A stretch of DNA of 64,000 nt from Xanthomonas hortorum. Lineage in GTDB: Bacteria; Pseudomonadota; Gammaproteobacteria; Xanthomonadales; Xanthomonadaceae. Below, in pieces: positions 1 to 64,000 of this stretch. The stretch lies in NCBI RefSeq assembly GCF_024339125.1, contig NZ_CP101417.1, positions 2,181,001 to 2,245,000 on the forward strand. Direction: 5' to 3'. Position 1 is the first letter of the stretch. Every line of letters begins with the position of its first letter. The notes beneath the pieces were generated by a model. It saw only the letters and a program-made list of their open reading frames with translations. It was not told the DNA's origin and ran no database searches. The position numbers were made by a program, and so were the translations under genes.

Positions 1-555
1 TTCAGCCCGTTCACCATCCTCACCGGTGCAGCCTTGGTGTTCGGCTATGCGCTGCTCGGCAGCACTTGGTTGATCCTCAAGACCGAGGGACGCACGCACA
101 CCCTGGCGCGCCAGTTGACCAAGCCGCTGGTCGGGGTGGTGGTGACCTTTCTGGTGCTGGTCAGCGCGTGGCTGCCGTTCCTGAGTTCGCACGTGATGGC
201 GCGCTGGTTCGCGGGTGGCAGCTTCTGGTGGTTGTCGCCCATCCCGGTGGTGACCGCAGCGGTGGCACTTACGTTATGGCGCAGCAGCGACCGCTCACGC
301 AGCGACGCCTCGCCATTTCTGCTGACGCTGGCGATCTTCGTGCTGGGTTTTATCGGGTTGGTGCTGGGCATGTGGCCGTATCTGGTGCCGCCGAGCTATA
401 CCATCTGGCAGGCAGCCGCGCCGCCTTCGTCGCAGATCTTCCCGTTGGTTGGCCTGGTCGTGCTATTGCCACTGGTGTTGGGATATACGGTGTGGTCGTA
501 TCGCGTATTTCGCGGCAAGATCGCGGCGGATGTGGGCTATCACCATCACCACTGA
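1..555 (+). CDS. cydB: Cytochrome d (bd-type) ubiquinol oxidase subunit II, 3' part
   Basis: The 5' end lies outside the window; 184 residues remain, read in frame from base 1. The protein is the membrane subunit that, with CydA, forms a heme bd quinol oxidase reducing oxygen at the inner membrane. Visible are about four hydrophobic helices and the conserved C-terminal segment with WPYLVPPSYTIWQAAAPPSSQ, typical of subunit II near the last helices, followed by a short cytoplasmic tail ending VGYHHHH. The CydB/CioB family assignment is by sequence resemblance. cydA would be expected just upstream. The four terminal histidines are native codons cac/cat, not a cloning tag. Confidence 0.9.
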   Translation, partial: FSPFTILTGAALVFGYALLGSTWLILKTEGRTHTLARQLTKPLVGVVVTFLVLVSAWLPFLSSHVMARWFAGGSFWWLSPIPVVTAAVALTLWRSSDRSRSDASPFLLTLAIFVLGFIGLVLGMWPYLVPPSYTIWQAAAPPSSQIFPLVGLVVLLPLVLGYTVWSYRVFRGKIAADVGYHHHH

Positions 556-620
556 GCGAACTTCAGCGCCGCGCCGCATGGAATGCCGGCATGACGTCGC
601 CGCGCAGTAGCGCTGAAAAT

Positions 621-646
621 ACAACGCCCGCATCTGCGGGCGTTGT
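621..646 (-). terminator. Rho-independent terminator (hairpin), best on minus strand
   Basis: A perfect 12-bp stem, acaacgcccgca pairing with tgcgggcgttgt, has a tight 2-base centre. On the minus strand it is followed by ATTTTC, so it most likely ends the small gene at 669-872. It also lies 65 bases beyond the cydB stop and may act on both converging transcripts. Confidence 0.7.
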
Positions 647-668
647 GCTATCGAATTGCGGGGCGGCC

Positions 669-872
669 TCAGCGTTTTTCCGAGCCGTCCGGCCGTTCGT
701 AATCGTGCTCCGGGTCGGCCTTGTTCACGTCACGGTCCTCGTCGGGCATGTCGTGCACCTTCCAGTCCGCATCTTCGTTGCGTCGTTCCTGCGGCGTAAA
801 CGGCTTGCTCTGATCGGCGTCAGGGCCCCATGGTTTCTTCGGCTCGTTCCCCATCTGCATCTCCTGCGTCAC
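669..872 (-). CDS. Small hydrophilic protein of unknown function
   Basis: A 67-residue, highly charged protein without membrane segments; I do not recognise a family. It is rich in Asp, Glu, Lys and Pro (for example KPFTPQERRNEDADWKVHDM) and looks intrinsically disordered. Other in-frame ATG codons follow at residues 5 and 7, so the true start may be a few codons downstream. It converges on cydB and ends at a hairpin terminator. Codon use has the GC-rich third positions of its neighbours, which supports real coding. Confidence 0.6.
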   Translation of the reverse strand: MTQEMQMGNEPKKPWGPDADQSKPFTPQERRNEDADWKVHDMPDEDRDVNKADPEHDYERPDGSEKR

Positions 873-989
873 GGTGTGCTATCACGCTAGGCAAAGACCC
901 ATTGCAGTGCGGTGAACGAAGCTGTGTGGTGGTGTGAAGTACTGCCGGCTTGGTCCGCATGCTGGTCGCGGGCGAGCTTGCCGCCACCG

Positions 990-1631
990 TCAGCCGCCGG
1001 TCTGTGAATGAGGAGCTTCCACCGGCTTGGATTGTGGCGAGTCCTTCTGCCGCAGCCAGATCGTCAAGACCACCAGCGAGAACACCGCAAGAAATTCGCT
1101 CTGCCAGTTCTGCATCGACTCGAACCAGAACCCGGCATCGGTGAAGTGGTCGAGCATACTGATCGGCTGCAGGCCCTTCTGTGCACGCTTCAGCAGCTCC
1201 AGTCGCCAGCTACCGATCAGATGCAACACAAAGCTCATCAGGAACAGGATGCCGAAGGCGATCGCCAGCGAATGTTCGTACAGTCGCAGCCATATCCCGC
1301 CGGCACGTGCCGGCCACGGCGCAGGACCGGGTTTGATCGACGTGTGCTCCTCATCTGGATCGAGCGGGCGAGATTCCGCCGACCCCACCTGACGCAACGT
1401 GACCGTCAACAGCACGTACATGCCCATCTGCAGAAATTCGCTCTCCCAGTTTTCGAACAACGCAGACATGAAGTGCGGGCTGTGCAGATAGGCCGCCAAC
1501 TGCAGCGTCGGCAATCCCTGCTCGCGCAGCTCTGTGTTGTACGCATGGAGCCCAGCATAGATCTGGCAACCGATAAAGAACAAGGTCAGCGCAAGCAGAC
1601 ACAACGATAGCCCGTGACGACGCAAGAACAT
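990..1631 (-). CDS. DUF6766-type membrane protein
   Basis: A 213-residue inner-membrane protein of unknown function. The start at 1631 is chosen because AGGAGG lies 7 bases upstream; the open frame extends further but without a good ribosome site. It is an internal duplication: each half has a hydrophobic helix, then a motif of the form NWxSEFLxxxxxVxLTxxLRQ (FENWESEFLQM near residue 60, MQNWQSEFLAV near 180). The first helix begins right after MFLRRHGLSL. The layout resembles proteins labelled DUF6766. It is divergent from the SDR gene at 1878, with a 246-base shared promoter region. Homologues often sit with general-stress genes, which fits this neighbourhood, but the function is not known. 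Confidence 0.75.
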   Translation of the reverse strand: MFLRRHGLSLCLLALTLFFIGCQIYAGLHAYNTELREQGLPTLQLAAYLHSPHFMSALFENWESEFLQMGMYVLLTVTLRQVGSAESRPLDPDEEHTSIKPGPAPWPARAGGIWLRLYEHSLAIAFGILFLMSFVLHLIGSWRLELLKRAQKGLQPISMLDHFTDAGFWFESMQNWQSEFLAVFSLVVLTIWLRQKDSPQSKPVEAPHSQTGG

Positions 1632-1877
1632 GGAATGCCTCCTGACAATGTGCTTAGTATCAAATTCGCTGAGCAAGAACGCATGAAGCCCACAACGACG
1701 CGCGCGCCTCAACACAAGACGGCAACTGAACACACAACTGAGCCAGCCCTGCGTCGTTGCCAGCACACGCGCCGCCGACATCGCCTAGCCCGGATGTTTA
1801 CGTTTGCATGTCCACACTGGCCCTCAGCGCAGCACTCGCGCTTTGTACGTCAGTGAACCCAACGTCAGGAGAGGACC

Positions 1878-2744
1878 ATGCCCGTACCCAATTACCCGCG
1901 CCCGCCATTCAAGCCGCAGCAACAAGGCTTCCCGGGCCGCACCGAAAAGATGGACCCGCGTCCGGACCACGGTGAAGACAGCTACGTCGGCCATGGGCAA
2001 TTGAAAGGCAAGCGTGCATTGATCACGGGTGGCGACAGCGGCATCGGTGCGGCCGTTGCGATCGCCTATGCACGCGAAGGCGCCGATGTGGCCATCGCTT
2101 TTCTGCCTGACGAGCAGGAGGACGCGGCCAAGATCGGCGCGCTGATCGAGAAAGCCGGCGTCAAGGCGCTTCTGGTCGGATGCGACATCAGCGACCCAAG
2201 CCAGGCCGCAGCATTGATTGACAAGGTCAACGGCACCTTCGGCGGGCTGGATATCCTGGTCAACAACGCCGGCTATCAGAAGTATTTCGAGAGTTTCGAA
2301 GACATCACCCTGGACGAGTGGCGCAGGACCTTCGACACCAATGTACATGCCGTCTTCAATCTGGTGCGGCTGTCTGCGCCCCTGATGACCGATGGTGGCT
2401 CCATCATCAACACCGCATCGGTGCAATCGAAGAAACCCACTCCCAACATCCTGCCTTACGCAGCCACCAAGGGGGCTTTGGCCAATCTCACCATCGGGTT
2501 GGCAGGCGTGCTTGCCGAGAAGAAGATTCGCGTCAACGCAGTGCTCCCCGGCCCGATCTGGACGCCCTTCATTCCCTCCGGCATGGACGAAGAATCAGTG
2601 GAAAACTTCGGCGCGCAGACGCCGATGGGGCGCCCTGGCCAGCCGGTGGAATTGGCCTCGGCCTACGTCATGCTTGCAGCAGATACCGCCAGCTACACCT
2701 CGGGCACGCTGCTGACGATCTCCGGCGGCGCTGTCACGCTGTAG
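1878..2744 (+). CDS. SDR family NAD(P)-dependent oxidoreductase (YhdG/YhxC-like)
   Basis: A 288-residue classical short-chain dehydrogenase/reductase. A roughly 40-residue N-terminal extension (PNYPRPPFKPQQQGFPG) precedes the Rossmann fold, as in stress-associated SDRs of the YhdG/YhxC group. The nucleotide-binding motif is TGGDSGIG near residue 51, followed by NNAG, catalytic Ser in NTASVQS, and YAATK (Tyr and Lys of the active site), with PGPIWTP after it. A strong ribosome site, AGGAGAG, sits 5 bases before the ATG. The substrate cannot be told from sequence. It is divergent from the DUF6766 gene and followed by a hairpin. Confidence 0.88.
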   Translation: MPVPNYPRPPFKPQQQGFPGRTEKMDPRPDHGEDSYVGHGQLKGKRALITGGDSGIGAAVAIAYAREGADVAIAFLPDEQEDAAKIGALIEKAGVKALLVGCDISDPSQAAALIDKVNGTFGGLDILVNNAGYQKYFESFEDITLDEWRRTFDTNVHAVFNLVRLSAPLMTDGGSIINTASVQSKKPTPNILPYAATKGALANLTIGLAGVLAEKKIRVNAVLPGPIWTPFIPSGMDEESVENFGAQTPMGRPGQPVELASAYVMLAADTASYTSGTLLTISGGAVTL

Positions 2745-3197
2745 CACGTGCAGGGCGTCATCGGGCCCGCGTCACCCGCAAGGTGACGCGGGTTCTCCTC
2801 GATCGAGATTGCCGCTGGCTTCGAAGCATGCCGGCGACTGCGCGACAGTATGAGAAACGCCAACTGGCGTTGCCAGTGCAATCTGACGTAAAACTGCACT
2901 GCATCAAATCCCGCCGAATGCGTGGCAACAGTGCCGGCAAACCTTGCACTGTGTGGCGTTTCGGCATATCCGACGCAGTGACCGACCCCGACCATGACGC
3001 TTGGCACTGGTAAATTCCGGGCCAGCCGTGCGTACTGCGCGCATGACACGGCGAGCTCGACTTGGTAAAGGGCTCCGTTCGATCACGATAATCGTGGCTG
3101 CAAAGTGCAATTTCGTGGTAATGCGCAGGCGCACTTTCGCGCCGCCGTCACAATTCTCAACTGAACATGTATCAGCACTTTGCGGACAGAAGCGCCC
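2745..3197. other. Intergenic region with one terminator-like hairpin
   Basis: This 453-base spacer separates the SDR gene from the response regulator. At 2766-2792 a 10-bp stem, cccgcgtcac with gtgacgcggg, around a 7-base loop is followed by ttctcctc and probably ends the SDR transcript. The rest should hold the promoter of the regulator gene; I could not identify a convincing -24/-12 or -35/-10 pair. No coding frame looks real. Confidence 0.5.
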
Positions 3198-4478
3198 ATG
3201 GACCGTCTTTCCTGCGCCATCATCGACGACGACGTGGAGTTCTGCGATCAGGTGGTGGAGTTAGCCACCGATAGCGGCTTCCGGGCCAAGGGCATGCACA
3301 CCCTTGGCGAAGCCAGCCGTTGGCTGGACAGCAACTTCCCCGATCTACTGGTCGTGGACGTTGGCCTGCCCGACGGCAGCGGTTTCGATCTCATCGAACG
3401 GCTCGACCCGGATCACTCGCCACAGATCGTGGTGGTGTCGGGCGATTACGCCCGTGAAACGCAGGGCCGCGCACAGCAGTTCGGGGTCAGCGAGTTCCTG
3501 ACCAAGCCATTCGCGCCGGAACGCCTGGAGCGTGTGCTCGGCGGCCTGCGTGAAGCGCAGCAGGGCAACCTGGGCATCGTCGGCAACAGCGACAGCATCG
3601 TGCTGTTGCGCAAGGACATCGTGCGCGTGGCGCCAACCGACTTGAACGTGCTGGTGACCGGCGAGACCGGTACCGGCAAGGATCTGGTGGCGCGTGCCAT
3701 CCATCGTGTCTCCGGTCGTCGCGGCCGCTTTGTGCCGGTTAACTGCGGCGCAATCCCGGAAGAACTGCTGGCAAGCCAGCTGTTCGGTCACGAGCGCGGC
3801 AGCTTCACCGGCGCCGATCGCCGCCATGCCGGATTTCTGGAGCAGGCTGCCGACGGCACGCTGTTTCTGGATGAAATCGGCGAAATGCCCAAGCGTCTGC
3901 AGGTGTATCTGCTGCGGGCGATCGAATCGCGCAGCTTCATGCGCGTGGGCGGCAACGAAGAGATTCCGCTCGATGCGCGCGTGGTCGCTGCCACCCACCA
4001 GCATGTGCAGCGCGAGCATGCGGTGCTGCGCGAGGATCTGTTCTACCGGCTCAACGAATATCCGATCCAGGTGCCACCGCTGCGCGAACGGCGTGGCGAT
4101 GCGCGGTTGTTGGGCTTGCGTGTGATCGACGAACTCAATGTCAAATACGGCACCCGCAAGTTGCCGACCAAGTCATTGCTGCGCTATCTGGCATACCACA
4201 CGTGGCCGGGCAACGTGCGCGAGCTGCGCTCGTTCATCCGCTATCTGTATCTACGCTCCGATGGCGACCTGTTGAGTGCGCCGGATGTGGAGCAGACCGT
4301 GCCGCAGGCCGACGAGAACGGATTGTTGATTCCCGCAGGCTGGACCATGCGCCAGGCCGAAGACGCGATGATCGAGGCAGCATTGGCACGCACCCGCTTC
4401 AACAAGAAGGCCGCCGCACGCGAGTTGGGCATCAGTGTGCGTACCTTGCACAACCGGCTCAGCGACAAGGACGCGTAG
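3198..4478 (+). CDS. Sigma-54-type response regulator (NtrC family)
   Basis: A 426-residue transcriptional activator in three parts. The receiver domain (about 1-120) has the acidic pocket D10-D12, phosphoacceptor D54 in VVDVGLPDG, a Ser at the switch position (VVSGDY) and the conserved Lys in FLTKPF. An AAA+ sigma-54 interaction domain follows, with Walker A GETGTGKD near 155, the loop GSFTGA near 201 and Walker B LFLDEIGEM. At the C-terminus a Fis-type helix-turn-helix is seen in NKKAAARELGISVRTLHNRL. GSFTGA differs by one residue from the usual GAFTGA that contacts sigma-54. ATG 3198 is preferred over a TTG at 3180. No cognate full kinase is adjacent; a 75-residue protein overlaps its stop codon. 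Confidence 0.92.
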   Translation: MDRLSCAIIDDDVEFCDQVVELATDSGFRAKGMHTLGEASRWLDSNFPDLLVVDVGLPDGSGFDLIERLDPDHSPQIVVVSGDYARETQGRAQQFGVSEFLTKPFAPERLERVLGGLREAQQGNLGIVGNSDSIVLLRKDIVRVAPTDLNVLVTGETGTGKDLVARAIHRVSGRRGRFVPVNCGAIPEELLASQLFGHERGSFTGADRRHAGFLEQAADGTLFLDEIGEMPKRLQVYLLRAIESRSFMRVGGNEEIPLDARVVAATHQHVQREHAVLREDLFYRLNEYPIQVPPLRERRGDARLLGLRVIDELNVKYGTRKLPTKSLLRYLAYHTWPGNVRELRSFIRYLYLRSDGDLLSAPDVEQTVPQADENGLLIPAGWTMRQAEDAMIEAALARTRFNKKAAARELGISVRTLHNRLSDKDA

Positions 4479-4705
4479 TGGCCGATGCATCCGATGGACA
4501 GCGGCGTGAGCTGCTGCACCAATTGCGCAACCGCCTCAACGTGATGGGATTTGCGCTGTATGCATTGCGCAACGATGTCTCCAAGCCACTGGAAACCTTG
4601 CGCAGCGCACACCAGTCAGCGGTGGAGCTGCTCAATCAGCTCGGCGAAGAAGAGCGCGCCCGGCAGCAGATGAAAGACACCCAGGCCGACACTTCCGATC
4701 GGTGA
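4478..4705 (+). CDS. 75-residue protein with an H-box-like (DHp/Spo0B-like) segment
   Basis: A GTG start shares its first base with the TAG stop of the sigma-54 regulator, so translation is probably coupled. The protein is a single predicted helical hairpin: RRELLHQLRNRLNVMGFAL near residues 9-27 resembles the H-box of histidine kinase dimerisation domains and of Spo0B (His, then xxRNxLN). A second amphipathic helix follows (LRSAHQSAVELLNQLGEEE), then a polar tail. There is no ATP-binding domain. It could be a phosphotransfer or docking partner of the upstream regulator or a simple helical adaptor. The coding call rests on the overlap and codon usage; the function is inference. Confidence 0.6.
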   Translation: MADASDGQRRELLHQLRNRLNVMGFALYALRNDVSKPLETLRSAHQSAVELLNQLGEEERARQQMKDTQADTSDR

Positions 4706-4719
4706 CGGGTTGTCGGTGA

Positions 4720-4737
4720 GATCCGATCAGCGGATCG
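4720..4737. terminator. Short hairpin between converging genes
   Basis: gatccg and cggatc form a 6-bp stem in the 33-base gap between two converging genes. There is no clear T-tract, so termination activity is uncertain. Confidence 0.3.
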
Positions 4738-4738
4738 A

Positions 4739-5122
4739 TCAATAATGCTCGGCCGGTTGAGCCTGGTCGCTCAGCAGCGTGGTGATCGCGCGCGGGTTGT
4801 ACGGCTTCATGCAGTACGACAGATGCGCAAAGCGCGCTGGCAGCGTGTAGCGGTCATAACCGGAACAGAACGAGAACGGGACCCCGCGCTCCAGCAATGC
4901 ATCGGCCACCGGAAACACCGGCTGCCCTCGCACATTGACGTCGAGCAACGCACCATCGATCTCCTCGCCTGAAGTCACCAGCGAAAGCGCGTCGGATACA
5001 TTGCCCACCGGTCCGACCACGCTGACACCGGCTTCGATCAGCAAGTCGTTGAGCGATTGGGCGAGCAGATAATCGTCCTCGACCACAAGGATGCGGCGGC
5101 CGTGCAGCGCTGTGTTGGACAT
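4739..5122 (-). CDS. Stand-alone receiver domain response regulator
   Basis: A 127-residue protein consisting only of a receiver domain. The acidic pair is E15-D16-D17 (LVVEDDYLL), the phosphoacceptor is D61 (GALLDVNVRG), a Ser lies at the switch position (FSFCSGYD), and the conserved Lys is in YCMKPY. No output domain follows, so it probably acts by protein contact or as a phosphate sink. The start at 5122 has GGAG 6 bases upstream; a longer frame to 5209 lacks such a site. It converges on the sigma-54 regulator and its mini-protein, so the three may form one signalling group, but this is inference from position. Confidence 0.85.
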   Translation of the reverse strand: MSNTALHGRRILVVEDDYLLAQSLNDLLIEAGVSVVGPVGNVSDALSLVTSGEEIDGALLDVNVRGQPVFPVADALLERGVPFSFCSGYDRYTLPARFAHLSYCMKPYNPRAITTLLSDQAQPAEHY

Positions 5123-5466
5123 AAAAACTCCGGAACTAAAATGCGGTCTGACGACGCACGCATCGTGCGCGCACCCCGCGTTAATAACGCGCGTAAGCAA
5201 GCGCTTCAAATAGCGATCTCATCAACTTCAGGACAAGTAAGCACGCGTGCGTGGATGACTACATGCAAACCTGCATGCAAACGCACCGGTCACGGAAAAA
5301 ATTGCGCAGCAGTGCACATCTTGCGACCTGTTCGATCGTCGCTAAAAAGAGTGTGCTGTTGAATTCAACGAGATCCTTGCAGCACCGGTGTCCACGTCAG
5401 TCATAAACTTGGCGCGCATTGTGCGTATCGACCCCGAGTCCTTGAGACGTACACAGTGGAGTAGTC
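5123..5466. other. Divergent promoter region
   Basis: This 344-base spacer lies between the lone receiver gene and the gene at 5467. It is less GC-rich than its surroundings and contains a short direct repeat (atgcaaac, near 5263 and 5275). I see no gene and no promoter I could assign. Confidence 0.35.
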
Positions 5467-6039
5467 ATGATTACGCGCATTCTTCAGTTGTCCGCCCGCG
5501 TGGCGAGCAACGCATGGGTCGAGGTCGGCGTGGGCGCCGATGCGGACATTCTGATCGCCGATCGGGGCGGCAAACGCGAAGAACGTGCCACCTTCGGTCG
5601 ACGCGCTCCCGGACAGCAGCGCTCGATCCACATGCAGGAGCCGAGCTGGCTGGGCGGCGTGGACCTGGCGATCTGGGAAACACAGCGCTGTGCGATTCCG
5701 CTATGCGGATTCGTCTGCACGGCCTCTGCAGATGGCAGCACTGCCGCCACCTGGTTGAGTCAGGACAATGGCGAGGTGTACGCAGCGGGCCTGCGCAACG
5801 TAATGGATATCGGCGGCCGCCTGCAAATGGGGTTCTCCTTGCTGGTGGCCTCGTCGGCCAGCATGCCCACGCACCGTCCGCTCTGCATCGATGGCGATGT
5901 CAAACAATGGCTGCATGTCGGCGGCAAAGTGGCCATGCTGCATCTCACGCCTTGGCAGCTGGGTCGCTATACGACCGCAGCCGGGGTACGGCCTGACTGG
6001 ACCAGCGAGGAACACTCGGCGCAGATCGCGCGCGTTTAA
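5467..6039 (+). CDS. Hypothetical protein, 190 residues
   Basis: I do not recognise this family. The frame has the GC-rich third positions of real genes, and the ATG at 5467 follows a low-GC upstream region. No signal peptide, transmembrane helix or known catalytic motif is visible. The composition is mixed and globular, with beta-like stretches such as ASNAWVEVGVGADADILIAD and WLHVGGKVAMLHLTPWQLG and several Trp residues. It stands alone, with a GC-rich hairpin region just after its stop. It may be specific to Xanthomonas and relatives. Confidence 0.6.
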   Translation: MITRILQLSARVASNAWVEVGVGADADILIADRGGKREERATFGRRAPGQQRSIHMQEPSWLGGVDLAIWETQRCAIPLCGFVCTASADGSTAATWLSQDNGEVYAAGLRNVMDIGGRLQMGFSLLVASSASMPTHRPLCIDGDVKQWLHVGGKVAMLHLTPWQLGRYTTAAGVRPDWTSEEHSAQIARV

Positions 6040-6278
6040 GTGGGGAATGTCAGGCAGCAAACATAAAGGGGCCCCTGGGGGGCCCTCGTCGTTCTGGTCG
6101 TGCGATGTTGTTTCAGCTACGGAAGGCGGCATGGTCATGCGTCATGCATTTCGCATGCATCGCACGCGGCTAGGGCATCAAGCCTTCAACCAGTTTGGCT
6201 TGGAACATCCGACTCATGTTGAAGCTCCGGTCTTGGTGGCTTTGAGCGTTGATTGAATGGTGTGGGTGCGTTGGGGGC

Positions 6279-6450
6279 AGAGCGGTTGATCTGCGGGTTT
6301 GCTGCAGGGCCCTTGCCCGCCCACCATCGCGGGACACGCTGCAAGTACGTCCTTGTAAGCTCTTACGCGGCATCCATGCCGCGTAAGGTCCCGCGACGGT
6401 GGGCGGGCAAGGACCAGTGGAGATCGCCGGTGTGCATGTTTTCAAGCAGC
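6279..6450 (+). repeat. Type-A palindromic intergenic repeat, copy 1
   Basis: About 170 bases. The outer inverted repeat (cttgcccgcccacc ... ggtgggcgggcaag) encloses gcgggac/gtcccgc and an inner perfect hairpin, cttacgcggcat/atgccgcgtaag. Flanks agcggttgatctgcgggttt and gcatgttttcaagcag recur at the other copies (35.0 kb inverted, 51.3 and 51.5 kb). There is no coding content. It looks like a MITE- or REP-like element able to form a cruciform or long RNA hairpin. Confidence 0.85.
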
Positions 6451-6506
6451 CTACGAACTGTCTGGCGTGGCAACTTGTGCCGTCATTGATTGATCTGTCG
6501 TCGCAC

Positions 6507-6536
6507 TAAAAAGCCCGGGTCGCGAACGACCCGGGC
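6507..6536 (-). terminator. Terminator of the manganese catalase gene
   Basis: A perfect 10-bp stem, gcccgggtcg with cgacccgggc, around a cgaa loop. On the minus strand it is followed by TTTTTAGT. It lies 30 bases past the catalase stop codon and has the form of a classical intrinsic terminator. Confidence 0.85.
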
Positions 6537-6566
6537 CAGTGCTGGGTGCGCTGGCACTCAGCAGGT

Positions 6567-7466
6567 TCAGCGCTGGATGTCGCCGGTGGTGGAGCCGGCA
6601 CCCGGGCCTGCGCCCAGGTCGGCACCGGTCACGCGGTCGAGCTCTGGATTGGAGAGCAGACGCAACGACATCGCGTCCAGTGCGTCGGTCTGGGTCGCGT
6701 CCAACGCAACCGTGGCCGAGCCGTCACCGCCATCGACTGCAGTCTGCAGTTCGCGGTCTGCAACCACGTCCCATTGCTCGCCGGCATTCCACGGACCGAC
6801 CATGTCGCCTTCGCCCTGCGACATGTTGTAGTAGGTGTCGGTGAAGCGCGGGTCGCCCGGCAGCTTGCCCGGCGGGAAGTTCGGCTCGATCGAGTACAGC
6901 GCTTTCTCGAACGACTTCTGATGCGCCACCTCGCGTGTCATCAAAAAGCGCAGCGCATCCACGATGCCAGGATCGTCGGTGATGGTGATCAGACGCTCGT
7001 ACACCAGCTTGGCGCGTGCTTCGGCGGCGATGTTGGAACGCAGGTCGGAGGTCGGGCAACCGATCGAGTCCACATACGCCGACGTCCACGGCACACCGCT
7101 GGAATTGACCAGCGCCGGGCCACCACCGTACAAGATCTGCTGGGTGTGGCTGGTGCTGTTCTGGGTCATGGTGCGCATCTCCATGGCCTCCTCCATGCCT
7201 TCGGACAACACCGCCTTCGGTCCCTTGTTGAGCATGGCGATGATCGAGCCGATGATCTCCAGGTGGCTCAGTTCTTCGGTGGCGATATCGAACAGCAAAT
7301 CCTTGCGGCCCGGATCGTCTTCGCCCAATGCCTGGGTGAAGTACTGCATCGCAGCGGCGAGTTCGCCCTGCGGTCCGCCAAACTGCTCGAGCATCAACGT
7401 GGCCAGATCCGGATTCGGCTCGGCAACGCGGACGGTGTACATCAACCGCTTGTTATGCATAAACAT
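6567..7466 (-). CDS. Manganese catalase
   Basis: A 299-residue non-heme, di-manganese catalase that dismutates hydrogen peroxide in the cytosol. Ferritin-like ligand motifs are visible: an early Glu in the helix around LEQFGGPQGELAAAMQYF, EELSHLEIIG (Glu and His), a Glu near RSNIAAEARAKLVYERL, and REVAHQKSFEKAL (Glu and His). The C-terminal tail GPWNAGEQW and the length fit the family. The start at 7466 is preferred (GGAG 8 bases upstream). It lies 136 bases downstream of the DUF892 gene on the same strand, an arrangement like the enteric yciGFE-katN stress cluster. It ends in a strong terminator. Confidence 0.93.
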   Translation of the reverse strand: MFMHNKRLMYTVRVAEPNPDLATLMLEQFGGPQGELAAAMQYFTQALGEDDPGRKDLLFDIATEELSHLEIIGSIIAMLNKGPKAVLSEGMEEAMEMRTMTQNSTSHTQQILYGGGPALVNSSGVPWTSAYVDSIGCPTSDLRSNIAAEARAKLVYERLITITDDPGIVDALRFLMTREVAHQKSFEKALYSIEPNFPPGKLPGDPRFTDTYYNMSQGEGDMVGPWNAGEQWDVVADRELQTAVDGGDGSATVALDATQTDALDAMSLRLLSNPELDRVTGADLGAGPGAGSTTGDIQR

Positions 7467-7602
7467 GGGTCGTGCTCCATGGCTGGCACCCGGGATGACT
7501 GCCACTCGGTAAGCGGACAGAAAACGCGGGGCTCTGGCTTTCGGGGGTGATGCCCGCAGACGCGGGCAGACGCAGCGCGGCAGTGCCGCACTGCGCGATG
7601 CA

Positions 7603-8109
7603 TCAGGCCGCTTTACTGGTCTTGGATGCTTTTTGGTTGCCACCTTGCTCGGCAAGCAGGGTCAGCTTTTCATCGGTGGCTTTTTCTTCTTCCAGGGTTG
7701 CAAGCAACAACGTGATCGCATCGGAGTAACCGAGCTGCTTGGCGATGGCCGCGATGGTGCCGTACGAGGCGATTTCGTAATGCTCCACCTTCTGTGCGCC
7801 ACCGATCAGTGCCGCATCGCGCACCGGGCCGGCTTCGATCTCTTCGATCACTTCACGGCCTTCTTCGACCAGGCCTTCCATCGCTGCACACTTGATGCGC
7901 TTGAGCTTGATGCCGAGCAGTTCGACGATCTGGTCGATCCGCTCGATCTGGCCCTGGGTTTCTTCCAGATGCACCTTGAATGCCTCAACCAGCTTGGGCT
8001 CGGTCGCCGCACGTGCCAGGCGCGGCAGCGATTTGGTCAGCTGTTTTTCTGCGCTGTAGATGTCCGATAGTTCGTGGATGAAAAGCTCTTCAATTGTCTT
8101 GATCGCCAT
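7603..8109 (-). CDS. DUF892 ferritin-like protein (YciE/YciF family)
   Basis: A 168-residue four-helix ferritin-like protein. The start MAIKTIEELFIHELSDIYSAEKQL is typical of the YciE/YciF family, with putative metal-ligand Glu and His residues in ELSDIYSAEKQL, LEETQGQIERI and QKVEHYEIASYG. An AAGGAG ribosome site lies 7 bases before the ATG at 8109. The Lys/Ala-rich tail NQKASKTSKAA is probably disordered. Family members are induced by general stress and bind a di-metal centre; their catalytic role is not settled. Its position beside Mn catalase suggests shared induction by oxidative or stationary-phase stress. Confidence 0.9.
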   Translation of the reverse strand: MAIKTIEELFIHELSDIYSAEKQLTKSLPRLARAATEPKLVEAFKVHLEETQGQIERIDQIVELLGIKLKRIKCAAMEGLVEEGREVIEEIEAGPVRDAALIGGAQKVEHYEIASYGTIAAIAKQLGYSDAITLLLATLEEEKATDEKLTLLAEQGGNQKASKTSKAA

Positions 8110-8445
8110 GGGCGGCTCCTTCGAGTGGATAAGTGGGTCAACAGTGCGGTGCACCGTGTGCGTGTCATGCCTTCAACTGCCTGCGAGCCAGCGGCTCCGT
8201 CACGTCGGCATCGCATTGCACGGGCGTGACGCACACCAGTGCTGCAAGGTCGCGGTGACCAGATTTCAAGCTGTCTCGCATGGGTCGCTAAGCTAGTCAC
8301 CGGCGTGTTAGCGGGATCGGTGGATGCGGTGATCCCGATGCGATGACGGCCTGTGCCGTGGCCCGTGCAGAGAGGCTGCAAAAGAGCACCGTGCAGACAC
8401 CGCGATGCGCTACAACGGTGGTCCACAACTGCGCGAGACGTTGGC
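8110..8445. other. Divergent intergenic region
   Basis: This 336-base spacer lies between the DUF892 gene and the small gene at 8446. It must carry the promoter of the DUF892/catalase pair. I see no recognisable repeat, hairpin with T-tract or reading frame. Confidence 0.35.
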
Positions 8446-8640
8446 ATGACGCCATTGGATAAACCGCTACGCCGAGAACTGCACATCGGCGCGTCGACCT
8501 ACACCTTGATCATCGACCCGCAGGGCTTGAAGCTGGTCGAAAAGGGCAAGCGCAAGGGTGTGGTCTTGCGTTGGGATGAACTGGTCAGCGGCGATGCCGC
8601 ACTGGCCCGCGCATTGCAGGCCTCACTCAGCGACGCGTGA
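8446..8640 (+). CDS. Small conserved-looking hypothetical protein
   Basis: A 64-residue protein with no recognised domain. The sequence suggests a small beta fold: RELHIGASTYTLIIDPQGLKLVEKGKRKGVVLRWDELVSGD, followed by a short helix. The motif VVLRWDELVSGD-A-LA is reminiscent of tiny single-domain Xanthomonadaceae proteins of unknown role. It is transcribed away from the DUF892 gene and converges on the interrupted oxidase gene 22 bases later. The codon use matches real genes. Confidence 0.6.
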   Translation: MTPLDKPLRRELHIGASTYTLIIDPQGLKLVEKGKRKGVVLRWDELVSGDAALARALQASLSDA

Positions 8641-8662
8641 GTTCTGGCGCTCGCGCAACAGC

Positions 8663-9819
8663 TCACGCCGAGGGGAACAGACGCGCCAATTCGCGCACTG
8701 CCGCTGCAGAGGCTGCGTGATCCGGCGTGGCATCGGCATTGTTGAAATCATGCGCGCCTTGCGCTTGCACCAGCAGTCCATCGCGGCGTGGCACTACATT
8801 GAGATTGTGGCCACGCCAGACCAGCCCGTAGGTGACTTCCGGTTGCGGAATCAGGCGCGCGGTCTGCCCACGCACCGGGATGACGCTGTCGTCGCCAAGC
8901 AACGCACGCGCACCGTAGCCGGTGGCATTGACCAGGATCTTCTCGCGCAGATCGCCGAACTGGCGCGGGTGCTCGAAGCTGCGCGTGTACAGCTCGCCGC
9001 CGGCCTGCAGAAAGTCGTCCATCAACAATCGCGCATAGGCACTGAGGTTGAAGGTCAGCTGGCTATAGCGGCGCACGAACGGCACCGGGAACGGATGGCT
9101 GCCGGGAGCGACCGGCTGCGAGCGCGGGCCGAGGTCATGGATCAATTCGCGCTCCAGCGGCGGATAGTCCGGCTCGTGCGCTTCGGCCGATGGAATCGGT
9201 TGGTCGAACGGCACATCCGATAACGCGTAACCATCGCGCCATTCGATCGGCTCGCCCGGCAAGCCGAGCAAGGTCTGGTAGCGGCGAAACGACATGCGCG
9301 CCATCTCTTCCCAGCGTGTCTTGAAGTCGGCCGTGGCGTGCTCGCTGGTGCACACGCGCGAGTCCGGCGACCACACGCCTGTTGCATAGAACGAACGCAC
9401 ATCCGGCAGGTGCTCGCGTGCATAGATGCGCACGCGCAAGCCGGCGCGTTGTGCCACCAGCGCGGTGGTCAGCCCGATCGCGCCGCAGCCGATCACCGCC
9501 AGCTCGCGCGCATTGGCATCGGCCGCACGCACCAGCCGCAGCGCGTGTTCGGCCGCACCCCACGACAACGACCACCCGCTGCCGCCATGCCCGTAGTTGT
9601 GCACCACCGTCTTGCGACCGATGCGCTCGGCCTCGATGCGCGGCCCCTGCGCACGGAACGGCCGCGTGCAGCCGTTGATGGCAATGATGCGATCGACCGA
9701 GGCGTGGATCGGCGCCAGCGGCGGCGATGCGGCGAACTGGTTCGGCAGCGCGCCTGGCGCAGTAGCCGGCAGCGGCGAAGAAGGTGCTGCACTGGCAGGA
9801 CCGGTCGCGGCCCAGCTAG
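8663..9819 (-). pseudogene. FAD-dependent D-amino-acid-oxidase-like gene, C-terminal part, cut by IS
   Basis: This is the larger part of a flavin oxidase of the DAAO group, which oxidises D-amino acids to keto acids, ammonia and hydrogen peroxide. The FAD-binding motif is ELAVIGCGAIGLTTALVAQR, followed by the DAAO-type stretch YAREHLPDVRSFYATGVWSP; further on are the Arg-containing SFRRY and the C-terminal VVPRRDGLLVQAQG. The reading frame is open up to the CTAG at 9816-9819, where the IS5-family element begins. The signal-peptide part lies beyond the element (10979-11040). Joining the parts with one CTAG gives an uninterrupted 404-codon frame, so the insertion is the only visible lesion. Confidence 0.9.
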
Positions 9820-10978
9820 GGAACCTCTGAACAACGCACCACAGATACGCGACACTACCCGCCTCATGTTGAGGAGTGATCCATGCAACTGACGTTCGGT
9901 GACGCTGAGGGCCTGGGCAAGCGCAAGCAGACCCGGCGGGAGATCTTTCTGGCCGAGATGGAGCAGGTGGTTCCGTGGCAGCAACTGCTCGGTCTGATCG
10001 CGCCGCACTATCCGGTATCGGGCCGGCCAGGTCGGCAGCCGTACGCACTGGCGACGATGTTGCGGATTCATCTGCTGCAGCAGTGGTATGCGCTGAGCGA
10101 TCCGGCGATGGAAGAAGCACTGCACGAGATCCCGACCTTGCGGCGGTTTGCCCAGCTCGGTGGCTTGGACAACGTTCCGGACGAGACCACGATTCTCAAC
10201 TTTCGGCGCCTGCTGGAGACCCATGGCCTTGCCGCGCGGATGCTGGAAGCGGTCAACGCGCATCTGGCGCGCAAGGGCCAGAGCCTGCGGTCGGGCACGA
10301 TCGTCGATGCGACGCTGATCGCGGCGCCCAGTTCGACCAAGAATGCCGACAACGCGCGCGACCCTGAGATGCATCAGACCAAGAAGGGCAATCAGTGGTA
10401 TTTCGGGATGAAGGCGCACATCGGCGTGGATGAATTTTCCGGGTTGGTGCACCACGTCCATTGCACAGCCGCCAACGTCGCCGATGTCACGGTGATGCAC
10501 ACGTTGCTGCATGGCAAAGAAGACAGCGTGTTCGGCGATAGCGGCTACACCGGTGCGGACAAACGCGAAGAACTGCAGGCCTGCAAGGCTGCATTCTTCA
10601 TCGCCGCCAGGCCCTCGACGATGCAAGCCCTCGGCAACAAACGCGAGCGTGCTCGGGAAAGACGTTGGGAACACTTCAAGGCCAGCGTGCGCGCGAAGGT
10701 GGAGCATCCATTCCGGGTGATCAAGCGCCAGTTCGGCTACACCAAGGTCCGCTATCGCGGCCTGGCCAAGAACACCGCGCAGGTGCTGACCTTGTTTGCG
10801 CTATCGAACCTGTGGATGAAGCGAAAGCAGTTACTGCCGACGATGGGGAACGTGCGCCTGTAACCCGGGCAACACCCTGCAAACGCGCCGGAAACGGCAA
10901 AAAAATCGAGGATCTGAGCGCCGTCAGCCTGGTCGATGTGGTTAGGCTCATCCTCCGATGCCGTTGATCAGACCATCC
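9820..10978 (+). mobile_element. IS5-family insertion sequence, 1159 bp, with CTAG target duplications
   Basis: The element carries one transposase gene. The imperfect terminal inverted repeats are ggaacctctgaacaa at the left and, read on the other strand, ggatggtctgatcaa at the right (11 of 15 matches). It is bounded on both sides by CTAG (9816-9819 and 10979-10982), the 4-bp duplication expected for the CTAG-targeting members of this family. The host is the oxidase gene, opposite in orientation to the transposase. Intact ends, an intact transposase and identical duplications point to a fairly recent insertion. Confidence 0.93.
9883..10863 (+). CDS. IS5-family DDE transposase
   Basis: A complete 326-residue transposase. 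The N-terminal domain (about 1-110) has MQLTFGDAEGLGKRKQTRR and a helical DNA-binding part with YALATMLRIHLLQQWYAL. The catalytic DDE set is seen as D in TIVDATLIAAPSS, D in VFGDSGYTGADKR and E in KVEHPFRVIKRQFG, the YREK-like region of IS5 elements. No frameshift is present, so the enzyme is probably active. The ATG is preceded by tgaggagtgatcc. It acts in cis on the inverted repeats at 9820 and 10978. Confidence 0.95.
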   Translation: MQLTFGDAEGLGKRKQTRREIFLAEMEQVVPWQQLLGLIAPHYPVSGRPGRQPYALATMLRIHLLQQWYALSDPAMEEALHEIPTLRRFAQLGGLDNVPDETTILNFRRLLETHGLAARMLEAVNAHLARKGQSLRSGTIVDATLIAAPSSTKNADNARDPEMHQTKKGNQWYFGMKAHIGVDEFSGLVHHVHCTAANVADVTVMHTLLHGKEDSVFGDSGYTGADKREELQACKAAFFIAARPSTMQALGNKRERARERRWEHFKASVRAKVEHPFRVIKRQFGYTKVRYRGLAKNTAQVLTLFALSNLWMKRKQLLPTMGNVRL

Positions 10979-11040
10979 CTAGTGGTGGAAGCGGCCGCAA
11001 GCGCAAGGCCGGCGCTCTGCAAAAAATGACGACGGTGCAT
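10979..11040 (-). pseudogene. N-terminal (Tat-type leader) fragment of the interrupted oxidase
   Basis: The ATG at 11040, with GGGAG 4-5 bases upstream, begins MHRRHFLQSAGLALAAASTT, a twin-arginine-like leader: paired Arg, Phe-Leu, then an Ala-rich hydrophobic core. After the CTAG at 10979-10982 the frame enters the IS and stops within about ten codons. It is the 5' end of the oxidase gene whose remainder is at 8663-9819. The leader suggests the intact enzyme was exported folded with FAD. RR-HF is a variant of the strict SRRxFLK consensus, so export is inference. Confidence 0.88.
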
Positions 11041-11358
11041 GCGACTCCCAAGTGTGTGGTGGATGGCAAGGCGATAGAGGGCAACGCGGCTTGCGCATGG
11101 AAGCAACATGCCCGGCGCGGCATCTGCACACGCCAGGCCTCTTTCATGCACGGCAGCCGGCATCTTCAAGACACAGGGCGCAACGCCGCAGACGCCGAGC
11201 ATACCGCGCACCTGCACGCCTGCCACTTCCGGGCAGGCCGGGTTTCGTACCGCGATCCAGGCAATTGAGTCGCCGCTGGCGGCCATTCGTCGCTTCGGGC
11301 TTTCGGCTACGCGCTCGCCGGCTATGCTCGCCACGTCCCAACCCAACGAGTCGCCACC
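11041..11358. other. Divergent intergenic region
   Basis: This 318-base stretch lies between the broken oxidase gene and the LytS-type kinase gene. It holds the promoters of both. I see no repeat, hairpin with T-tract or plausible small gene. Confidence 0.35.
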
Positions 11359-12654
11359 GTGTCTGCCAGCGTCTTTCTGATCGTGCGTATCGTGTTCGCC
11401 TGGGCTGCCGCGTTGGTGGTGGCCGGGATCATGTGGGCGCAGCTGTTCGGTTCCACCGGCGCATTCTTCGGGCTGATCTGCGTGGTGCTGCTGACGCTGG
11501 CCTTGATGAGTGCGGTCACGCATGTGCGGCGGGTGCGCCTGATCGCCGGTCGTCTGGATCACGACACCTTGTCCACCCGCCAGCGGCGCCAGATCGAAGT
11601 GCCACTGGACGTGCAGGCCAGCTTCGCCGTCGTCGAAGAAGCGGTGCGCGCACTGCCGCGCGTGCAGGACATCGAATGCGCACCGGGCAGCCTGCTGATC
11701 CGCGCCAAGGTGCGCCGTATCGATCCCTATGAAGGACGTCAGCCCTCGCGCTGGAATCTGTTCGCGCGCTTTGCGATCAAGCGCAATCAGGTGCTGGTGA
11801 CGATCACGCCGGGGCAAGGCACCAGCAGCGTCACCGTGTTGTGCGAGCCCGATGCCGGCGCCTGGGTCGATTTGTTCGCAGTGGACGAGGGCAGCAATTT
11901 CGAGAACGCCGAGGCGATCAATCGTGCGGTGGTACGCCGGGTTGGCGAGCAGCGTCGCGACGAGCAGGCCGCGGCCGAGCAATCGGTGATGGAGAAGGAA
12001 CTGGCCGTGGCACGGCTGAATCTGCTGCATGCGCAGGTCGAGCCGCACTTTCTCTACAACACGCTGGCCAGCGCGCAGGTGCTGGCGCGTACCGACCCGC
12101 CGCGCGCCGAGATCATGATCGGGCATCTGATCCAGTACCTGCGCAGCTCGTTGCCCAGTGCCGACGGTGCCATCTCCAGCCTGGGCGAAGAACTCGAACG
12201 TACCCAAGCCTATCTGGAAATCCTGCGCATCCGCATGGGCACGCGGCTGGCCTTGCAGGTGGAAGTGCCGTACGAGCTACGCGCGCTGCAGCTGCCTTCG
12301 ATGATGCTGCAGACGCTGGTGGAAAACGCGATCAAGCACGGCCTGGAACCCAAGCCCGGCGGCGGCACGGTGTGGATCCTGGCGCGTCGCATCGACGACC
12401 ATGCCACGCTCACCGTGGCCGACGATGGCCAGGGCTTCAACACCCACAGTCAGGGCACCGGCATCGGTTTGAAGAACCTGCGCGAGCGGCTGCAGCTGAT
12501 CTACGCCGGCAAGGCCAGCTTCGCCATCGTGTCCAACTTCCCCAGCGGGGTGGCCGCCACGATCAGCTTGCCGCTGCCCGCGCACATCGCAGCGGTGAGC
12601 ATGCCGCCGCCGTTGCCCAACGCGCAAACACACGCCACGCAGGTGCAGGCATGA
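11359..12654 (+). CDS. LytS/AlgZ-type sensor histidine kinase
   Basis: A 431-residue membrane kinase with a GTG start. Two hydrophobic helices near residues 8-25 and 33-51 anchor a cytosolic region. Then come a helical linker, the His_kinase domain with phosphoacceptor His in VEPHFLYNTLASAQVL, and a HATPase domain with LVENAIKHGL (N box), ADDGQGF (G1) and GTGIGLKNLRERL (G2). This is the single-PHFLYN type of kinase that pairs with LytTR regulators. Its stop overlaps the ATG of the regulator (ATGA), so the two are translated together. The signal sensed cannot be told; the short N-terminus has no obvious periplasmic domain. Confidence 0.9.
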   Translation: MSASVFLIVRIVFAWAAALVVAGIMWAQLFGSTGAFFGLICVVLLTLALMSAVTHVRRVRLIAGRLDHDTLSTRQRRQIEVPLDVQASFAVVEEAVRALPRVQDIECAPGSLLIRAKVRRIDPYEGRQPSRWNLFARFAIKRNQVLVTITPGQGTSSVTVLCEPDAGAWVDLFAVDEGSNFENAEAINRAVVRRVGEQRRDEQAAAEQSVMEKELAVARLNLLHAQVEPHFLYNTLASAQVLARTDPPRAEIMIGHLIQYLRSSLPSADGAISSLGEELERTQAYLEILRIRMGTRLALQVEVPYELRALQLPSMMLQTLVENAIKHGLEPKPGGGTVWILARRIDDHATLTVADDGQGFNTHSQGTGIGLKNLRERLQLIYAGKASFAIVSNFPSGVAATISLPLPAHIAAVSMPPPLPNAQTHATQVQA

Positions 12655-13427
12655 GTGCGTTACGTGCGGTGATCGCCGAAGACGAAGCGTTGCTGCGGCA
12701 GTCCTTGCTCGCGCTGCTGGCGCAGGTGTGCCCGCAACTGCAGATCGTGGGCGAATGCGAGGACGGCGCCAGCGCGCTGGAAACCATCGCCGCGCAACAA
12801 CCCGATGTGGTGTTTCTGGATATCCGCATGCCTGGGCTCACCGGCATCGAAGTGGCACGTGCGATGCGCGAGAGCAGCCCGCACACTCAGGTGGTCTTCG
12901 TCACCGCCTATGATCAGTACGCCATCGATGCGTTTGAACACGGCGCGGTGGATTACCTGCTCAAGCCGATCGCCCGCGAGCGCCTGCAGGCCACCTGGCA
13001 GCGCGTGCAACAGCGCGCCGCCGCCGGCCAGCCGGATGGCAGCGTGCTGGAGGCCCTATTGCAGCGCCTGTCCGCACGCCCGGCTGCGCCCAGCGCGCAA
13101 CCGCCGCTGGCCTGGCTCACCGCCAGCAGCGGCCGCGAGACACGTCTGATCGCGCTGGACGAGGTGGCATATTTCCAGGCCGATCAGAAGTACACCACGG
13201 TGATGACGGCCGCCGGCGAAGCGATCCTGCGCACACCGCTGCGCGAGTTGCTCGACGTGCTGGACCCGCAGGTGTTCAAGCAGATCCACCGCTCCACCAT
13301 CGTCAACATGAAGGCAGTCGCCTCGGTGGTACGCGACGACACCGGCAAGGGGCGGCTGGCCCTGCGCGGGCGCAGCGAAACGCTCACCGTCAGCCAGCCA
13401 TTCATGACCCTGTTCCGCGGCATGTAA
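12651..13427 (+). CDS. LytTR-family response regulator
   Basis: A 258-residue regulator. The receiver domain (1-120) has E10-D11-E12, phosphoacceptor D57 in VVFLDIRMPG, Thr in VFVTAYDQYA and Lys in DYLLKPI. An Ala/Pro-rich linker follows, then a LytTR DNA-binding domain from about 155 (RLIALDEVAYFQADQKYTTV ... FKQIHRSTIVNM). LytTR proteins bind direct repeats of about 9-10 bp upstream of targets. It forms an operon with the overlapping kinase. AlgR is the best-known relative, but the targets here are unknown. Confidence 0.92.
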   Translation: MSALRAVIAEDEALLRQSLLALLAQVCPQLQIVGECEDGASALETIAAQQPDVVFLDIRMPGLTGIEVARAMRESSPHTQVVFVTAYDQYAIDAFEHGAVDYLLKPIARERLQATWQRVQQRAAAGQPDGSVLEALLQRLSARPAAPSAQPPLAWLTASSGRETRLIALDEVAYFQADQKYTTVMTAAGEAILRTPLRELLDVLDPQVFKQIHRSTIVNMKAVASVVRDDTGKGRLALRGRSETLTVSQPFMTLFRGM

Positions 13428-13530
13428 CAGCGGCTGGCAACACGTGGCGAGCGCCCGCCCGACGGTGAGCGCAGCAGTTTTTTTGGCCGCTCCAGTTCCC
13501 CCCATCGCATCGACTGAAAGGATTGCCGAC

Positions 13531-13902
13531 ATGCGCCTGATCGCCTCACTGGTTTACTGCCTGCTCGCTCTGGCCGGTTGCCACGACCGCAATGGCACCA
13601 CCTCCATTACCCGCGCCACCAGCAATGGCCAGGACGTGATCTTCAGCAAGACCCTGGCGACCGCCACCGAAACCAACGTGCATTGCCTTGCCAGCAGCAG
13701 CGGGCACTGCCACTACCTGGTCTATGAAGAACACTGCGCTGCGCGCACGGCTGGTGATGCATCAGCCACCCCGGCCTGCGCACGTACCACCCTGGACAGC
13801 TTTGCGTTGGCCCCAGGGCAGGTGCGCGCACTGCGTGGCGTCCCGCGTGAGGCGCATACCTGCGTGGATGCCAAGGCACCCAGCGCCGATTGCCACGGCT
13901 AG
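13531..13902 (+). CDS. Small lipoprotein of unknown function
   Basis: A 123-residue protein with a type II signal peptide: MRLIASLVYCLLALAGC, the lipobox LAGC placing the acylated Cys at residue 17. The mature part has six further cysteines (NVHCLASSSGHCHYLVYEEHC, PACARTT, HTCVDAK, DCHG), suggesting disulfides in the periplasm. No known domain is recognised. AAAGGA lies 9 bases before the ATG. It follows the LytTR regulator by about 100 bases and may be co-transcribed. Confidence 0.65.
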   Translation: MRLIASLVYCLLALAGCHDRNGTTSITRATSNGQDVIFSKTLATATETNVHCLASSSGHCHYLVYEEHCAARTAGDASATPACARTTLDSFALAPGQVRALRGVPREAHTCVDAKAPSADCHG

Positions 13903-14008
13903 GCGGTTGTCGGACACAAGCCTGAATACGCACTGACGATAAGCGGCCGCTTCTGCGATCATTACAGGCTTGTTGCCGGTTCACGGCGTCCTCACAGCCA
14001 GGCTCTTC

Positions 14009-15604
14009 ATGTCCGAACAATCGCTACGCCGCGACGTTGGCCCCTTCGCCCTCATGCTTACCGGCCTGGGCTCGATCATCGGCTCCGGCTGGTTGTTCGG
14101 CGCCTGGCGCGCCGCCGGCCTGGCCGGCCCCGGCGCGATCTGGGCCTGGATCCTGGGCGCGGCGATCATCACCACCATCGCACTCTCCTACGCCGAACTG
14201 GGCGCCATGTTCCCCGAGTCCGGCGGCATGGTGCGTTACAGCCATTACTCGCACGGCTCGCTGGTGGGCTTCATCGCCGGCTGGGCCAACTGGATCGCGA
14301 TCGTCTCGGTGATTCCGGTCGAGGCTGAGGCCTCGGTGCAATACATGGCCTCCTGGCCCTGGGCCTGGGCGCAAGGCTTGTACGTGCAGGCGCCCGGTGG
14401 AGCAGGGGAGTTGTCGGTGCCCGGCCTGCTGATCTCGGCGGTGCTGGTGCTGGTGTATTTCTTCCTGAATTTCTGGAGCGTCAAGCTGTTCGCGCGCTCC
14501 AACACCTTGATCACCGTGTTCAAGCTGGTGGTGCCGGCAGCGACCGGCGTGGCCTTGATCGCCAGTGGCTTCCATAGCGAAAATTTCAGCGTCGGCATCC
14601 ACGGCGACGAACACGTGATCGATCTGGCCGCAGTGCTCACCGCAGTGGCCACCGCCGGCATCGTCTTCAGCTTCAACGGCTTCCAGAGCCCGGTGAACCT
14701 GGCCGGCGAGGCGCGCAACCCGGGCCGCAGCATTCCGTTTGCGGTGCTGGGCTCGATCGCGCTGGCCACGGTGGTCTACGTGATCCTGCAGGTGGCCTAC
14801 ATCGGCGCGGTACCGCCGGAGTTGCTGGCCAAGGCCGGCTGGCACGGCATCGACTTCCGCTCGCCGTTCGCCGAGCTGGCCATCATCGTCAACCTGCATT
14901 GGCTGGCGATGCTGCTCTACATCGATGCCTTCGTGAGCCCCAGCGGCACCGGTATCACCTACACCGCCACCACCGCGCGCATGGTCTACGGCATGGAAAA
15001 GAACGGCACCATGCCGTCGGTGCTGGGCAAGCTGCACCCGGTCTGGGGCGTGCCGCGCATGGCGATGTTTTTCAACCTGGCGGTGTCGTTCGTGTTCCTG
15101 TTCTTCTTCCGCGGTTGGGGCACGCTGGCGGCGGTGATCTCGGTGGCGACCATCATTTCCTACCTCACCGGCCCGATCAGCGCGATGGCGTTGCGCCGTC
15201 ATGCGCCCGAGCTGCATCGCCCGCTGCGTATCGCTGCATTGCCGGTGCTGGCCGGTGTGGCGTTCGTGATGGCCACCGAGCTGCTGTACTGGGCGCGTTG
15301 GCCGCTGACCGGCGAGATCATCCTGCTGATGGTCGTCGCCCTGCCGGTGTACTGCTACTACCAGGCCAAGCAGGGCTGGCCGGATCTGGGCCGCAACCTC
15401 AAGGGCGCCGCCTGGATGATCTGCTACCTGCCGATGATCGCGCTGCTGTCCTGGGCCGGCAGCAGCGACTTCGGCGGCCACGGCTATCTGAGCTACGGCA
15501 CCGATCTGGCAGTGGTGGCGGCAGTCGGCGTGGTGTTCTACATCTGGGGCGTGCGCAGCGGTTGGCGCACGCCGTCGGTGGAACGGGCGGTTGCGGAAGC
15601 GTAA
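14009..15604 (+). CDS. APC-superfamily amino acid permease
   Basis: A 531-residue inner-membrane transporter with about 12-14 hydrophobic helices. The first helix carries the substrate-binding signature GSIIGSGWLFGAWRAA, typical of APC permeases; the second contains ELGAMFPESGGMVRY. The conserved region around FNGFQSPVNLAGEARNPGR (helix 6 to loop) is also typical. The substrate is probably an amino acid but cannot be named. The ATG at 14009 is chosen because the signature sits at its usual distance; a nearby upstream in-frame ATG lacks support. It is followed by a short hairpin and a strong terminator. Confidence 0.9.
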   Translation: MSEQSLRRDVGPFALMLTGLGSIIGSGWLFGAWRAAGLAGPGAIWAWILGAAIITTIALSYAELGAMFPESGGMVRYSHYSHGSLVGFIAGWANWIAIVSVIPVEAEASVQYMASWPWAWAQGLYVQAPGGAGELSVPGLLISAVLVLVYFFLNFWSVKLFARSNTLITVFKLVVPAATGVALIASGFHSENFSVGIHGDEHVIDLAAVLTAVATAGIVFSFNGFQSPVNLAGEARNPGRSIPFAVLGSIALATVVYVILQVAYIGAVPPELLAKAGWHGIDFRSPFAELAIIVNLHWLAMLLYIDAFVSPSGTGITYTATTARMVYGMEKNGTMPSVLGKLHPVWGVPRMAMFFNLAVSFVFLFFFRGWGTLAAVISVATIISYLTGPISAMALRRHAPELHRPLRIAALPVLAGVAFVMATELLYWARWPLTGEIILLMVVALPVYCYYQAKQGWPDLGRNLKGAAWMICYLPMIALLSWAGSSDFGGHGYLSYGTDLAVVAAVGVVFYIWGVRSGWRTPSVERAVAEA

Positions 15605-15618
15605 GAACGGCATCAAAC

Positions 15619-15649
15619 GGCTGCGCTCACCCTCGGTAGGCGCAGCCGT
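15619..15649 (+). terminator. Hairpin after the permease gene
   Basis: cggctgcgc and gcgcagccg pair across a 13-base loop 15 bases after the permease stop; ttgctt follows. It is a plausible but weak terminator. Confidence 0.4.
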
Positions 15650-15782
15650 TGCTTGCTAAGGCATGCATCGTGGTGCGCTGCAGTTGTTTCGCGACGTTTG
15701 CACTGGGTTGGCAACCGTTTGCTATGTGGTGTTGGTCGCTGCAGATGTTGACCAGCATTTGAAGCAGGCGTCATCTAAATAG

Positions 15783-15820
15783 AAACGGCCGGTGCAGCTG
15801 CACCGGCCGTTTTTGTTTTG
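15783..15820. terminator. Strong bidirectional terminator
   Basis: A 14-bp stem, aaacggccggtgca with tgcaccggccgttt, and a 2-base centre is followed by ttgttttg on the plus strand and by TTTCTATTT on the minus strand. It separates the permease gene from the converging gene at 15903. Confidence 0.85.
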
Positions 15821-15902
15821 CTTCATGGCGCACGCCATTGTCGCGCGGTGACTCAATGGCTGGAAAAACTGCTTACGACACGCGGGTCGTTTCTGCAGGT
15901 TT

Positions 15903-16502
15903 CTACGCGTTGGCCACCAGGCGCGGCGCGCCATCGAATCGGTCCAGATCGCGCAGCAATTCGGTGTAGCGGCGCAGCCGGCCCATCTCGCGCATGTTGA
16001 CGATGTCCTCGTGGCGCAGCTCGCGCCTGGAGGTCACTTCCTGCTTGTAGCGCAGCACTTCCGGGTAGCTGCGGGTCATGTCCAGCGCATCGGCGACGCA
16101 TTCGACCGAATCGGCGTCCGGTGTCAGCCGTGCGCGGCTGTTGAAGGCGCGCAGCCAGCGTTCGAAACCTGCGCTGTGATCGAACAGATCGGCGATGTAC
16201 CACATGACGAACAGGATCGACGCCCACGAAGTGAAGATGATCACCACGCGGCTGAAGGTCAGGTGGTAGTCGTTCTGCCACAACTGGTGCGTGATCACCC
16301 CCAGCAGCACCAGCGAAATGGCCTGCCAGCCGATGATCGAGGCGATTACCCACTGTTTCTTTGCGACGGTGAGCAGGGCGAGCTCCTCGTCGAGCTGCTG
16401 GTCGGTCTTTTCGCGCCACTTGGCGACCTGCTCGTCGAAGGAGAGGCGATGGAGTGCGTTGTCCTGCAATAGCAGGCCTAAACCCTGGAACAAAGCGATC
16501 AT
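15903..16502 (-). CDS. Membrane protein of unknown function
   Basis: A 199-residue protein with two hydrophobic segments (IIGWQAISLVLLGVITHQLW and VVIIFTSWASILFVMWYIADLF, about residues 56-110) and charged helical ends. The cytosolic tail has SREL/RREL and RRYTELLRDLDRF and looks helical. I do not recognise a family. The ATG at 16502 has GGGAG 7 bases upstream. It is divergent from the DUF2236 gene and converges on the permease gene. Confidence 0.65.
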   Translation of the reverse strand: MIALFQGLGLLLQDNALHRLSFDEQVAKWREKTDQQLDEELALLTVAKKQWVIASIIGWQAISLVLLGVITHQLWQNDYHLTFSRVVIIFTSWASILFVMWYIADLFDHSAGFERWLRAFNSRARLTPDADSVECVADALDMTRSYPEVLRYKQEVTSRRELRHEDIVNMREMGRLRRYTELLRDLDRFDGAPRLVANA

Positions 16503-16877
16503 GACAAGCTCCCGACGGATGGCTGGTACGAACGACTTGCTGCACTGGCGGTTGCCAGATGCGCTGGAGCGACCGACCCAACACCACAGGACCATGCGGC
16601 GTTTTGTCAGACGGCCTTAGTTCTAGCACTTTCGCTGTGCATGGCAATGCCCGATGCGAACCAATCGCCCTGCATTCCTGCGCACTCGCGCACAAATCGC
16701 AGTATTCAGGCGGTTTGCCGCGTTCTGATCCGCAGGGCGGCCACGCTGCGGCCCGTTTCTTGCTGCACTGCACACCTGCGCGCGCGTGGAGAACGCGTGC
16801 TGCAGCAGCCGGCCAACCCCTGCACGGACCAGCCCGCCGCAGTGCCGCCGTGAGCGGGAACGCAGCGCAATCACGAC
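16503..16877. other. Intergenic region without recognised features
   Basis: This 375-base divergent spacer should hold promoters for the membrane protein and the DUF2236 gene. Several short frames cross it, but their codon use is unlike genes. I see nothing else. Confidence 0.3.
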
Positions 16878-17840
16878 ATGGCGTTGCAAACGGCTGCGTA
16901 TCATCGCCGCATGTCTGCCGTCCTGCGCACCCTTACCGCCCCCGCCGCCGAACAGATCCGCCGCTGGGTGCTGGGCGCGTTTCCACGTGGCCAGAGCAGT
17001 ATCGAATACGACCAGCCGTTGGGCGATCCCGGCATCTTCGGGCCCGACAGCGTCACCTGGCGCGTGCATTCGGAGTTCCCCGGCATGCTGTCCGGCGGGC
17101 TGTGCGCGTTGATGCTGCAACTGCTGCACCCGCGCGCGCTGGCCGGGGTCTACGACCATTCCAACTTCCGCGCCGACCTGATCGGGCGGCTGCGCAGAAC
17201 CACCAATTTCGTTGCCGGCACCACCTACGCGCCGCGTGCGGAAGCCGAGCAATTGATCGCCCGCGTGCGCAAGATTCATGCGCATATCCGCGGCCATACC
17301 GCCGACGGCGTGGCGTACGAGGCCAACGATCCACAGCTGCTGACCTGGGTGCATGTCACCGAGGCCTATGGCTTTTTGCAGGGCTGCCGGCGCTATTGCC
17401 GCGACGTGCCGGTTGCCATCGCCGACCGCTATTACGACGAAGCACGACATGTGGCCGAGGCGCTGGGCGCCACCGACGTGCCAGCCAGCGAGGCGCAGGT
17501 GGAGGCGTATTTCGCCGGCGTGCGCGGTCAGCTGCGCATGGACGCACGCTCGCGCGAGGTACTCGACATTCTCACCAGTATCCAGCTGCCGGTGCCTGCG
17601 GCAGGTTTGTCGCGCGGGGTATTTCTTGGCGCCGGTACTGCCCTGCTGCCGGGCTGGGCCAGCGACATGCTTGGCCGCACCACGATGCAACGCACGCAGG
17701 CGCGTGCCTCGGCGCGTCTGTTGCGCAGCCTGTCGCCACTGTTTCGCACTGCGTTACGCCGTGATGGATTGTCTGCGCGTGCGTGTCGGCGGATGCAGTT
17801 GCCGCCGACGATGTTGTTGCAGTGGCCGGGGGAAGGGTGA
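16878..17840 (+). CDS. DUF2236 / MpaB-type oxygenase family protein
   Basis: A 320-residue protein of the DUF2236 group, to which the mycophenolic-acid enzyme MpaB and latex-clearing protein Lcp are related; members bind heme b. The family features are an N-terminal SxxWRVHSEFPGMLSGGLCALMLQLLHPRALAGVYDH region, HAHIRGHTADGVAYEANDPQLLTWVHVTEAYGFL in the middle (with candidate heme-ligand His residues) and a C-terminal RASARLLRSLSPLF. No signal peptide is seen. A second in-frame ATG at 16911 (MSAVLRTL) could be the true start. The substrate is unknown. Confidence 0.8.
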   Translation: MALQTAAYHRRMSAVLRTLTAPAAEQIRRWVLGAFPRGQSSIEYDQPLGDPGIFGPDSVTWRVHSEFPGMLSGGLCALMLQLLHPRALAGVYDHSNFRADLIGRLRRTTNFVAGTTYAPRAEAEQLIARVRKIHAHIRGHTADGVAYEANDPQLLTWVHVTEAYGFLQGCRRYCRDVPVAIADRYYDEARHVAEALGATDVPASEAQVEAYFAGVRGQLRMDARSREVLDILTSIQLPVPAAGLSRGVFLGAGTALLPGWASDMLGRTTMQRTQARASARLLRSLSPLFRTALRRDGLSARACRRMQLPPTMLLQWPGEG

Positions 17841-17927
17841 GCGGCGGATAGTGGTTTGCTTCGCCGTACTAGCCGCTCCTGGTGCATGGCGTGTTGCCAG
17901 AGTGGATAGGGCACTAGGCAGCCGCAC

Positions 17928-18050
17928 GCTCACCCCAACCCCTCTCCCGGCGGGAGAGGGGCTCGAAGCCCTGAATTCACCACGGTGCCAACGCGCGCAG
18001 CGGACTTGGCCCCTCTCCCTCCGGGAGAGGGGTTGGGGTGAGGGTACGTT
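17928..18050. repeat. Inverted pair of the CTCTCCC-GGGAGAG intergenic repeat
   Basis: The sequence caccccaacccctctcccgg, continuing to cgggagaggggc, faces its inverse, cccctctccctccgggagag, followed by gggttggggtgagggtac. Each arm contains its own small hairpin. The same motif occurs at 26.87, 41.1-41.4 and 45.1-45.2 kb. It lies between converging genes and could act as a terminator. Confidence 0.75.
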
Positions 18051-18124
18051 GAGAGGCAGATGCTCCAGACCTCTTAAAAAAACGCTCTACGCCTTACGCA
18101 GCAGCAGTCGTCCCTGTCCACCAC

Positions 18125-20230
18125 CTACCAAATCCGCACCCGCTGCTCGGGCGCCAGATACAACTGCTCGCCCTGCTTCACATCGAACGCCGGATACCAG
18201 GCATCGAGATTGCGCACCGTCTGTGCGCGGAAGCGTCCAGGTGCGTGCACGTCGGTGAGCACCGCGTTGCGTAGCGCAGCGTCGCGGTACTTGCTGCGCC
18301 AGGCCTGCGCAAAGCCCAGGAAAAAGCGCTGATCCGGGCTGAAGCCATCGATGGTGTGCGGCTGCTTGCCCTGCAACGACAGTTGATACGCATCGTATGC
18401 AGTGGCCAAGCCGGCAACATCGGCGATGTTCTCGCCCAGCGTCAGCTTGCCGTTGACCGCCAGGTCGTCGAATGGCCGGTAGGCGCTGAATTGCGCGGCA
18501 AGCGCATCGCTGGCGGTCGCGAATTTTTTCAGATCCTGCGGCGTCCACCAGTTGTGCAGCTCGCCATGTTCGTCGAACAGCGCGCCCATGTTGTCGAAGC
18601 TGTGGCTGATCTCATGGCCGATCACCGCGCCGATCGCGCCGTAGTTCACCGCATCGTCGGCGGCCGGGTCGATGAATGGCGGTTGCAGGAGCGCAGCCGG
18701 AAACAGCAGGCGGTTTTCCAGCGGCACATTCAGTGCGTTGACTTCCTGCGGCAGCATGTACCACTCGCGGTGATCCACGGCCTTGCCCAGCTTGGCCAGG
18801 TTACGGCGGTACTCGAACAGTTTGGCGCGCTCTGCATTTCCCAATGCATCGTCGCGGCGCACGTCCAGGCCGCTGTAGTCGCGCCAGGTATCCGGATATC
18901 CCACCGCCACCGTCAACCCGGCGATCTTGGCCTTGGCGTGCTGCTTGGTCTCCGGGCTCATCCATGCCAACGCATCGATGCGCTGGCCGAAGGCGGTGAC
19001 GATGTTCCTGACCATTTCTTCGGTGCGTGCCTTGGTCTGCGCGCTCACGTATTTCTGTACGTAGCGTTTGCCGACCGCCTCGCCCAACGCCGCATTGGTC
19101 GCATCGATGGCGCGCTTCCAGCGCTGGCGTTGTTGCGGGGTGCCCTCCAGCGTAGTGCCGTAGAACGCGAAGCGTGCATCGGCGAAGGCCTTGGACAGAT
19201 ACGGCGAGGCGCGATCCAGCTCACGAAAACTCAGATAGTCCTTCCAGGTCTGCAGCGGCTGCGATTGCACCAGCGCCGACAACCCGGCCACTGCCTGCGG
19301 CTGCCAGACGATGAAGTCCTGCTGCGATTTCAAGCCCGCTGCCTCGAAGAACAGCGTCCAGTCCAGACCCGGTGCGTGACGTGCGAAATCGGCTTGTTTC
19401 CAGGCATTGGCGCCGGCCGGCACGTTGTTGGTCTGTTCGGCGGTGGCATGCACATGCGCCATCGCGGCCTCCAGCGCCAGGATGCGCTCTGCGCGGGCCG
19501 GTGCATCGCTGATGCCGGCCAGGTGCAACAGCTTGACGATGTACGCGCGGTAGGCGTCGCGCAGTTGCGGCATGCGCCCGCCATCCAGATAGAAGCTGCG
19601 GTCGGGCATGCCCAGGCCGCCCTGCACCAGATACGGCACATAACGCCCGGGGTGATGCAGGTCCTGGGTGATCCACAGCCCGAACAGCCGGTCGGTGTAG
19701 AAATTGGTGGAATTGAGCAGGTCCACATCGGCGCGCAATTGGCCGCCCAACGTGCGTGCCAGCGCCTGCTTGTCGTCCAGTTGCGCGATCGCATCCAGTG
19801 CCGGTTGCACCGGGCGCACGCCCTTGGCCTCGATGCCGGCTTCGTCCATGTAGGCCGCGTAGTAATCGCCGATCTGCTTGTCTTCGCCAGTGACGCGGTC
19901 GTTGGCGGCTGCGCCTTCGATGATGTCGCGGCTGTGCCGCTCGGTCTCGATGGCAATGCCGACGAAGCTGTTGTAACTGGAGCGGTCGTCGGGGATCTGC
20001 GTGGTCTTGACCCAGTTGCCGCTGGCATACCCGAAGAAGTCGTTGCCCGGCGCCACGCCGCGATCCATGCCCGCCACATCGAAGCCGAAGTCGCCCAACT
20101 TCGGCGTGCTGGGTGCCGGCTTGGTGGTGGCAGAGGACGTGGGCGTGCTGCCATCGCGATGACACGCGGCAGTGATCAGCAGCACCGCAGACAGCGCAGC
20201 GATCAGGACAGGGCGGTGCAAAGGGGCCAT
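18125..20230 (-). CDS. M13-family zinc metallopeptidase (PepO/neprilysin-like) lipoprotein
   Basis: A 701-residue enzyme cleaving peptides on the periplasmic side. The start MAPLHRPVLIAALSAVLLITAAC gives a lipoprotein signal with acylated Cys at residue 23. The Peptidase_M13_N region begins at GDFGFDVAGMDRGVAPGNDF. The catalytic domain shows GAVIGHEISHSFDNMGALFD (HExxH zinc site) and ENIADVAG with the third ligand Glu, then PGRFRAQTVRNLDAWYPAFD near the end. The usual NAYY substrate motif reads NALN here. The chosen ATG at 20230 leaves a normal lipoprotein leader. Confidence 0.93.
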   Translation of the reverse strand: MAPLHRPVLIAALSAVLLITAACHRDGSTPTSSATTKPAPSTPKLGDFGFDVAGMDRGVAPGNDFFGYASGNWVKTTQIPDDRSSYNSFVGIAIETERHSRDIIEGAAANDRVTGEDKQIGDYYAAYMDEAGIEAKGVRPVQPALDAIAQLDDKQALARTLGGQLRADVDLLNSTNFYTDRLFGLWITQDLHHPGRYVPYLVQGGLGMPDRSFYLDGGRMPQLRDAYRAYIVKLLHLAGISDAPARAERILALEAAMAHVHATAEQTNNVPAGANAWKQADFARHAPGLDWTLFFEAAGLKSQQDFIVWQPQAVAGLSALVQSQPLQTWKDYLSFRELDRASPYLSKAFADARFAFYGTTLEGTPQQRQRWKRAIDATNAALGEAVGKRYVQKYVSAQTKARTEEMVRNIVTAFGQRIDALAWMSPETKQHAKAKIAGLTVAVGYPDTWRDYSGLDVRRDDALGNAERAKLFEYRRNLAKLGKAVDHREWYMLPQEVNALNVPLENRLLFPAALLQPPFIDPAADDAVNYGAIGAVIGHEISHSFDNMGALFDEHGELHNWWTPQDLKKFATASDALAAQFSAYRPFDDLAVNGKLTLGENIADVAGLATAYDAYQLSLQGKQPHTIDGFSPDQRFFLGFAQAWRSKYRDAALRNAVLTDVHAPGRFRAQTVRNLDAWYPAFDVKQGEQLYLAPEQRVRIW

Positions 20231-20341
20231 GCGGCACAGCTCGAAACCAGAACAGACGGCGCAGTGTAAGTGGCTGCCAGCGCCACGTCCCGGCTTGCGG
20301 ACGACGACGGACATATGCCCGCATGGGTGGACACGCCCGGT

Positions 20342-21046
20342 TCAGCGCCGGCGCTGGTACCAGAAGCCGAGCGCATCGCGGGTCTGCAGCATGCGCCGCC
20401 CGCGCCACAGGAAACGCAGCAGCAAGCCGAGGTGTTCGCGCTTGGAAAAGCTGCGCAGCTTGCGGTCGGAGGTATGCACGGTCTGGCGCAGGATCACGAA
20501 CCGCCCGCAGCGTGCCAGCGCGCGGCTCAACGCCACATCCTCACCGGCGTAGTAACGCGTATCGAAGCCACCCGCGCTGACGAACGCCGCGCGCGTGCAG
20601 AACAGAAAGCAGCCGGGCGCGATGCCACTGACACGAAACAACCAGCCGAAGATCGCCTGTGCGGTGCGCTCGGACCACACGCGCCTGCCCTGCAGGTGCA
20701 CCTGCGCGCCACCGCCCACGGCACCGGCCTCCAGCGCCGCCAATGCCGCGCCGACCACCTGTGGGTTGATCAGCGTGTCGGCATCCAGAAACAACAACTG
20801 CTCGCCGCATGCCAATTGCGCGCCGGCATTGCGGGTGGCGGCGATATGCCGCAGTTGCACCTCCAGCACCTGCGCAGCATGCGCACGCGCGATGGCGGCG
20901 GTGTCGTCCTCGCAGGCATCGGCCACCACGATGACCTCGTAGTCCAGCTGCATGGTCTGCGCGCAGGCATGCAGGCACTGCAGCGTGTCGCCGATCAGCG
21001 CGGCTTCGTCGTGGGCGGGGATTACGAAAGACAGCATCTGGCGCAC
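20342..21046 (-). CDS. Family 2 glycosyltransferase
   Basis: A 234-residue GT-A fold enzyme. MLSFVIPAHDEAALIGDTL is the nucleotide-sugar-binding start, followed by EVIVVADACEDDTAAIA, and LLFLDADTLINP carries the DxD metal-binding motif. RHIAATRNAGA and GGFDTRYYAGEDVALSRAL are also typical, the latter the catalytic ED region. No transmembrane anchor is seen. The frame starts at a GTG (21046); the ATG at 21037 immediately before the family start is equally possible. Donor and acceptor are unknown; there is no polysaccharide cluster around it. Confidence 0.85.
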   Translation of the reverse strand: MRQMLSFVIPAHDEAALIGDTLQCLHACAQTMQLDYEVIVVADACEDDTAAIARAHAAQVLEVQLRHIAATRNAGAQLACGEQLLFLDADTLINPQVVGAALAALEAGAVGGGAQVHLQGRRVWSERTAQAIFGWLFRVSGIAPGCFLFCTRAAFVSAGGFDTRYYAGEDVALSRALARCGRFVILRQTVHTSDRKLRSFSKREHLGLLLRFLWRGRRMLQTRDALGFWYQRRR

Positions 21047-21151
21047 GGCTCAGGTGAGGGTGCGCCAAGTGTGCGAGCCACGCCGATGCAATGGCGTGAG
21101 CGCCTGCGGTCGCCACAGCGGTGCGGCCGCAGGCAGGACGCGAAGGCCGGC

Positions 21152-22147
<996 letters not shown>

Positions 22148-22371
22148 GGTGGGGGAACTCCGTGCGGTCAAAAGGGCGGGGCCAAGCATGGCGCGGGTGG
22201 CGTTAGGGCGATGTGGCTCGACCGGTGAGGCGTCGCGGTTGCGGCCGTTGCAGGCCGCTGCGGCATGGCAACCGCACCGATTGCGCCACGACGCAAAAGC
22301 CCGCGCATCCCGGCAGACCGAAGCCTGCCGCCATGCACGGGCCTTTTACGCGCACGCAACTACCTGCCGCG

Positions 22372-22941
22372 TCAGCCCTTGAGCTTGCCGGCGAATTCGG
22401 CAATGCGCTTGCCGAGCAGCTTGGCGGTTTCCAGATCGCCGCTGCGCGGCGCTTCTTCCGGCGAGGCATCGGACGGCGAGATCGCCAGTGCGCCCGCCCA
22501 GCCGGCGGTCCAGTTGATGTCCTGCGGGCCGTGTGCCTTGGTGTTGGCCGGCATCAAGCCGGTGCCGATCCAGACCTGGCCGTGCTGCTGCGACAACGTC
22601 CAGAAGTACTGGATGGTGGCGTACTTGTCGCCGTTGACCGAGGCCGAGTTGGTGAAGCCGGCCGCAATCTTGTCCTTCCACGCCTGCGCAAACCATGGCT
22701 TGGAACTGGTGTCGGCAAACTTCTTGAACTGCCAGGCCGGCCCGCCCATGTAGGTGGGGCTGCCGTAGATGATGGCATCGGCCGCACTGATCGCCTCCCA
22801 GGCATCGTCGGGCAGGTTGCCGTCCTGGTCGATGCGATACAGCGTGGCCTCGCCGACGCTGGCGGCGCCGGCCTGCACGGCTTCGGCCAGTTTGACGGTG
22901 TGGCCGTAGCCGCTGAAATACACGATGGCGATCTTGCTCAT
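22372..22941 (-). CDS. Flavodoxin family protein (WrbA-like NAD(P)H:quinone oxidoreductase)
   Basis: A 189-residue FMN-binding flavodoxin fold. MSKIAIVYFSGYGHTVKLAEA is the phosphate-binding loop; AIIYGSPTYMGGPAWQFKKF is the second FMN loop shared with WrbA; TGLMPANTKAHG follows. The GTGLMP region departs from classical WrbA, so it is a flavodoxin-family relative rather than certain WrbA. AAGGA precedes the ATG by 8 bases. Such proteins reduce quinones by two electrons. The LysR regulator just upstream on the same strand may control it. Confidence 0.88.
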   Translation of the reverse strand: MSKIAIVYFSGYGHTVKLAEAVQAGAASVGEATLYRIDQDGNLPDDAWEAISAADAIIYGSPTYMGGPAWQFKKFADTSSKPWFAQAWKDKIAAGFTNSASVNGDKYATIQYFWTLSQQHGQVWIGTGLMPANTKAHGPQDINWTAGWAGALAISPSDASPEEAPRSGDLETAKLLGKRIAEFAGKLKG

Positions 22942-22995
22942 GGGCAATCCTTGAACCGAGGGGATCGGGATTGTGCGCACACGTGGGCCGACAGG

Positions 22996-23931
22996 TTAAT
23001 GACCACCGCCGGGACGAACTGTTGCCGAGGCCGCCAGACCAGGTGCGCAATCGCCCATCGTCTCGACCAGGTAATCGATGAAGCTGCGCACCTTCGGCGC
23101 CAGATGGCTGCGGCTGGTATAGACCGCGAAGATGCCGATATCGGCCAGCTCGTACTCGGGAAGAATGCGTACCAGGCGCCCGGCGGCGAGATGGTCGTCG
23201 GCCAGAAAATCCGGCTGCATCGCAATGCCCTGGCCGGCCACCGCCGCCGCGCTCAACACATGCCCGTTGTTGGCACGCAGCCCGCCGTGGATGCGCACAG
23301 TGGTATCGCCATCGGGCCCATGGAAGCGCACCTCGTCGCCATTGGGCGAGTAGTGATAGAGCAGGCATTCGTGGCCGGCCAGGTCGGACGGATGCCTGGG
23401 CGTGCCCGCGCGTGCCAGATAGGCCGGCGCCGCACACGTGAGCAGCCGCACCTTGCCCAACTGGCGGGCGATCAGTGTCGGCGCCGGCTGGCGGGTGATG
23501 CGGATGGCCACATCGAAGCCTTCTTCCACCATGTCGACCAGGCGGTCGGACAGCGACAGGTCGAGCTCCACTTGCGGGTAGCGCGCGCGAAAGCCCGGCA
23601 GCAAGGCGGCCAGCCGCTCGATGCCGTAGCTCACCGGCGCATTGACGCGCAGCACCCCGGCCGGCTCCAGCGCCTGGGCGCCGACGGTGGCCTCCAGGTC
23701 GTCCAGATCGGCCAGCAGCTGTAGGCAGCGCTGGTAATAGGCGGTGCCGGCGCTGGTCAGGCTGACCCGCCGGGTGGTGCGGTTGAGCAGGCGAGTGCCC
23801 AGCCGCTGCTCGAGCGCGGCGACCTGGCGGGTGACGCTGGCGGTGGAGCGGTCCAGCGCATCGGCTGCAGCGCTGAAGCCGCTGCGTTCGGCCACTGCGG
23901 TGAACACACGCATTGCGTCGAGGGTATCCAT
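22996..23931 (-). CDS. LysR-type transcriptional regulator
   Basis: A 311-residue regulator. The N-terminal winged helix has GFSAAADALDRSTASVTRQVAALEQRLG (HTH), then TRLLNRTTRRVSLTSAGTAYY. A periplasmic-binding-protein-like effector domain follows from about 90 (GVLRVNAPVSYGIERLAALL). It resembles the CrgA/YhjC-like group that often controls neighbouring quinone reductases. The ATG is 106 bases from the divergent DoxX start, and a gapped palindrome lies between them. It reads in the same direction as the flavodoxin gene 54 bases further on. Confidence 0.93.
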   Translation of the reverse strand: MDTLDAMRVFTAVAERSGFSAAADALDRSTASVTRQVAALEQRLGTRLLNRTTRRVSLTSAGTAYYQRCLQLLADLDDLEATVGAQALEPAGVLRVNAPVSYGIERLAALLPGFRARYPQVELDLSLSDRLVDMVEEGFDVAIRITRQPAPTLIARQLGKVRLLTCAAPAYLARAGTPRHPSDLAGHECLLYHYSPNGDEVRFHGPDGDTTVRIHGGLRANNGHVLSAAAVAGQGIAMQPDFLADDHLAAGRLVRILPEYELADIGIFAVYTSRSHLAPKVRSFIDYLVETMGDCAPGLAASATVRPGGGH

Positions 23932-23944
23932 GGTGGATCCGATT

Positions 23945-23961
23945 ATTGCTTTGATCGCAAT
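23945..23961. promoter_or_regulatory. Candidate LysR-type binding site
   Basis: The sequence attgctttgatcgcaat is an ATTGC-N7-GCAAT palindrome containing the T-N11-A form used by LysR-type regulators. It lies in an AT-rich island 14 bases upstream of the LysR gene start and about 76-92 bases before the DoxX start. Position and form support autoregulation and control of doxX-dodA; no binding data. Confidence 0.55.
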
Positions 23962-24037
23962 AAATTATCCGAATCAAAACTATTTATCAGAAATTTGTAA
24001 GCAATAGGCTATGCAGGTCCTCACCGGAGTCTGTCGA

Positions 24038-24448
24038 ATGTCCACTTCTCTTGCATCCCCGCGTACCGCCGATTACGGCACGGCCTTGTTGCGCATCAGT
24101 CTGGGCGCGCTGTTCCTGGTGCATGGCCTGACCAAGCTGCTGGTGTTCACCCCGGCCGGCACGGCGGCCTATTTCCAGTCGCTCGGCCTGCCCGGCGCGC
24201 TGGGCTACCTCACCATCGCGCTGGAACTCGGTCTGGGCCTGTCCTTGCTGTTGGGCATCTACGCGCGCTGGGTGGCGCTGTTGGGCGTGCCGCTGCTGCT
24301 GGGCACCATCGTCAGCGTGCATGGCGCCAATGGCTTCGGCTTCTCCAATCCGGGCGGCGGCTGGGAATACCCGGCGCTTTGGGCGGTGTTGCTGATCGTG
24401 CAATCGCTGCTTGGCGATGGCGCCCTGGCGTTGAAGCCGGCGCGCTGA
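24038..24448 (+). CDS. DoxX family membrane protein
   Basis: A 136-residue inner-membrane protein with four hydrophobic helices. The family signature is seen in ALLRISLGALFLVHGLTKLLVF and PGALGYLTIALELGLGLSLLLG, ending with GWEYPALWAVLLIVQS. DoxX relatives are associated with thiol or quinone redox reactions, but their role is mostly unknown. The ATG at 24038 fits the family better than the one at 24011. It is followed by the dioxygenase gene after 32 bases, forming an apparent operon, opposite the LysR gene. Confidence 0.87.
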   Translation: MSTSLASPRTADYGTALLRISLGALFLVHGLTKLLVFTPAGTAAYFQSLGLPGALGYLTIALELGLGLSLLLGIYARWVALLGVPLLLGTIVSVHGANGFGFSNPGGGWEYPALWAVLLIVQSLLGDGALALKPAR

Positions 24449-24480
24449 GGCGGTTTGTTTTTCTTTACGAGGAGTTGTCC

Positions 24481-25299
24481 ATGAGCCGCTTGCCTTCCCT
24501 GTACATCTCGCACGGATCGCCGATGACTGCGCTGCAGCCGGGGCAGGTCGGCGAGCGCCTGGCCGAGCTTGCGCAGACTTTGCCGCGACCACGCGCGATT
24601 GTGGTTGCGTCCGCGCATTGGCTGGGCCGCCGCCCGCTGATCAGTGGCGCGGCGCGGCCGGCCACCATCCACGACTTCGGCGGGTTTCCTGCGCCGCTGT
24701 ACGAACTGGAGTATCCCGCGCCAGGCGAGCCGGCGTTGGCGCAGCAGATCCTGCGTCGGCTGGAGCAAGCCGGCCTGCATCCGCACCTGGACCCGCAGCG
24801 CGGCTTCGATCATGGCGTGTGGGTGCCGCTGCGCCTGCTGTATCCGGCTGCCGAGATTCCGGTGGTGTCGGTATCGATCCAGCCAGAGCTCGGCCCGGCC
24901 CACCAGTTCGCTGTGGGCCGCGCGCTGGCACCGTTGCGCGATGAGGGCGTGCTGGTGATCGGCTCGGGCAGCATCACCCACAACCTGCACGACGCGCGCC
25001 AGGGCTACAGCGCCGAGCGCGAGGCGCCGTACGTGCGGCCCTTCATCGAATGGACCGAACGCAAGTTGCTGGAAAACGACATCGCCGCGCTATTGGACTA
25101 TCGCCGCCAGGCACCGCAGGCCGCACGCGCGCATCCCACCGACGAGCACCTGCTGCCGCTGTATGTGGCGATGGGCGCGGCCGGCGACGACCGGCTCGGC
25201 GCGCAGCGTATCGATGCCGGTATCGATGCCGGCCTTCTGGCCATGGATATCTACCGGTTCGATGGGGATCGCGCGCTTGCGGATCCGGTTGCCGCATGA
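24481..25299 (+). CDS. LigB/DODA-type extradiol dioxygenase (YgiD-like)
   Basis: A 272-residue class III extradiol ring-cleavage enzyme of the 4,5-DOPA dioxygenase group. MSRLPSLYISHGSPMTAL contains the first metal-ligand His; VVASAHWLGRRP the second; GFDHGVWVPLRLLYP and GSITHNL supply further active-site residues. The length matches YgiD. GAGGAG lies 6 bases before the ATG. DoxX-DODA pairs next to LysR regulators are common in proteobacteria. The physiological substrate is an aromatic catechol not identifiable here. Confidence 0.9.
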   Translation: MSRLPSLYISHGSPMTALQPGQVGERLAELAQTLPRPRAIVVASAHWLGRRPLISGAARPATIHDFGGFPAPLYELEYPAPGEPALAQQILRRLEQAGLHPHLDPQRGFDHGVWVPLRLLYPAAEIPVVSVSIQPELGPAHQFAVGRALAPLRDEGVLVIGSGSITHNLHDARQGYSAEREAPYVRPFIEWTERKLLENDIAALLDYRRQAPQAARAHPTDEHLLPLYVAMGAAGDDRLGAQRIDAGIDAGLLAMDIYRFDGDRALADPVAA

Positions 25300-25613
25300 G
25301 TCCACCGTGCTTGCAGCATGCAGGCATTGTGGCCGACACGTGAGGTGCCGGCAGCATGCCGATACCGTTGCCATAAGGCATCTGCCGGTGACACGCTGGC
25401 ACCATAGGCATCACGCATGGCTCAGACGGCGCGCCGCCCCGCAGCAATGACGTATGGCGGCGGACTAGGCACCACCGCCATCACGTATGGCGATGGGAGC
25501 CAGCCAGCCGCACAACGCCAAGGCATGGCGCCCGCACCACAGCGCTCTGAAGCATTCACGATGCGTGCGGGGCAGTCTCACAGGCTGAGACGCCATCGCT
25601 GCATGCTGCTTGG
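25300..25613. other. Intergenic region without clear features
   Basis: This 314-base spacer is rich in short echoes of catacgtatggcg-like words (near 25380-25500) but shows no well-formed hairpin with T-tract. It presumably holds the promoter of the radical SAM gene, whose GTG start has no good ribosome site nearby. Confidence 0.3.
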
Positions 25614-26858
25614 GTGAAAATCCTCGACAAGCTCGCCGTCCTCGCCGACGCCGCCAAATACGACGCCTCCTGCGCCTCCAGTGGCGCCAACAAGCGCAAT
25701 TCGCTCGGCACCGGCGGCATCGGCAGCACCGAGGGCATGGGCATCTGCCACTCATACACGCCCGATGGCCGCTGCGTCTCGCTGCTGAAGATTTTGCTGA
25801 CCAACTTCTGCATCTTCGATTGCGCGTACTGCGTCAATCGGGTGTCCAGCAACGTGCGCCGCGCGCGCTTCACGCCGGAAGAAGTGGTCACGCTGACGCT
25901 GGATTTCTACAAGCGCAATTACATCGAAGGCCTGTTCCTGTCCAGCGGCATCATCCGCAACTCCGACTACACCATGGAGCAGCTGGTGGAAGTGGCGCGG
26001 CAGCTGCGCGAGGTGCATCACTTCGCCGGTTACATCCATCTCAAGACCATCCCCGATGCGACGCCGGAATTGCTGGCCGCGGCCGGTCGCTACGCCGACC
26101 GCCTGAGCATCAACGTGGAGTTGCCGACCGAGCAGGGCCTGACCTTGCTGGCGCCGGAAAAAAGCGTCGGCGGCATTCGCGCGGCGATGGGTGAACTGCG
26201 TTGGCGCATCGAAGAGAATCAGCTCGAGCGCAAGGCCGAAAAAGTGCGCCGCGCCAAGCCGCCGCGCTTCGCCCCGGCCGGGCAAAGCACGCAGATGATC
26301 GTCGGTGCCGACGACGCCAACGACCGCAGCATTCTGGACACCAGCCACAATCTCTACGGCAATTACCGGATGCGCCGGGTGTATTACTCGGCGTTCAGCC
26401 CGATCCCGGATGCCTCCTCCAAGTTGCCGCTGCAGGCGCCGCCGTTGCAGCGCGAGCATCGGCTGTATCAGGCCGACTGGTTGCTGCGCTTCTACGACTT
26501 CAGCGTGGAAGAGATTGCGCCGGCGCAATCCAGCGGCATGCTCGATCTGGATGTGGACCCGAAGCTGGCGTGGGCGTTGCGCAATCCGGAGCGCTTTCCG
26601 GTGGATTTGAACGCGGCGCCGCGCGAGATGCTGCTACGGGTACCGGGCCTGGGCACGCGCAATGTGGAGCGCTTGCTGTTGTCGCGCAGGCATGCGCGCT
26701 TGCGGGTGGGAGATCTGGCGCGGTTGCGGGTGCCGATGAAGAAGCTGCTGCCGTTTGTGAGTGTGCTGGATCATCATCCGCGCCAGCGCTTGGACGATCC
26801 GGTGCGGTTACGCGCGCAGTTGGCGCCGGCACCGCGACAGGCAAGTTTGTTCGATTGA
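25614..26858 (+). CDS. Putative DNA modification/repair radical SAM protein (UdgX partner)
   Basis: A 414-residue radical SAM enzyme. The Cys triad for the 4Fe-4S cluster is C-x3-C-x2-C in NFCIFDCAYCVNR near residue 65-72. The family-type N-terminus KYDASCASSGANKRN and GICHSYTPDGRCVSLLKIL precede it. At the C-terminus a helix-hairpin-helix is visible: PREMLLRVPGLGTRNVERLL. The combination matches the group annotated as 'putative DNA modification/repair radical SAM protein', regularly encoded beside a DUF4130-UdgX protein, as here (27404). The start GTG at 25614 gives MKILDKLAVLADAAKYD, the common family start. The exact reaction is unknown. Confidence 0.9.
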   Translation: MKILDKLAVLADAAKYDASCASSGANKRNSLGTGGIGSTEGMGICHSYTPDGRCVSLLKILLTNFCIFDCAYCVNRVSSNVRRARFTPEEVVTLTLDFYKRNYIEGLFLSSGIIRNSDYTMEQLVEVARQLREVHHFAGYIHLKTIPDATPELLAAAGRYADRLSINVELPTEQGLTLLAPEKSVGGIRAAMGELRWRIEENQLERKAEKVRRAKPPRFAPAGQSTQMIVGADDANDRSILDTSHNLYGNYRMRRVYYSAFSPIPDASSKLPLQAPPLQREHRLYQADWLLRFYDFSVEEIAPAQSSGMLDLDVDPKLAWALRNPERFPVDLNAAPREMLLRVPGLGTRNVERLLLSRRHARLRVGDLARLRVPMKKLLPFVSVLDHHPRQRLDDPVRLRAQLAPAPRQASLFD

Positions 26859-27009
26859 CGCCTGTCCCTTCTCCCGTCGGGAGAAGGTGCCCGAAGGGCG
26901 GATGAGGGTACGGCCGCACGCATGACTTGGAAGTTCTTGATTGCTTCTACGAATCCCCAATTTCCACCACCGAATTCCTGCGCCAAGAGCTTCCACGCCT
27001 TGCGGCGCG

Positions 27010-27037
27010 GGTTACTTTTGTCTTGGCAAAAGTAACC
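27010..27037. repeat. GGTTACTTTTG hairpin
   Basis: A perfect 11-bp stem, ggttacttttg with caaaagtaacc, has the 6-base loop tcttgg. Hairpins of this form occur in intergenic DNA of many proteobacteria. It could act as a transcription terminator or RNA-stabilising element after the radical SAM gene. Confidence 0.6.
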
Positions 27038-27213
27038 AAAACCGCTGTCGCCTGACGCGATCCGGTGCGATACAGCCGCACCGGTGCCCTGTGCTCCTCG
27101 CCATGCGCGGCACGGCGCCCAAACTCGCTGCGCTCAGACAGGGCGCCTCTTCGGCCACGCATGGCTGCGGTGCTCGGCTCGCTCTAAGGCGACTTGGTGC
27201 AGCAAAATCAACG

Positions 27214-27296
27214 GCGACAAGCGACAAGCGACAAGCGACAAGCGACAAGCGACAAGCGACAAGCGACCAGCAACAGCAACCAGCAACCAGCAACCA
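27214..27296 (+). repeat. 7-bp tandem repeat (VNTR-like)
   Basis: Seven perfect copies of gcgacaa are followed by gcgacca, a 6-base gcaaca unit and three copies of gcaacca, so about twelve units with a gradient of sequence drift. It is intergenic, about 110 bases before the udgX start. The array type is expected to vary in copy number between strains through replication slippage. Confidence 0.95.
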
Positions 27297-27403
27297 GCAG
27301 TATCAGTAGCAGCAAAAGCCCGCGAAAAAATCGCAACAACGCAACGATAGTGCCGCCAGTAGAGCGATGGCGAGATCGGAAATCTTGAGGTCAGGTGTAA
27401 GCG

Positions 27404-28843
27404 ATGTTCAGCGCTGAAGTTGAGCCAGGTTGGAGTCTTGATGCGTGGCGTGCGCTGGCGCGGGCGGGGTGGTGTGCGCAGGTGGAGCCTGACTCCATTG
27501 CGTGGAATGGTGGCGTGCAGGGTGGCTTGTTGATGGGGCAGGGGATGCTGGACCTGCCGGCGGTGGCTGCCGCGCCGCGAGTCTCCGCAGAGTTTTTGCA
27601 GATGGCGGGGGCGGTGCTGTGTCATCGCGACCCGCAGCGCTATGCGGTGTTGTATCGGTTGTTGTGGCGGTTGGCGTCCGGCGAGCGGGCGTTGCTGGAG
27701 CGGGCGACCGATGTCGATGTGCACCGTGTGGCACAGTGGCAGAAGGCGGTGCAACGCGATACGCACAAGATGAAGGCATTCGTGCGCTTCCGGCGCTTGC
27801 CCGGCGAAGAAGAAGACTTTGTGGCGTGGTTCGAGCCCGAACACTGGATCGTGGATCGGGTGGCGCCGTTTTTCGCGCGCCGTTTCGCCGGAATGCGCTG
27901 GGCGATTCTGACTCCGTATCGCAGTGTGCGCTGGGATGGCGAGGCGTTGACGTTCGGCGAAGGCGCCGTGCGCACCCAAGTGCCGGCCGACGATGCGCAG
28001 GAGACGCTGTGGCGCACCTATTACGCGCACATCTTCAATCCGGCGCGGCTCAATCCCACCATGATGCGGCAGGAAATGCCACAGAAATACTGGAAGAATC
28101 TGCCCGAGGCGAGCTTGTTGCCGGAGCTGATCCGCGAGGCGGGTGTGCGCGTGCGCGAGATGGCCGAGCGTGCGCCAGAGCCGGTGCGGCGGCGAGTGCC
28201 GGTCGCGCCAGCGCCGATCCCGGAAGTGGCTACGCAAAGCCTGGCACAGTTGCGCGTGGCCGCGCGCGATTGCCGGCGTTGCGCGTTGTGGCAACCGGCA
28301 ACGCAGACGGTGTTTGGCGAAGGGCCGAACGATGCATCGGTGATGGTGATCGGCGAGCAGCCGGGCGACGAAGAGGATCTGAGCGGGCGTCCATTCGTCG
28401 GGCCGGCCGGGCGCCTGTTCAACATGGCGCTGGGCGAGATCGGCATCGATCGCGACACAGTCTATGTGACCAACGCGGTCAAGCATTTCCGCTTCGAGCA
28501 ACGCGGTAAACGGCGTCTGCATCGCAACCCGGAACGGGCGCATGTGCAGGCCTGCAGTGGCTGGTTGCATGCAGAGCGCGCACAACTGCGTCCGGCGCAG
28601 ATCGTGTGCCTGGGCGCGACTGCGGCACAGGCGGTGTTGGGAAGCGGCTTTCGCTTGATGCGCGAACGTGGCCAATGGAAGCGCCTGGACGATGGCACGC
28701 CGGTGCTGACCACCGTGCATCCGTCATGGGTGTTGCGTCAGCCAACGACGGCCGCACGCGAGGAAGGCTATCGCGGGTTTGTGGAAGATCTGCGCCAGCT
28801 GCTGGACATACCGATGTCGGCGGGCAGCTCGGCCGCGCCATAA
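27404..28843 (+). CDS. DUF4130-UdgX fusion, uracil-DNA glycosylase family protein
   Basis: A 479-residue two-domain protein. Residues about 1-260 are the DUF4130-type partner domain (FVRFRRLPGEEEDFVAWFEPEHWIVDRVAPFFARRFAGMRWAILTP). Residues about 280-475 are a family-4-like uracil-DNA glycosylase of the UdgX group. Cluster cysteines are seen in CRRCALWQ, VQACSGWL and QIVCLGAT; motif 1 reads GEQPGDEEDLSGRPFVGPAG; motif 3 is TVHPSW. The loop KRRLHRNP contains the UdgX-specific KRRxH, whose His forms a covalent bond to the abasic site in studied UdgX. It works with the radical SAM gene upstream in gene neighbourhoods; here 545 bases separate them. Confidence 0.92.
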   Translation: MFSAEVEPGWSLDAWRALARAGWCAQVEPDSIAWNGGVQGGLLMGQGMLDLPAVAAAPRVSAEFLQMAGAVLCHRDPQRYAVLYRLLWRLASGERALLERATDVDVHRVAQWQKAVQRDTHKMKAFVRFRRLPGEEEDFVAWFEPEHWIVDRVAPFFARRFAGMRWAILTPYRSVRWDGEALTFGEGAVRTQVPADDAQETLWRTYYAHIFNPARLNPTMMRQEMPQKYWKNLPEASLLPELIREAGVRVREMAERAPEPVRRRVPVAPAPIPEVATQSLAQLRVAARDCRRCALWQPATQTVFGEGPNDASVMVIGEQPGDEEDLSGRPFVGPAGRLFNMALGEIGIDRDTVYVTNAVKHFRFEQRGKRRLHRNPERAHVQACSGWLHAERAQLRPAQIVCLGATAAQAVLGSGFRLMRERGQWKRLDDGTPVLTTVHPSWVLRQPTTAAREEGYRGFVEDLRQLLDIPMSAGSSAAP

Positions 28844-28870
28844 AAAAATACGCGTGCAATGGCACGCGTA
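28842..28870 (-). terminator. Minus-strand intrinsic terminator
   Basis: tacgcgtgc and gcacgcgta form a 9-bp stem around an aatg loop. Read on the minus strand it is followed by TATTTTTTTA. It therefore suits transcripts from the fasciclin gene, although 340 bases downstream of that gene's stop. The seven A residues overlap the udgX stop codon region. Confidence 0.7.
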
Positions 28871-29206
28871 CGGTGTCGGAGAACCAAGACACCAAGTGGA
28901 GCCACTGAGCAACCAGTGACTCCATCACCGCCGCTTCGCGGTTGGGTGGCGAGACCTGAAACGTGGTTCCAGGTACACGCGGATCGGCCTACAAAAAGCG
29001 TTTGTCCACGTCGACTTACGCGTGGATGCACCGAGTGGATGCACCGAGTGGATGCATCGAGATGTATCGATGCCGCGCGCGTTCAAAATGTCTCGATAAC
29101 GCCAGCGCACATGACGGTTGCGCCCCATCGGCGGAATCCCCCTGCATTCCGCCGATGGACTACCTGCGCATGCAATGACAACGACGTGCCTTGCAGCCAG
29201 ATGCAG
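28844..29206. other. Spacer with terminator and 13-bp tandem repeat
   Basis: This 363-base region between converging genes has a hairpin directly after udgX and a short tandem repeat at 29022-29060, both listed separately. No plausible gene. Confidence 0.5.
29022..29060 (+). repeat. 13-bp tandem repeat, three units
   Basis: gtggatgcaccga is repeated twice exactly and a third time with one change (gtggatgcatcga). It is intergenic, downstream of the fasciclin gene; a trailing gatgtatcgatg resembles a decayed fourth unit. Confidence 0.85.
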
Positions 29207-29764
29207 TTACGGCATCAACACCTTGTCGACCACGTGGATCACGCCATTGCTCTGCACCACATCGGCGATGGTGACGTTGGCGGTGTTGCCCTTGACGTCG
29301 GTGATGGTGACCTTCTTGCCATTGAGTTTTGCGGTCAGTGGTTCGCCCTGCACGGTGGTCAGCGTCGCGCTGCCGCCGCCGGCCTTGATCTTGGCGATCA
29401 GCGAAGCGGCGTCAACCTTGCCCGGCACCACGTGATAGGTCAGCACCTTGGTCAAGGTGGGCTTGGATTCAGGCTTCAACAAGGTGTCGACAGTGCCGGC
29501 CGGCAATGCGGCAAATGCGGCGTTGGTCGGGGCAAACACGGTGAACGGGCCCGGGCCCTTCAACGTCTCGACCAGGCCGGCGGCCTTGACGGCGGCGACC
29601 AGGGTGGTGTGATCCTTGGAGTTGACCGCGTTGTCGACGATGTCCTTGGTCACCAGCATCGGCGCACCGCCCACCATCGGGTTGGACGCCGCGTAGGCGG
29701 GAGCCATCGCGCTGGTCAGGGCAATGGCGGTGGCAATGGCAAGCGACTGGAATGAGGTCTTCAT
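29207..29764 (-). CDS. Secreted fasciclin (FAS1) domain protein
   Basis: A 185-residue exported protein. The signal peptide MKTSFQSLAIATAIALTSAM ends at about APAYA-AS. One FAS1 domain follows, with the H1 motif GPFTVFAPTNAAFAALPAG and the H2-type region LTYHVVPGKVDAASL, ending NGVIHVVDKVLMP, the usual C-terminus. FAS1 domains mediate adhesion; small bacterial single-domain forms are of unclear role. The ATG at 29764 is chosen to give a standard leader. It stands alone, with a distant terminator. Confidence 0.93.
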   Translation of the reverse strand: MKTSFQSLAIATAIALTSAMAPAYAASNPMVGGAPMLVTKDIVDNAVNSKDHTTLVAAVKAAGLVETLKGPGPFTVFAPTNAAFAALPAGTVDTLLKPESKPTLTKVLTYHVVPGKVDAASLIAKIKAGGGSATLTTVQGEPLTAKLNGKKVTITDVKGNTANVTIADVVQSNGVIHVVDKVLMP

Positions 29765-30162
29765 GAGGCATCGATCCTTTGGGTAGGCGATCACCTGGAT
29801 GGCAATCGTATAGCTGGATACGCGGCCGGCTGCGGCGCGGATGCATCACGCGTTTTTTACATGGAGATGCTGTGCTGCAACGCCATCGCACATCCGTCCT
29901 GGCGAACTGCAGATCGATGGCCTGCGGTTGAGTCTGTTCGACGCGCGCTGGCCACATATGCCGACTGATGGTTTAAACACTCTATGGCGAACCTCCGCTG
30001 CAGGGACCGCGCGATCAGGTCGTTATCAAGCCCATCGGGTCGTAGCCGTCGCACGACCGCCCTAATGCTGCACGAATGTTCGCGATTGGCAGAAGCGGCG
30101 CCGGACAGTGCAATTACCATTCATGCCCTTGCGTGATGATCAGTGCTCAGAGGCTGTAGAAC
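29765..30162. other. Divergent intergenic region
   Basis: This 398-base spacer lies between the fasciclin gene and the secreted protein gene. It should contain both promoters. A gc-rich stretch near 29820-29840 precedes an AT-richer part around 29960-30000. I recognise no specific site or small gene. Confidence 0.3.
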
Positions 30163-30819
30163 ATGAAATCCAAAAAGAGTGAGTTCAATCGATTGGTACT
30201 GCCGGCATGGTTGGCGGCAGGCGCGCTGGTGTTATCCGGCACTGCACAGGCAGCAGCCGTCACGCCAACGCCAACGCATGCGCCGTCAGCGACCGCTGCT
30301 GTCCCTGCGAGTGACATCTATCGGCCAGGTCAAAAATGGATCGTCCCGGGCGAGTGGGAATTCACGGTGGATTCCGCACGCGTGGCCAAGGTGAAAATTC
30401 CCAATTACGGCGGTGGCTCCTGGGTTCCTACGCAAGTGATCCTGCTGACCTATAGCTATAAAAATATCGGATTCGACGACAGCGCCAACTACAAGGACGT
30501 CAAGGACGTCGGCCCGTCGACGCTGGCGTTTTCGAAAGCGCATATCGACGTGTCCGACGCCAACGATGCGGACAACGGCGGCGCAGGTAATTACCCCGTG
30601 CGCATCAAGCTCGTCGGAGACGCTGACGGTCAGAAGCCCGGGCAGCAGATGGTCGGCGCGCAGTGGCCATACGCCTTCAAGAAGAAGGTCAAGGCGGTCA
30701 AGGTGACGGTGAGTCACTACGATTCCAAGCTGAAACTGCATCAAGCGACCTTCTTGGTCCCGGTCGAGGGCACCGGGCCATCGAAGCCGCACGCGAACAA
30801 GCACGTTCACCACAGCTGA
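30163..30819 (+). CDS. Secreted protein of unknown function, DUF4352-like
   Basis: A 218-residue protein with a signal peptide (LVLPAWLAAGALVLSGTAQA) after a lysine-rich start MKSKKSEFN. A Pro/Thr/Ala linker follows, then an apparent beta-sandwich: GEWEFTVDSARVAKVKIPNYG, VPTQVILLTYSYKNIGFD and QATFLVPVEG. The pattern, a regulated 'WEFTVDSARV' strand followed by a 'LTYSYKN' strand, resembles DUF4352/TelA-like immunoglobulin-like domains. A His-rich tail (KHVHHS) ends it. Function unknown; likely periplasmic or surface. A terminator follows. Confidence 0.75.
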   Translation: MKSKKSEFNRLVLPAWLAAGALVLSGTAQAAAVTPTPTHAPSATAAVPASDIYRPGQKWIVPGEWEFTVDSARVAKVKIPNYGGGSWVPTQVILLTYSYKNIGFDDSANYKDVKDVGPSTLAFSKAHIDVSDANDADNGGAGNYPVRIKLVGDADGQKPGQQMVGAQWPYAFKKKVKAVKVTVSHYDSKLKLHQATFLVPVEGTGPSKPHANKHVHHS

Positions 30820-31130
30820 TCCCGTCCAGCCAACCTGCATAGGCAAGCAGCCGGCATGCGTGACGTGGCGAGCGATCACGTTGCCGGCTGCTTTCATCCT
30901 CGTCTCGGCCTGTCCATCCGGCAGCGTATCCACCGTGTCTGATCGACAGACACCCGCACAGAGCTGCAGCAGCACACCCTCGTGGCGGTCACCGTGGAGG
31001 GCCGCGCCCAGGCCCAGGCGGCGCGGTGGTTTCATCGCCGCCTGCAAACCGGTATGTTCCCTTCGGCGCGTTAGTTGTGCGTTGCACGATGCGATGCCGT
31101 ACGCGCACCGTTTCTTCTTCCGGGTTTTTC
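30820..31130. other. Intergenic region before the antiporter
   Basis: This 311-base spacer begins with the terminator at 30846-30894. The remainder should carry the antiporter promoter; I see no specific motif. The open frame that runs through it from 31026 is an upstream extension of the antiporter frame. Confidence 0.35.
30846..30894 (+). terminator. Hairpin terminator after the secreted protein gene
   Basis: An 11-bp stem, agcagccggca with tgccggctgct, encloses a 25-base loop that can itself fold; ttcatcc follows. It lies 27 bases after the stop codon. Confidence 0.6.
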
Positions 31131-32768
31131 ATGCATTCGATCGATGTCGTCCTCGCCATGTTGCTGGCGGTCGCGGCCAGCGGTTATCTGATCCGCATCC
31201 TGCCGTTCTCGTTGCCCTTGCCGTTGGTCCAGATCGCGCTCGGCGCGGTGGTCTCCGGTGTGTTCGATGCCGGGCACGAGCTGGAACCGGAGTTGTTCTT
31301 CCTGTTGTTCCTGCCGCCGCTGTTGTTCCTGGATGGCTGGCGCATTCCCAAACAAGGCCTGTTCCGCGACAAGGCAGCCATCCTGGAACTGGCGCTGGGC
31401 CTGGTGGTATTCACAGTGGTCGGCGCGGGCCTGCTGATCCATTGGTTGATCCCGGCGATGCCGCTGGCGGTGGCCTTCGCGCTGGCGGCGATCATCTCGC
31501 CGACCGACCCGGTGGCGGTGTCCTCGATCGCCTCCAAGGTGCCGATTCCCAAGCGGCTGATGCACATCCTGGAAGGCGAGTCGTTGCTCAACGATGCCTC
31601 CGGTCTGGTGTGCTTCCAGTTTGCGGTGGCGGCGGTGCTGACCGGCAGCTTCTCGATCGCCACCGCTTCGCTGACCTTCCTGTGGGTGGCGCTGGCCGGG
31701 CTGGCATTGGGCGTGGCGACCACCTTCGGCCTGAGCCGCATCCAGGCCTGGATCTGGCGCCACTTCGGCGAGGAGCCGGGTTCGGCGATCCTGGTCAACC
31801 TGCTCACCCCGTTCGCGGCCTATCTGCTGGCCGAAGCCTTCCATGCCTCCGGCATCCTGGCCGCGGTGGCCGCCGGCGTCACCATGAGTTACGTGGAAAT
31901 GGCCGGCAACGCGCCGGGCAATATGCGGCTGCAGCGCTCGGCGGTGTGGGACACGGTGCAGTTCACCTTCAACGGCATCATCTTCGTGCTGCTGGGCGAG
32001 CAGTTGCCGGGCATCCTGGACGGGGCGGTGCGCAGCGTGCAGGAAGCCGGCCACCTCAATCCGTGGTGGCTGGCGGTGTACGTGGCCACCATCAGCGCCA
32101 GCCTGATGGCGTTGCGCTTCGTATGGGTGTTCCTGTCGCTGCGCTGGAACATCTTCAAGGCGCAGTGGCGCGGCGAGCAGCATGTCAGCCCGCCGTGGCG
32201 CATCGTGGTGGCGGTCTCGCTGGCCGGCGTGCGTGGTGCGATCACCCTGGCCGGCGTGCTCACGTTGCCGTTGATGCTGGAAGACGGCTCACCGTTCCCG
32301 GCCCGCCAGTTGGCGATTTTCCTGGCCGCCTCGGTGATCCTGGTCTCGTTGCTGGTCGCCAGCGTGGCGTTGCCGCCGCTGCTGCGCGGACTGGAGCTGC
32401 CCGAAGAAGAAGACGAGCAGCTGAAGGAAGATCTGGCGGTGAAGGCCGCCTCGCAGGCCGCGCTGGAAGCGGTGGAAAAACTGCGCCAGCGGCTGGTGGA
32501 TGGCAGCAAGCATGCCGAGCGCTACAACGCGGCGGCCAATCAGGTCAGCCAGCGCTATCAACGCAAGCTCGGCGCGGTGGACATGGCCGAGACCGATCCG
32601 GAAGAGGCCGGTGCCTACGAACAGGCGCTGCGCCAGTTCCGTCATGCCGCATTGGTGGCCGAGCGCAACGAGTTGTTCAAGCTCGCGCGCCGCCGCGAGA
32701 TTTCCGACGACCTGTCGCGCCGGCTGGTGCGCAATCTGGATCTGATCGAGTCGCGCAAGCGGGCTTGA
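31131..32768 (+). CDS. CPA1-family Na+/H+ antiporter
   Basis: A 545-residue inner-membrane antiporter with about 12 hydrophobic helices and a long cytosolic helical tail. Family signatures are FLLFLPPLLFLDGWRIP, ISPTDPVAVSSI (ion-binding Asp region), GESLLNDASGLVCFQFAV and VSLAGVRGAITLAGVLTLP. It exchanges monovalent cations for protons, contributing to pH and salt homeostasis. The tail from about residue 420 is highly charged (LELPEEEDEQLKEDLAVKAAS) and probably regulatory. The ATG at 31131 is chosen so that the first helix follows at once; the frame is open further upstream without support. Confidence 0.92.
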   Translation: MHSIDVVLAMLLAVAASGYLIRILPFSLPLPLVQIALGAVVSGVFDAGHELEPELFFLLFLPPLLFLDGWRIPKQGLFRDKAAILELALGLVVFTVVGAGLLIHWLIPAMPLAVAFALAAIISPTDPVAVSSIASKVPIPKRLMHILEGESLLNDASGLVCFQFAVAAVLTGSFSIATASLTFLWVALAGLALGVATTFGLSRIQAWIWRHFGEEPGSAILVNLLTPFAAYLLAEAFHASGILAAVAAGVTMSYVEMAGNAPGNMRLQRSAVWDTVQFTFNGIIFVLLGEQLPGILDGAVRSVQEAGHLNPWWLAVYVATISASLMALRFVWVFLSLRWNIFKAQWRGEQHVSPPWRIVVAVSLAGVRGAITLAGVLTLPLMLEDGSPFPARQLAIFLAASVILVSLLVASVALPPLLRGLELPEEEDEQLKEDLAVKAASQAALEAVEKLRQRLVDGSKHAERYNAAANQVSQRYQRKLGAVDMAETDPEEAGAYEQALRQFRHAALVAERNELFKLARRREISDDLSRRLVRNLDLIESRKRA

Positions 32769-32784
32769 GCGCGCTGATGCGCGC

Positions 32785-32813
32785 GGGAGTCGGGAATCGG
32801 GATTGGGGAATCG
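32785..32813 (+). repeat. GGGATTGGGGAATC-type repeat
   Basis: gggagtcgggaatcgggatt followed by ggggaatcg. The same word family recurs at 36.17, 36.55 (inverted), 42.03 (inverted) and 57.89-57.96 kb, always within a few dozen bases of a stop codon. Confidence 0.75.
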
Positions 32814-32846
32814 CAGGAGCCGCAGCGGTCGTGCCGCCCGGGTTGT

Positions 32847-32913
32847 GTAGGAGCGCGCTTGCGCGCGATGGGCGTTGGCGGGAAAGCCTCATCGCGCGCA
32901 AGCGCGCTCCTAC
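32847..32913. repeat. GTAG-type REP pair (REPIN-like)
   Basis: gtaggagcgcgcttgcgcgc and atg face the inverted copy catcgcgcgcaagcgcgctc ctac, separated by about 20 bases. Each half is a small hairpin beginning GTAG, the form described for REP sequences of Xanthomonadaceae. It lies between the antiporter and ABC exporter genes. Confidence 0.9.
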
Positions 32914-33065
32914 ATGGAAATGCGTAAACAGACGCAGCAGGCGTGCGCGGTCCAGTTCGCTGAGGCTCCTTGCTGCACGTCGGGAGACACCATCCCATCC
33001 ACACTGCTCCCATCTTCATGGCGCACGGCCTACCCTGTGCGGCTGATCGTTCCAGTGCAGAACAC

Positions 33066-34768
<1,703 letters not shown>

Positions 34769-34864
34769 GTGGTGAGTGCAGTGGTGTTGTCGGCCGCATC
34801 CTGGTGGATGCCATCGGAAGTTCAGGTCAAACGCGTCGGACGTCCAGATCAAACGCTGAGTGGG

Positions 34865-35160
34865 TCGAGTGCGCGGTGGCCTCACCGCTCGCGGGACACG
34901 CCGCAAGTACGTCTATGTAGGCTCGGTGGCGGCATCCATGCCGCCACACGGTCCCGCAATCGGTGAGGACACCGCACCAGAAAGTCTGCTGGTTGCTTGA
35001 AAACATGCACACCGACCATCTCGACTGGTCCTTGCCCGCCCACCGTCGCGGGACCTTACGCGGCATGGATGCCGCGTAAGAGCCTACACGGACGTACTTG
35101 CGGCGTGTCCCGCGATGGTGGGCGGGCAAGGGCCCTGCAGCCAAGTCGCAGATCAGTCGG
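34865..35160 (-). repeat. Composite B-A palindromic element, copy at 34.9 kb
   Basis: Two adjoining palindromic units. Unit B (34865-34980) has an outer pair gcggtggcctcaccgctcgc / gcaatcggtgaggacaccgc and an inner ggcggcat/atgccgcc hairpin. Unit A (about 34995-35160) is the reverse-complement of the 6279-6450 repeat. The linker ggttgcttgaaaacatgcac is shared. The whole composite is found inverted at 51525-51825. No coding content. The distance between genes here (417 bases) is filled almost entirely by it. Confidence 0.85.
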
Positions 35161-35185
35161 CCTGAAGTAGTTTTGTCAGCCGCTC

Positions 35186-35452
35186 TTACTCGGCAGCAGG
35201 CTTGGCGTCGCTCTTGGTGTCCAGGAAGTAGGCCACCACCTCACCCTTGATCTTCATCGTCATCGGGTTGCCGCGACGGTCGCGCGCTTTTCCAACCTGC
35301 ACCTTGATCCAGCCTTCGCTGACCGAATACTCCTCCACGTTGTCGCGTTCGACACCGTTGAAACGCACGCCGATGCCGCGGTTGAGTGCATCGGCATCGT
35401 GGAACGGGCTGCGCGCATCGATGGCCAGATGATCGGGAGGGGTATCGCTCAT
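35186..35452 (-). CDS. DUF3297 family protein
   Basis: An 88-residue protein of a family known from proteobacteria: MSDTPPDHLAIDARSPFHD, then LNRGIGVRFNGVERDNVEEYSVSEGWIKVQVGKARDRRGNPMTMKIKGEVVAYF. The core looks like a small beta fold. No function is known; the sequence ends in a Lys/Ala/Glu-rich tail. The ATG at 35452 matches the usual family start; the longer upstream frame does not look coding. It is divergent from the DUF6630 gene. Confidence 0.88.
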   Translation of the reverse strand: MSDTPPDHLAIDARSPFHDADALNRGIGVRFNGVERDNVEEYSVSEGWIKVQVGKARDRRGNPMTMKIKGEVVAYFLDTKSDAKPAAE

Positions 35453-35616
35453 GGGAAAGGCGTCATGGCGGCCGGGATGGCCGTCTTCGGCCGCACAGGA
35501 TACGGTCCTGCGCCGCGAAGACCAGCCCCTTCCGATGAATCCGCACGCGCCGGTCGGTTTGCTTGCGCGGCGCCAGGCCTCACACTTCACGCCTGCAATC
35601 CTTGAACGAGACCGCC

Positions 35617-36168
35617 ATGCCCGACAACAGTGCCGATTACGAAGACGACGAAGGCCTGCAGCCCGAAAGCGACGAAGACGATGTCGACGATCATCCGGGG
35701 CGGGTCTGGAATCTGCTGCTGCTGATCAATCCTGGCGACGAAGAAACTGCGCTTGCCCAGTTCGATGCCTGGCGCGAGGCACAGGCCGACCTGGACGAAG
35801 ACGAAGGCGACGATGCCTGGCTGTGGGCGTTGAAGGACGCGATCGACTGGCGCTCGGGCTTTTTCGTCGACTGGAAGGACACCGACTCGTTCATTGCCGC
35901 CATCGACGAACTCAGCGCGCGCTGGAACCTGCGCATCGCCTGGGGCGGCGACCTGGACGACGAAGAGTTCGCCAACGGCCTCAGCGTGCCCGATCTGATG
36001 GCGGTGGCCTTCGATCGCCTGCGCGAACACGGCTATTCGCTGTGGAACTGGAACACCGGCGGCGACGCCTACGCCGGCTGGATCGCCCTCAGCCGCGACG
36101 ATGAAGCGATGATGGCACTGACCTCGCTGCTGGACGTGGAAGTGCGATTGGGGAATGAGGCGTTCTGA
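35617..36168 (+). CDS. DUF6630-type acidic protein
   Basis: A 183-residue cytosolic protein, very acidic at the N-terminus (DNSADYEDDEGLQPESDEDD, residues about 3-22), then a folded region: LLLINPGDEETALAQFDAWR, LWALKDAIDWRSGFFVDWKD, WNLRIAWGGDLDDEEFANG and GYSLWNWNTGGDAYAGWIA. The last part with Trp-rich strands resembles DUF6630 proteins. Function unknown. It is divergent from DUF3297; the ATG at 35617 is the first with family support. Confidence 0.8.
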   Translation: MPDNSADYEDDEGLQPESDEDDVDDHPGRVWNLLLLINPGDEETALAQFDAWREAQADLDEDEGDDAWLWALKDAIDWRSGFFVDWKDTDSFIAAIDELSARWNLRIAWGGDLDDEEFANGLSVPDLMAVAFDRLREHGYSLWNWNTGGDAYAGWIALSRDDEAMMALTSLLDVEVRLGNEAF

Positions 36169-36206
36169 GGATTGGGGATTGGGGAATCGGGAGTGGGGAT
36201 TCGCAA
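36168..36206 (+). repeat. GGGATTGGGGAATC-type repeat
   Basis: Starting at the last base of the DUF6630 stop codon: gaggattggggattggggaa, then tcgggagtggggattcgc. An inverted partner lies at 36549-36581, so the pair brackets a 413-base spacer. Confidence 0.75.
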
Positions 36207-36320
36207 GAGCGGTCCCGGGGTGTGTCGGGGTCGGGTTGAGCCGTGAGTTGTGCGCGCTGGCGCGGCAGGACGCGAAGCGCGTGGTCTGGCGCAGGCATTC
36301 AACCGCCCACCGACTGCCAC

Positions 36321-36387
36321 GTAGGAGCGCGCTGGCGCGCGATGGGGCGTTAACGGGACAGCCTCTTGCGCGCAAGCGCGCTCCTAC
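36321..36387. repeat. GTAG-type REP pair (REPIN-like)
   Basis: gtaggagcgcgctggcgcgc followed by gatg faces gcgcgcaagcgcgctcctac after 19 bases. It is nearly identical in layout and spacing to the pair at 32847-32913. Confidence 0.9.
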
Positions 36388-36441
36388 AGAGGCATGCCGT
36401 TTGGAAATGGAAGAAGGCCTCCAGGTCAGAACATCTGTCAC

Positions 36442-36464
36442 GTAGGAGCGTGCCTGCGCGCGAC
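36442..36464 (+). repeat. Single GTAG-type REP
   Basis: gtaggagcgtgcctgcgcgc followed by gac: one half of the REP pair, with two changes in the stem, 55 bases from the preceding pair. Confidence 0.75.
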
Positions 36465-36548
36465 AGTCATCATTCGAATAGGTTTGTCACCGCCTGCAGG
36501 CAGGCTTACTCAAGCACGCCGCCGATCAGGCCGCAGCCACTGCCGTTG

Positions 36549-36581
36549 CGAATCCCCACTCCCGATTCCCCAATCCCCGCT
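36549..36581 (-). repeat. Inverted GGGATTGGGGAATC-type repeat
   Basis: gcgaatccccactcccgatt followed by ccccaatccccgc; ends at the stop codon of the DUF4031 gene. It is the inverted partner of 36168-36206. Confidence 0.75.
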
Positions 36582-36866
36582 TCACGGCACCTCGCCACGC
36601 GCCTGCGCACGCGCGTTGGCGATCAAGGCCTTGAGCAGTACGCGATCGGTGTGACGGGAGATGGCGATGGCACCGAGCGCGATCGCCTCGATGCGTAACG
36701 GTGCCGGCACGTCGTAGTGCGCGCCGCTGAGTTTGTTCTGGAAGGCGCGGCGGGGAATTCCCAGCCGCGCCGCCATGGCATGCAGCTCGTCCAGCGTATC
36801 GCCGAGCAGGTGCGCCCAGCGCTGCTCGCGCCACAGATGCACCGCATCGTCGACGTAGACGGCCAT
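36582..36866 (-). CDS. DUF4031 domain-containing protein
   Basis: A 94-residue protein with the family start MAVYVDDAVHLWREQRWAHL, then DTLDELHAMAARLGIPRRAFQNKLSGAHYDVPAPLRIEAIALGA. The pattern of a VYVD strand, W-xHLL-D loop and helical HxMAxxLGxPR is typical of DUF4031. No function is established. The ATG is 8 bases after the stop of the upstream gene (36875-37465) with no obvious own ribosome site, which suggests translational coupling in a two-gene operon. Confidence 0.87.
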   Translation of the reverse strand: MAVYVDDAVHLWREQRWAHLLGDTLDELHAMAARLGIPRRAFQNKLSGAHYDVPAPLRIEAIALGAIAISRHTDRVLLKALIANARAQARGEVP

Positions 36867-36874
36867 CGGCCGGG

Positions 36875-37465
36875 TCAGGCCTTCTTGGATTTCTTCGGCT
36901 TCTTGCCGGCCGTCTCGCCGTCGGCGTCGTCGGTTGCGGCATCGCTGGCGTCTGCGTCTGCGTCTGCCGCGTTGTCGTCGTCGCTGGCAGCGTCGTCGCC
37001 AGCCGCATCTTCCGCAACAGCGTCGGTGCCGGCGTCGGCGGCTGCGTCTTCTGCAGCGTCATCGCCGTCTTCATCGGCATCGGCGTTCTGGAATTCGGCC
37101 ACCAGCGTGGTCAGATATTCCTCGGCGGTCTTGCCGTCTTCGGCGGCCAGGTCGTCGATCATCTGCTGCAGCTGGGTCGAATATTCCAGCGAGATGGTCT
37201 TGCCTTCGGCTTCCTGCAGGTTGGCCAGGTGCTTGAGCATGGCCAGCATCGGGACCGGGTTGTCGGCGCTGCCCATGGTCTGGCCGCCGATCGACAGCAT
37301 CCACTCGCTGCCACCCTGCAGACCGATCGCAGCGACCACGCGACCATCGGCATCCTGCAGCACGGCGTGGTTGGTGACCTGGGGCGCCTGGCCCAGACGG
37401 ACGATCGGACGCTTGGGGAGCTGCTTCTTGCGCTTGTCGCGCTTGGCCTTTGAATTGCGGGACAC
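36875..37465 (-). CDS. Hypothetical protein with acidic low-complexity tail
   Basis: A 196-residue protein in two parts. Residues 1-125 look folded, with a basic start MSRNSKAKRDKRKKQLPKRP, then HAVLQDADGRVVAAIGLQGG and MLKHLANLQEAEGKTISLEY. Residues about 126-190 are almost only Asp, Ala and Glu (DADEDGDDAAEDAAADAGTD onward), ending in the basic KKPKKSKKA. I do not recognise the folded part. The tail resembles histone- or nucleoid-like charge patterns but is probably disordered. It is the first gene of an operon with the DUF4031 gene. Confidence 0.75.
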   Translation of the reverse strand: MSRNSKAKRDKRKKQLPKRPIVRLGQAPQVTNHAVLQDADGRVVAAIGLQGGSEWMLSIGGQTMGSADNPVPMLAMLKHLANLQEAEGKTISLEYSTQLQQMIDDLAAEDGKTAEEYLTTLVAEFQNADADEDGDDAAEDAAADAGTDAVAEDAAGDDAASDDDNAADADADASDAATDDADGETAGKKPKKSKKA

Positions 37466-37868
37466 GGTGTTCTCGACGCTGGGAATGGCCGGCCATTCTA
37501 GGCGCTTGTGCGTGACCCGGCTCGCTCGACACTGCCGGGCCCGTCAACGCCTGCCTTCCGGGCCGATGCATCGATCGATCCGGTCGCGTGATGAAGTCAG
37601 CCAATGCCGGGGTCTGGGACAGCCTGAAGTGGCTGACACAGCGGGTGCGCTCACCGTCAGGCAGCGCGGAGGCCTGTTAGGCTCGGTATGTAAGACGACG
37701 CGCCGCCCGCAGTCACCTGACAACTGCTGGGTAGGGGGGGCGCCGCTCAGCACCACCGGGGCGTCTTGCTTGCAGCGGTGCGCGGCGCGGATCCTGGTCA
37801 GCAGCTGCATGCAAGACAGCGTGCCGTCCTCAGCCACCTGACACCTGCTGCCAGGTGTCGCACTGCGG
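37466..37868. other. Spacer between motB and the 196-residue gene
   Basis: This 403-base region contains a hairpin at 37840-37859 (gacacctg ctgc caggtgtc) just beyond the motB stop, which with its symmetrical surroundings probably terminates motAB. The remainder is GC-rich with no gene or known repeat recognised. Confidence 0.4.
37840..37859 (-). terminator. Hairpin after motB
   Basis: gacacctg pairs with caggtgtc (8 bp) around ctgc, 9 bases past the motB stop. No T-tract follows, so it may slow or attenuate rather than fully terminate. Confidence 0.4.
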
Positions 37869-39083
37869 TCAGCGCTGCTCGGGCGCCGTGCTGACCGCAG
37901 TGCGCGGCGCCCCAGCCACAGCGGCCTCGGCAGCCTTGGCCAGCGCGGCAGCCGAGGCGACCTGGGTACGTGTGGAGATGCGCGGTGCAGCCGGCGTTGC
38001 GGCAGTGGCCGTGGTCGCTGCCGCAGCCGGTGTGCCGGTTGCGGTTGGCGCCGCTGCCGCCGCACCCGGACTCACCGATACACTCGCCGCCTTACCCGCA
38101 GCCGGCACCGCAGCCGGCGTGCCCACCGAAGCAGTCCCGGTGGCCGCCGCCGCACTCAGATCCGGCACGTGGGTGTCGGCATCGTGGGTCGATTTACCCA
38201 GCGCCACGCCCTGGCCGGCGCCGGCCAAGGCGGTCTGCTCGGCGTCCTGGGTCATCACCACGATGCTGATGCGGCGGTTAATCGGATTCTGCGGGTTGGT
38301 CTTGTCAAACAGCACCGACGAGGACAAGCCCACCACACGGGTGACCTTGGCATCGGCCATGCCGCCGCCCACCAGCGCACGGCGCGCGGCATTGGCGCGG
38401 TCGGCACTGAGTTCCCAGTTGGTGTAACCGGCATCGCTGCTGTAGGCGGTGGTGTCGGTGTGGCCGGTGATGCTGATGTGGTTGGGCACCTGATTGATGA
38501 AGCTGGACAGCTCGCGCAGGATGTCCACCGTGTACGGCTTGAGCTGGTCGCGGCCGATGTCGAACATCGGGCGGTTCTGCTTGTCCACGATCTGGATGCG
38601 CAGGCCATCGGGCGTGAGGTCGAGCAGCAACTGGTCCTTGAACGGCTCCAGCGCCTGGCTCTTGTCGATGGCCTCCTTCAGGTCCTGCATCAGCGCTTCC
38701 AGGCGCTTCTTGTCCTTGGCGCGGCTGTCTTCGGTGGTATCCGCAGCGTTGTCACGCTTGCGGCCCATTTCGTCCTTCTGCCCCTTGGCCATGTCGGCGG
38801 TGCCGCCGAGCTTGATCATCGAGGTGCTGGCGCCACCGGGGCCGTTCATGCCGGGCGAAGGCGCCGGCGACTTGCCCGACAACGGGCTGGGGTTGCGGAA
38901 GTATTCGGAGATCGCCGCGCGCTGCTCCTTGGTGGTGGCGGCCATCAGCCACAGCACCAGGAAGAAGGCCATCATCGCGGTCACGAAGTCGGCAAACGCC
39001 ACTTTCCAGGCGCCGCCATGATGGCCGCCGCCCTGCACCTTCTTGACCCGTCGGATGACGACGGTGGATTTGCCCTCGGCCAT
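37869..39083 (-). CDS. motB: Flagellar motor stator protein MotB
   Basis: A 404-residue stator subunit. One transmembrane helix includes the proton-carrying Asp32 in AWKVAFADFVTAMMAFFLVLWLM. A plug/linker region follows, then an OmpA-like peptidoglycan-binding domain (about 150-290) with ISITGHTDTTAYSS, NWELSADRANAARRAL and NPINRRISIVVMT. The C-terminus carries an extra 100-odd residues rich in Ala, Thr, Pro and Gly, longer than in enteric MotB. It forms a proton channel with MotA, the gene 10 bases upstream. The initiating ATG is shared by the family. Confidence 0.96.
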   Translation of the reverse strand: MAEGKSTVVIRRVKKVQGGGHHGGAWKVAFADFVTAMMAFFLVLWLMAATTKEQRAAISEYFRNPSPLSGKSPAPSPGMNGPGGASTSMIKLGGTADMAKGQKDEMGRKRDNAADTTEDSRAKDKKRLEALMQDLKEAIDKSQALEPFKDQLLLDLTPDGLRIQIVDKQNRPMFDIGRDQLKPYTVDILRELSSFINQVPNHISITGHTDTTAYSSDAGYTNWELSADRANAARRALVGGGMADAKVTRVVGLSSSVLFDKTNPQNPINRRISIVVMTQDAEQTALAGAGQGVALGKSTHDADTHVPDLSAAAATGTASVGTPAAVPAAGKAASVSVSPGAAAAAPTATGTPAAAATTATAATPAAPRISTRTQVASAAALAKAAEAAVAGAPRTAVSTAPEQR

Positions 39084-39093
39084 GACTGCGGCC

Positions 39094-39948
39094 CTACTTG
39101 ATCGTCTTCAGGTGCGTTTCGAAATCCGCAAAGCTCGGACGCACGTTGGAGGGCAGCGTCTTGCGCGCGAATTCCAGCGCAATCTTCGGGTTGTAGCCGC
39201 GCAGGCAGGCCAGCAGCGCGGTCTTGACCGCTTCATAGATGCGCCCGTCCTGATCGGCACGCGCTTCCATCGCCGCCGACAACGGCGCCACGAAGCCGTA
39301 TGCCAGCAGGATGCCGAGGAAGGTACCGACCAGGGCGGCACCGACGTGGTGACCGATCTCCTCGATCGGGCCGCCGATCGAGCCCATGGTGATCACGATG
39401 CCGAGCACGGCGGCCACGATGCCAAAGCCGGGCAGGCCGTCAGAGACCTTGCTCAAGGCATGCGAGGGCGCCATTGCCTCGTGGTGGTGCTTTTCCAGTT
39501 CCAGTTCGAGCAGCGGCTCCAGCTCGTGCGGCTCGATATTGCTGCCGATCATCAGGCGTAGGCAGTCGGTGATGAAGTCCAGCAGGTGATGGTCGGCCAC
39601 CACCTTGGGATAGTTGCCGAAGATGGTGCTGTCCTGCGGTTTTTCGACATGATCTTCCAGGGCCATGAAGCCGTCGCGGCGGGCCTTGTTCAACAGTTCG
39701 TAGACCAGGCTCAAGGTGTCCTTGTAGTCCTCGGACTTGTACTGCGGACCCTTGAACACGCCCAGCACGCTGCTGAAGGTTTCCTTGACGATCTTGCCCG
39801 GCGTGCTCACCAGAAACGCGCCCAACGCCGCGCCGCCGATGATCAACAGCTCGTACGGCTGCCACAACGCGCCCAGCTTTCCGTGCGACAGCACATAGCC
39901 GCCGAGGACACTGACGATGACGACGATGAAGCCGATGATGATGAGCAT
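39094..39948 (-). CDS. motA: Flagellar motor stator protein MotA
   Basis: A 284-residue stator subunit with four transmembrane helices. The first is MLIIIGFIVVIVSVLGGYVL. A large cytoplasmic loop (about residues 55-165) includes the conserved charged residues that contact FliG, for example LNKARRDGFMALEDHVEKP. The last helices contain GFGIVAAVLGIVITMGSI and GAALVGTFLGILLAYGFV with the essential prolines nearby. It assembles 5:2 with MotB around the rotor. The start overlaps no other gene; motB follows 10 bases later. Confidence 0.97.
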   Translation of the reverse strand: MLIIIGFIVVIVSVLGGYVLSHGKLGALWQPYELLIIGGAALGAFLVSTPGKIVKETFSSVLGVFKGPQYKSEDYKDTLSLVYELLNKARRDGFMALEDHVEKPQDSTIFGNYPKVVADHHLLDFITDCLRLMIGSNIEPHELEPLLELELEKHHHEAMAPSHALSKVSDGLPGFGIVAAVLGIVITMGSIGGPIEEIGHHVGAALVGTFLGILLAYGFVAPLSAAMEARADQDGRIYEAVKTALLACLRGYNPKIALEFARKTLPSNVRPSFADFETHLKTIK

Positions 39949-40550
39949 GGCGCAGCCAAAAGCAAACAGGGTTGCTGTTGTTTCGGCGCGCGCGGCGGAT
40001 TCTTGAAGTGCACGGCGTGAAGGTGTGCGCTGTAACTGAACGATCGGGTGGTGCGATGACGGCTTGACATAGGGCGATCAGCGGCATCGCGCTTACTGCG
40101 GCAAGGCGGTCACCGCAGTGGGGCTTGTGATGACAAGGTCTGCCTGGTTGAGTTTGCGATTTGCATCGACTGCTGGGTGCGTCGAGACAGCGCATTGCAG
40201 CAAGCGGCCTCTGCATTGGCGGTGGCACCAGCATCGGCGGACTTGATGCGCAGGTTGCGCTCGGCAGCAAACTTCAGCGTCTGCACCACGTCCCGGATGA
40301 CCCGCCGCCGAGCGTCGAGCGTCATTGTCGTGGCAGTTTCTAGCACTACTAGCGAGCAATGGTGTGGGCAGTAAGAGCGGATAACAGAACGTAGCGAGCG
40401 GCCGTCAGGTGGGTGCGGACGGCGCACAGGAACCGAAATGAACCGTGCATGCCGATTCCGAGCGCCGGCCGCGCCCGCCTGACGATTGCGCTGTAGTTCT
40501 GTGAGTCGCTCTGAGTGGGTCGCCACTGCTTTCTGGGCGGCCTCGCCAGG
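39949..40550. other. Region upstream of motA
   Basis: This 602-base stretch lies between motA and msrB on the minus strand. It should contain the motAB promoter; I could not find a clear sigma-28 element. One possible small minus-strand gene (40110-40325) is listed separately with low confidence. Otherwise empty. Confidence 0.35.
40110..40325 (-). CDS. Possible small protein, 71 residues
   Basis: ATG 40325 begins MTLDARRRVIRDVVQTLKF, a plausible amphipathic helix, with GC-rich third positions over the first 30 codons. The second half (ALSRRTQQSMQIANSTRQTL) looks less gene-like. No ribosome site is visible and I recognise no family. It may be a real small gene, a decayed remnant or chance; its position upstream of motA proves nothing. 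Confidence 0.3.
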   Translation of the reverse strand: MTLDARRRVIRDVVQTLKFAAERNLRIKSADAGATANAEAACCNALSRRTQQSMQIANSTRQTLSSQAPLR

Positions 40551-41015
40551 TCAGGCCGGTTGCGCCTCGGCGCCGTCGCGTTGCAGCGGGTTCGGCAGTG
40601 CCTGGCCATCTTCGGTGAAGCCCAGCGAGACCGAGTTGAGGCAATGCCGTTCGCCGGTCGGCGGCGGGCCGTCGGGGAACACGTGGCCGAGGTGGCTGTC
40701 GCAGCGCGCGCAGACGATCTCGGTGCGGATCATGCCGTAGCTGATGTCGCGGATCTCGCGCACATGGGCGGCGGCGTACGGGGCAAAGAAGCTCGGCCAG
40801 CCGGTGCCGGATTCGAACTTTGCGCTGGAGCGAAACAGCGGCAATCCGCACAGGCGGCAGGTGTAGACGCCCTCCAGCTTGTTGTCCAGGAACACCCCGC
40901 AGAACGGCGCCTCGGTGCCGTGCTGCAGCAGCACGCGCTGCTCCTCGTCGCTGAGCCCGGCGATCAGGGCATCGCGCTGGGTGGGGGAGGGCGGTGTCAG
41001 ATCGAACTGGCTCAT
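40551..41015 (-). CDS. msrB: Peptide-methionine (R)-S-oxide reductase MsrB
   Basis: A 154-residue enzyme reducing methionine-R-sulfoxide in oxidised proteins. The zinc site has two Cys pairs, CRLC near 62 and CARC near 110. The signature GTGWPSF is present, followed by GHVFPDGP. The catalytic Cys is in RHCLNSVSL, with the resolving thiol at the expected region. Length is normal for the cytosolic form; there is no export signal. The ATG at 41015 has GAGAG at 6 bases. It belongs with the oxidative-stress enzymes elsewhere in the window, without operon linkage. Confidence 0.96.
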   Translation of the reverse strand: MSQFDLTPPSPTQRDALIAGLSDEEQRVLLQHGTEAPFCGVFLDNKLEGVYTCRLCGLPLFRSSAKFESGTGWPSFFAPYAAAHVREIRDISYGMIRTEIVCARCDSHLGHVFPDGPPPTGERHCLNSVSLGFTEDGQALPNPLQRDGAEAQPA

Positions 41016-41522
41016 GGGGGCTCTCGCATGCGCGCGCTGGCGGTGTGCCGCGTCTGCACCCGTGATGTGGGCGTTGGCTGCGTGGTTCAAGCTTGCGGGG
41101 ACGAAGCCCCTCTCCCTGCGGGAGAGGGGTTGGGGTGAGGGTACGGGGCGAAGCCACTGCGCGATGGGCACTGCGAGGCTTCGCTCGCACCCTCATCCGG
41201 CGCTTCGCGCCACCTTCTCCCGCAGGAGAAGGGATTAAGCCTCTCTCCCCGCGGGGCGAGAAGGGCTTGTTTGCGCGCCACTGGTGCGGAGCGGGGGGTG
41301 GGGTGAGGGTACTGGGCGAAGCCGCTGCACGATGGGTACTGCGAGGCTTCGCTCGCACCCTCATCCGGCGCTGCGCGCCACCTTCTCCCGATGGGAGAAG
41401 GGACTCTTCGCACTGCAATCACCTCGCGAACGCGTTCATCCCCTAGCCAATCCCATGCATTGCCGCGACACATCGGCGCCCCCACCCAGTCAGTATCCCT
41501 CAAACCAATCAAGGTGCCCGTC
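41016..41522. other. Intergenic region dominated by repeats
   Basis: This 507-base divergent spacer is mostly the repeat array of 41097-41410. The last 110 bases (41411-41522) should hold the promoter of the secreted protein gene; no motif recognised. Confidence 0.5.
41097..41410. repeat. CTCTCCC-GGGAGAG repeat array with internal duplication
   Basis: cccctctccctgcgggagag followed by gggttggggtgagggtac begins the array. A block gaggcttcgctcgcaccctc continuing atccggcgc..gcgccaccttctccc is then present twice (about 41135-41230 and 41312-41402) at about 175 bases spacing. It is a tandem duplication of a repeat seen at 17.9, 26.9 and 45.1 kb. It fills most of the 507-base gap from msrB to the next gene. 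Confidence 0.8.
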
Positions 41523-41945
41523 ATGGCGATCCATTCATCAACGCGCGGCCTGCTGCTGTGCGGTCTGTTGGCGATTGCCGGCGCGGCGGTAGCGCAATCG
41601 GCCACTACCACGCGCTCATCCAACACCTTGCAGCCGATCACCACGCCGACGCCCGCGCAGCCCACGCCGCGCGCAGCGCAACCAGCGCCAGGCACCAGTC
41701 CGGTGCCGTCGCAGCTCGGTCAGCGCCCGTCCGCGCCGACCATCCCCACCCGTGGCCCGGCACAGACGCCGGTGGCCCCGGCCGGTAGCCAGGTGCTGCC
41801 GGCCAGCGCGCCGATGGTCTACGACCGCAATGGCCGCCTGCTGCAAGGCATGCAGCCGGCCGGCGCCAACCGGGTGCTGGACACCAAGACCGGGCGCTAT
41901 TACGACGCGGTTCCGGCCGGCGACGGTATGCGCGTGGTGCGCTGA
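41523..41945 (+). CDS. Secreted proline-rich protein
   Basis: A 140-residue protein with a signal peptide (MAIHSSTRGLLLCGLLAIAGAAVAQ, cleaved near AVA-QS). The mature part is disordered in its first half, rich in Pro, Thr, Gln and Ala (TPTPAQPTPRAAQPAPGTSP). It ends in a short globular-looking segment, VYDRNGRLLQGMQPAGANRV and TGRYYDAVPAGDGMRVV. I do not recognise the family. AAGGTG precedes the ATG by 7 bases. Confidence 0.7.
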   Translation: MAIHSSTRGLLLCGLLAIAGAAVAQSATTTRSSNTLQPITTPTPAQPTPRAAQPAPGTSPVPSQLGQRPSAPTIPTRGPAQTPVAPAGSQVLPASAPMVYDRNGRLLQGMQPAGANRVLDTKTGRYYDAVPAGDGMRVVR

Positions 41946-42031
41946 GATCCGGCAGCAGTCGATGTCTGATCCGCAGCAATCAGATCGGTCTCCATCCAAG
42001 CGCCGTCCCAAGCTTCGCTGCATCGCCGACC

Positions 42032-42059
42032 ACGAATCCCCAATCCCCAATCCCCGCCT
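42032..42059 (-). repeat. Inverted GGGATTGGGGAATC-type repeat
   Basis: cgaatccccaatccccaatc followed by cccgcc, abutting the stop codon of the Lrp-type regulator gene. Confidence 0.75.
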
Positions 42060-42538
42060 CAATCCGCAATCGGCAACGCCAGGGTCTCCTTGACCTCTTC
42101 CATCACGATGTAGCTCTTGGACTCGCGTACATGCGGCAAGGTCAACAAGGTGCTGCCGAGCAGCTTGCGATAGGACGCCATCTCGCTGATGCGCGCCTTG
42201 AGCAGGTAATCGAAATCGCCCGAGACCAGATGGCATTCCAGCACGTTGGGCAGCTTGAGCGCGGCGCGGCGGAACTCTTCGAAGATGTCGCCGGACTTGT
42301 AGGCCAGGCTGATCTCCACGAACACCAGCAGGCTGGCCTTGAGCATGTGCGGGTCCAGCCGCGCGTAGTAGCCGGTGATGGCGCCATCGCGCTCCAGCCG
42401 GCGTACGCGTTCGGTGCAGGGCGTGGTGGACAACCCCACCCGTTCGCCCAGGTCGGTAAAGGAAATCCGCCCCTCCTGCTGCAGGATGCGCAGAATCTTG
42501 CGGTCGATCTTGTCCAGCTCGCGCACACGGGTGGCCAT
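42059..42538 (-). CDS. Lrp/AsnC-family transcriptional regulator (DadR-like)
   Basis: A 159-residue regulator. The N-terminal winged helix-turn-helix is FTDLGERVGLSTTPCTERVRRLERDG, preceded by LDKIDRKILRILQQEGRIS. The C-terminal effector-sensing (RAM) domain includes YYARLDPHMLKASLLVFVEI and LECHLVSGDFDYLLKARI. The ATG at 42538 fits the family start. It is divergent from dadA with a 149-base common upstream region, the usual place for a regulator of D-amino-acid dehydrogenase. The effector is probably alanine; that is inference from context. Confidence 0.93.
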   Translation of the reverse strand: MATRVRELDKIDRKILRILQQEGRISFTDLGERVGLSTTPCTERVRRLERDGAITGYYARLDPHMLKASLLVFVEISLAYKSGDIFEEFRRAALKLPNVLECHLVSGDFDYLLKARISEMASYRKLLGSTLLTLPHVRESKSYIVMEEVKETLALPIAD

Positions 42539-42687
42539 GAGGTCTGTCTCCCTACAGATTTGGCAGGAAATTTCACTGCGAAGTAGCGCCGATTCCAGAA
42601 ACGGCACTGCCTGGCTCGCAATATACTGCGTCTAACTGTCTCCCTCGGCGCTTGGTTGTGGGGGAATACCCTTTCCAGGAGAACGAC

Positions 42688-43977
42688 ATGCGGGTGCTCA
42701 TTCTCGGTAGCGGCGTCATCGGCACCACCACCGCCTGGTATCTGGCGCAGTCCGGCTGCGAGGTCACCGTGGTGGACCGCCAGCCGGCCTCGGCGCTGGA
42801 AACCAGCTACGGCAACGCCGGCCAGCTGTCGTTCGGCTACACCTCGCCCTGGGCCGCCCCTGGCGTGCCGGGCAAGGCGATGAAGTGGTTGTTCGCCCAG
42901 CACGCGCCGTTGTCGATCCGGCCCACCCGCGATCTGCGCCAGTTGGCCTGGCTGACCCAGATGCTGCGCAACTGCACCGCCGAGCGCTATGCGGTGAACA
43001 AGGCGCGCATGGTGCGCATGTCCGACTACAGCCGTGATTGCCTCAATGAACTGCGCGCCAGCACCGGGCTGGAATTCGAAGGCCGCCAGCTCGGCACCAC
43101 CCAGTTGTTCCGCACCCAGCAACAGCTGGACGCCGCCGCGCAGGACATCGAAGTGCTGGCCCAGTACGGCGTGCCGTACGAATTGCTGACCCCGGCGCAG
43201 ATCGCCCAGTTCGAACCCGGCCTGGCCGGCGGCGGTGCGCAGATGGCCGGCGCCTTGCGCCTGCCCGAAGACCAGACCGGCGACTGCCGGCTGTTCACCC
43301 AGCGCCTGGCCGCGCTGGCCGCGCAATCCGGTGTGCAATTCCGTTACGGGCAGCAGATCGAGCATCTGGAGCACGACGGCCGTACCGTCACCGGCGTGCA
43401 GATCGATGGCCGTCTCGAAACCGCCGACCGCTACGTGCTGGCACTGGGCAGCTATTCGGCCGACCTGCTGCTCTCGCTCGGCATGCATCTGCCGGTATAT
43501 CCGCTCAAGGGCTATTCGCTGACCATCCCGATCGTCGACGCGCAGCGCGCGCCGACCTCCACGGTGCTGGACGAGAGCTACAAGATCGCCATCACCCGCT
43601 TCGACGAGCGCATCCGCGTCGGCGGCATGGCCGAGGTGGCCGGGTTCGATCTGTCGTTGAATCCGCGCCGCCGCGCCACCCTGGAGATGGTGGTCAACGA
43701 CCTGTTCCCGGGTGGCGGCGATCTGGCCAGGGCCGAGTTCTGGACCGGCCTGCGCCCGGCCACGCCCGATGGCACCCCGGTGGTCGGTGCCACGCCGTAT
43801 TCCAACCTGTTCCTCAACACCGGCCACGGCACCCTGGGCTGGACCATGGCCTGCGGCTCGGGCCGTTATCTTGCCGACCTGATGCAGGGCCGCAGCCCGG
43901 ACATCGATACCGAAGGTCTGGATGTGTTCCGTTACCTCTCGCCACGCAGCGCCCGCGCGCAGCAGGAGGCCGCCTAG
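42688..43977 (+). CDS. dadA: D-amino acid dehydrogenase small subunit
   Basis: A 429-residue FAD enzyme oxidising D-alanine and other D-amino acids to 2-oxo acids and passing electrons to the respiratory chain. The N-terminal Rossmann motif is [20 protein letters not shown], followed by [24 protein letters not shown] contacts near the end are [17 protein letters not shown] and [27 protein letters not shown] lies 7 bases before the ATG. Its stop codon shares a base with the alanine racemase start, so the genes form a dad operon. Confidence 0.96.
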
Positions 43978-45077
43978 TGCGTCCTGCGCAAGCGTTGATC
44001 GATCTGGATGCATTGCGTCACAACTACCGCCTGGCCAAGCGCCTGGGCGGCAGCAAGGCCCTCGCGGTCGTCAAGGCCGATGCTTACGGGCATGGCGCGG
44101 TGCGCTGCGCGCAGGCGTTGGAGCCCGAAGCCGACGGCTTTGCGGTGGCCTGCATCGAAGAGGCCCTGGAGCTGCGCCAGGCCGGCATCCGTGCGCCGAT
44201 TTTGCTGCTGGAAGGTTTTTTCGAACACGACGAACTGCGCCTGATTGCCGAGCATGATCTGTGGACGGTGGCAGCCACCACGCAGCAGGTGCGCGCGCTG
44301 GCCGACTTTCAGAGCCCACGCCCGTTACGGGTGTGGTTGAAGCTGGACAGCGGCATGCATCGGCTGGGCCTGTCGCCGGAAGATTTTCGCGCCGCGTGGT
44401 TGCGCTTGCGCGGGCTGCCGCAGATCGCCTCGCTGGTGCTGATGACCCACCTGGCGCGCGCCGACGAACTGGAGTGCAGCCGCACCGACGAACAGGCGGT
44501 GGCCTTCGCGCTCACCGCAGGCGGCATGCGCGCGGAAACCAGTCTGCGCAATTCGCCCGGCCTGCTCGGCTGGCCCGCGCTGCGCAACGATTGGTCGCGC
44601 CCCGGGCTGATGCTGTACGGCGCAAACCCGTTCCCGCAGGAGACCGAGAGCACTGCGCAACTGCGCCCGGTGATGACGCTGCGTTCGCGCATCATCAGCG
44701 TGCGCGAGCTGCCGGCCGGCGAGCCGGTGGGCTACGGCGCCCGCTTCGTTGCGCAACGGCCCACGCGCGTGGGCGTGGTGGCGATGGGGTATGCCGACGG
44801 CTATCCGCAGTTCGCACCCAATGGCACGCCGGTGCTGGTGGATGGGCAGGTCTGCCCGTTGATCGGTCGCGTCTCGATGGACATGCTCACCGTGGATCTC
44901 ACCGAGCATCCGCAGGCGGAGATTGGCGCGCCAGTGCAGCTGTGGGGCAATGCGCCGCGCGTCGCCCCGTTGGCCACGCAGTGCAATGTCAGCGCGTATC
45001 AGCTGCTGTGTGGACTCAAGCGCGTGCCGCGGACGTATGTGGGTGAGGCGACAGTAGGCGATGAAGTGACCCGGTAA
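43977..45077 (+). CDS. dadX: Catabolic alanine racemase
   Basis: A 366-residue PLP enzyme converting L- to D-alanine. The PLP lysine is Lys33 in [13 protein letters not shown]. The second catalytic residue, Tyr, lies in [10 protein letters not shown], and [14 protein letters not shown] and [13 protein letters not shown] are conserved. A GTG start overlaps the last base of the dadA stop. Coupling with dadA marks this as the catabolic enzyme (DadX) rather than the biosynthetic Alr, although one enzyme might serve both functions in this organism. Confidence 0.95.
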
Positions 45078-45084
45078 GTTGCAT

Positions 45085-45222
45085 CCCTTCTCCCATCGGG
45101 AGAAGGTGGCGCGCAGTGCCGGATGAGGGTACGAGCGAAGCCTCGTGCAGTCGGAACAAAACGAGGGCTTCGCCCCCGTACCCTCACCCCAACCCCTCTC
45201 CCGCAGGAGAGGGGCTCAAGCG
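45085..45222. repeat. CTCTCCC-GGGAGAG repeat pair
   Basis: cccttctcccatcgggagaa and ggtggcgcgcagtgccggatgagggtac lead to the inverse arm caccccaacccctctcccgc followed by aggagagggg. The layout matches 41097-41410 with one unit fewer. It lies between converging genes. Confidence 0.8.
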
Positions 45223-45226
45223 GAGC

Positions 45227-45802
45227 TCACACCCCGGCCGTACTCCGATCGCCACGGAACTGCTTGCGCACCCAGTCGTCGATCATGGCTTTTTCGAAGC
45301 GCAACGGGTCGCTGTCGGTCAGGCGCGGGCCGCTCATCAGAAATGCCGAATCCACCAACTTGCGCTCGCCCTGATCGATCACCTCGCCATTGGCGCCGGT
45401 GAGCGTGTAGCTGAAGCTCAGGCGCGGCGGGTAGATGTCCTTGACGATGCGCACGTCCTGCATGCGCGGGCCGTGCCAGGGCTCGTACTGGCCGGCGCGG
45501 CGGATGTCAGTGATGGTCACGCTCAGGTGTTGGCCGTCGGGAAGCCGGCGGGCGGCACTTTGCTGGAAATGGGTCGCCAGCTGGGTCACCCAATCGCCGC
45601 GCTGCGCCTCCCAGCGGTTGCCGCTGAAGCGCATCTCGGCAAACTGCGCCGGGTCGGTCCAGCGCACATCTACCTTGCCATCGCTGCTCAGCGCGCGTGG
45701 CGCTTCAGGGTCGGTGACATTACGCACGCGGGCCTGCACACCGGTCGCCGCGAGCAGTCCTGCCAGCAACAGGCTGGCGCCGTAAAGGCTGGAACGTTTC
45801 AT
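45227..45802 (-). CDS. DUF3016 domain-containing secreted protein
   Basis: A 191-residue exported protein. A signal peptide (MKRSSLYGASLLLAGLLAATGVQA) is followed by the DUF3016 fold: VDVRWTDPAQFAEMRFSGNRW, HLSVTITDIRRAGQYEPWHGPR and DVRIVKDIYPPRLSFSYTLTGANGEVIDQG. Family function is unknown. GGAG lies 6 bases before the chosen ATG at 45802. It converges on dadX. Confidence 0.9.
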   Translation of the reverse strand: MKRSSLYGASLLLAGLLAATGVQARVRNVTDPEAPRALSSDGKVDVRWTDPAQFAEMRFSGNRWEAQRGDWVTQLATHFQQSAARRLPDGQHLSVTITDIRRAGQYEPWHGPRMQDVRIVKDIYPPRLSFSYTLTGANGEVIDQGERKLVDSAFLMSGPRLTDSDPLRFEKAMIDDWVRKQFRGDRSTAGV

Positions 45803-45998
45803 GGAAAGTCTCCAAGCGGAAGGTACATGGCGTACCGGGTGTTCCAGCAGTGTGGGGGTGCGCTGGATCGCCCGCAACGCGGCAGCAACCGGGCATGCAT
45901 CGGTGTTGCGCGCGGTTAATCCGCGACCGCTCCGCCATGACGGCGGGTTCACTGCGCCTGCGCCCGCGCTTCACGGCGCGGACCGGATGATCGCCAGC

Positions 45999-46496
45999 AT
46001 GGACACCCACTCTTTCCGCACAAAGTCAGCTTCCTCGGCGCCGGCACACATGCCGTCGGACGTGCGCCTGCAGTTCATCGACTGGGCAAAGCAGCACGGC
46101 CACAACCCTGCCACCGGGGCCGCCGCGTTCGTCGCGTTGCAAAGCGATGTGGATCTGGATCTGGCAACCCGCGGGATGCGTCTGGAGCCAGGTGCCGACC
46201 CACGGGATGCGCTGCGTGAGCATCTGGCTGCGTTGGCGCGGCAGGGTGATGTGGCGGTGCAGTTCCCGCCGGTTTATGCCTACACCTCGGCCAATGGGCT
46301 CGACTACCGTTACTCGTTGATGCTGGTTATCGCCGAGGATTGCGTCGAGTGGACCGGGCGGGTCTGGCAGGATCTGGATTACCAGGGAATGCTCACCGGT
46401 CGCGGCCAGGGCCCGCGTGCCAATTACACCCAACTGGCGCGCATGGCGCTGGAACACGAGCTGGATCAGGAGCGTCCCCGTTATGTCCAGGCCTGA
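45999..46496 (+). CDS. Hypothetical protein, 165 residues
   Basis: A soluble protein with no recognised domain. The folded part starts around residue 20: MPSDVRLQFIDWAKQHGHNP, ATGAAAFVALQSDVDLDLAT, and later VYAYTSANGLDYRYSLMLVI. The last helix ends DQERPRYVQA. The start is uncertain: ATG 45987 and ATG 45999 are both possible, with GGATGA just before the second. It overlaps the next small gene by 14 bases, indicating an operon. Confidence 0.6.
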   Translation: MDTHSFRTKSASSAPAHMPSDVRLQFIDWAKQHGHNPATGAAAFVALQSDVDLDLATRGMRLEPGADPRDALREHLAALARQGDVAVQFPPVYAYTSANGLDYRYSLMLVIAEDCVEWTGRVWQDLDYQGMLTGRGQGPRANYTQLARMALEHELDQERPRYVQA

Positions 46497-46773
46497 ACTC
46501 GAATTGCAACTGCCGCTCGACGCCCAGGTCGCGAGCGGCGTGGACGGTTTCAGCCTGCGCTGTCGCAGCGAATGCGCCGAGCTCGGACTATCGCGCGTGC
46601 GCTTGCTGTTGCTGGATGCCGACCATGCGCGCTCGACCGCCTGGCGCGAAGAAGCCCAACGCTGGATGGACGAGCAGTTGCGGCGCGAAGGGCAATGGGT
46701 CCTGCGCGGCGTGATTGCCGGCATCGTGTTGCTGGCCGCCGCTATCGCGCTGTCTGCGGCCTTGCTGTGGTGA
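46483..46773 (+). CDS. Small C-tail-anchored membrane protein
   Basis: A 96-residue protein. The first 65 residues are soluble (ELQLPLDAQVASGVDGFSLR, DADHARSTAWREEAQRWMDE), and the last 22 form one transmembrane helix, VIAGIVLLAAAIALSAALLW, at the very C-terminus. The arrangement suggests a tail anchor in the inner membrane. AGGAGCG precedes the ATG. The frame overlaps the preceding gene by 14 bases, and the hybrid kinase gene starts 107 bases later. Function unknown. Confidence 0.65.
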   Translation: MSRPELELQLPLDAQVASGVDGFSLRCRSECAELGLSRVRLLLLDADHARSTAWREEAQRWMDEQLRREGQWVLRGVIAGIVLLAAAIALSAALLW

Positions 46774-46880
46774 GGCGATTCGGGATCGTGGGTGAATCGT
46801 GAATCCAGTCAGTTGCACGTGCACCCGCTGACGACATCGGGCGTGTTTTCATCTGCCCGTCATCCGCATCGGCATCACCC

Positions 46881-48914
46881 GTGGACCCCGATTTGAGCAC
46901 TTCCAGTCCCAGCCCTGAATTGGCCGCCGGCCTGCCTGCCGCCATCGCCGAGCCGTTCCTGGATCCTGCGATGTACCACGAGATCTTCCATAACGTGGAC
47001 GCGGGGTTCTGCGTCATCGACATGGTGTTCGATGGCGACAAAGCGGTCGATTACGTGATTCGCTCGACCAATGGCGCGTTCGAGCGCTACACCGGTCTGA
47101 CCAACGCAGTGAACGTCTCCGTGCGCGGCATGCTCGCCGAGCATGAGCAGGAGTGGTTCGACCGCTACGGGCACGTTGCCCGCACCGGCAACCGTATCCA
47201 TTTCGAAATGCAGGCCAAGGCGTTGCGGCGCTGGTATTCGGTGGACGCGTTCCGCGTCGGGCAACCGGAGCAGGCGCGGGTGGCGGTGCTGTTCATGGAC
47301 ATCACCGAACGCAAGCGCGTCGAGCGCGAGCTGGCCGAGAGCGAAGCGCGCTTCAGCGCACTGGCCGATGGCTTGCCGATGCCGGTCTGGGTGCTGGACG
47401 CGCAGGGTGTGGTGCGTTTCGTCAACAGCGCTTACGGCGAATTTTTCGGCATCGATATTTCCAGTGGCACGGTCTCGGCGTGGAGCGAATTGCTGCATCC
47501 GGACGATCTGTCGATCTTCCAGTTCGAACTGGCCGCTTCCCTGGAAGAACAGCGCGCGTTGCATGCGCTGGTACGTGCGCGCCGCCACGATGGCCAGTGG
47601 CGCTGGATCGAAATGGCCGCCACGCCGCGGTATTCGGCCGATGGTCGTTTCATTGGTCTTGCCGGCAGCAGTCCGGATGTCACCGAACAGCGCGAAATCG
47701 AATTGGCGCGCGAACAATTGCTCGAGTCCGAGCGCACTGCGCGCAACGAGGCCGAGAGCATGGCGCGGTTCAAGGACGAGTTCCTGGCCACGCTGTCGCA
47801 CGAATTGCGTACGCCATTGACCACGATTCTGGGCTGGAGCGAACTGCTGCTGCAGCGGGTCGAAGAAGGCCAACCCACCTACAAGGGCCTGTCGGTGATC
47901 GCCAGCAGCGCACGCGCGCAAAAGCGGCTGATCTCGGACATGCTCGATCTCAGCAGCATGCTGCTGGGCAAGGTGCAGCTGGAGGTCGAATCGCTGGATC
48001 TGGCCGAGCAGGTGCACGAAGCGCTGACTACCCAGGAACTGGCTGCCGAAGGCAAGGACCAGGTCCTGGAGGTGCACGTGCCGGACACCCCGTGCCTGGT
48101 ACTCGGCGATGCCACGCGGCTGCAGCAGGTGTTGTGGAATCTGCTCTCCAACGCGATCAAGTTCACGCCGGCACACGGCCGCATCGACGTCACCATCGAG
48201 CGCGACGACGGCCATCTGCTGGTGTCGGTACTCGACTCCGGCGACGGCATTGCTGCCGAATTCCTGCCGCATCTGTTCGGGCGCTTCCGCCAGGCAGACG
48301 GCACTACCACGCGCCAGCACGGCGGTCTGGGCCTGGGCCTGGCGATCGTGCAGCAATTGGTGGAAATGCATGGCGGCCAGGTGGGCGCCACCAGTGGCGG
48401 GCGCGGCAAGGGCGCCACGTTTACCGTGCGCCTGCCCGAGCACATTCCCGATCAGGCCAAACGGCCGCGGCGCGAGCTGCGTCGGCGGCTGATGTCCGAG
48501 CAGATCATCGAAGCACGTGCGCTCAATGGCCTGCGTCTGCTGGCAGTGGAAGATCAGCCGGACATGCTCGATTACCTGCGCCGCCTGCTGGAAGAGCAGG
48601 GCGCCGAAGTGGTCACCGCCGGCAGCGCCACCGATGCGCTGGCCCTGATCGATCATCGCGGTTACGCACGCTTCGATCTGATGCTCACCGACATCGGCAT
48701 GCCGGGCATGGATGGCTACGGACTGATCCGTACCGTGCGCGAGAACCTGGGGCTGGACGCCACTGCATTGCCGGCGGTGGCAGTGACCGCACTGGCACGC
48801 GATGACGATCGCAAGCGCGCGCTGGACTCCGGTTTTCAGGAGCATCTGGCCAAGCCGTACAGCGTTGCGCAACTTGTCACCGCTGTGCGCGCGGCGCGCG
48901 AATCGGTGGAGTGA
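46881..48914 (+). CDS. Hybrid histidine kinase with PAS domains and C-terminal receiver
   Basis: A 677-residue cytosolic kinase with GTG start. Two PAS domains: about 30-145 (MYHEIFHNVDAGFCVIDMVF) and 155-285 (PVWVLDAQGVVRFVNSAYGEF), the latter followed by a PAC segment GRFIGLAGSSPDVTE. A HisKA domain then has phosphoacceptor His307 in LSHELRTPLTTILGW, and a HATPase domain shows NAIKFTPAHG, LDSGDGI and GGLGLGLAIVQQLVE. At the C-terminus a receiver domain has its Asp near 604 in LMLTDIGMPGMDGYGL. No membrane segment is seen. The output partner is not encoded nearby. Confidence 0.92.
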   Translation: MDPDLSTSSPSPELAAGLPAAIAEPFLDPAMYHEIFHNVDAGFCVIDMVFDGDKAVDYVIRSTNGAFERYTGLTNAVNVSVRGMLAEHEQEWFDRYGHVARTGNRIHFEMQAKALRRWYSVDAFRVGQPEQARVAVLFMDITERKRVERELAESEARFSALADGLPMPVWVLDAQGVVRFVNSAYGEFFGIDISSGTVSAWSELLHPDDLSIFQFELAASLEEQRALHALVRARRHDGQWRWIEMAATPRYSADGRFIGLAGSSPDVTEQREIELAREQLLESERTARNEAESMARFKDEFLATLSHELRTPLTTILGWSELLLQRVEEGQPTYKGLSVIASSARAQKRLISDMLDLSSMLLGKVQLEVESLDLAEQVHEALTTQELAAEGKDQVLEVHVPDTPCLVLGDATRLQQVLWNLLSNAIKFTPAHGRIDVTIERDDGHLLVSVLDSGDGIAAEFLPHLFGRFRQADGTTTRQHGGLGLGLAIVQQLVEMHGGQVGATSGGRGKGATFTVRLPEHIPDQAKRPRRELRRRLMSEQIIEARALNGLRLLAVEDQPDMLDYLRRLLEEQGAEVVTAGSATDALALIDHRGYARFDLMLTDIGMPGMDGYGLIRTVRENLGLDATALPAVAVTALARDDDRKRALDSGFQEHLAKPYSVAQLVTAVRAARESVE

Positions 48915-49039
48915 CCCACGCGCGGCATCCACGTCGCGCGATTATGCGTAGCCAGGCGATTGCATAAGCAAGACGCTGTTTTGTGCGTCTTTCACAGCCA
49001 GTGGCCTAGCGTGGCAACTTCTTCTTCGGAGATGCCACG

Positions 49040-49348
49040 ATGTCCAAATATGCCCCGCACGTTTATTCGGAACAGGTACAGATCGCAACGCTCGAACACT
49101 GGGTGTCGCTGCTCGGTGGTCAGGAGCGTGTGCAGATCGAACTGGACGATGGCAGCACCATCAGCGGCACGGTTGCCGTACGCCCCACCATCCAGACCTA
49201 TCTCGATGCTCAGCAGCGCGAAGGCATCAACGGCCAATTGCGCCTGGATCACCTGGATGCAGCGCAGGAGCCGCAGTGGATCTGGATGGATCGCATCGTG
49301 GCGGTGCATCCGCTGCCAGTGGGCGCCGCTCCGCAACCTAAGCCCTGA
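49040..49348 (+). CDS. DUF3247 family protein
   Basis: A 102-residue protein of a family almost restricted to Xanthomonadaceae: MSKYAPHVYSEQVQIATLEH, WVSLLGGQERVQIELDDGSTI, GTVAVRPTIQTYLDAQQREG and WIWMDRIVAVHPL. The fold of solved relatives is a small Sm-like beta barrel, as the repeated beta pattern suggests. No role is known. GGAG lies 9 bases before the ATG. Confidence 0.88.
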   Translation: MSKYAPHVYSEQVQIATLEHWVSLLGGQERVQIELDDGSTISGTVAVRPTIQTYLDAQQREGINGQLRLDHLDAAQEPQWIWMDRIVAVHPLPVGAAPQPKP

Positions 49349-49437
49349 TACGCCTGCATTGACGATGTGTTTACTTCTCAACGTGGTGTTGACGGCATGA
49401 TGGCCGATTGTCGCAACTGTTCAGGATTGCCCCCGCA

Positions 49438-50787
49438 ATGAATGCACCCTCGTTGAAGCTCGCTCGTTGGCCGCTGTCGTTATTGACTGTCGCCGTTCTC
49501 GCCGCCTGCGGCGATACCGCCACGCTTGCCATCGAACAGGGAACCGGACCCAACCCGCAATTGCCCGAGCCGGTCAAACGCCTGATCCCCACGGTCAAGG
49601 TGGCGCCGGTCAAACGCTGGACTGAGAACGCCAAGCCGATCGCTGCCGACGATCTGCAGGTCGCCGCGTTCGCACGCGATCTCGATCACCCACGTTGGGT
49701 CTATGTGCTGCCAAATGGCGATGTGCTGGTGGCCGAAACTGCAGAACCGCCCAAGCCGGACGATGCCGAAGGCGGTGGCGGGATCCGCAAGAAAGTGCAG
49801 GGCGCGATGATGAGCAAGGCCGGCGCCGTGGTGCCCAGCGCCAATCGCATCACGCTGCTGCGCGACGTCGATGGCGATGGTGTGGCCGAGGTGCGCACGC
49901 AATTTGTCAGCGGCCTGTTTTCGCCGTTCGGCATGGCCTTGGTCGGCGATCGGTTCTATGTCGCCAATGCCGATGCGCTGGTGAGCTTTCCGTACAAGGC
50001 TGGCGATACGCATATCACCGCCAAGCCGACCTTCGTGGCCAATCTGCCCGGCGGGCTGAATCATCATTGGACCAAGTCGCTGCTGGCCAGCGCCGATGGC
50101 AGCAAGCTGTATGTAGGTGTGGGCTCCAACAGCAATGTGGCGGAAAACGGCATGGAAGCCGAGCTCAACCGCGCGGCGATTCTGGAGATTGACCCGGCCA
50201 CCGGCAGCAGCCGCGTGTTCGCCAGCGGGCTACGCAATCCGGTCGGCACCGCGTGGGAGCCGCAGAGCAAATCGCTGTGGGTGGTAGTGAACGAGCGCGA
50301 TGAAATTGGCAGCGATCTGGTGCCTGATTATCTGACCTCGGTGCGCGATGGCGGCTTTTACGGCTGGCCTTACAGCTATTACGGCCAGCACGTGGACGAG
50401 CGGGTCAAGCCGCAGAATGCCGAACTGGTGGCCAAGGCGATCAAGCCCGATTACGCACTCGGGCCGCATACCGCCTCGCTCGGTCTGAGCTTTGCCAGCG
50501 GTACGTTGCTCCCCGAGCGCTTCCGCCAGGGCGCTTTCATCGGCCAGCATGGCTCGTGGAATCGCGATCCGCCCAGCGGCTACAAGGTGCTGTTCGTGCC
50601 GTTCGTCGACGGCAAGCCCAACGGCACGCCCAACGGCACGCCGATCACGGTGCTGGACGGCTTTCTGGATGCCGAAGGCAATGCACAGGGCCGCCCGGTC
50701 GGTGTGGCGCCCGACAATAGCGGCGCGCTGCTGGTGGCCGACGATGTGGGCAATGTGATCTGGCGGGTGACTCCGAAGGCACGCTGA
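49438..50787 (+). CDS. Sorbosone dehydrogenase-like (PQQ-GDH family) lipoprotein
   Basis: A 449-residue exported protein with a lipoprotein leader ([19 protein letters not shown], acylated Cys near residue 22). The mature part is a six-bladed beta-propeller of the soluble glucose/L-sorbosone dehydrogenase family: [65 protein letters not shown] and [19 protein letters not shown] would be the cofactor if the enzyme is active. The family sometimes has no PQQ ligand set, so activity is inference. A terminator follows at 50821. Confidence 0.88.
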
Positions 50788-50820
50788 TCCCAATGCGCTG
50801 ATCCAGGCGTTCAAACAAAA

Positions 50821-50846
50821 AAACCGGGCTCAGGCCCGGTTTTTTC
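50821..50846 (+). terminator. Intrinsic terminator
   Basis: aaaccgggct and aggcccggttt form a GC-rich stem followed by tttttc. It lies 34 bases after the sorbosone-dehydrogenase-like gene and 44 before the converging small gene. Confidence 0.88.
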
Positions 50847-50889
50847 ATGCGCGTTCTCACTCAAACACAATCAGGTCGCTTAAGCGCAA

Positions 50890-51150
50890 TTAGCGCGGCG
50901 CCTCCGGAGACGCACTGAAGCGACGCGCGTAGCCACGCTCCTCGGTGATCCGGCTGATGTCATCGTCGGCCATTTCCGGTGCGCCATAGACCGCATAGGC
51001 CAAGCTGCCATCGTCGCGTTCGCCCACCTGATGCAGGCGATAACGCGGCCGGCCGGCGCCGGTGTTTTCGGGGTAATGCATCGGTGGCGGGGTGTCGTCC
51101 AGATCCATTTCGCTGTTGTCGACAACTCCACCTACGAACAAGGCTCGCAT
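50890..51150 (-). CDS. Hypothetical protein, 86 residues
   Basis: A small hydrophilic protein with no recognised family: MRALFVGGVVDNSEMDLDDT, then PRYRLHQVGERDDGSLAYAV and MADDDISRITEERGYARRFS. The N-terminal part resembles a short beta hairpin seen in small phage-like or XRE-associated proteins, but I cannot assign it. GGAGAG lies 6 bases before the ATG, and the codon use is gene-like. It converges on the terminator at 50821. Confidence 0.65.
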   Translation of the reverse strand: MRALFVGGVVDNSEMDLDDTPPPMHYPENTGAGRPRYRLHQVGERDDGSLAYAVYGAPEMADDDISRITEERGYARRFSASPEAPR

Positions 51151-51334
51151 CGCGTCTCTCCGGTGTGGGCGTGCTTTCAGCCTAGGCGGGCAGATGTTGC
51201 GTACGCATCAATAGTCCGTATAGACATTGGAAGGCATGCCGTTGCCAGGTCACGCAATTGGAATCGGCTTGGAGTGGCTGACAGAACTATTTCACGTTGG
51301 TCGATTGCAAAGCGGAGGATTTGGCCTTCACTGC

Positions 51335-51508
51335 AGAGCGGCTGATCTGCGGGTTTGCTGCAGGGCCCTTGCCCGCCCACCCTCGCGGGACACGCCGCAA
51401 GTACGTCCGTGTAGGCTCTTACGCGGCATCCATGCCGCGTAAGGTCCCGCGACGGTGAGCGGGCAAGGACCAGTCGAGATGGTCGGTGTGTGGTCTTAAG
51501 CAAAGCAG
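51335..51508 (+). repeat. Type-A palindromic repeat, copy 2
   Basis: Same layout as 6279-6450: agagcggctgatctgcgggt, outer arms cttgcccgcccacc and ggtgagcgggcaag, inner perfect hairpin cttacgcggcat/atgccgcgtaag. The right flank is altered (tgtggtcttaagcaaagcag). It lies head-to-tail with the next copy. Confidence 0.85.
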
Positions 51509-51524
51509 TCGGCGAGTCGATTGC

Positions 51525-51825
51525 GGGGCGGCTGATCTGCGGGTTTGCTGCAGGGCCCTTGCCCGCCCACCGTCGCAGGACACGCTGCAAGTACGTCCTT
51601 GTAGCTCTTACGCGGCATCCATGCCGCGTAAGGTCCCGCGACGGTGAGCGGGCAATGACCAGTCGCGATGGTCGGTTTGCATGTTTTCAAGCAACCAGCA
51701 AACGTTCTGGTGCGGTGTCCTCACCGATTGCGGGACCGTGTGGCGGCATGGATGCCGCTACCGAGCCCCCAGGGACGGGTTTACGGCGTGTCCCGCGAGC
51801 GGTGAGGGCACCGCGCGCTCGACCG
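51525..51825 (+). repeat. Composite A-B palindromic element, copy at 51.5 kb
   Basis: Unit A (51525-51699) matches 6279-6450. The linker gcatgttttcaagcaaccag leads into unit B (51711-51825), whose outer arms are gcggtgtcctcaccgattgc and gcgagcggtgagggcaccgc, around ggcggcat/atgccgc. The composite is the reverse-complement of 34865-35160. A shortened copy of the B end (ggtgaggcaccgcgccctcg) repeats at 51855-51892. Confidence 0.85.
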
Positions 51826-51998
51826 ACCAGGCTTCTGACGCGACCCTCCGGTGCGGTGAGGCACCGCGCCCTCGACCGACTAAGCTTCTGACTCGCTCAA
51901 TCAAGATCGGCGCAATTGAGAGCTCCCAGCGGACGGCGGCGCCGGGTAGCCGGCAGCGGTCCCTTACAATGGCCGCCTGTTCCCGACCCGATGATCCG

Positions 51999-53066
51999 AT
52001 GGCTGGCCCGCACGACGCCCCGCTTCAAACCCTGTTCCTGCCCTTCGCCCAGGGTGTGCTGCCGTGGCCGAAAGGCCCGGTGTTGTTCCTGCGCGCGCGG
52101 GATGGTTTTGCGCTCAGTGAGCATGCCGCTGCCGATACGCTGACCTGCGAGCAGAGCTTTCGGCCGTTCGCCGAGGCGCTGGAGCGCAGCGGCTGGAACG
52201 TGCGCGAAGAGAGCGAGATCGAAGCCGACAGCACCCGCTACGCACTGGTGCTGGTGCTGCCGCCGCGTCAGCGCGAAGAAGCGCGTGCGTTGTTTGCGCG
52301 CGCCGTGGCGCTGACCGCGCCGGGTGGCCGCGTGGTGGCCTGCCAGTCCAACAACGAGGGCGCGCGCTCGGGCGAAGCCGATCTGCGTCAGCTCACCGGC
52401 CTGGCCGGGAGTTTGACCAAGCACCATTGCCGCACCTACTGGAGCGCCCCGCTGCCTGCCGACACCGATGTGGCGCTGCAGGCGCGCTGGGCCGCGCTGG
52501 ATGCGCCGCGCAAGATTCTGGACGGGCGCTTCGTCAGCCGCCCGGGCGTGTTCGCCTGGGACCGCATCGATCCTGCCTCTGCGCTGTTAGTCGAGCATCT
52601 GCCGACCACGCTGGCCGGGCACGGCGCCGATCTGGGTGCGGGCTTTGGCTATCTGTCGGCCGAAGTGCTGGCGCGCTGCCCCAAGGTCACCGCGCTGGAT
52701 CTGTACGAGGCCGAGGCGCGCGCACTCACCCTGGCGCAGCGCAATCTGCAGGGCATCGCGCATCCGGCGCAGCTGCAGTACCACTGGCACGACGTCACCG
52801 CCGGCCTGGTGGCGCAGTACGACTTCATCGTCAGCAATCCGCCGTTCCACACGCCCTCGCGTGCCGATCGCCCGGATATCGGGCAGCGCTTCATCTCGGT
52901 GGCCGCGCAGGCGCTGCGCCCGGGCGGGCAGTTGTTGTTGGTCGCCAACCGGCATCTGCCTTACGAATACGTACTCAACGAAAGCTTCGGGCAGGTACGC
53001 GTGGCCGCCGAACGCCACGGTTTCAAGCTGATCTCTGCCATCCGTGGCCGTGGAGCGCGCGCATGA
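51999..53066 (+). CDS. rsmC: 16S rRNA (guanine-N2) methyltransferase RsmC-like
   Basis: A 355-residue methyltransferase of the RsmC type, which methylates guanine 1207 of 16S rRNA in the 30S subunit. An N-terminal degenerate methyltransferase-like half (LQTLFLPFAQGVLPWPKGPV, LVLPPRQREEARALFARAVA) is followed by the catalytic half: SAM motif HGADLGAGFGYLSAEVLARC near 205 and the N2-guanine motif SNPPFHTPSRAD near 275. Start ATG 51999 is chosen; another at 51969 is in frame and neither has a strong ribosome site. It overlaps rsuA by ATGA. Confidence 0.88.
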   Translation: MAGPHDAPLQTLFLPFAQGVLPWPKGPVLFLRARDGFALSEHAAADTLTCEQSFRPFAEALERSGWNVREESEIEADSTRYALVLVLPPRQREEARALFARAVALTAPGGRVVACQSNNEGARSGEADLRQLTGLAGSLTKHHCRTYWSAPLPADTDVALQARWAALDAPRKILDGRFVSRPGVFAWDRIDPASALLVEHLPTTLAGHGADLGAGFGYLSAEVLARCPKVTALDLYEAEARALTLAQRNLQGIAHPAQLQYHWHDVTAGLVAQYDFIVSNPPFHTPSRADRPDIGQRFISVAAQALRPGGQLLLVANRHLPYEYVLNESFGQVRVAAERHGFKLISAIRGRGARA

Positions 53067-53776
53067 AGCTGGTCAAGCACATCGCCAATCTCGGTTATGG
53101 CAGCCGCAAGCAGGTGACCCAGCTGTTTCGCCAGGGCGTGGTCACCGATGTCCAGGGCGAGGTGCTGTATGCCGACGACCAGGTGGAGCACGACGCGATC
53201 CGCATCGATGGCGAGCCGCTGGATCCGCCGCCGGGTTTCAGCCTGTTGCTGCACAAACCCAGCGGCTACACCTGCTCGACCAAGGACACCGGCCGGCTGA
53301 TCTACGAACTGCTGCCGCTGCGCTTCCGTTCGCGTGCACCGGTACTGGCACCGGTGGGGCGGCTGGATCGCGAAACCAGCGGCATGCTGCTGATGACCGA
53401 CGACGGCGCGCTGCTGCACCGGATCATTTCGCCCAAGTCCGCATTGGACAAGGTCTATGACGTCACCCTGGCCGAAGACTTGCGTGGCGACGAAGCCGCG
53501 CTGTTTTCCAGCGGCACCTTGCTGCTGGAAGGCGAAACCAAACCATTGCTGCCGGCCGAACTGGATGTGCTCGGCCCACGCGAAGCGCGCCTGACCTTGC
53601 ACGAGGGCCGCTACCACCAGGTGCGACGCATGTTCGCCGCTGCCGGTAATCATGTGGTGGCGCTGCACCGCAGCCGTATCGGCGGGCTGTCGCTGGACGG
53701 TCTGCCGTCCGGGCAATGGCGCACGCTGGAAGCGGCCGATCTTGAGGTGTTGTTCGGCCGTAGCGAGCAGGCATGA
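53063..53776 (+). CDS. rsuA: 16S rRNA pseudouridine synthase RsuA-like
   Basis: A 237-residue enzyme of the RsuA/RluB/E/F family. The N-terminal S4 RNA-binding domain is MKLVKHIANLGYGSRKQVTQ, followed by LLLHKPSGYTCSTKDTG. The catalytic Asp lies in APVGRLDRETSGMLLMTDDG (motif II). KVYDVTLAEDL and LHEGRYHQVRRMFAAAGNHV are also conserved. It overlaps rsmC, so two small-subunit rRNA modifying enzymes are expressed together. By similarity the site would be U516. Confidence 0.92.
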   Translation: MKLVKHIANLGYGSRKQVTQLFRQGVVTDVQGEVLYADDQVEHDAIRIDGEPLDPPPGFSLLLHKPSGYTCSTKDTGRLIYELLPLRFRSRAPVLAPVGRLDRETSGMLLMTDDGALLHRIISPKSALDKVYDVTLAEDLRGDEAALFSSGTLLLEGETKPLLPAELDVLGPREARLTLHEGRYHQVRRMFAAAGNHVVALHRSRIGGLSLDGLPSGQWRTLEAADLEVLFGRSEQA

Positions 53777-53785
53777 TCCATGCCC

Positions 53786-53818
53786 CACAGGTCCCGCAAG
53801 CAGTGAGAACACCGCACC
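53786..53818 (+). repeat. Decayed fragment of unit B
   Basis: cacaggtcccgcaagcagtg followed by agaacaccgcacc resembles the end of unit B (cacggtcccgcaatcggtga then ggacaccgcacc at 34948-34978). The rest of the element is absent. It lies 10 bases beyond rsuA. Confidence 0.55.
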
Positions 53819-53925
53819 CGCCAACGTGTTCGTGTGCTGATGGGAACTAGGAAGACGGCCGCGCCCGCCTGGCGGTGCACGTCGTTTTGTCTCCCCGCTC
53901 CAAGTAGCTAACCTGTGACAGACCT

Positions 53926-54732
53926 TTAGATGTACTGCATCTTGCGCGACATGCCGCCATCGACGACGAAATCCTGGCCGGTCACAAAGCCGGACAGCTG
54001 CGGCGACAGCAGATACACCGCCAGCTGCGCGATGTCTTCCGGCGTGCCCACTCGGCCGGCCGGGTGTTGTGCATGGTCGCGGCGCGAGAGTTTGGGCGTG
54101 CGCCTGCGCTGCGGTGCACGCCAGGCATCGGTGCTGATCCAGCCCGGGCTGATGCTGTTGACGCGCACCTGTGGGCCTTCGCTCAGCGCCAATGCATGCG
54201 TGAAGGCCACCAAACCACCCTTGGCGGCGGCATAGGCTTCGCTATGCGGTTCGGATTGCCAGGCGCGGGTGGAGGCGATATTGACGATTGCGCCGCCGCC
54301 CTCGGCTTGCGCCAGTGCGGGCAAGGCCTGCTTGCTGCACAAAAATGCGCCATGCAGGCTCGCCAACCGGCGATTCCACTCGTCCCACTCCAGTTGCGGC
54401 AAGGGCGCAACATGCGGATCGGCCACGCCTGCGTTGTTGACCAGGCCATCGAGGCGACCGAAGCGTTTGAGTGCGGTGGCGATCAAACGCGTTGCCTGGG
54501 GTTCGCGCGCGGCATCGCAACGGACGAAGGCGCTGCGTTGCGGCAGTGCCCATTCGTGCAGACAGGCCTTGCCGGCTTCCGCATCCAGATCGCCGATCAC
54601 CACGCTGCCGCCCGCGCCCAGCACTGCCTGCGCAATGCCGCGGCCGATGCCTTGCGCGCCACCGGTGATCACCACCACGCGGTCCTGCAGCGGGGACGGG
54701 TTCCATGCGGAAACAGCCGGAATCAAGGGCAT
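53926..54732 (-). CDS. SDR family oxidoreductase
   Basis: A 268-residue classical short-chain dehydrogenase. The cofactor site is VVVITGGAQGIGRGIAQAVL, an Asp after beta-2 (GDLDAEAG) points to NAD preference, and NNAGVADP and NIAST precede the catalytic pair Tyr/Lys in EAYAAAKGG. The C-terminus is YLLSPQLSGFVTGQDFVVDGG. A canonical start at 54732 gives a short non-conserved leader. Substrate unknown. It is isolated between rsuA and the DUF1415 gene. Confidence 0.92.
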   Translation of the reverse strand: MPLIPAVSAWNPSPLQDRVVVITGGAQGIGRGIAQAVLGAGGSVVIGDLDAEAGKACLHEWALPQRSAFVRCDAAREPQATRLIATALKRFGRLDGLVNNAGVADPHVAPLPQLEWDEWNRRLASLHGAFLCSKQALPALAQAEGGGAIVNIASTRAWQSEPHSEAYAAAKGGLVAFTHALALSEGPQVRVNSISPGWISTDAWRAPQRRRTPKLSRRDHAQHPAGRVGTPEDIAQLAVYLLSPQLSGFVTGQDFVVDGGMSRKMQYI

Positions 54733-54855
54733 CGGAGCATCGCGTCAGTGAGGTCGTTGGCACTGTAACGCGTGCGTTGTGGTGGTCGCAGCAAGACGCG
54801 CGTGCGATCTGTCGCTGCATCGGCGGCGCTTGCGCGCGCGCCGTGTCTCGGCTGA

Positions 54856-55416
54856 TCAGTGCGTCGATGCGTTCAACAGACGTTCCCAGCCATCCTGGCC
54901 CAGGCGTTCCAGCGTCTCGATATTGCGCTCGACGATCACGTCCGGGTCGGGGAAGGCGGCCACAGCACGCTCCACGCTGTCTTCGCGCAGCAGGTGCAAG
55001 GTGGGGAAGGGCGAGCGGTTGGTGAAGTTGGCCACATCGTCCACGGCCGCGCCTGCGAACTGATAGTCCGGATGGAAGCTGGCCACCTGCAACACGCCGT
55101 CCAGATCCAGCGCTTCCACGGCCGCATCGGCGTTGTCGAGGAAGTCGTTGTAATCCAGGAAATCGGTGAGCACGTCCGGATGCACGATCAAGGTGGTGTC
55201 GATCTGCTCGGCCGGGGTGTCGCGCAGCAACACCAGTTCTTCGGCCAGTTGTTCGAGCAGCGCTTCGGGCGTGCTGGCGTCGCTGAGGACCAGGCGCACC
55301 TGCTCCTTGACGTAGACCGCCTTGGCGAACGGGCACAGGTTCAAACCGATCACCGCGCGCTCGATCCACTGGCGGGTGGCGGTCAACGGGTCAAGCGTGG
55401 AAGGCGTGGACGTCAT
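54856..55416 (-). CDS. DUF1415 domain-containing protein
   Basis: A 186-residue protein of a conserved proteobacterial family: RQWIERAVIGLNLCPFAKAV with the CPFA motif, then LVLLRDTPAEQIDTTLIVHP, LDYNDFLDNADAAVEALDL and ASFHPDYQFAGAAVDDVANF. The Cys and His residues of the CPF and SFHPDYQF motifs are family hallmarks. No enzymatic role is established. The full length matches relatives. Confidence 0.92.
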   Translation of the reverse strand: MTSTPSTLDPLTATRQWIERAVIGLNLCPFAKAVYVKEQVRLVLSDASTPEALLEQLAEELVLLRDTPAEQIDTTLIVHPDVLTDFLDYNDFLDNADAAVEALDLDGVLQVASFHPDYQFAGAAVDDVANFTNRSPFPTLHLLREDSVERAVAAFPDPDVIVERNIETLERLGQDGWERLLNASTH

Positions 55417-55564
55417 CGTGGCGGCGGCGGGATGGAGCGCCAGTGTATGCGATCGGTGTTTTTGCAGCCGCGCGCGGTTGTCCCGGCGCCCCGGTCAAGC
55501 AGGCGCGAGCGATAGCGGCGCGCACTGTCATTGCAACGTGCAGTTTGACCTTGGCGCCGCTGGT

Positions 55565-56392
55565 CTATCGAGTCTCGGTCTGCGCAGGAGCTGCCACGTG
55601 CGCACGCACAAACGCGATCGATGCCTGTGCAACCGCATCGGCATGCGGGGTCTTGTGCGGCGAGCCGATCGCATGCGCGCCGGTGTCGAAGGCCATCGCC
55701 TGTTTGCGACTTGTCGCGGTGCCGAGCGCATCGAACATGTCCAGCATCGCCGGCACCGAGGCGGTTGGATCTTCCTCGCCGTTGGCCGCGCGGTAGTAGC
55801 CCACAAATACCGGGCAGCGCACGCGCGACCAGGGAGGATCGGCGGCCACGCTCGCGAACAGACTGCGCAGCGCGCGGAATCCATCCGGGTGGATGATGTT
55901 CGACCAGAATGCCAAGGATGCGGCGTTGCGCGGGCGTGGATCGGTCAATGGCGCCTGCGCCGCGCAGACCTGATCGAGCAGTGCAGGGTCGGCCGGCCGG
56001 ATGCCGGGCGACCATGCGATGACCGCAGCCACCGCGTCGGGCTGCTGCGCTGCTAGCCATAACCCCAGAGTGCCGCCCATGGACGAGCCGACGATCGCCA
56101 CGCGCTCGCCCATCCGCTGCGCCTGCGCCAATGCTTGCAGTGCCGATGCCTGCAACGCGGCAGGCGTGAGTCCTTGCATCGCGTCGGCTGCGCTGCATCC
56201 ATGCCCGGGCCAACGATGCACGTACAGGTTGGCGCCCAACGTATCGGCCATCTGCTCGGGCAGTGCGCCGGCTTCGCCCGGGCTGGCGGTGAAGCCGTGC
56301 AGGTACAGCAGCGACAGCGGTGTGCGTGTCTGCGCCGCATGTTGCCAGTGGCAGCGTGCGGCGTTGCCAGGCTTGAGGTCAGTGCTGTCGAT
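55565..56392 (-). CDS. Alpha/beta hydrolase directly downstream of yajQ, non-standard start
   Basis: A serine hydrolase of about 275 residues. The oxyanion motif LLYLHGFTASPGE lies near residue 27, the nucleophile is in VAIVGSSMGGTLGLWLAA, the Asp region is SVPAMLDMFDAL and the catalytic His is in FDTGAHAIGSP. The first ATG in frame is at 56251, after the HGFTASP motif, so translation must begin upstream; the frame is open to about 56449, but has no ATG, GTG or TTG there. ATC at 56392, 8 bases after the yajQ stop, is the best-placed candidate. Translation coupled to yajQ or a mutated start codon are the alternatives. Confidence 0.75.
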   Translation of the reverse strand: MDSTDLKPGNAARCHWQHAAQTRTPLSLLYLHGFTASPGEAGALPEQMADTLGANLYVHRWPGHGCSAADAMQGLTPAALQASALQALAQAQRMGERVAIVGSSMGGTLGLWLAAQQPDAVAAVIAWSPGIRPADPALLDQVCAAQAPLTDPRPRNAASLAFWSNIIHPDGFRALRSLFASVAADPPWSRVRCPVFVGYYRAANGEEDPTASVPAMLDMFDALGTATSRKQAMAFDTGAHAIGSPHKTPHADAVAQASIAFVRAHVAAPAQTETR

Positions 56393-56399
56393 GGTTAGC

Positions 56400-56885
56400 T
56401 CAGTCGCGGAAATTATCGAACTGCAGCGGAAGCTCGAAATCGGCCTTTTTCAGCAGCGCCATCGCATCTTGCAGATCGTCGCGCTTCTTGCCGCTCACAC
56501 GCAGCTTGTCGCCATTGATCTGCGCTTCCACCTTGAGCTTGGCTTCCTTCAATTTGGCCACCAGCTGCTTGGCCTGCTTCTGCTCGATGCCCTGCTTGAC
56601 GGTGACCTTCTGGCGCGCACCGGCCAGATTGGTTTCCATATCGCCGAACTCCAGGCAACGCACGTCGATGCCGCGTGCCAGCAGGCGTGCGCGCAGGATG
56701 TCGGTCATCTGCTTGACCTGGAAATCGCTGGGCGCGGACTGGTTGATCACCTTGTCGTCTTCCAGCTCGAACCTGGCTTCCACGCCCTTGAAATCGAAGC
56801 GCGTATCCAGCTCGCGATTGGCCTGATCCACCGCATTGGTCAGTTCGTGCTTGTCGACTTCGGAGATCACGTCGAAGGAAGGCAT
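56400..56885 (-). CDS. yajQ: YajQ family nucleotide-binding protein
   Basis: A 161-residue protein of two small ferredoxin-like domains: MPSFDVISEVDKHELTNAVD, RELDTRFDFKGVEARFELED, then VKQGIEQKQAKQLVAKLKEA and VEAQINGDKLRVSGKKRDDL. YajQ of Xanthomonas campestris is reported to bind cyclic di-GMP and affect virulence gene expression, so a signalling role is expected here by homology. AGGAG lies 6 bases before the ATG. The hydrolase follows at once on the same strand. Confidence 0.96.
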   Translation of the reverse strand: MPSFDVISEVDKHELTNAVDQANRELDTRFDFKGVEARFELEDDKVINQSAPSDFQVKQMTDILRARLLARGIDVRCLEFGDMETNLAGARQKVTVKQGIEQKQAKQLVAKLKEAKLKVEAQINGDKLRVSGKKRDDLQDAMALLKKADFELPLQFDNFRD

Positions 56886-56992
56886 GCAAAGCTCCTGCTA
56901 TCTGAAAACAGCCGCCATTCTAGGGCATCGCGTCGTGCGTACTGTCGAGACGGGGGTTGGCGGTCGGTGCGCAGGCGCAGCGATAATGCGCC

Positions 56993-57889
56993 ATGCCCAA
57001 CACCCGTTCTCCGCTTCCCGCCATCGCCTGGATGGTGGCCGCCGTGGCCTGCTTCTCGCTGATGGATGCGGGCATGAAGCTGCTGTCGGCGCATTACCCA
57101 CCGCTGCAGGTCACCTTGTTGCGTGGCGCCGCCTCGCTGCCGTTCGTACTGGTGTGGGTGTTCGCCACCGCCGGGCCGCGTTCGATCGTGCCGGTGCGCT
57201 GGGGCCTGCACCTGCTGCGCGGGGTGCTGGGCATGGTGATGATCGGCTGCTTCGTCTACGGCTTGAAGCGCATGCCGCTGTCCACCGCCTACACGCTGTA
57301 CTTCGTCGCCCCGTTGCTGGTGGCGGCGCTGTCGGTGCCGCTGCTGGGTGAGCATGTGGGTCCGCGACGCTGGACCGCCATTGGCATTGGTCTGGTCGGG
57401 GTCATCGTGGTGCTGCGCCCCGGCGTGGATGGCCTGATCTCGCTGCCCGGCCTGATGGTGCTGCTGGCGGCCACTGCCTACGCCATCGCGGCCATCACCG
57501 TGAGCCTGCTGACGCGTACCGATACCCCGCAGGCGATGGTGGTGTGGTTTTTGCTGTTCATGGCGATCGGCGCCGGCCTGCTGGCGATCCCCGGCTGGGT
57601 GCCGTTGCGGGGCGAGCACGCCTGGTTGATCGCCGGCATGGGCCTAGCCGGGGCGCTGGGGCAGATCGCGCTGACCCAGGCCTTCCTGCGCGGCGAAGCC
57701 TCGATGATCGCGCCGCTGGAATACACCGGCCTGGTCTGGGTGATCGGCTGGGATTGGCTGCTGTGGCAGACCCTGCCAGACAACTGGACCTGGACCGGCG
57801 CCGGCATCATCGTCGCCAGCGGGCTGTATTTGCTGCGGCGGGAGCGGATTCGGAAGGCGGATCGCCTGACGCCGCTAGATAAGCCGTGA
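56993..57889 (+). CDS. EamA/DMT-superfamily transporter
   Basis: A 298-residue inner-membrane protein with ten hydrophobic helices in two EamA repeats. The first begins IAWMVAAVACFSLMDAGMKL; RGAASLPFVLVW and RWGLHLLRGVLGMVMIGCFV follow, and the second repeat ends MIAPLEYTGLVWVIGWDWLLW and GIIVASGLYLLRRERIRK. Members export small metabolites or amino acids. The substrate is unidentified. It is divergent from yajQ and ends at a GATTGGGG repeat. Confidence 0.9.
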   Translation: MPNTRSPLPAIAWMVAAVACFSLMDAGMKLLSAHYPPLQVTLLRGAASLPFVLVWVFATAGPRSIVPVRWGLHLLRGVLGMVMIGCFVYGLKRMPLSTAYTLYFVAPLLVAALSVPLLGEHVGPRRWTAIGIGLVGVIVVLRPGVDGLISLPGLMVLLAATAYAIAAITVSLLTRTDTPQAMVVWFLLFMAIGAGLLAIPGWVPLRGEHAWLIAGMGLAGALGQIALTQAFLRGEASMIAPLEYTGLVWVIGWDWLLWQTLPDNWTWTGAGIIVASGLYLLRRERIRKADRLTPLDKP

Positions 57890-57965
57890 TTGGGGATTGT
57901 GGATTCGCAAAAGCCAAAGCGCCTTGCCGTTGCTCTAGCGAATCCCCAATCCCCAATCCCCACCT
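57888..57965. repeat. Inverted pair of GGGATTGGGGAATC-type repeats
   Basis: gattggggattgtggattcg at the stop codon of the EamA gene is mirrored by gcgaatccccaatccccaat followed by ccccacc at 57939-57965. The arms can pair over about 20 bases with a 31-base loop, so the structure may terminate the EamA transcript before metN. Confidence 0.75.
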
Positions 57966-58036
57966 TAGAACTCAATGGAATATCGTCCGCAAACATTGAC
58001 TGGTAGGCTTCACGGCCCCCCAATCGGCCACGCGCG

Positions 58037-59044
58037 GTGATCCAGTTTCAGCGCCTGCACAAGTCTTATTCCGTTGACGGTCGCCAGATCGTGGCGCTGC
58101 ACCCGCTCGATCTGCGGATCGGCCCCGGCGAAGTGTTCGGCATCATCGGCCATTCCGGCGCCGGCAAATCCACGTTGATCCGGCTGATCAACCGGCTGGA
58201 AGAACCCAGCGGCGGGCGCCTGCTGATCGGCGACGAGGACGTCACCGCGCTGGACAGCCAGGGTCTGCGCACGCTGCGCCGCCGTATCGGCATGATCTTC
58301 CAGCACTTCAACCTGCTGTCCTCACGCACCGTGGCCGGCAATGTGGCGTTTCCGCTGGAACTTGCCGGCACCCCGCGCGCCGAGGTCGATGCGCGTGTGG
58401 CCGAGCTGCTGGCGCGGGTGGGGCTGGAGCAGCACGCCAACAAGTACCCGGCGCAGTTGTCCGGCGGGCAGAAGCAGCGCGTGGGCATTGCGCGCGCGCT
58501 GGCCACCCGGCCGCAGATCCTGCTGTGCGATGAGGCCACCAGCGCGCTGGATCCGCAGACCACCGCCTCGGTGCTGCAACTGCTGGCGCAGATCAACCGC
58601 GAGCTGGGCCTGACCATCGTGTTGATCACCCATGAGATGGACGTGATCCGCCGCGTCTGCGACCGCGTGGCAGTGCTGGACGCCGGCAAGCTGGTCGAAA
58701 CCGGCCCGGTGACCGAGGTGTTCCTGCATCCGCAGCATGCCACCACCCGGCGCTTTGTCTCCGAAGCCGAGCACGTGGACGAAGCCGAGCTGCATCGCGA
58801 CTTCGCTGCGGTGGGCGGGCGCATCGTGCGGCTGACCTTTCTTGGCAATGGCACCTACGAACCGGTGCTTGGCCGCATCGCGCGCGCGACCGGCGTGGAC
58901 TACAACATCCTGTCCGGGCGCGTGGACCGCATCAAGGACACCCCGTACGGCCAGCTCATCGTCGCCTTGACCGGCGGCGACCATAACGCGGCACGTGCCG
59001 GCTTCGTCGCGGCTGGTGTGCAAGTGGAGGATCTACGCGTATGA
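58037..59044 (+). CDS. metN: Methionine ABC transporter ATP-binding protein
   Basis: A 335-residue ATPase with GTG start. Walker A is [20 protein letters not shown], the signature [15 protein letters not shown], Walker [14 protein letters not shown] and switch His in [17 protein letters not shown]. The C-terminal NIL/ACT-type domain (about 265-335, [20 protein letters not shown]) binds methionine and inhibits transport in studied MetN. It overlaps metI by ATGA. It drives uptake of methionine (including D-forms) with MetI and MetQ. Confidence 0.97.
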
Positions 59045-59736
59045 CTCTGTTGATCGCCGCTGCCGATGGGTTCTTCCGCAATCTCGATGCCGGCAAGTGG
59101 GGCGATATCGGCCAGGCCACGCTCGACACCTTGCTGATGCTGGCCGGCGCGCTGCCGCTGACGTTGTTGATCGGCCTGCCGCTGGGTGTGGCGCTGTTCC
59201 TGTGCGGCGCGCCCCAACTACGCCGCCGCCCGGTGCTGTACGGCGCACTCGCGGCGCTGATCAATCTGCTGCGCTCGGTGCCTTTCATCATCCTGATGAT
59301 TGCGATGATCCCGCTCACGCTGATGCTGATGGGCACCTCGCTGGGCGTGCGCGGCGCGATCCTGCCGTTGGTGGTCGGCGCTGCACCGTTCTACGCGCGG
59401 CTGGTGGAAACCGCCTTGCGCGAGGTGGACCGCGGGATCATCGAGGCCAGCCAGGCGATGGGCGCCACCACCTGGCAACTGGTGCTGCGTGTATTGCTGC
59501 CCGAGGCGCGCCCCGGGCTGATTGCCGGTGCCACCGTGACCACCATCGCGCTGATCGGCTTCACTGCGATGGGCGGTGCGATCGGCTCCGGCGGTCTGGG
59601 CGATGTGGCCTATCGCGAAGGCTATCTGCGCTCGCATTCGGATGTCGCGCTGGTCACCGTGATCGCCTTGCTGGTGCTGGTGCAGCTGCTGCAGATGCTG
59701 GGCGACCGGCTGGTGGCGCGTTACAGCCGGCGCTGA
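59041..59736 (+). CDS. metI: Methionine ABC transporter permease
   Basis: A 231-residue inner-membrane permease with about five helices. The EAA loop that contacts MetN is [20 protein letters not shown], and the conserved ends are [20 protein letters not shown] and [20 protein letters not shown]. An ATG overlapping the metN stop begins translation. Together with metN and the lipoprotein metQ downstream it makes the MetNIQ importer. Confidence 0.97.
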
Positions 59737-59872
59737 GGTCGGCTGCGACCGGGTGCCGCGTGGCGTGGAGGGTCACGCACGAAACATGGGCTTGCGAATC
59801 GCCGCTGCACCCGCGGTCTGCTAGGTTTACCTCTTGCGGCAGTGCCGCATTCCTCCTCCCACGGATCCCTAC

Positions 59873-60676
59873 ATGAGCACATTTGCGTTTCGTTCCCTTC
59901 TGGCTGCGGCCACGCTGGCGTTGGCCTCCTGCGGCGGTAACGGCGGCAGCAGCGGCGGCGACACGCTGACCGTGGCCGCCACCGCAGTGCCGCATGCCGA
60001 GATCCTGGAGGTGGTCGAACCGTTGCTGGCCAAGCAGGGCGTCAAGCTGGACGTGCGCGTGTTCAACGACTACGTGCAGCCCAACGACCAGGTCGTGCAG
60101 AAGCAGATCGACGTCAATTACTTCCAGACCGAGCCGTATCTGGACGCCTACAACCGCGACCGCAAGAGCCAGCTGGTGACCGTGGTCGGCGTGCATATCG
60201 AACCGTTCGGTGCGTATTCGCGCCGCTTCAAGACGCTGGCCGAGCTGCCCACCGGCGCGGACGTGGTGATTCCCAACGACCCGAGCAACAACAGCCGCGC
60301 GCTGATCCTGCTCGACAAGGCCGGCGTGATCAAACTCAAAGATCCCAGCAACGCGTTGTCCAGCCAGCGCGACATCGTCGAGAACCCCAAGCAGCTGAAG
60401 TTCCGCGAGCTCGATTCGGCAATGCTGCCGCGTGTGCTCGATCAGGTCGATCTGGCGCTGATCAACACCAATTACGCACTCGACGCCGGGCTCAATCCGA
60501 CCCGCGATGCACTGGCGATCGAAAGCAAGGACTCGCCGTACGTGAACTTCCTGGTAGCCCGCCCGGACAACAAGGACGATGCGCGCGTGCAGAAGCTCGC
60601 CAAGGCCCTGACCAGCCCAGAAGTGAAGGCCTTCATCGAGCAGAAGTACAAGGGCGCGGTGTTGCCGGCGTTTTAA
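59873..60676 (+). CDS. metQ: Methionine ABC transporter substrate-binding lipoprotein
   Basis: A 267-residue NlpA-family binding protein. The lipoprotein leader (LLAAATLALASCGGNG, acylated Cys near residue 20) is followed by DTLTVAATAVPHAEILEVVE, VFNDYVQPNDQVVQKQIDVN, NYFQTEPYLDAY and VGVHIEPFGAYSRRFKTLAE. VNFLVARPDNKDDARVQKLA is near the end. It captures methionine in the periplasm for MetNI. It is separated from metI by 136 bases in which I see no terminator; the third gene of the operon. Confidence 0.96.
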   Translation: MSTFAFRSLLAAATLALASCGGNGGSSGGDTLTVAATAVPHAEILEVVEPLLAKQGVKLDVRVFNDYVQPNDQVVQKQIDVNYFQTEPYLDAYNRDRKSQLVTVVGVHIEPFGAYSRRFKTLAELPTGADVVIPNDPSNNSRALILLDKAGVIKLKDPSNALSSQRDIVENPKQLKFRELDSAMLPRVLDQVDLALINTNYALDAGLNPTRDALAIESKDSPYVNFLVARPDNKDDARVQKLAKALTSPEVKAFIEQKYKGAVLPAF

Positions 60677-60839
60677 GAGCGGTCATCAACACGGCTGTGC
60701 AGTGGCCAGGCGGGTGCGATCGGTACCCGTCGCGGCATACATTTCTCGTGCACTGCGGTCCTGAGCGCGCCGTCCACCTCCGCCTGACGCGCGCCCCGCG
60801 ACGTTTTGCTAACCACTGTTCGCCGCAACTGAGCATCTG

Positions 60840-61397
60840 ATGCCACTTCTCCTCGCTATTCCGCTGGCCGTGATCATCGCTCTGGCGGTGTTCGCTGTGC
60901 TGTTTCCGTTGTCGCTGGTGCAGCGCTTCCGGGTCGGTACTGCGCGGCGACAGGCCCGCGGATGGTTGTTGATGATCAATCTGGCCTCGGCTGCGCTCTC
61001 CAACGTGTTGTTCGTCATTTTCGCGCTGGTTGCTGCGGCATTCTGGCCCGGCGCGATCAGCCATGCCGCGTTCGGCTGGGCCTGCGGGCTGGCATTGGGT
61101 CTGCTGGCGTTGCGGTTGACCCGCTTCGAGCGCACCCAGCAGGGCCTGTTTTACCGGCCCAATCTGTGGCTGGTGCTCGCAGTGACGGCGTTGGTGGTGG
61201 TACGCGTCATCGCCGGCATGGTGCAGGGCTGGCGCAGCGCCTGGCAGGGCGTGGCCTGGCCCACGGAAGGCTGGCTCAGTCATGCCAGTCTGCTGGGCGC
61301 GGCCGGCGTATTGCTTGGTTATGCGCTCGCGTATGCCACCTTGCTGTGGTGGCGTTGGCGCAGTGCGCGCCTGCGCGGCAGCGTTTACTGGCGTTGA
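60840..61397 (+). CDS. Membrane protein of unknown function
   Basis: A 185-residue protein with five hydrophobic helices (IPLAVIIALAVFAVLFPLSL, WLLMINLASAALSNVLFVIF, AFGWACGLALGLLALRLTRF, LWLVLAVTALVVVRVIAG and ASLLGAAGVLLGYALAYATL). Between helices 3 and 4 lies RTQQGLFYRPNLWL, resembling the small DUF1453/CcdC-type membrane proteins; I am not sure of the assignment. It has no partner genes; a terminator lies 180 bases downstream. Confidence 0.7.
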   Translation: MPLLLAIPLAVIIALAVFAVLFPLSLVQRFRVGTARRQARGWLLMINLASAALSNVLFVIFALVAAAFWPGAISHAAFGWACGLALGLLALRLTRFERTQQGLFYRPNLWLVLAVTALVVVRVIAGMVQGWRSAWQGVAWPTEGWLSHASLLGAAGVLLGYALAYATLLWWRWRSARLRGSVYWR

Positions 61398-61578
61398 GCT
61401 GGCGCCTGCACGTGAGCGCATGTCGATGCTTCGCTGGCACTGGCACCGGCGGCATTCACACTGGCACGCAGTAGGCACCGGCGCGCAAAGCCCGCCCCAT
61501 CCCGCCCGGCATTCGCACACAGAGCGCGCGCGATTCAGCGCTCCGAAATGTGTAGAGCGCCGCGCTTTCCACGCATAA

Positions 61579-61608
61579 AAAAACGGGCCTTGCGGCCCGT
61601 TTTTCTTC
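61579..61608. terminator. Intrinsic terminator, bidirectional
   Basis: aaaacgggcc and ggcccgtttt form a 10-bp stem around ttgc. Plus-strand continuation is tcttc; minus-strand continuation TTTTATGCG also contains a T-run. It serves both the membrane protein gene and ompW. Confidence 0.88.
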
Positions 61609-61631
61609 AACTGACACTTAGTCGAACGTGC

Positions 61632-62303
61632 TTAGAAGCGCGCGCCGACACCGAAGCCGACAGTCCACGGATCCAGTTCCAGCTCGCTGCCGGTGCCCTG
61701 GCCGCCTTCGCGCAGTTCCGGACGCGAACGCATGTAGCGGGCGTCGGCACGTGCAAACCAGGTGGAGTTGATGTTCATGTCCACGCCGACGGTGCCGATG
61801 ACACCCTTGGCGGTGTCCAGGCCCACGTGCTGGCCGCTGGCCGAGGCAGCGTCGATCTTCTCGTTGCTGAAGTTCGACTCGTAGTAGCCCACGCCCACGA
61901 ACGGACGGAACACGTTATCGGCCTGGCCGAAGTGGTACTGGCCGCTGATGGCGATCGGCTGCTGCTCAACGGTACCGACCTTGCCCACGCCATCGGCGTT
62001 GACGCGGTGGTTGAACTTGTCGGCTGCGCCCCACAGTTCAACGGCCCAGTTGTCGTTGATGTAGTAGCTGGCGCTCAGCGTCGGCGCCGGGCCGCCATCG
62101 ACGTCCAGGCCCGGAGCCGGGTCGTTCTTCGGCTTGATCAGGGCCACACCGCCGACCACTGCCCAATGCTTGCCAGAGGCGCTATCGGCGCTGGTGGAAG
62201 CCGAGGAGGTGTCACCGGTGTAGGTGGTGTCTTGTGCAAAAGCAGACGGCGCAAACGCAAGTGCGGATACAGCAGCCAGGCTCAGGATGGAAATGGAACG
62301 CAT
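61632..62303 (-). CDS. OmpW-family outer membrane protein
   Basis: A 223-residue eight-stranded beta-barrel protein. A signal peptide (LSLAAVSALAFAPSAFAQ) is cleaved near AFA-QD. The family segments are KHWAVVGGVALIKPKNDPAP, ASYYINDNWAVELWGAADKF, FRPFVGVGYYESNFSNEKID, and the C-terminal strand DPWTVGFGVGARF ends in Phe as barrel proteins do. OmpW channels are linked to small hydrophobic molecules and stress. GAGGAG lies 8 bases before the ATG. A terminator follows closely. Confidence 0.93.
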   Translation of the reverse strand: MRSISILSLAAVSALAFAPSAFAQDTTYTGDTSSASTSADSASGKHWAVVGGVALIKPKNDPAPGLDVDGGPAPTLSASYYINDNWAVELWGAADKFNHRVNADGVGKVGTVEQQPIAISGQYHFGQADNVFRPFVGVGYYESNFSNEKIDAASASGQHVGLDTAKGVIGTVGVDMNINSTWFARADARYMRSRPELREGGQGTGSELELDPWTVGFGVGARF

Positions 62304-62444
62304 TGGGGGTCTCCTCGTGTTCTTGTTGGGCCCGTGGAGTGGGCCGCGCCAAAGCTATTCCTGAAAATCTGAATCCACGCCCACCCGCAGCTCGCTAAAA
62401 TTTCGTTTGTTCAGCAAGTTTCCGGAGAAGGCCGTGGTTGCGAC

Positions 62445-63005
62445 ATGCAAGCTGAAAAAGACATTCACCCAGGTGCGATCGCCGTGACGAAAAACGACGT
62501 GTTGCAAGGCCTGCCAGCGCACATTCCTGGCGATTGCCGTGTCTTGGTGCTCGGTTCGATGCCCGGCAACGCCTCGCTGGACGCGGCGATGTACTACGCG
62601 CACTCACGCAATCGGTTCTGGCCGTTGATGCAGGTGTTGCTGGGTATCGATGCAAGCGCCGCGTATGCCGAACGTCTGGAGGCGTTGGCGCACTGCGGCG
62701 TCGGCGTGTGGGATGTGATCGGCCAATGCGAACGGCGCGGCAGCCTGGATACGGCCATCGTCGCTAGCAGCATCGTGGTTAATCCGTTGGCGGCGCGCCT
62801 GGCGACGCTGCCGCAGCTGCGCGCGGTGGCCTGCAATGGTGCCGCTGCGGCGCAGGCGTGGCGTCGGCACGTGCAACCGCTGTTGCCAACGCAGTTGCAG
62901 GCAGTGCCGGTCTGGGCGTTGCCGTCCACCAGCCCGGCCAACGCAGCGTGGTCGTTGCAACGTTTGTGCGACGCCTGGCAGCCGTTGCGCGATGCCTTGG
63001 ACTAG
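62445..63005 (+). CDS. DNA-deoxyinosine glycosylase (UDG superfamily, family 6-like)
   Basis: A 186-residue repair glycosylase. The signature is VLVLGSMPGNASLDAAMYYAH, then SRNRFWPLMQVLLGI, CGVGVWDVIGQCERRGSLDT and VPVWALPSTSPANAAWSLQR (motif with STSPAN). Enzymes of this type remove hypoxanthine from deaminated adenine. It has none of the cluster cysteines of UdgX. GGAGAAGG lies 13-20 bases before the chosen ATG; a GTG at 62484 is an alternative start. It stands alone, opposite ompW. Confidence 0.9.
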   Translation: MQAEKDIHPGAIAVTKNDVLQGLPAHIPGDCRVLVLGSMPGNASLDAAMYYAHSRNRFWPLMQVLLGIDASAAYAERLEALAHCGVGVWDVIGQCERRGSLDTAIVASSIVVNPLAARLATLPQLRAVACNGAAAAQAWRRHVQPLLPTQLQAVPVWALPSTSPANAAWSLQRLCDAWQPLRDALD

Positions 63006-63256
63006 CGACGTTGGCCAGGCATGCATCGACGTCGTGATCGAAGACATGCCCATGATCGAGACACGAGCGAGGCGCATGATGCCGGTCGAGCGATGTGCAC
63101 GCGTTTTAGCGGCTTGAACCAACGCGCATACCAACTGCAGCGCCAATTTGACCGGCTGCGGCACCGCTATCGGCCATAAGTCATGCCAGCGTCCGGCACA
63201 GGCACGCGTCCGGCACGCGCGGGCATGCTGCACCCAATGCACAACGGAGCAGCGCG

Positions 63257-64000
63257 ATGACGAGCAAGCACGGATTGATGATGGCGCTAGGGCTGCTGGC
63301 AGGCATGTTCGGTGTCGCGGACGCGGCAGCGGCCGAAGACCTGCACTGCGAAGTCAGCAGCGACTACGACCTCACGCTCAACCCGCGCAGCCTGATCCTG
63401 ATCCGCGAATCGGGCACGCCGCAGCGTCTGGTGATGCGCCAGGGCGCGTTGTTCGTCGACGACCGCTGGGTCGCACTGAGCGCGGACGATCGCGCCCGCT
63501 TGATCCAGTTCGAGCGCCAGACCCGCGAGGTGGTACCGCTGGCGCAGGAGGTCGGGCGCGAAGCGGCCGACATCGCCGTCACCGCGCTGGGCGAGGTGGC
63601 GGCCGGTTTCAGCCGCACCCCGGAGGCCACCCGCACCCAGATGGCGAACGTGCGCGAGAAGATCGATACGCGCCTGAAGCAGAGCTTCAGCAAAAGCCAG
63701 CTCACCACGATCGACATCGATGACGACATCGGCGCCATGGTGGCCGAGCTGCTGCCGCAACTGATCGGCGATGTCGTCGCCGGTGCGGTGCAGTCGGCAT
63801 TGACCGGTAACGATGTGCAGCTGCGGTCGCTGGATGGCGTGGAAGCGCGCATCGAGCGCCTGATTGAGCCGCAGGCACGTGCGTTGCGGCCGCGCGCGCA
63901 GCAACTGTGCGAGCGGGTGGAAGCGCTCGATGGCTTGGACAATGCGCTGGCGTATCGTTTGCCCTCGGGCGAGCCACTGCAACTGTTGCGGGTGGATCGA
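63257..64000 (+). CDS. DUF2884 (YggN-like) exported protein, 5' part
   Basis: The gene runs off the window; 248 residues are visible. A signal peptide (MALGLLAGMFGVADAAAA) precedes CEVSSDYDLTLNPRSLILIR, VMRQGALFVDDRWVALSADD and RLIQFERQTREVVPLAQEVG, the DUF2884 core. A coiled region follows, then LTTIDIDDDIGAMVAELLPQ and RPRAQQLCERVEALDGLDNA. Proteins of this family are periplasmic and of unknown function. GGAG lies 8 bases before the ATG. Confidence 0.9.
   Translation, partial: MTSKHGLMMALGLLAGMFGVADAAAAEDLHCEVSSDYDLTLNPRSLILIRESGTPQRLVMRQGALFVDDRWVALSADDRARLIQFERQTREVVPLAQEVGREAADIAVTALGEVAAGFSRTPEATRTQMANVREKIDTRLKQSFSKSQLTTIDIDDDIGAMVAELLPQLIGDVVAGAVQSALTGNDVQLRSLDGVEARIERLIEPQARALRPRAQQLCERVEALDGLDNALAYRLPSGEPLQLLRVDR

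Follow-up and report, generated by a model that had tools for sequence, protein, structure and literature searches.

A radical SAM protein and a DUF4130-UdgX fusion in Xanthomonas hortorum: a candidate damage-induced module with DUF4130 as the constant partner

The window, a 64,000-nucleotide stretch of Xanthomonas hortorum DNA, contains two plus-strand open reading frames that an earlier note had paired, and both were present as described. The first begins with GTG and encodes a radical SAM protein of 414 aa (25614..26858), and the second encodes a 479-aa fusion protein in which DUF4130 is followed by UdgX (27404-28843). The two genes are separated by a 545-bp intergenic gap (26859..27403) that holds a GCGACAA tandem array at 27214-27275, and a palindromic operator candidate, GTCTCACAGGCTGAGAC (25575..25591), precedes the start of the radical SAM gene by 22 bp. 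The NCBIfam models TIGR03914, TIGR03915, and TIGR03916 all scored far above cut-off in the window, and the TIGR03916 and TIGR03915 matches in the window genome are 593 bp apart, with DUF4130 adjoining.

The fusion proposed in the earlier note was recovered by domain search. The DUF4130/TIGR03915 part, delimited by Pfam, NCBIfam and alignment, covers residues 1-237 (27404..28114, plus strand), with PF13566 (DUF4130) matching residues 77-235 and TIGR03915 residues 11-236, and its conserved residues are H121, R128, P145, R160, W203, Y206, R215, W230, and E235. When solved structures were searched for distant relatives of DUF4130, the best E value was just 0.42, and comparison with PHROGs returned zero homologues. 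The UdgX domain, delimited by TIGR03914 and by alignment with structure chains, covers residues 238-465 (28115..28798, plus strand). The domain search, set beforehand as the test on which the UdgX assignment could fall, matched TIGR03914, 'UdgX family uracil-DNA binding protein', to these residues at 321 bits (cut-off 190). Crystallised UdgX chains align to the fusion protein at E values of about 1e-58 with GEQPG, GKRR-L/I-H, and HPS in register, placing motif A (GEQPG) at residues 317-321, motif B (HPSWVLR) at residues 439-445, and the R-loop KRRLH at residues 369-373 (28508-28522, plus strand).

His373 of KRRLH aligns with His109 of Mycobacterium smegmatis UdgX, which PMC10359453 gives as the DNA-bonding residue, and each of the 53 UdgX sequences aligned, of which 40 are fused and 13 stand alone, has an equivalent histidine, so that the covalent-trap motif named in the earlier note stands. 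Two fused sequences lay outside that 53-row alignment: one from the same genus (L126) keeps KRRLH, while the other (L072) keeps GEQPG and, judged by eye, probably the histidine, in a longer and altered loop. The window domain has GEQPG, the bonding histidine of KRRxH, and HPS..R in common with M. smegmatis UdgX (PDB 6AJO, 8IIE, and others), and it would be expected to be covalently active. PMC10359453 describes Gln in motif A in place of the Ala/Gly of family 4 and terms the physiological role of UdgX largely unknown. Unlike the M. smegmatis protein, the UdgX of the window forms part of a fusion with DUF4130, and its motif B has Trp in place of the Ser/Ala given in that paper.

The radical SAM neighbour was also as the earlier note had it: TIGR03916, 'rSAM_link_UDG', matched this adjoining plus-strand gene at 559 bits (cut-off 343.5) and a Pfam scan gave a PF04055 match. 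The radical SAM motif CX3CX2C (C66/C70/C73) is kept in all 135 compared proteins. Three cysteines upstream of it, C20, C45, and C54, are invariant too, for a total of six in 135/135 proteins. The conservation of these three extra cysteines ahead of the CX3CX2C triplet suggests a second Fe-S cluster, though they might instead bind zinc or play a structural part. In TYW1, MiaB/RimO, and LipA, in which three cysteines likewise precede the radical SAM motif, these residues hold an auxiliary [4Fe-4S] cluster; none of these enzymes was among the 12 sequences that a profile search of the PDB matched at E values of up to 10. The window protein has zero cysteines after C73, and in the family the commonest one beyond that point, at position 384, occurs in 53 of 135 proteins, so that none is kept in a majority. 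The three upstream cysteines, like the damage-type operators described below, go beyond the earlier note.

A C-terminal helix-hairpin-helix (HhH), also claimed in that note, is probable at about residues 328-358, and is the weakest part of the observation. It was borne out by relatives and by the family profile but not in the window protein itself, where no Pfam match was found at E 0.001. HHH_3 was detected in two scanned relatives, above cut-off in one and slightly under it in the other, and the family profile matched segments of RuvA (E 0.002) and ComEA (E 0.01) in the PDB, pointing to a probable ComEA/RuvA-like domain.

To place the pair in context, we compared the gene content of sampled genomes of the phylum. 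The radical SAM gene was found in 53 of 299, and every one of these 53 also carries DUF4130. Caulobacter vibrioides, used as a control genome, gave matches to all three families. UdgX scored above cut-off in 40 and below it in the other 13, compared to 12 of 246 genomes without the radical SAM gene, counts that ignore kinship and are inflated by shared ancestry. In 50 further radical SAM genomes, mostly from Bacteroidota and Moraxellaceae, UdgX was above cut-off in none and weakly matched in 10. On the radical SAM tree, the UdgX trait changes 8 times. Where the radical SAM gene is missing, three of four genomes have a decayed DUF4130, and two of these three have UdgX above cut-off; an intact DUF4130 in a genome with no radical SAM match (G259) sits 1.2 kb away from the end of its contig. 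In 78 of 80 named loci, largely from Bacteroidota, the radical SAM gene is followed on its own strand by DUF4130. The fetched flanks of Capnocytophaga sputigena (L172) are without DUF4130, and UdgX was found in the fetched flanks of none of the 80. The DUF4130-UdgX fusion is present in the majority of proteobacterial loci examined. Judged from gene content, it is DUF4130 that constantly accompanies the radical SAM protein and UdgX is an add-on, and the earlier view of the radical SAM protein as chiefly a partner of UdgX was not supported.

The regulatory sequences upstream of the pair point to the DNA-damage response. Among proteobacterial radical SAM loci, 47 of 52 have a LexA-type box upstream (mean of shuffles 0.76). 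No box like that of the lexA promoter was present in the 350 bp preceding the radical SAM gene of the window, and a LexA-type box was rejected for this lineage, which has the conserved palindrome instead. The palindrome is present at an equal distance in each of the 21 distinct genomes compared, which represent three genera; in four of these genomes one arm base is changed. A relative of it with 1-3 mismatches lies upstream of recA in all 25 loci in which recA was placed, from 30 fetched, a count made with no shuffled control. By sequence, then, the palindrome of the window lineage is similar to one that precedes recA in its family, and the window operon may be damage-induced as well. Two exact copies are present in the 5.44-Mb genome, and at up to two mismatches the palindrome occurs at 50 places compared to 42 in the control, which is barely an enrichment; any regulon would therefore have few members, unless the motif is less strict than assumed. 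By eye, no clear repair theme emerged from the ORFs that surround the second exact copy and the five one-mismatch sites. No second palindrome was found upstream of the DUF4130-UdgX gene in any of the 21 loci, out of 23, in which that gene was placed, using starts guessed by script, of which that of L008 is doubtful. Past work is consistent with damage control elsewhere: CAC3343-CAC3344 of Clostridium acetobutylicum are putatively LexA-controlled (PMC3828012), the Bacteroidetes SOS network includes the system (PMC8565304, which cites other work on SOS regulation in Verrucomicrobia and Caulobacter), and upregulation was reported in desiccated Acinetobacter (PMC13130816).

The association of DUF4130, radical SAM protein, and UDG has been published (PMC3765255), as has a COG1573-COG4277 operon (PMC8565304), and the NCBIfam names of TIGR03914, TIGR03915, and TIGR03916 already state the linkage. 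The window locus therefore belongs to a system that is known but uncharacterised, as the earlier note had supposed in calling it incompletely described; in the literature we found no report of a substrate, activity, or structure for the pair. It has in common with the linked families the same three domains, the adjoining genes, and the damage-regulon context of relatives, and differs from them in the recA-like palindrome that replaces the LexA-type box and in a wide, repeat-filled gap. PMC8565304 views the operon as UDG repair, whereas the counts given here centre on DUF4130.

Given these observations, our preferred reading, to which we assign a probability of roughly 0.5, is a DNA-damage-induced two-protein module for lesion processing, with UdgX tethered to it as a safety catch. 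This builds on the domains and their conserved residues, the constant pairing, the accessory UdgX, the damage-type boxes of relatives, and the recA-like palindrome. The C-terminal HhH would bring the radical SAM enzyme to DNA, the presumed substrate, where the CX3CX2C cluster, probably with a second Fe-S cluster on C20/C45/C54, would drive radical chemistry at a damaged nucleotide. DUF4130 would act jointly with this enzyme, presumably as a lesion-recognition or second catalytic subunit. UdgX, which is tethered to DUF4130 in most sampled Proteobacteria with the pair, the window included, would remove uracil encountered at the same sites, and His373 would keep it on the AP site, shielding it from strand breakage until RecA-dependent repair, a step proposed in the M. 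smegmatis work.

In the spore photoproduct lyase (SPL) family (TIGR03886), with which the window protein shares the radical SAM triplet and DNA as likely substrate, the chemistry requires an H-atom-donor cysteine downstream of the radical SAM motif. A SplB-like photolyase that reverses a thymine photoproduct by this chemistry would suit the SOS context and the 'SplB-like' label in PMC3765255. However, no cysteine after C73 is kept in most of the 135 sequences, profile-profile comparison with an SPL alignment (7 rows, two subgroups) matched just 37 columns around CX3CX2C at a probability of 22%, and no SPL model matched the radical SAM protein in NCBIfam up to E 10, in a search whose filters discard many weak matches. 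We rejected this reading on these three grounds and consider it unlikely; the window family also has the HhH and the three upstream cysteines, unlike TIGR03886. A modifying rather than repairing pair, in which the radical SAM enzyme would act with DUF4130 to introduce a modified base, is in keeping with the family title 'DNA modification/repair' and with the upstream cysteines, since enzymes with such cysteines, MiaB and TYW1 among them, often modify nucleic acids. The damage-type boxes of the 47 proteobacterial relatives suit an emergency role better than constant modification, however, and no PADLOC match was found, making this an improbable account. An anti-phage defence system was likewise rejected, as no PADLOC-DB model matched up to E 1.

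UdgX itself could be the working part, as in the 'uracil-DNA glycosylase-based base excision repair system' of PMC8565304, with the radical SAM protein and DUF4130 as helpers, and both the prevalence of the fusion and the marked tendency of UdgX to occur alongside the radical SAM gene favour such a unit. This has little probability, however, given that UdgX is missing from the 13 proteobacterial and the 50 further genomes (the 10 weak matches aside), is gained or lost repeatedly on the tree, and, in 12 of the 299 genomes, is present where the radical SAM gene is not. If instead the pair resolved covalent UdgX-DNA adducts, the fusion would put the resolving activity next to the adduct. Because UdgX is below cut-off in 13/53 genomes and above it in 0/50, the pair is unlikely to have evolved mainly for this purpose, and as the pair and UdgX each occur without the other, this role was rejected and is the least probable of those considered.

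Extending the preferred reading of a lesion-processing module, radical SAM protein and DUF4130 might constitute a novel type of radical-based DNA repair enzyme with no kinship to photoproduct lyase: it would hold two Fe-S clusters, include a partner with an unseen fold, and act on an unassigned lesion. Such an enzyme would have been recruited to SOS-type regulons in many lineages, in one of them with a recA link and no LexA box, and in Proteobacteria UdgX would have joined it to shield AP sites covalently; we advance this tentatively and think it somewhat less than an even chance. The pair is probably damage-induced, occurs in 53 of the 299 sampled genomes, and is closely linked, and we found no substrate assigned to it. 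DUF4130 as the constant partner redirects experiments, as the lesion is to be sought in UdgX-free strains with the pair, and suggests that the name 'uracil-DNA glycosylase system' for the Bacteroidetes operon may be wrong. The role of UdgX becomes testable as a shield coupled to the radical SAM-DUF4130 pair, and, through the comparison, a repair system already recognised but still unsolved becomes more amenable to experiment. Within the genus, the length of the intergenic gap between the two genes differs among members.

The radical SAM gene (25614-26858, + strand; 414 residues) and the downstream gene for the DUF4130-UdgX fusion (27404-28843, + strand; 479 residues) are both present at these coordinates. 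In profile searches with both proteins, TIGR03914, TIGR03915 and TIGR03916 (NCBIfam) as well as PF04055, PF13566 and PF03167 (Pfam) exceeded their curated cut-offs. The UdgX half aligns with the crystallised M. smegmatis proteins (E about 1e-58) and retains motif A (GEQPG), the R-loop KRRLH containing His373, and motif B (HPSWVLR), confirming, with TIGR03914 and PF13566 over cut-off, the description in the earlier note of a UdgX-like glycosylase with KRRLH fused to DUF4130. In M. smegmatis UdgX, the residue corresponding to His373 is His109, which forms a bond with the C1′ atom of the abasic sugar after activation by the motif A residue Glu52, according to PMC10359453, which calls the precise physiological role of UdgX largely unknown and suggests that the UdgX-DNA complex may be resolved via RecA-dependent pathways or proteases. 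The window protein is thus predicted to bind DNA covalently. Among relatives, the fused UdgX of locus L072 keeps GEQPG, whereas its R-loop is altered and longer, which may change its trap activity, and DUF4130 and UdgX lie in different reading frames at locus L092, hence either a frameshift or a separate gene. One genome of the same genus has its radical SAM gene divided between two overlapping frames (G027:C1:1321503-1322722). A further UDG-superfamily match (PF03167, 41 bits) is found at 62523-62984 (+), one of four such matches genome-wide.

The partner that consistently accompanies the radical SAM protein is DUF4130 rather than UdgX. In a sample of 299 genomes of one phylum, inferred to be Pseudomonadota, the radical SAM model was over cut-off in 53 genomes, TIGR03915 matched 57, of which 56 were over cut-off, and UdgX was over cut-off in 52. 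DUF4130 was present in all 53 radical SAM genomes and UdgX in 40 of them, with UdgX also found in 12 genomes lacking the radical SAM gene; Fisher values for co-occurrence overstate independence, as the sampled genomes share ancestry. In a collection of genome contigs, the best 80 of at least 588 relatives, mainly from Bacteroidota and Moraxellaceae, were kept, and 78 of them have DUF4130 downstream in the same orientation; the exceptions are L131, where the contig ends shortly past the radical SAM gene, and L172, which has no DUF4130. UdgX was not found in the retrieved flanks of any of the 80 loci (up to 4.5 kb, less at contig ends) and was over cut-off in none of the 50 of these genomes searched whole, ten of which gave weak matches. 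When mapped on a quickly built tree of 74 radical SAM proteins, including 20 from the 80, adjacent UdgX requires eight changes over the 73 labelled rows. In this sampling, then, the core is the two-way link, and the three-way link belongs to Proteobacteria; the proposal that the radical SAM protein is chiefly the partner of the UdgX-type glycosylase is not supported. At one sister-genus locus (L125, genome G035), the radical SAM gene and DUF4130 occur with no UdgX within the fetched stretch.

DUF4130 was found without the radical SAM gene in four of the 299 genomes. The match in G131 is confined to the DUF4130 end and has an internal stop (36 residues by phmmer), the G345 protein ends ahead of the conserved EMPxxYWxNLPE segment, and G275 lacks this segment and has a substitution at Arg128. 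In the fourth, G259, DUF4130 is intact near a contig end, making this genome, along with L172, a misfit to strict pairing. UdgX remains over cut-off with its motifs retained in G131 and G275. In three of the four genomes, a small number, DUF4130 is therefore decayed; it seems to have no further use once the radical SAM enzyme is gone, unlike UdgX.

The two genes are separated by a 545-bp gap (26859-27403) holding a GCGACAA repeat array. Within the genus the gap ranges from ~135 to 700 bp, using script-guessed starts (a 6-bp value at L008 is doubtful); a sister genus has a gap of 22 bp, and in 45 of 53 sampled genomes no more than 206 bp separates the radical SAM and DUF4130 model matches. The wide gap is thus probably a recent, local feature.

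Cysteines were counted in 135 radical SAM proteins (55 from the first set and the 80 named relatives). C20, C45, C54 and the radical SAM triplet C66/C70/C73 are present in all 135, while the commonest cysteine past C73, position 384, occurs in 53 and is missing from the window protein. In TYW1, MiaB and LipA, cysteines ahead of the triplet hold a second cluster; the three upstream cysteines of this family resemble that arrangement and may likewise hold one. The family profile weakly matched helix-hairpin-helix segments of RuvA and ComEA in the PDB (E 0.002 and 0.01), consistent with DNA binding; the C-terminal HhH previously proposed is probable from the family, although the window protein by itself gives no significant match. 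Similarity to spore photoproduct lyase, from a small alignment of that family, is limited to 37 columns around the radical SAM motif, and the protein was for this reason not classified as a photolyase.

To examine control of the pair, the 350 bp preceding the position that aligns with residue 1 of the window protein were scanned for exact boxes, GTTCN7GTTC on either strand or CTGTN8ACAG. Such a box was present in 47 of 52 proteobacterial loci, window excluded (43 at 15-56 bp and four at 96-99 bp), whereas 200 letter shuffles gave 0.76 on average and never more than 3. Three of the other five have a one-base variant of CTGTN8ACAG; L080 and L101 have none, and L101 carries the palindrome GTCTCAN5TGAGAC. 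Bacteroidota-type motifs (CTAAN5TTAG or GGAN5TCC) occur in 39 of the 80 named loci (shuffled mean 4.1). None of the LexA-type boxes tested was found upstream of the window gene, which has the same palindrome at 25575-25591. Across three genera, 21 distinct genomes carry it at a fixed distance (23 loci, since two genomes appear twice), with the first G changed to A in three and one other arm base changed in one sister genus. The genome holds two exact copies, and a looser form is barely enriched across it (50 places vs 42 in the control).

A relative of the palindrome is also borne by the recA promoter. A query with the recA upstream region matched 33 of 40 genomes from the family; 30 of these loci were taken, with recA placed in 25. 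In raw counts, all 25 have a best match with 1-3 mismatches, at a near-identical spot in 24, the query having contained the motif. The family form, approximately GTC(T/G)CAN5TG(A/C)GA(C/T), is distinct from the lexA box: at the same loci, of the 24 lexA promoters placed, 22 have TTAGTAGTA(A/T)TACTACTAA-type boxes with no more than 3 mismatches, and the best palindrome match in lexA promoters has 4-6 mismatches. The operon therefore appears, from these motifs, to be tied to recA rather than lexA. The window genome has two lexA genes, which together with its lexA box point to Xanthomonas.

The linkage of the families is already recorded in the names TIGR03916 (rSAM_link_UDG) and TIGR03915. PMC8565304 describes a two-gene COG1573-COG4277 operon within SOS-like networks of Bacteroidetes, citing reports from Verrucomicrobia and Alphaproteobacteria, and terms it a uracil-DNA glycosylase system; the neighbors found here are DUF4130 with no UdgX match, Pfam having been run on three of these partners, two from Bacteroidota, and the COG label may have been carried over from fused proteins. 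Other papers report CAC3343-CAC3344 of C. acetobutylicum as putatively LexA-controlled (PMC3828012) and the radical SAM gene as raised in desiccated Acinetobacter (PMC13130816), or list it (PMC9611098), in one case among genes raised in Fusobacterium co-culture (PMC9848294). Searches of open-access papers with the terms used yielded no biochemical work on either the radical SAM protein or DUF4130.

Given these observations, we propose, with a probability of about one half, that damage would induce the pair, that the radical SAM enzyme together with DUF4130 would act on a damaged nucleotide, and that the tethered UdgX would capture nearby uracil or AP sites, keeping them sealed until RecA acts. 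Sequence comparison supports the partnership and damage-type control in relatives; we infer the chemistry, the substrate, the second cluster and the induction in the window genome. The recA tie fits a UdgX adduct of the kind that the M. smegmatis work proposes is resolved by RecA-dependent pathways. Homologues of the radical SAM protein also occur on 158 plasmid records (Phaeobacter, Paracoccus, Azospirillum and others), 142 of them rated non-mobilizable, and on two viral-collection contigs (L207 and L208), one encoding the protein only in part, which may be bacterial DNA.
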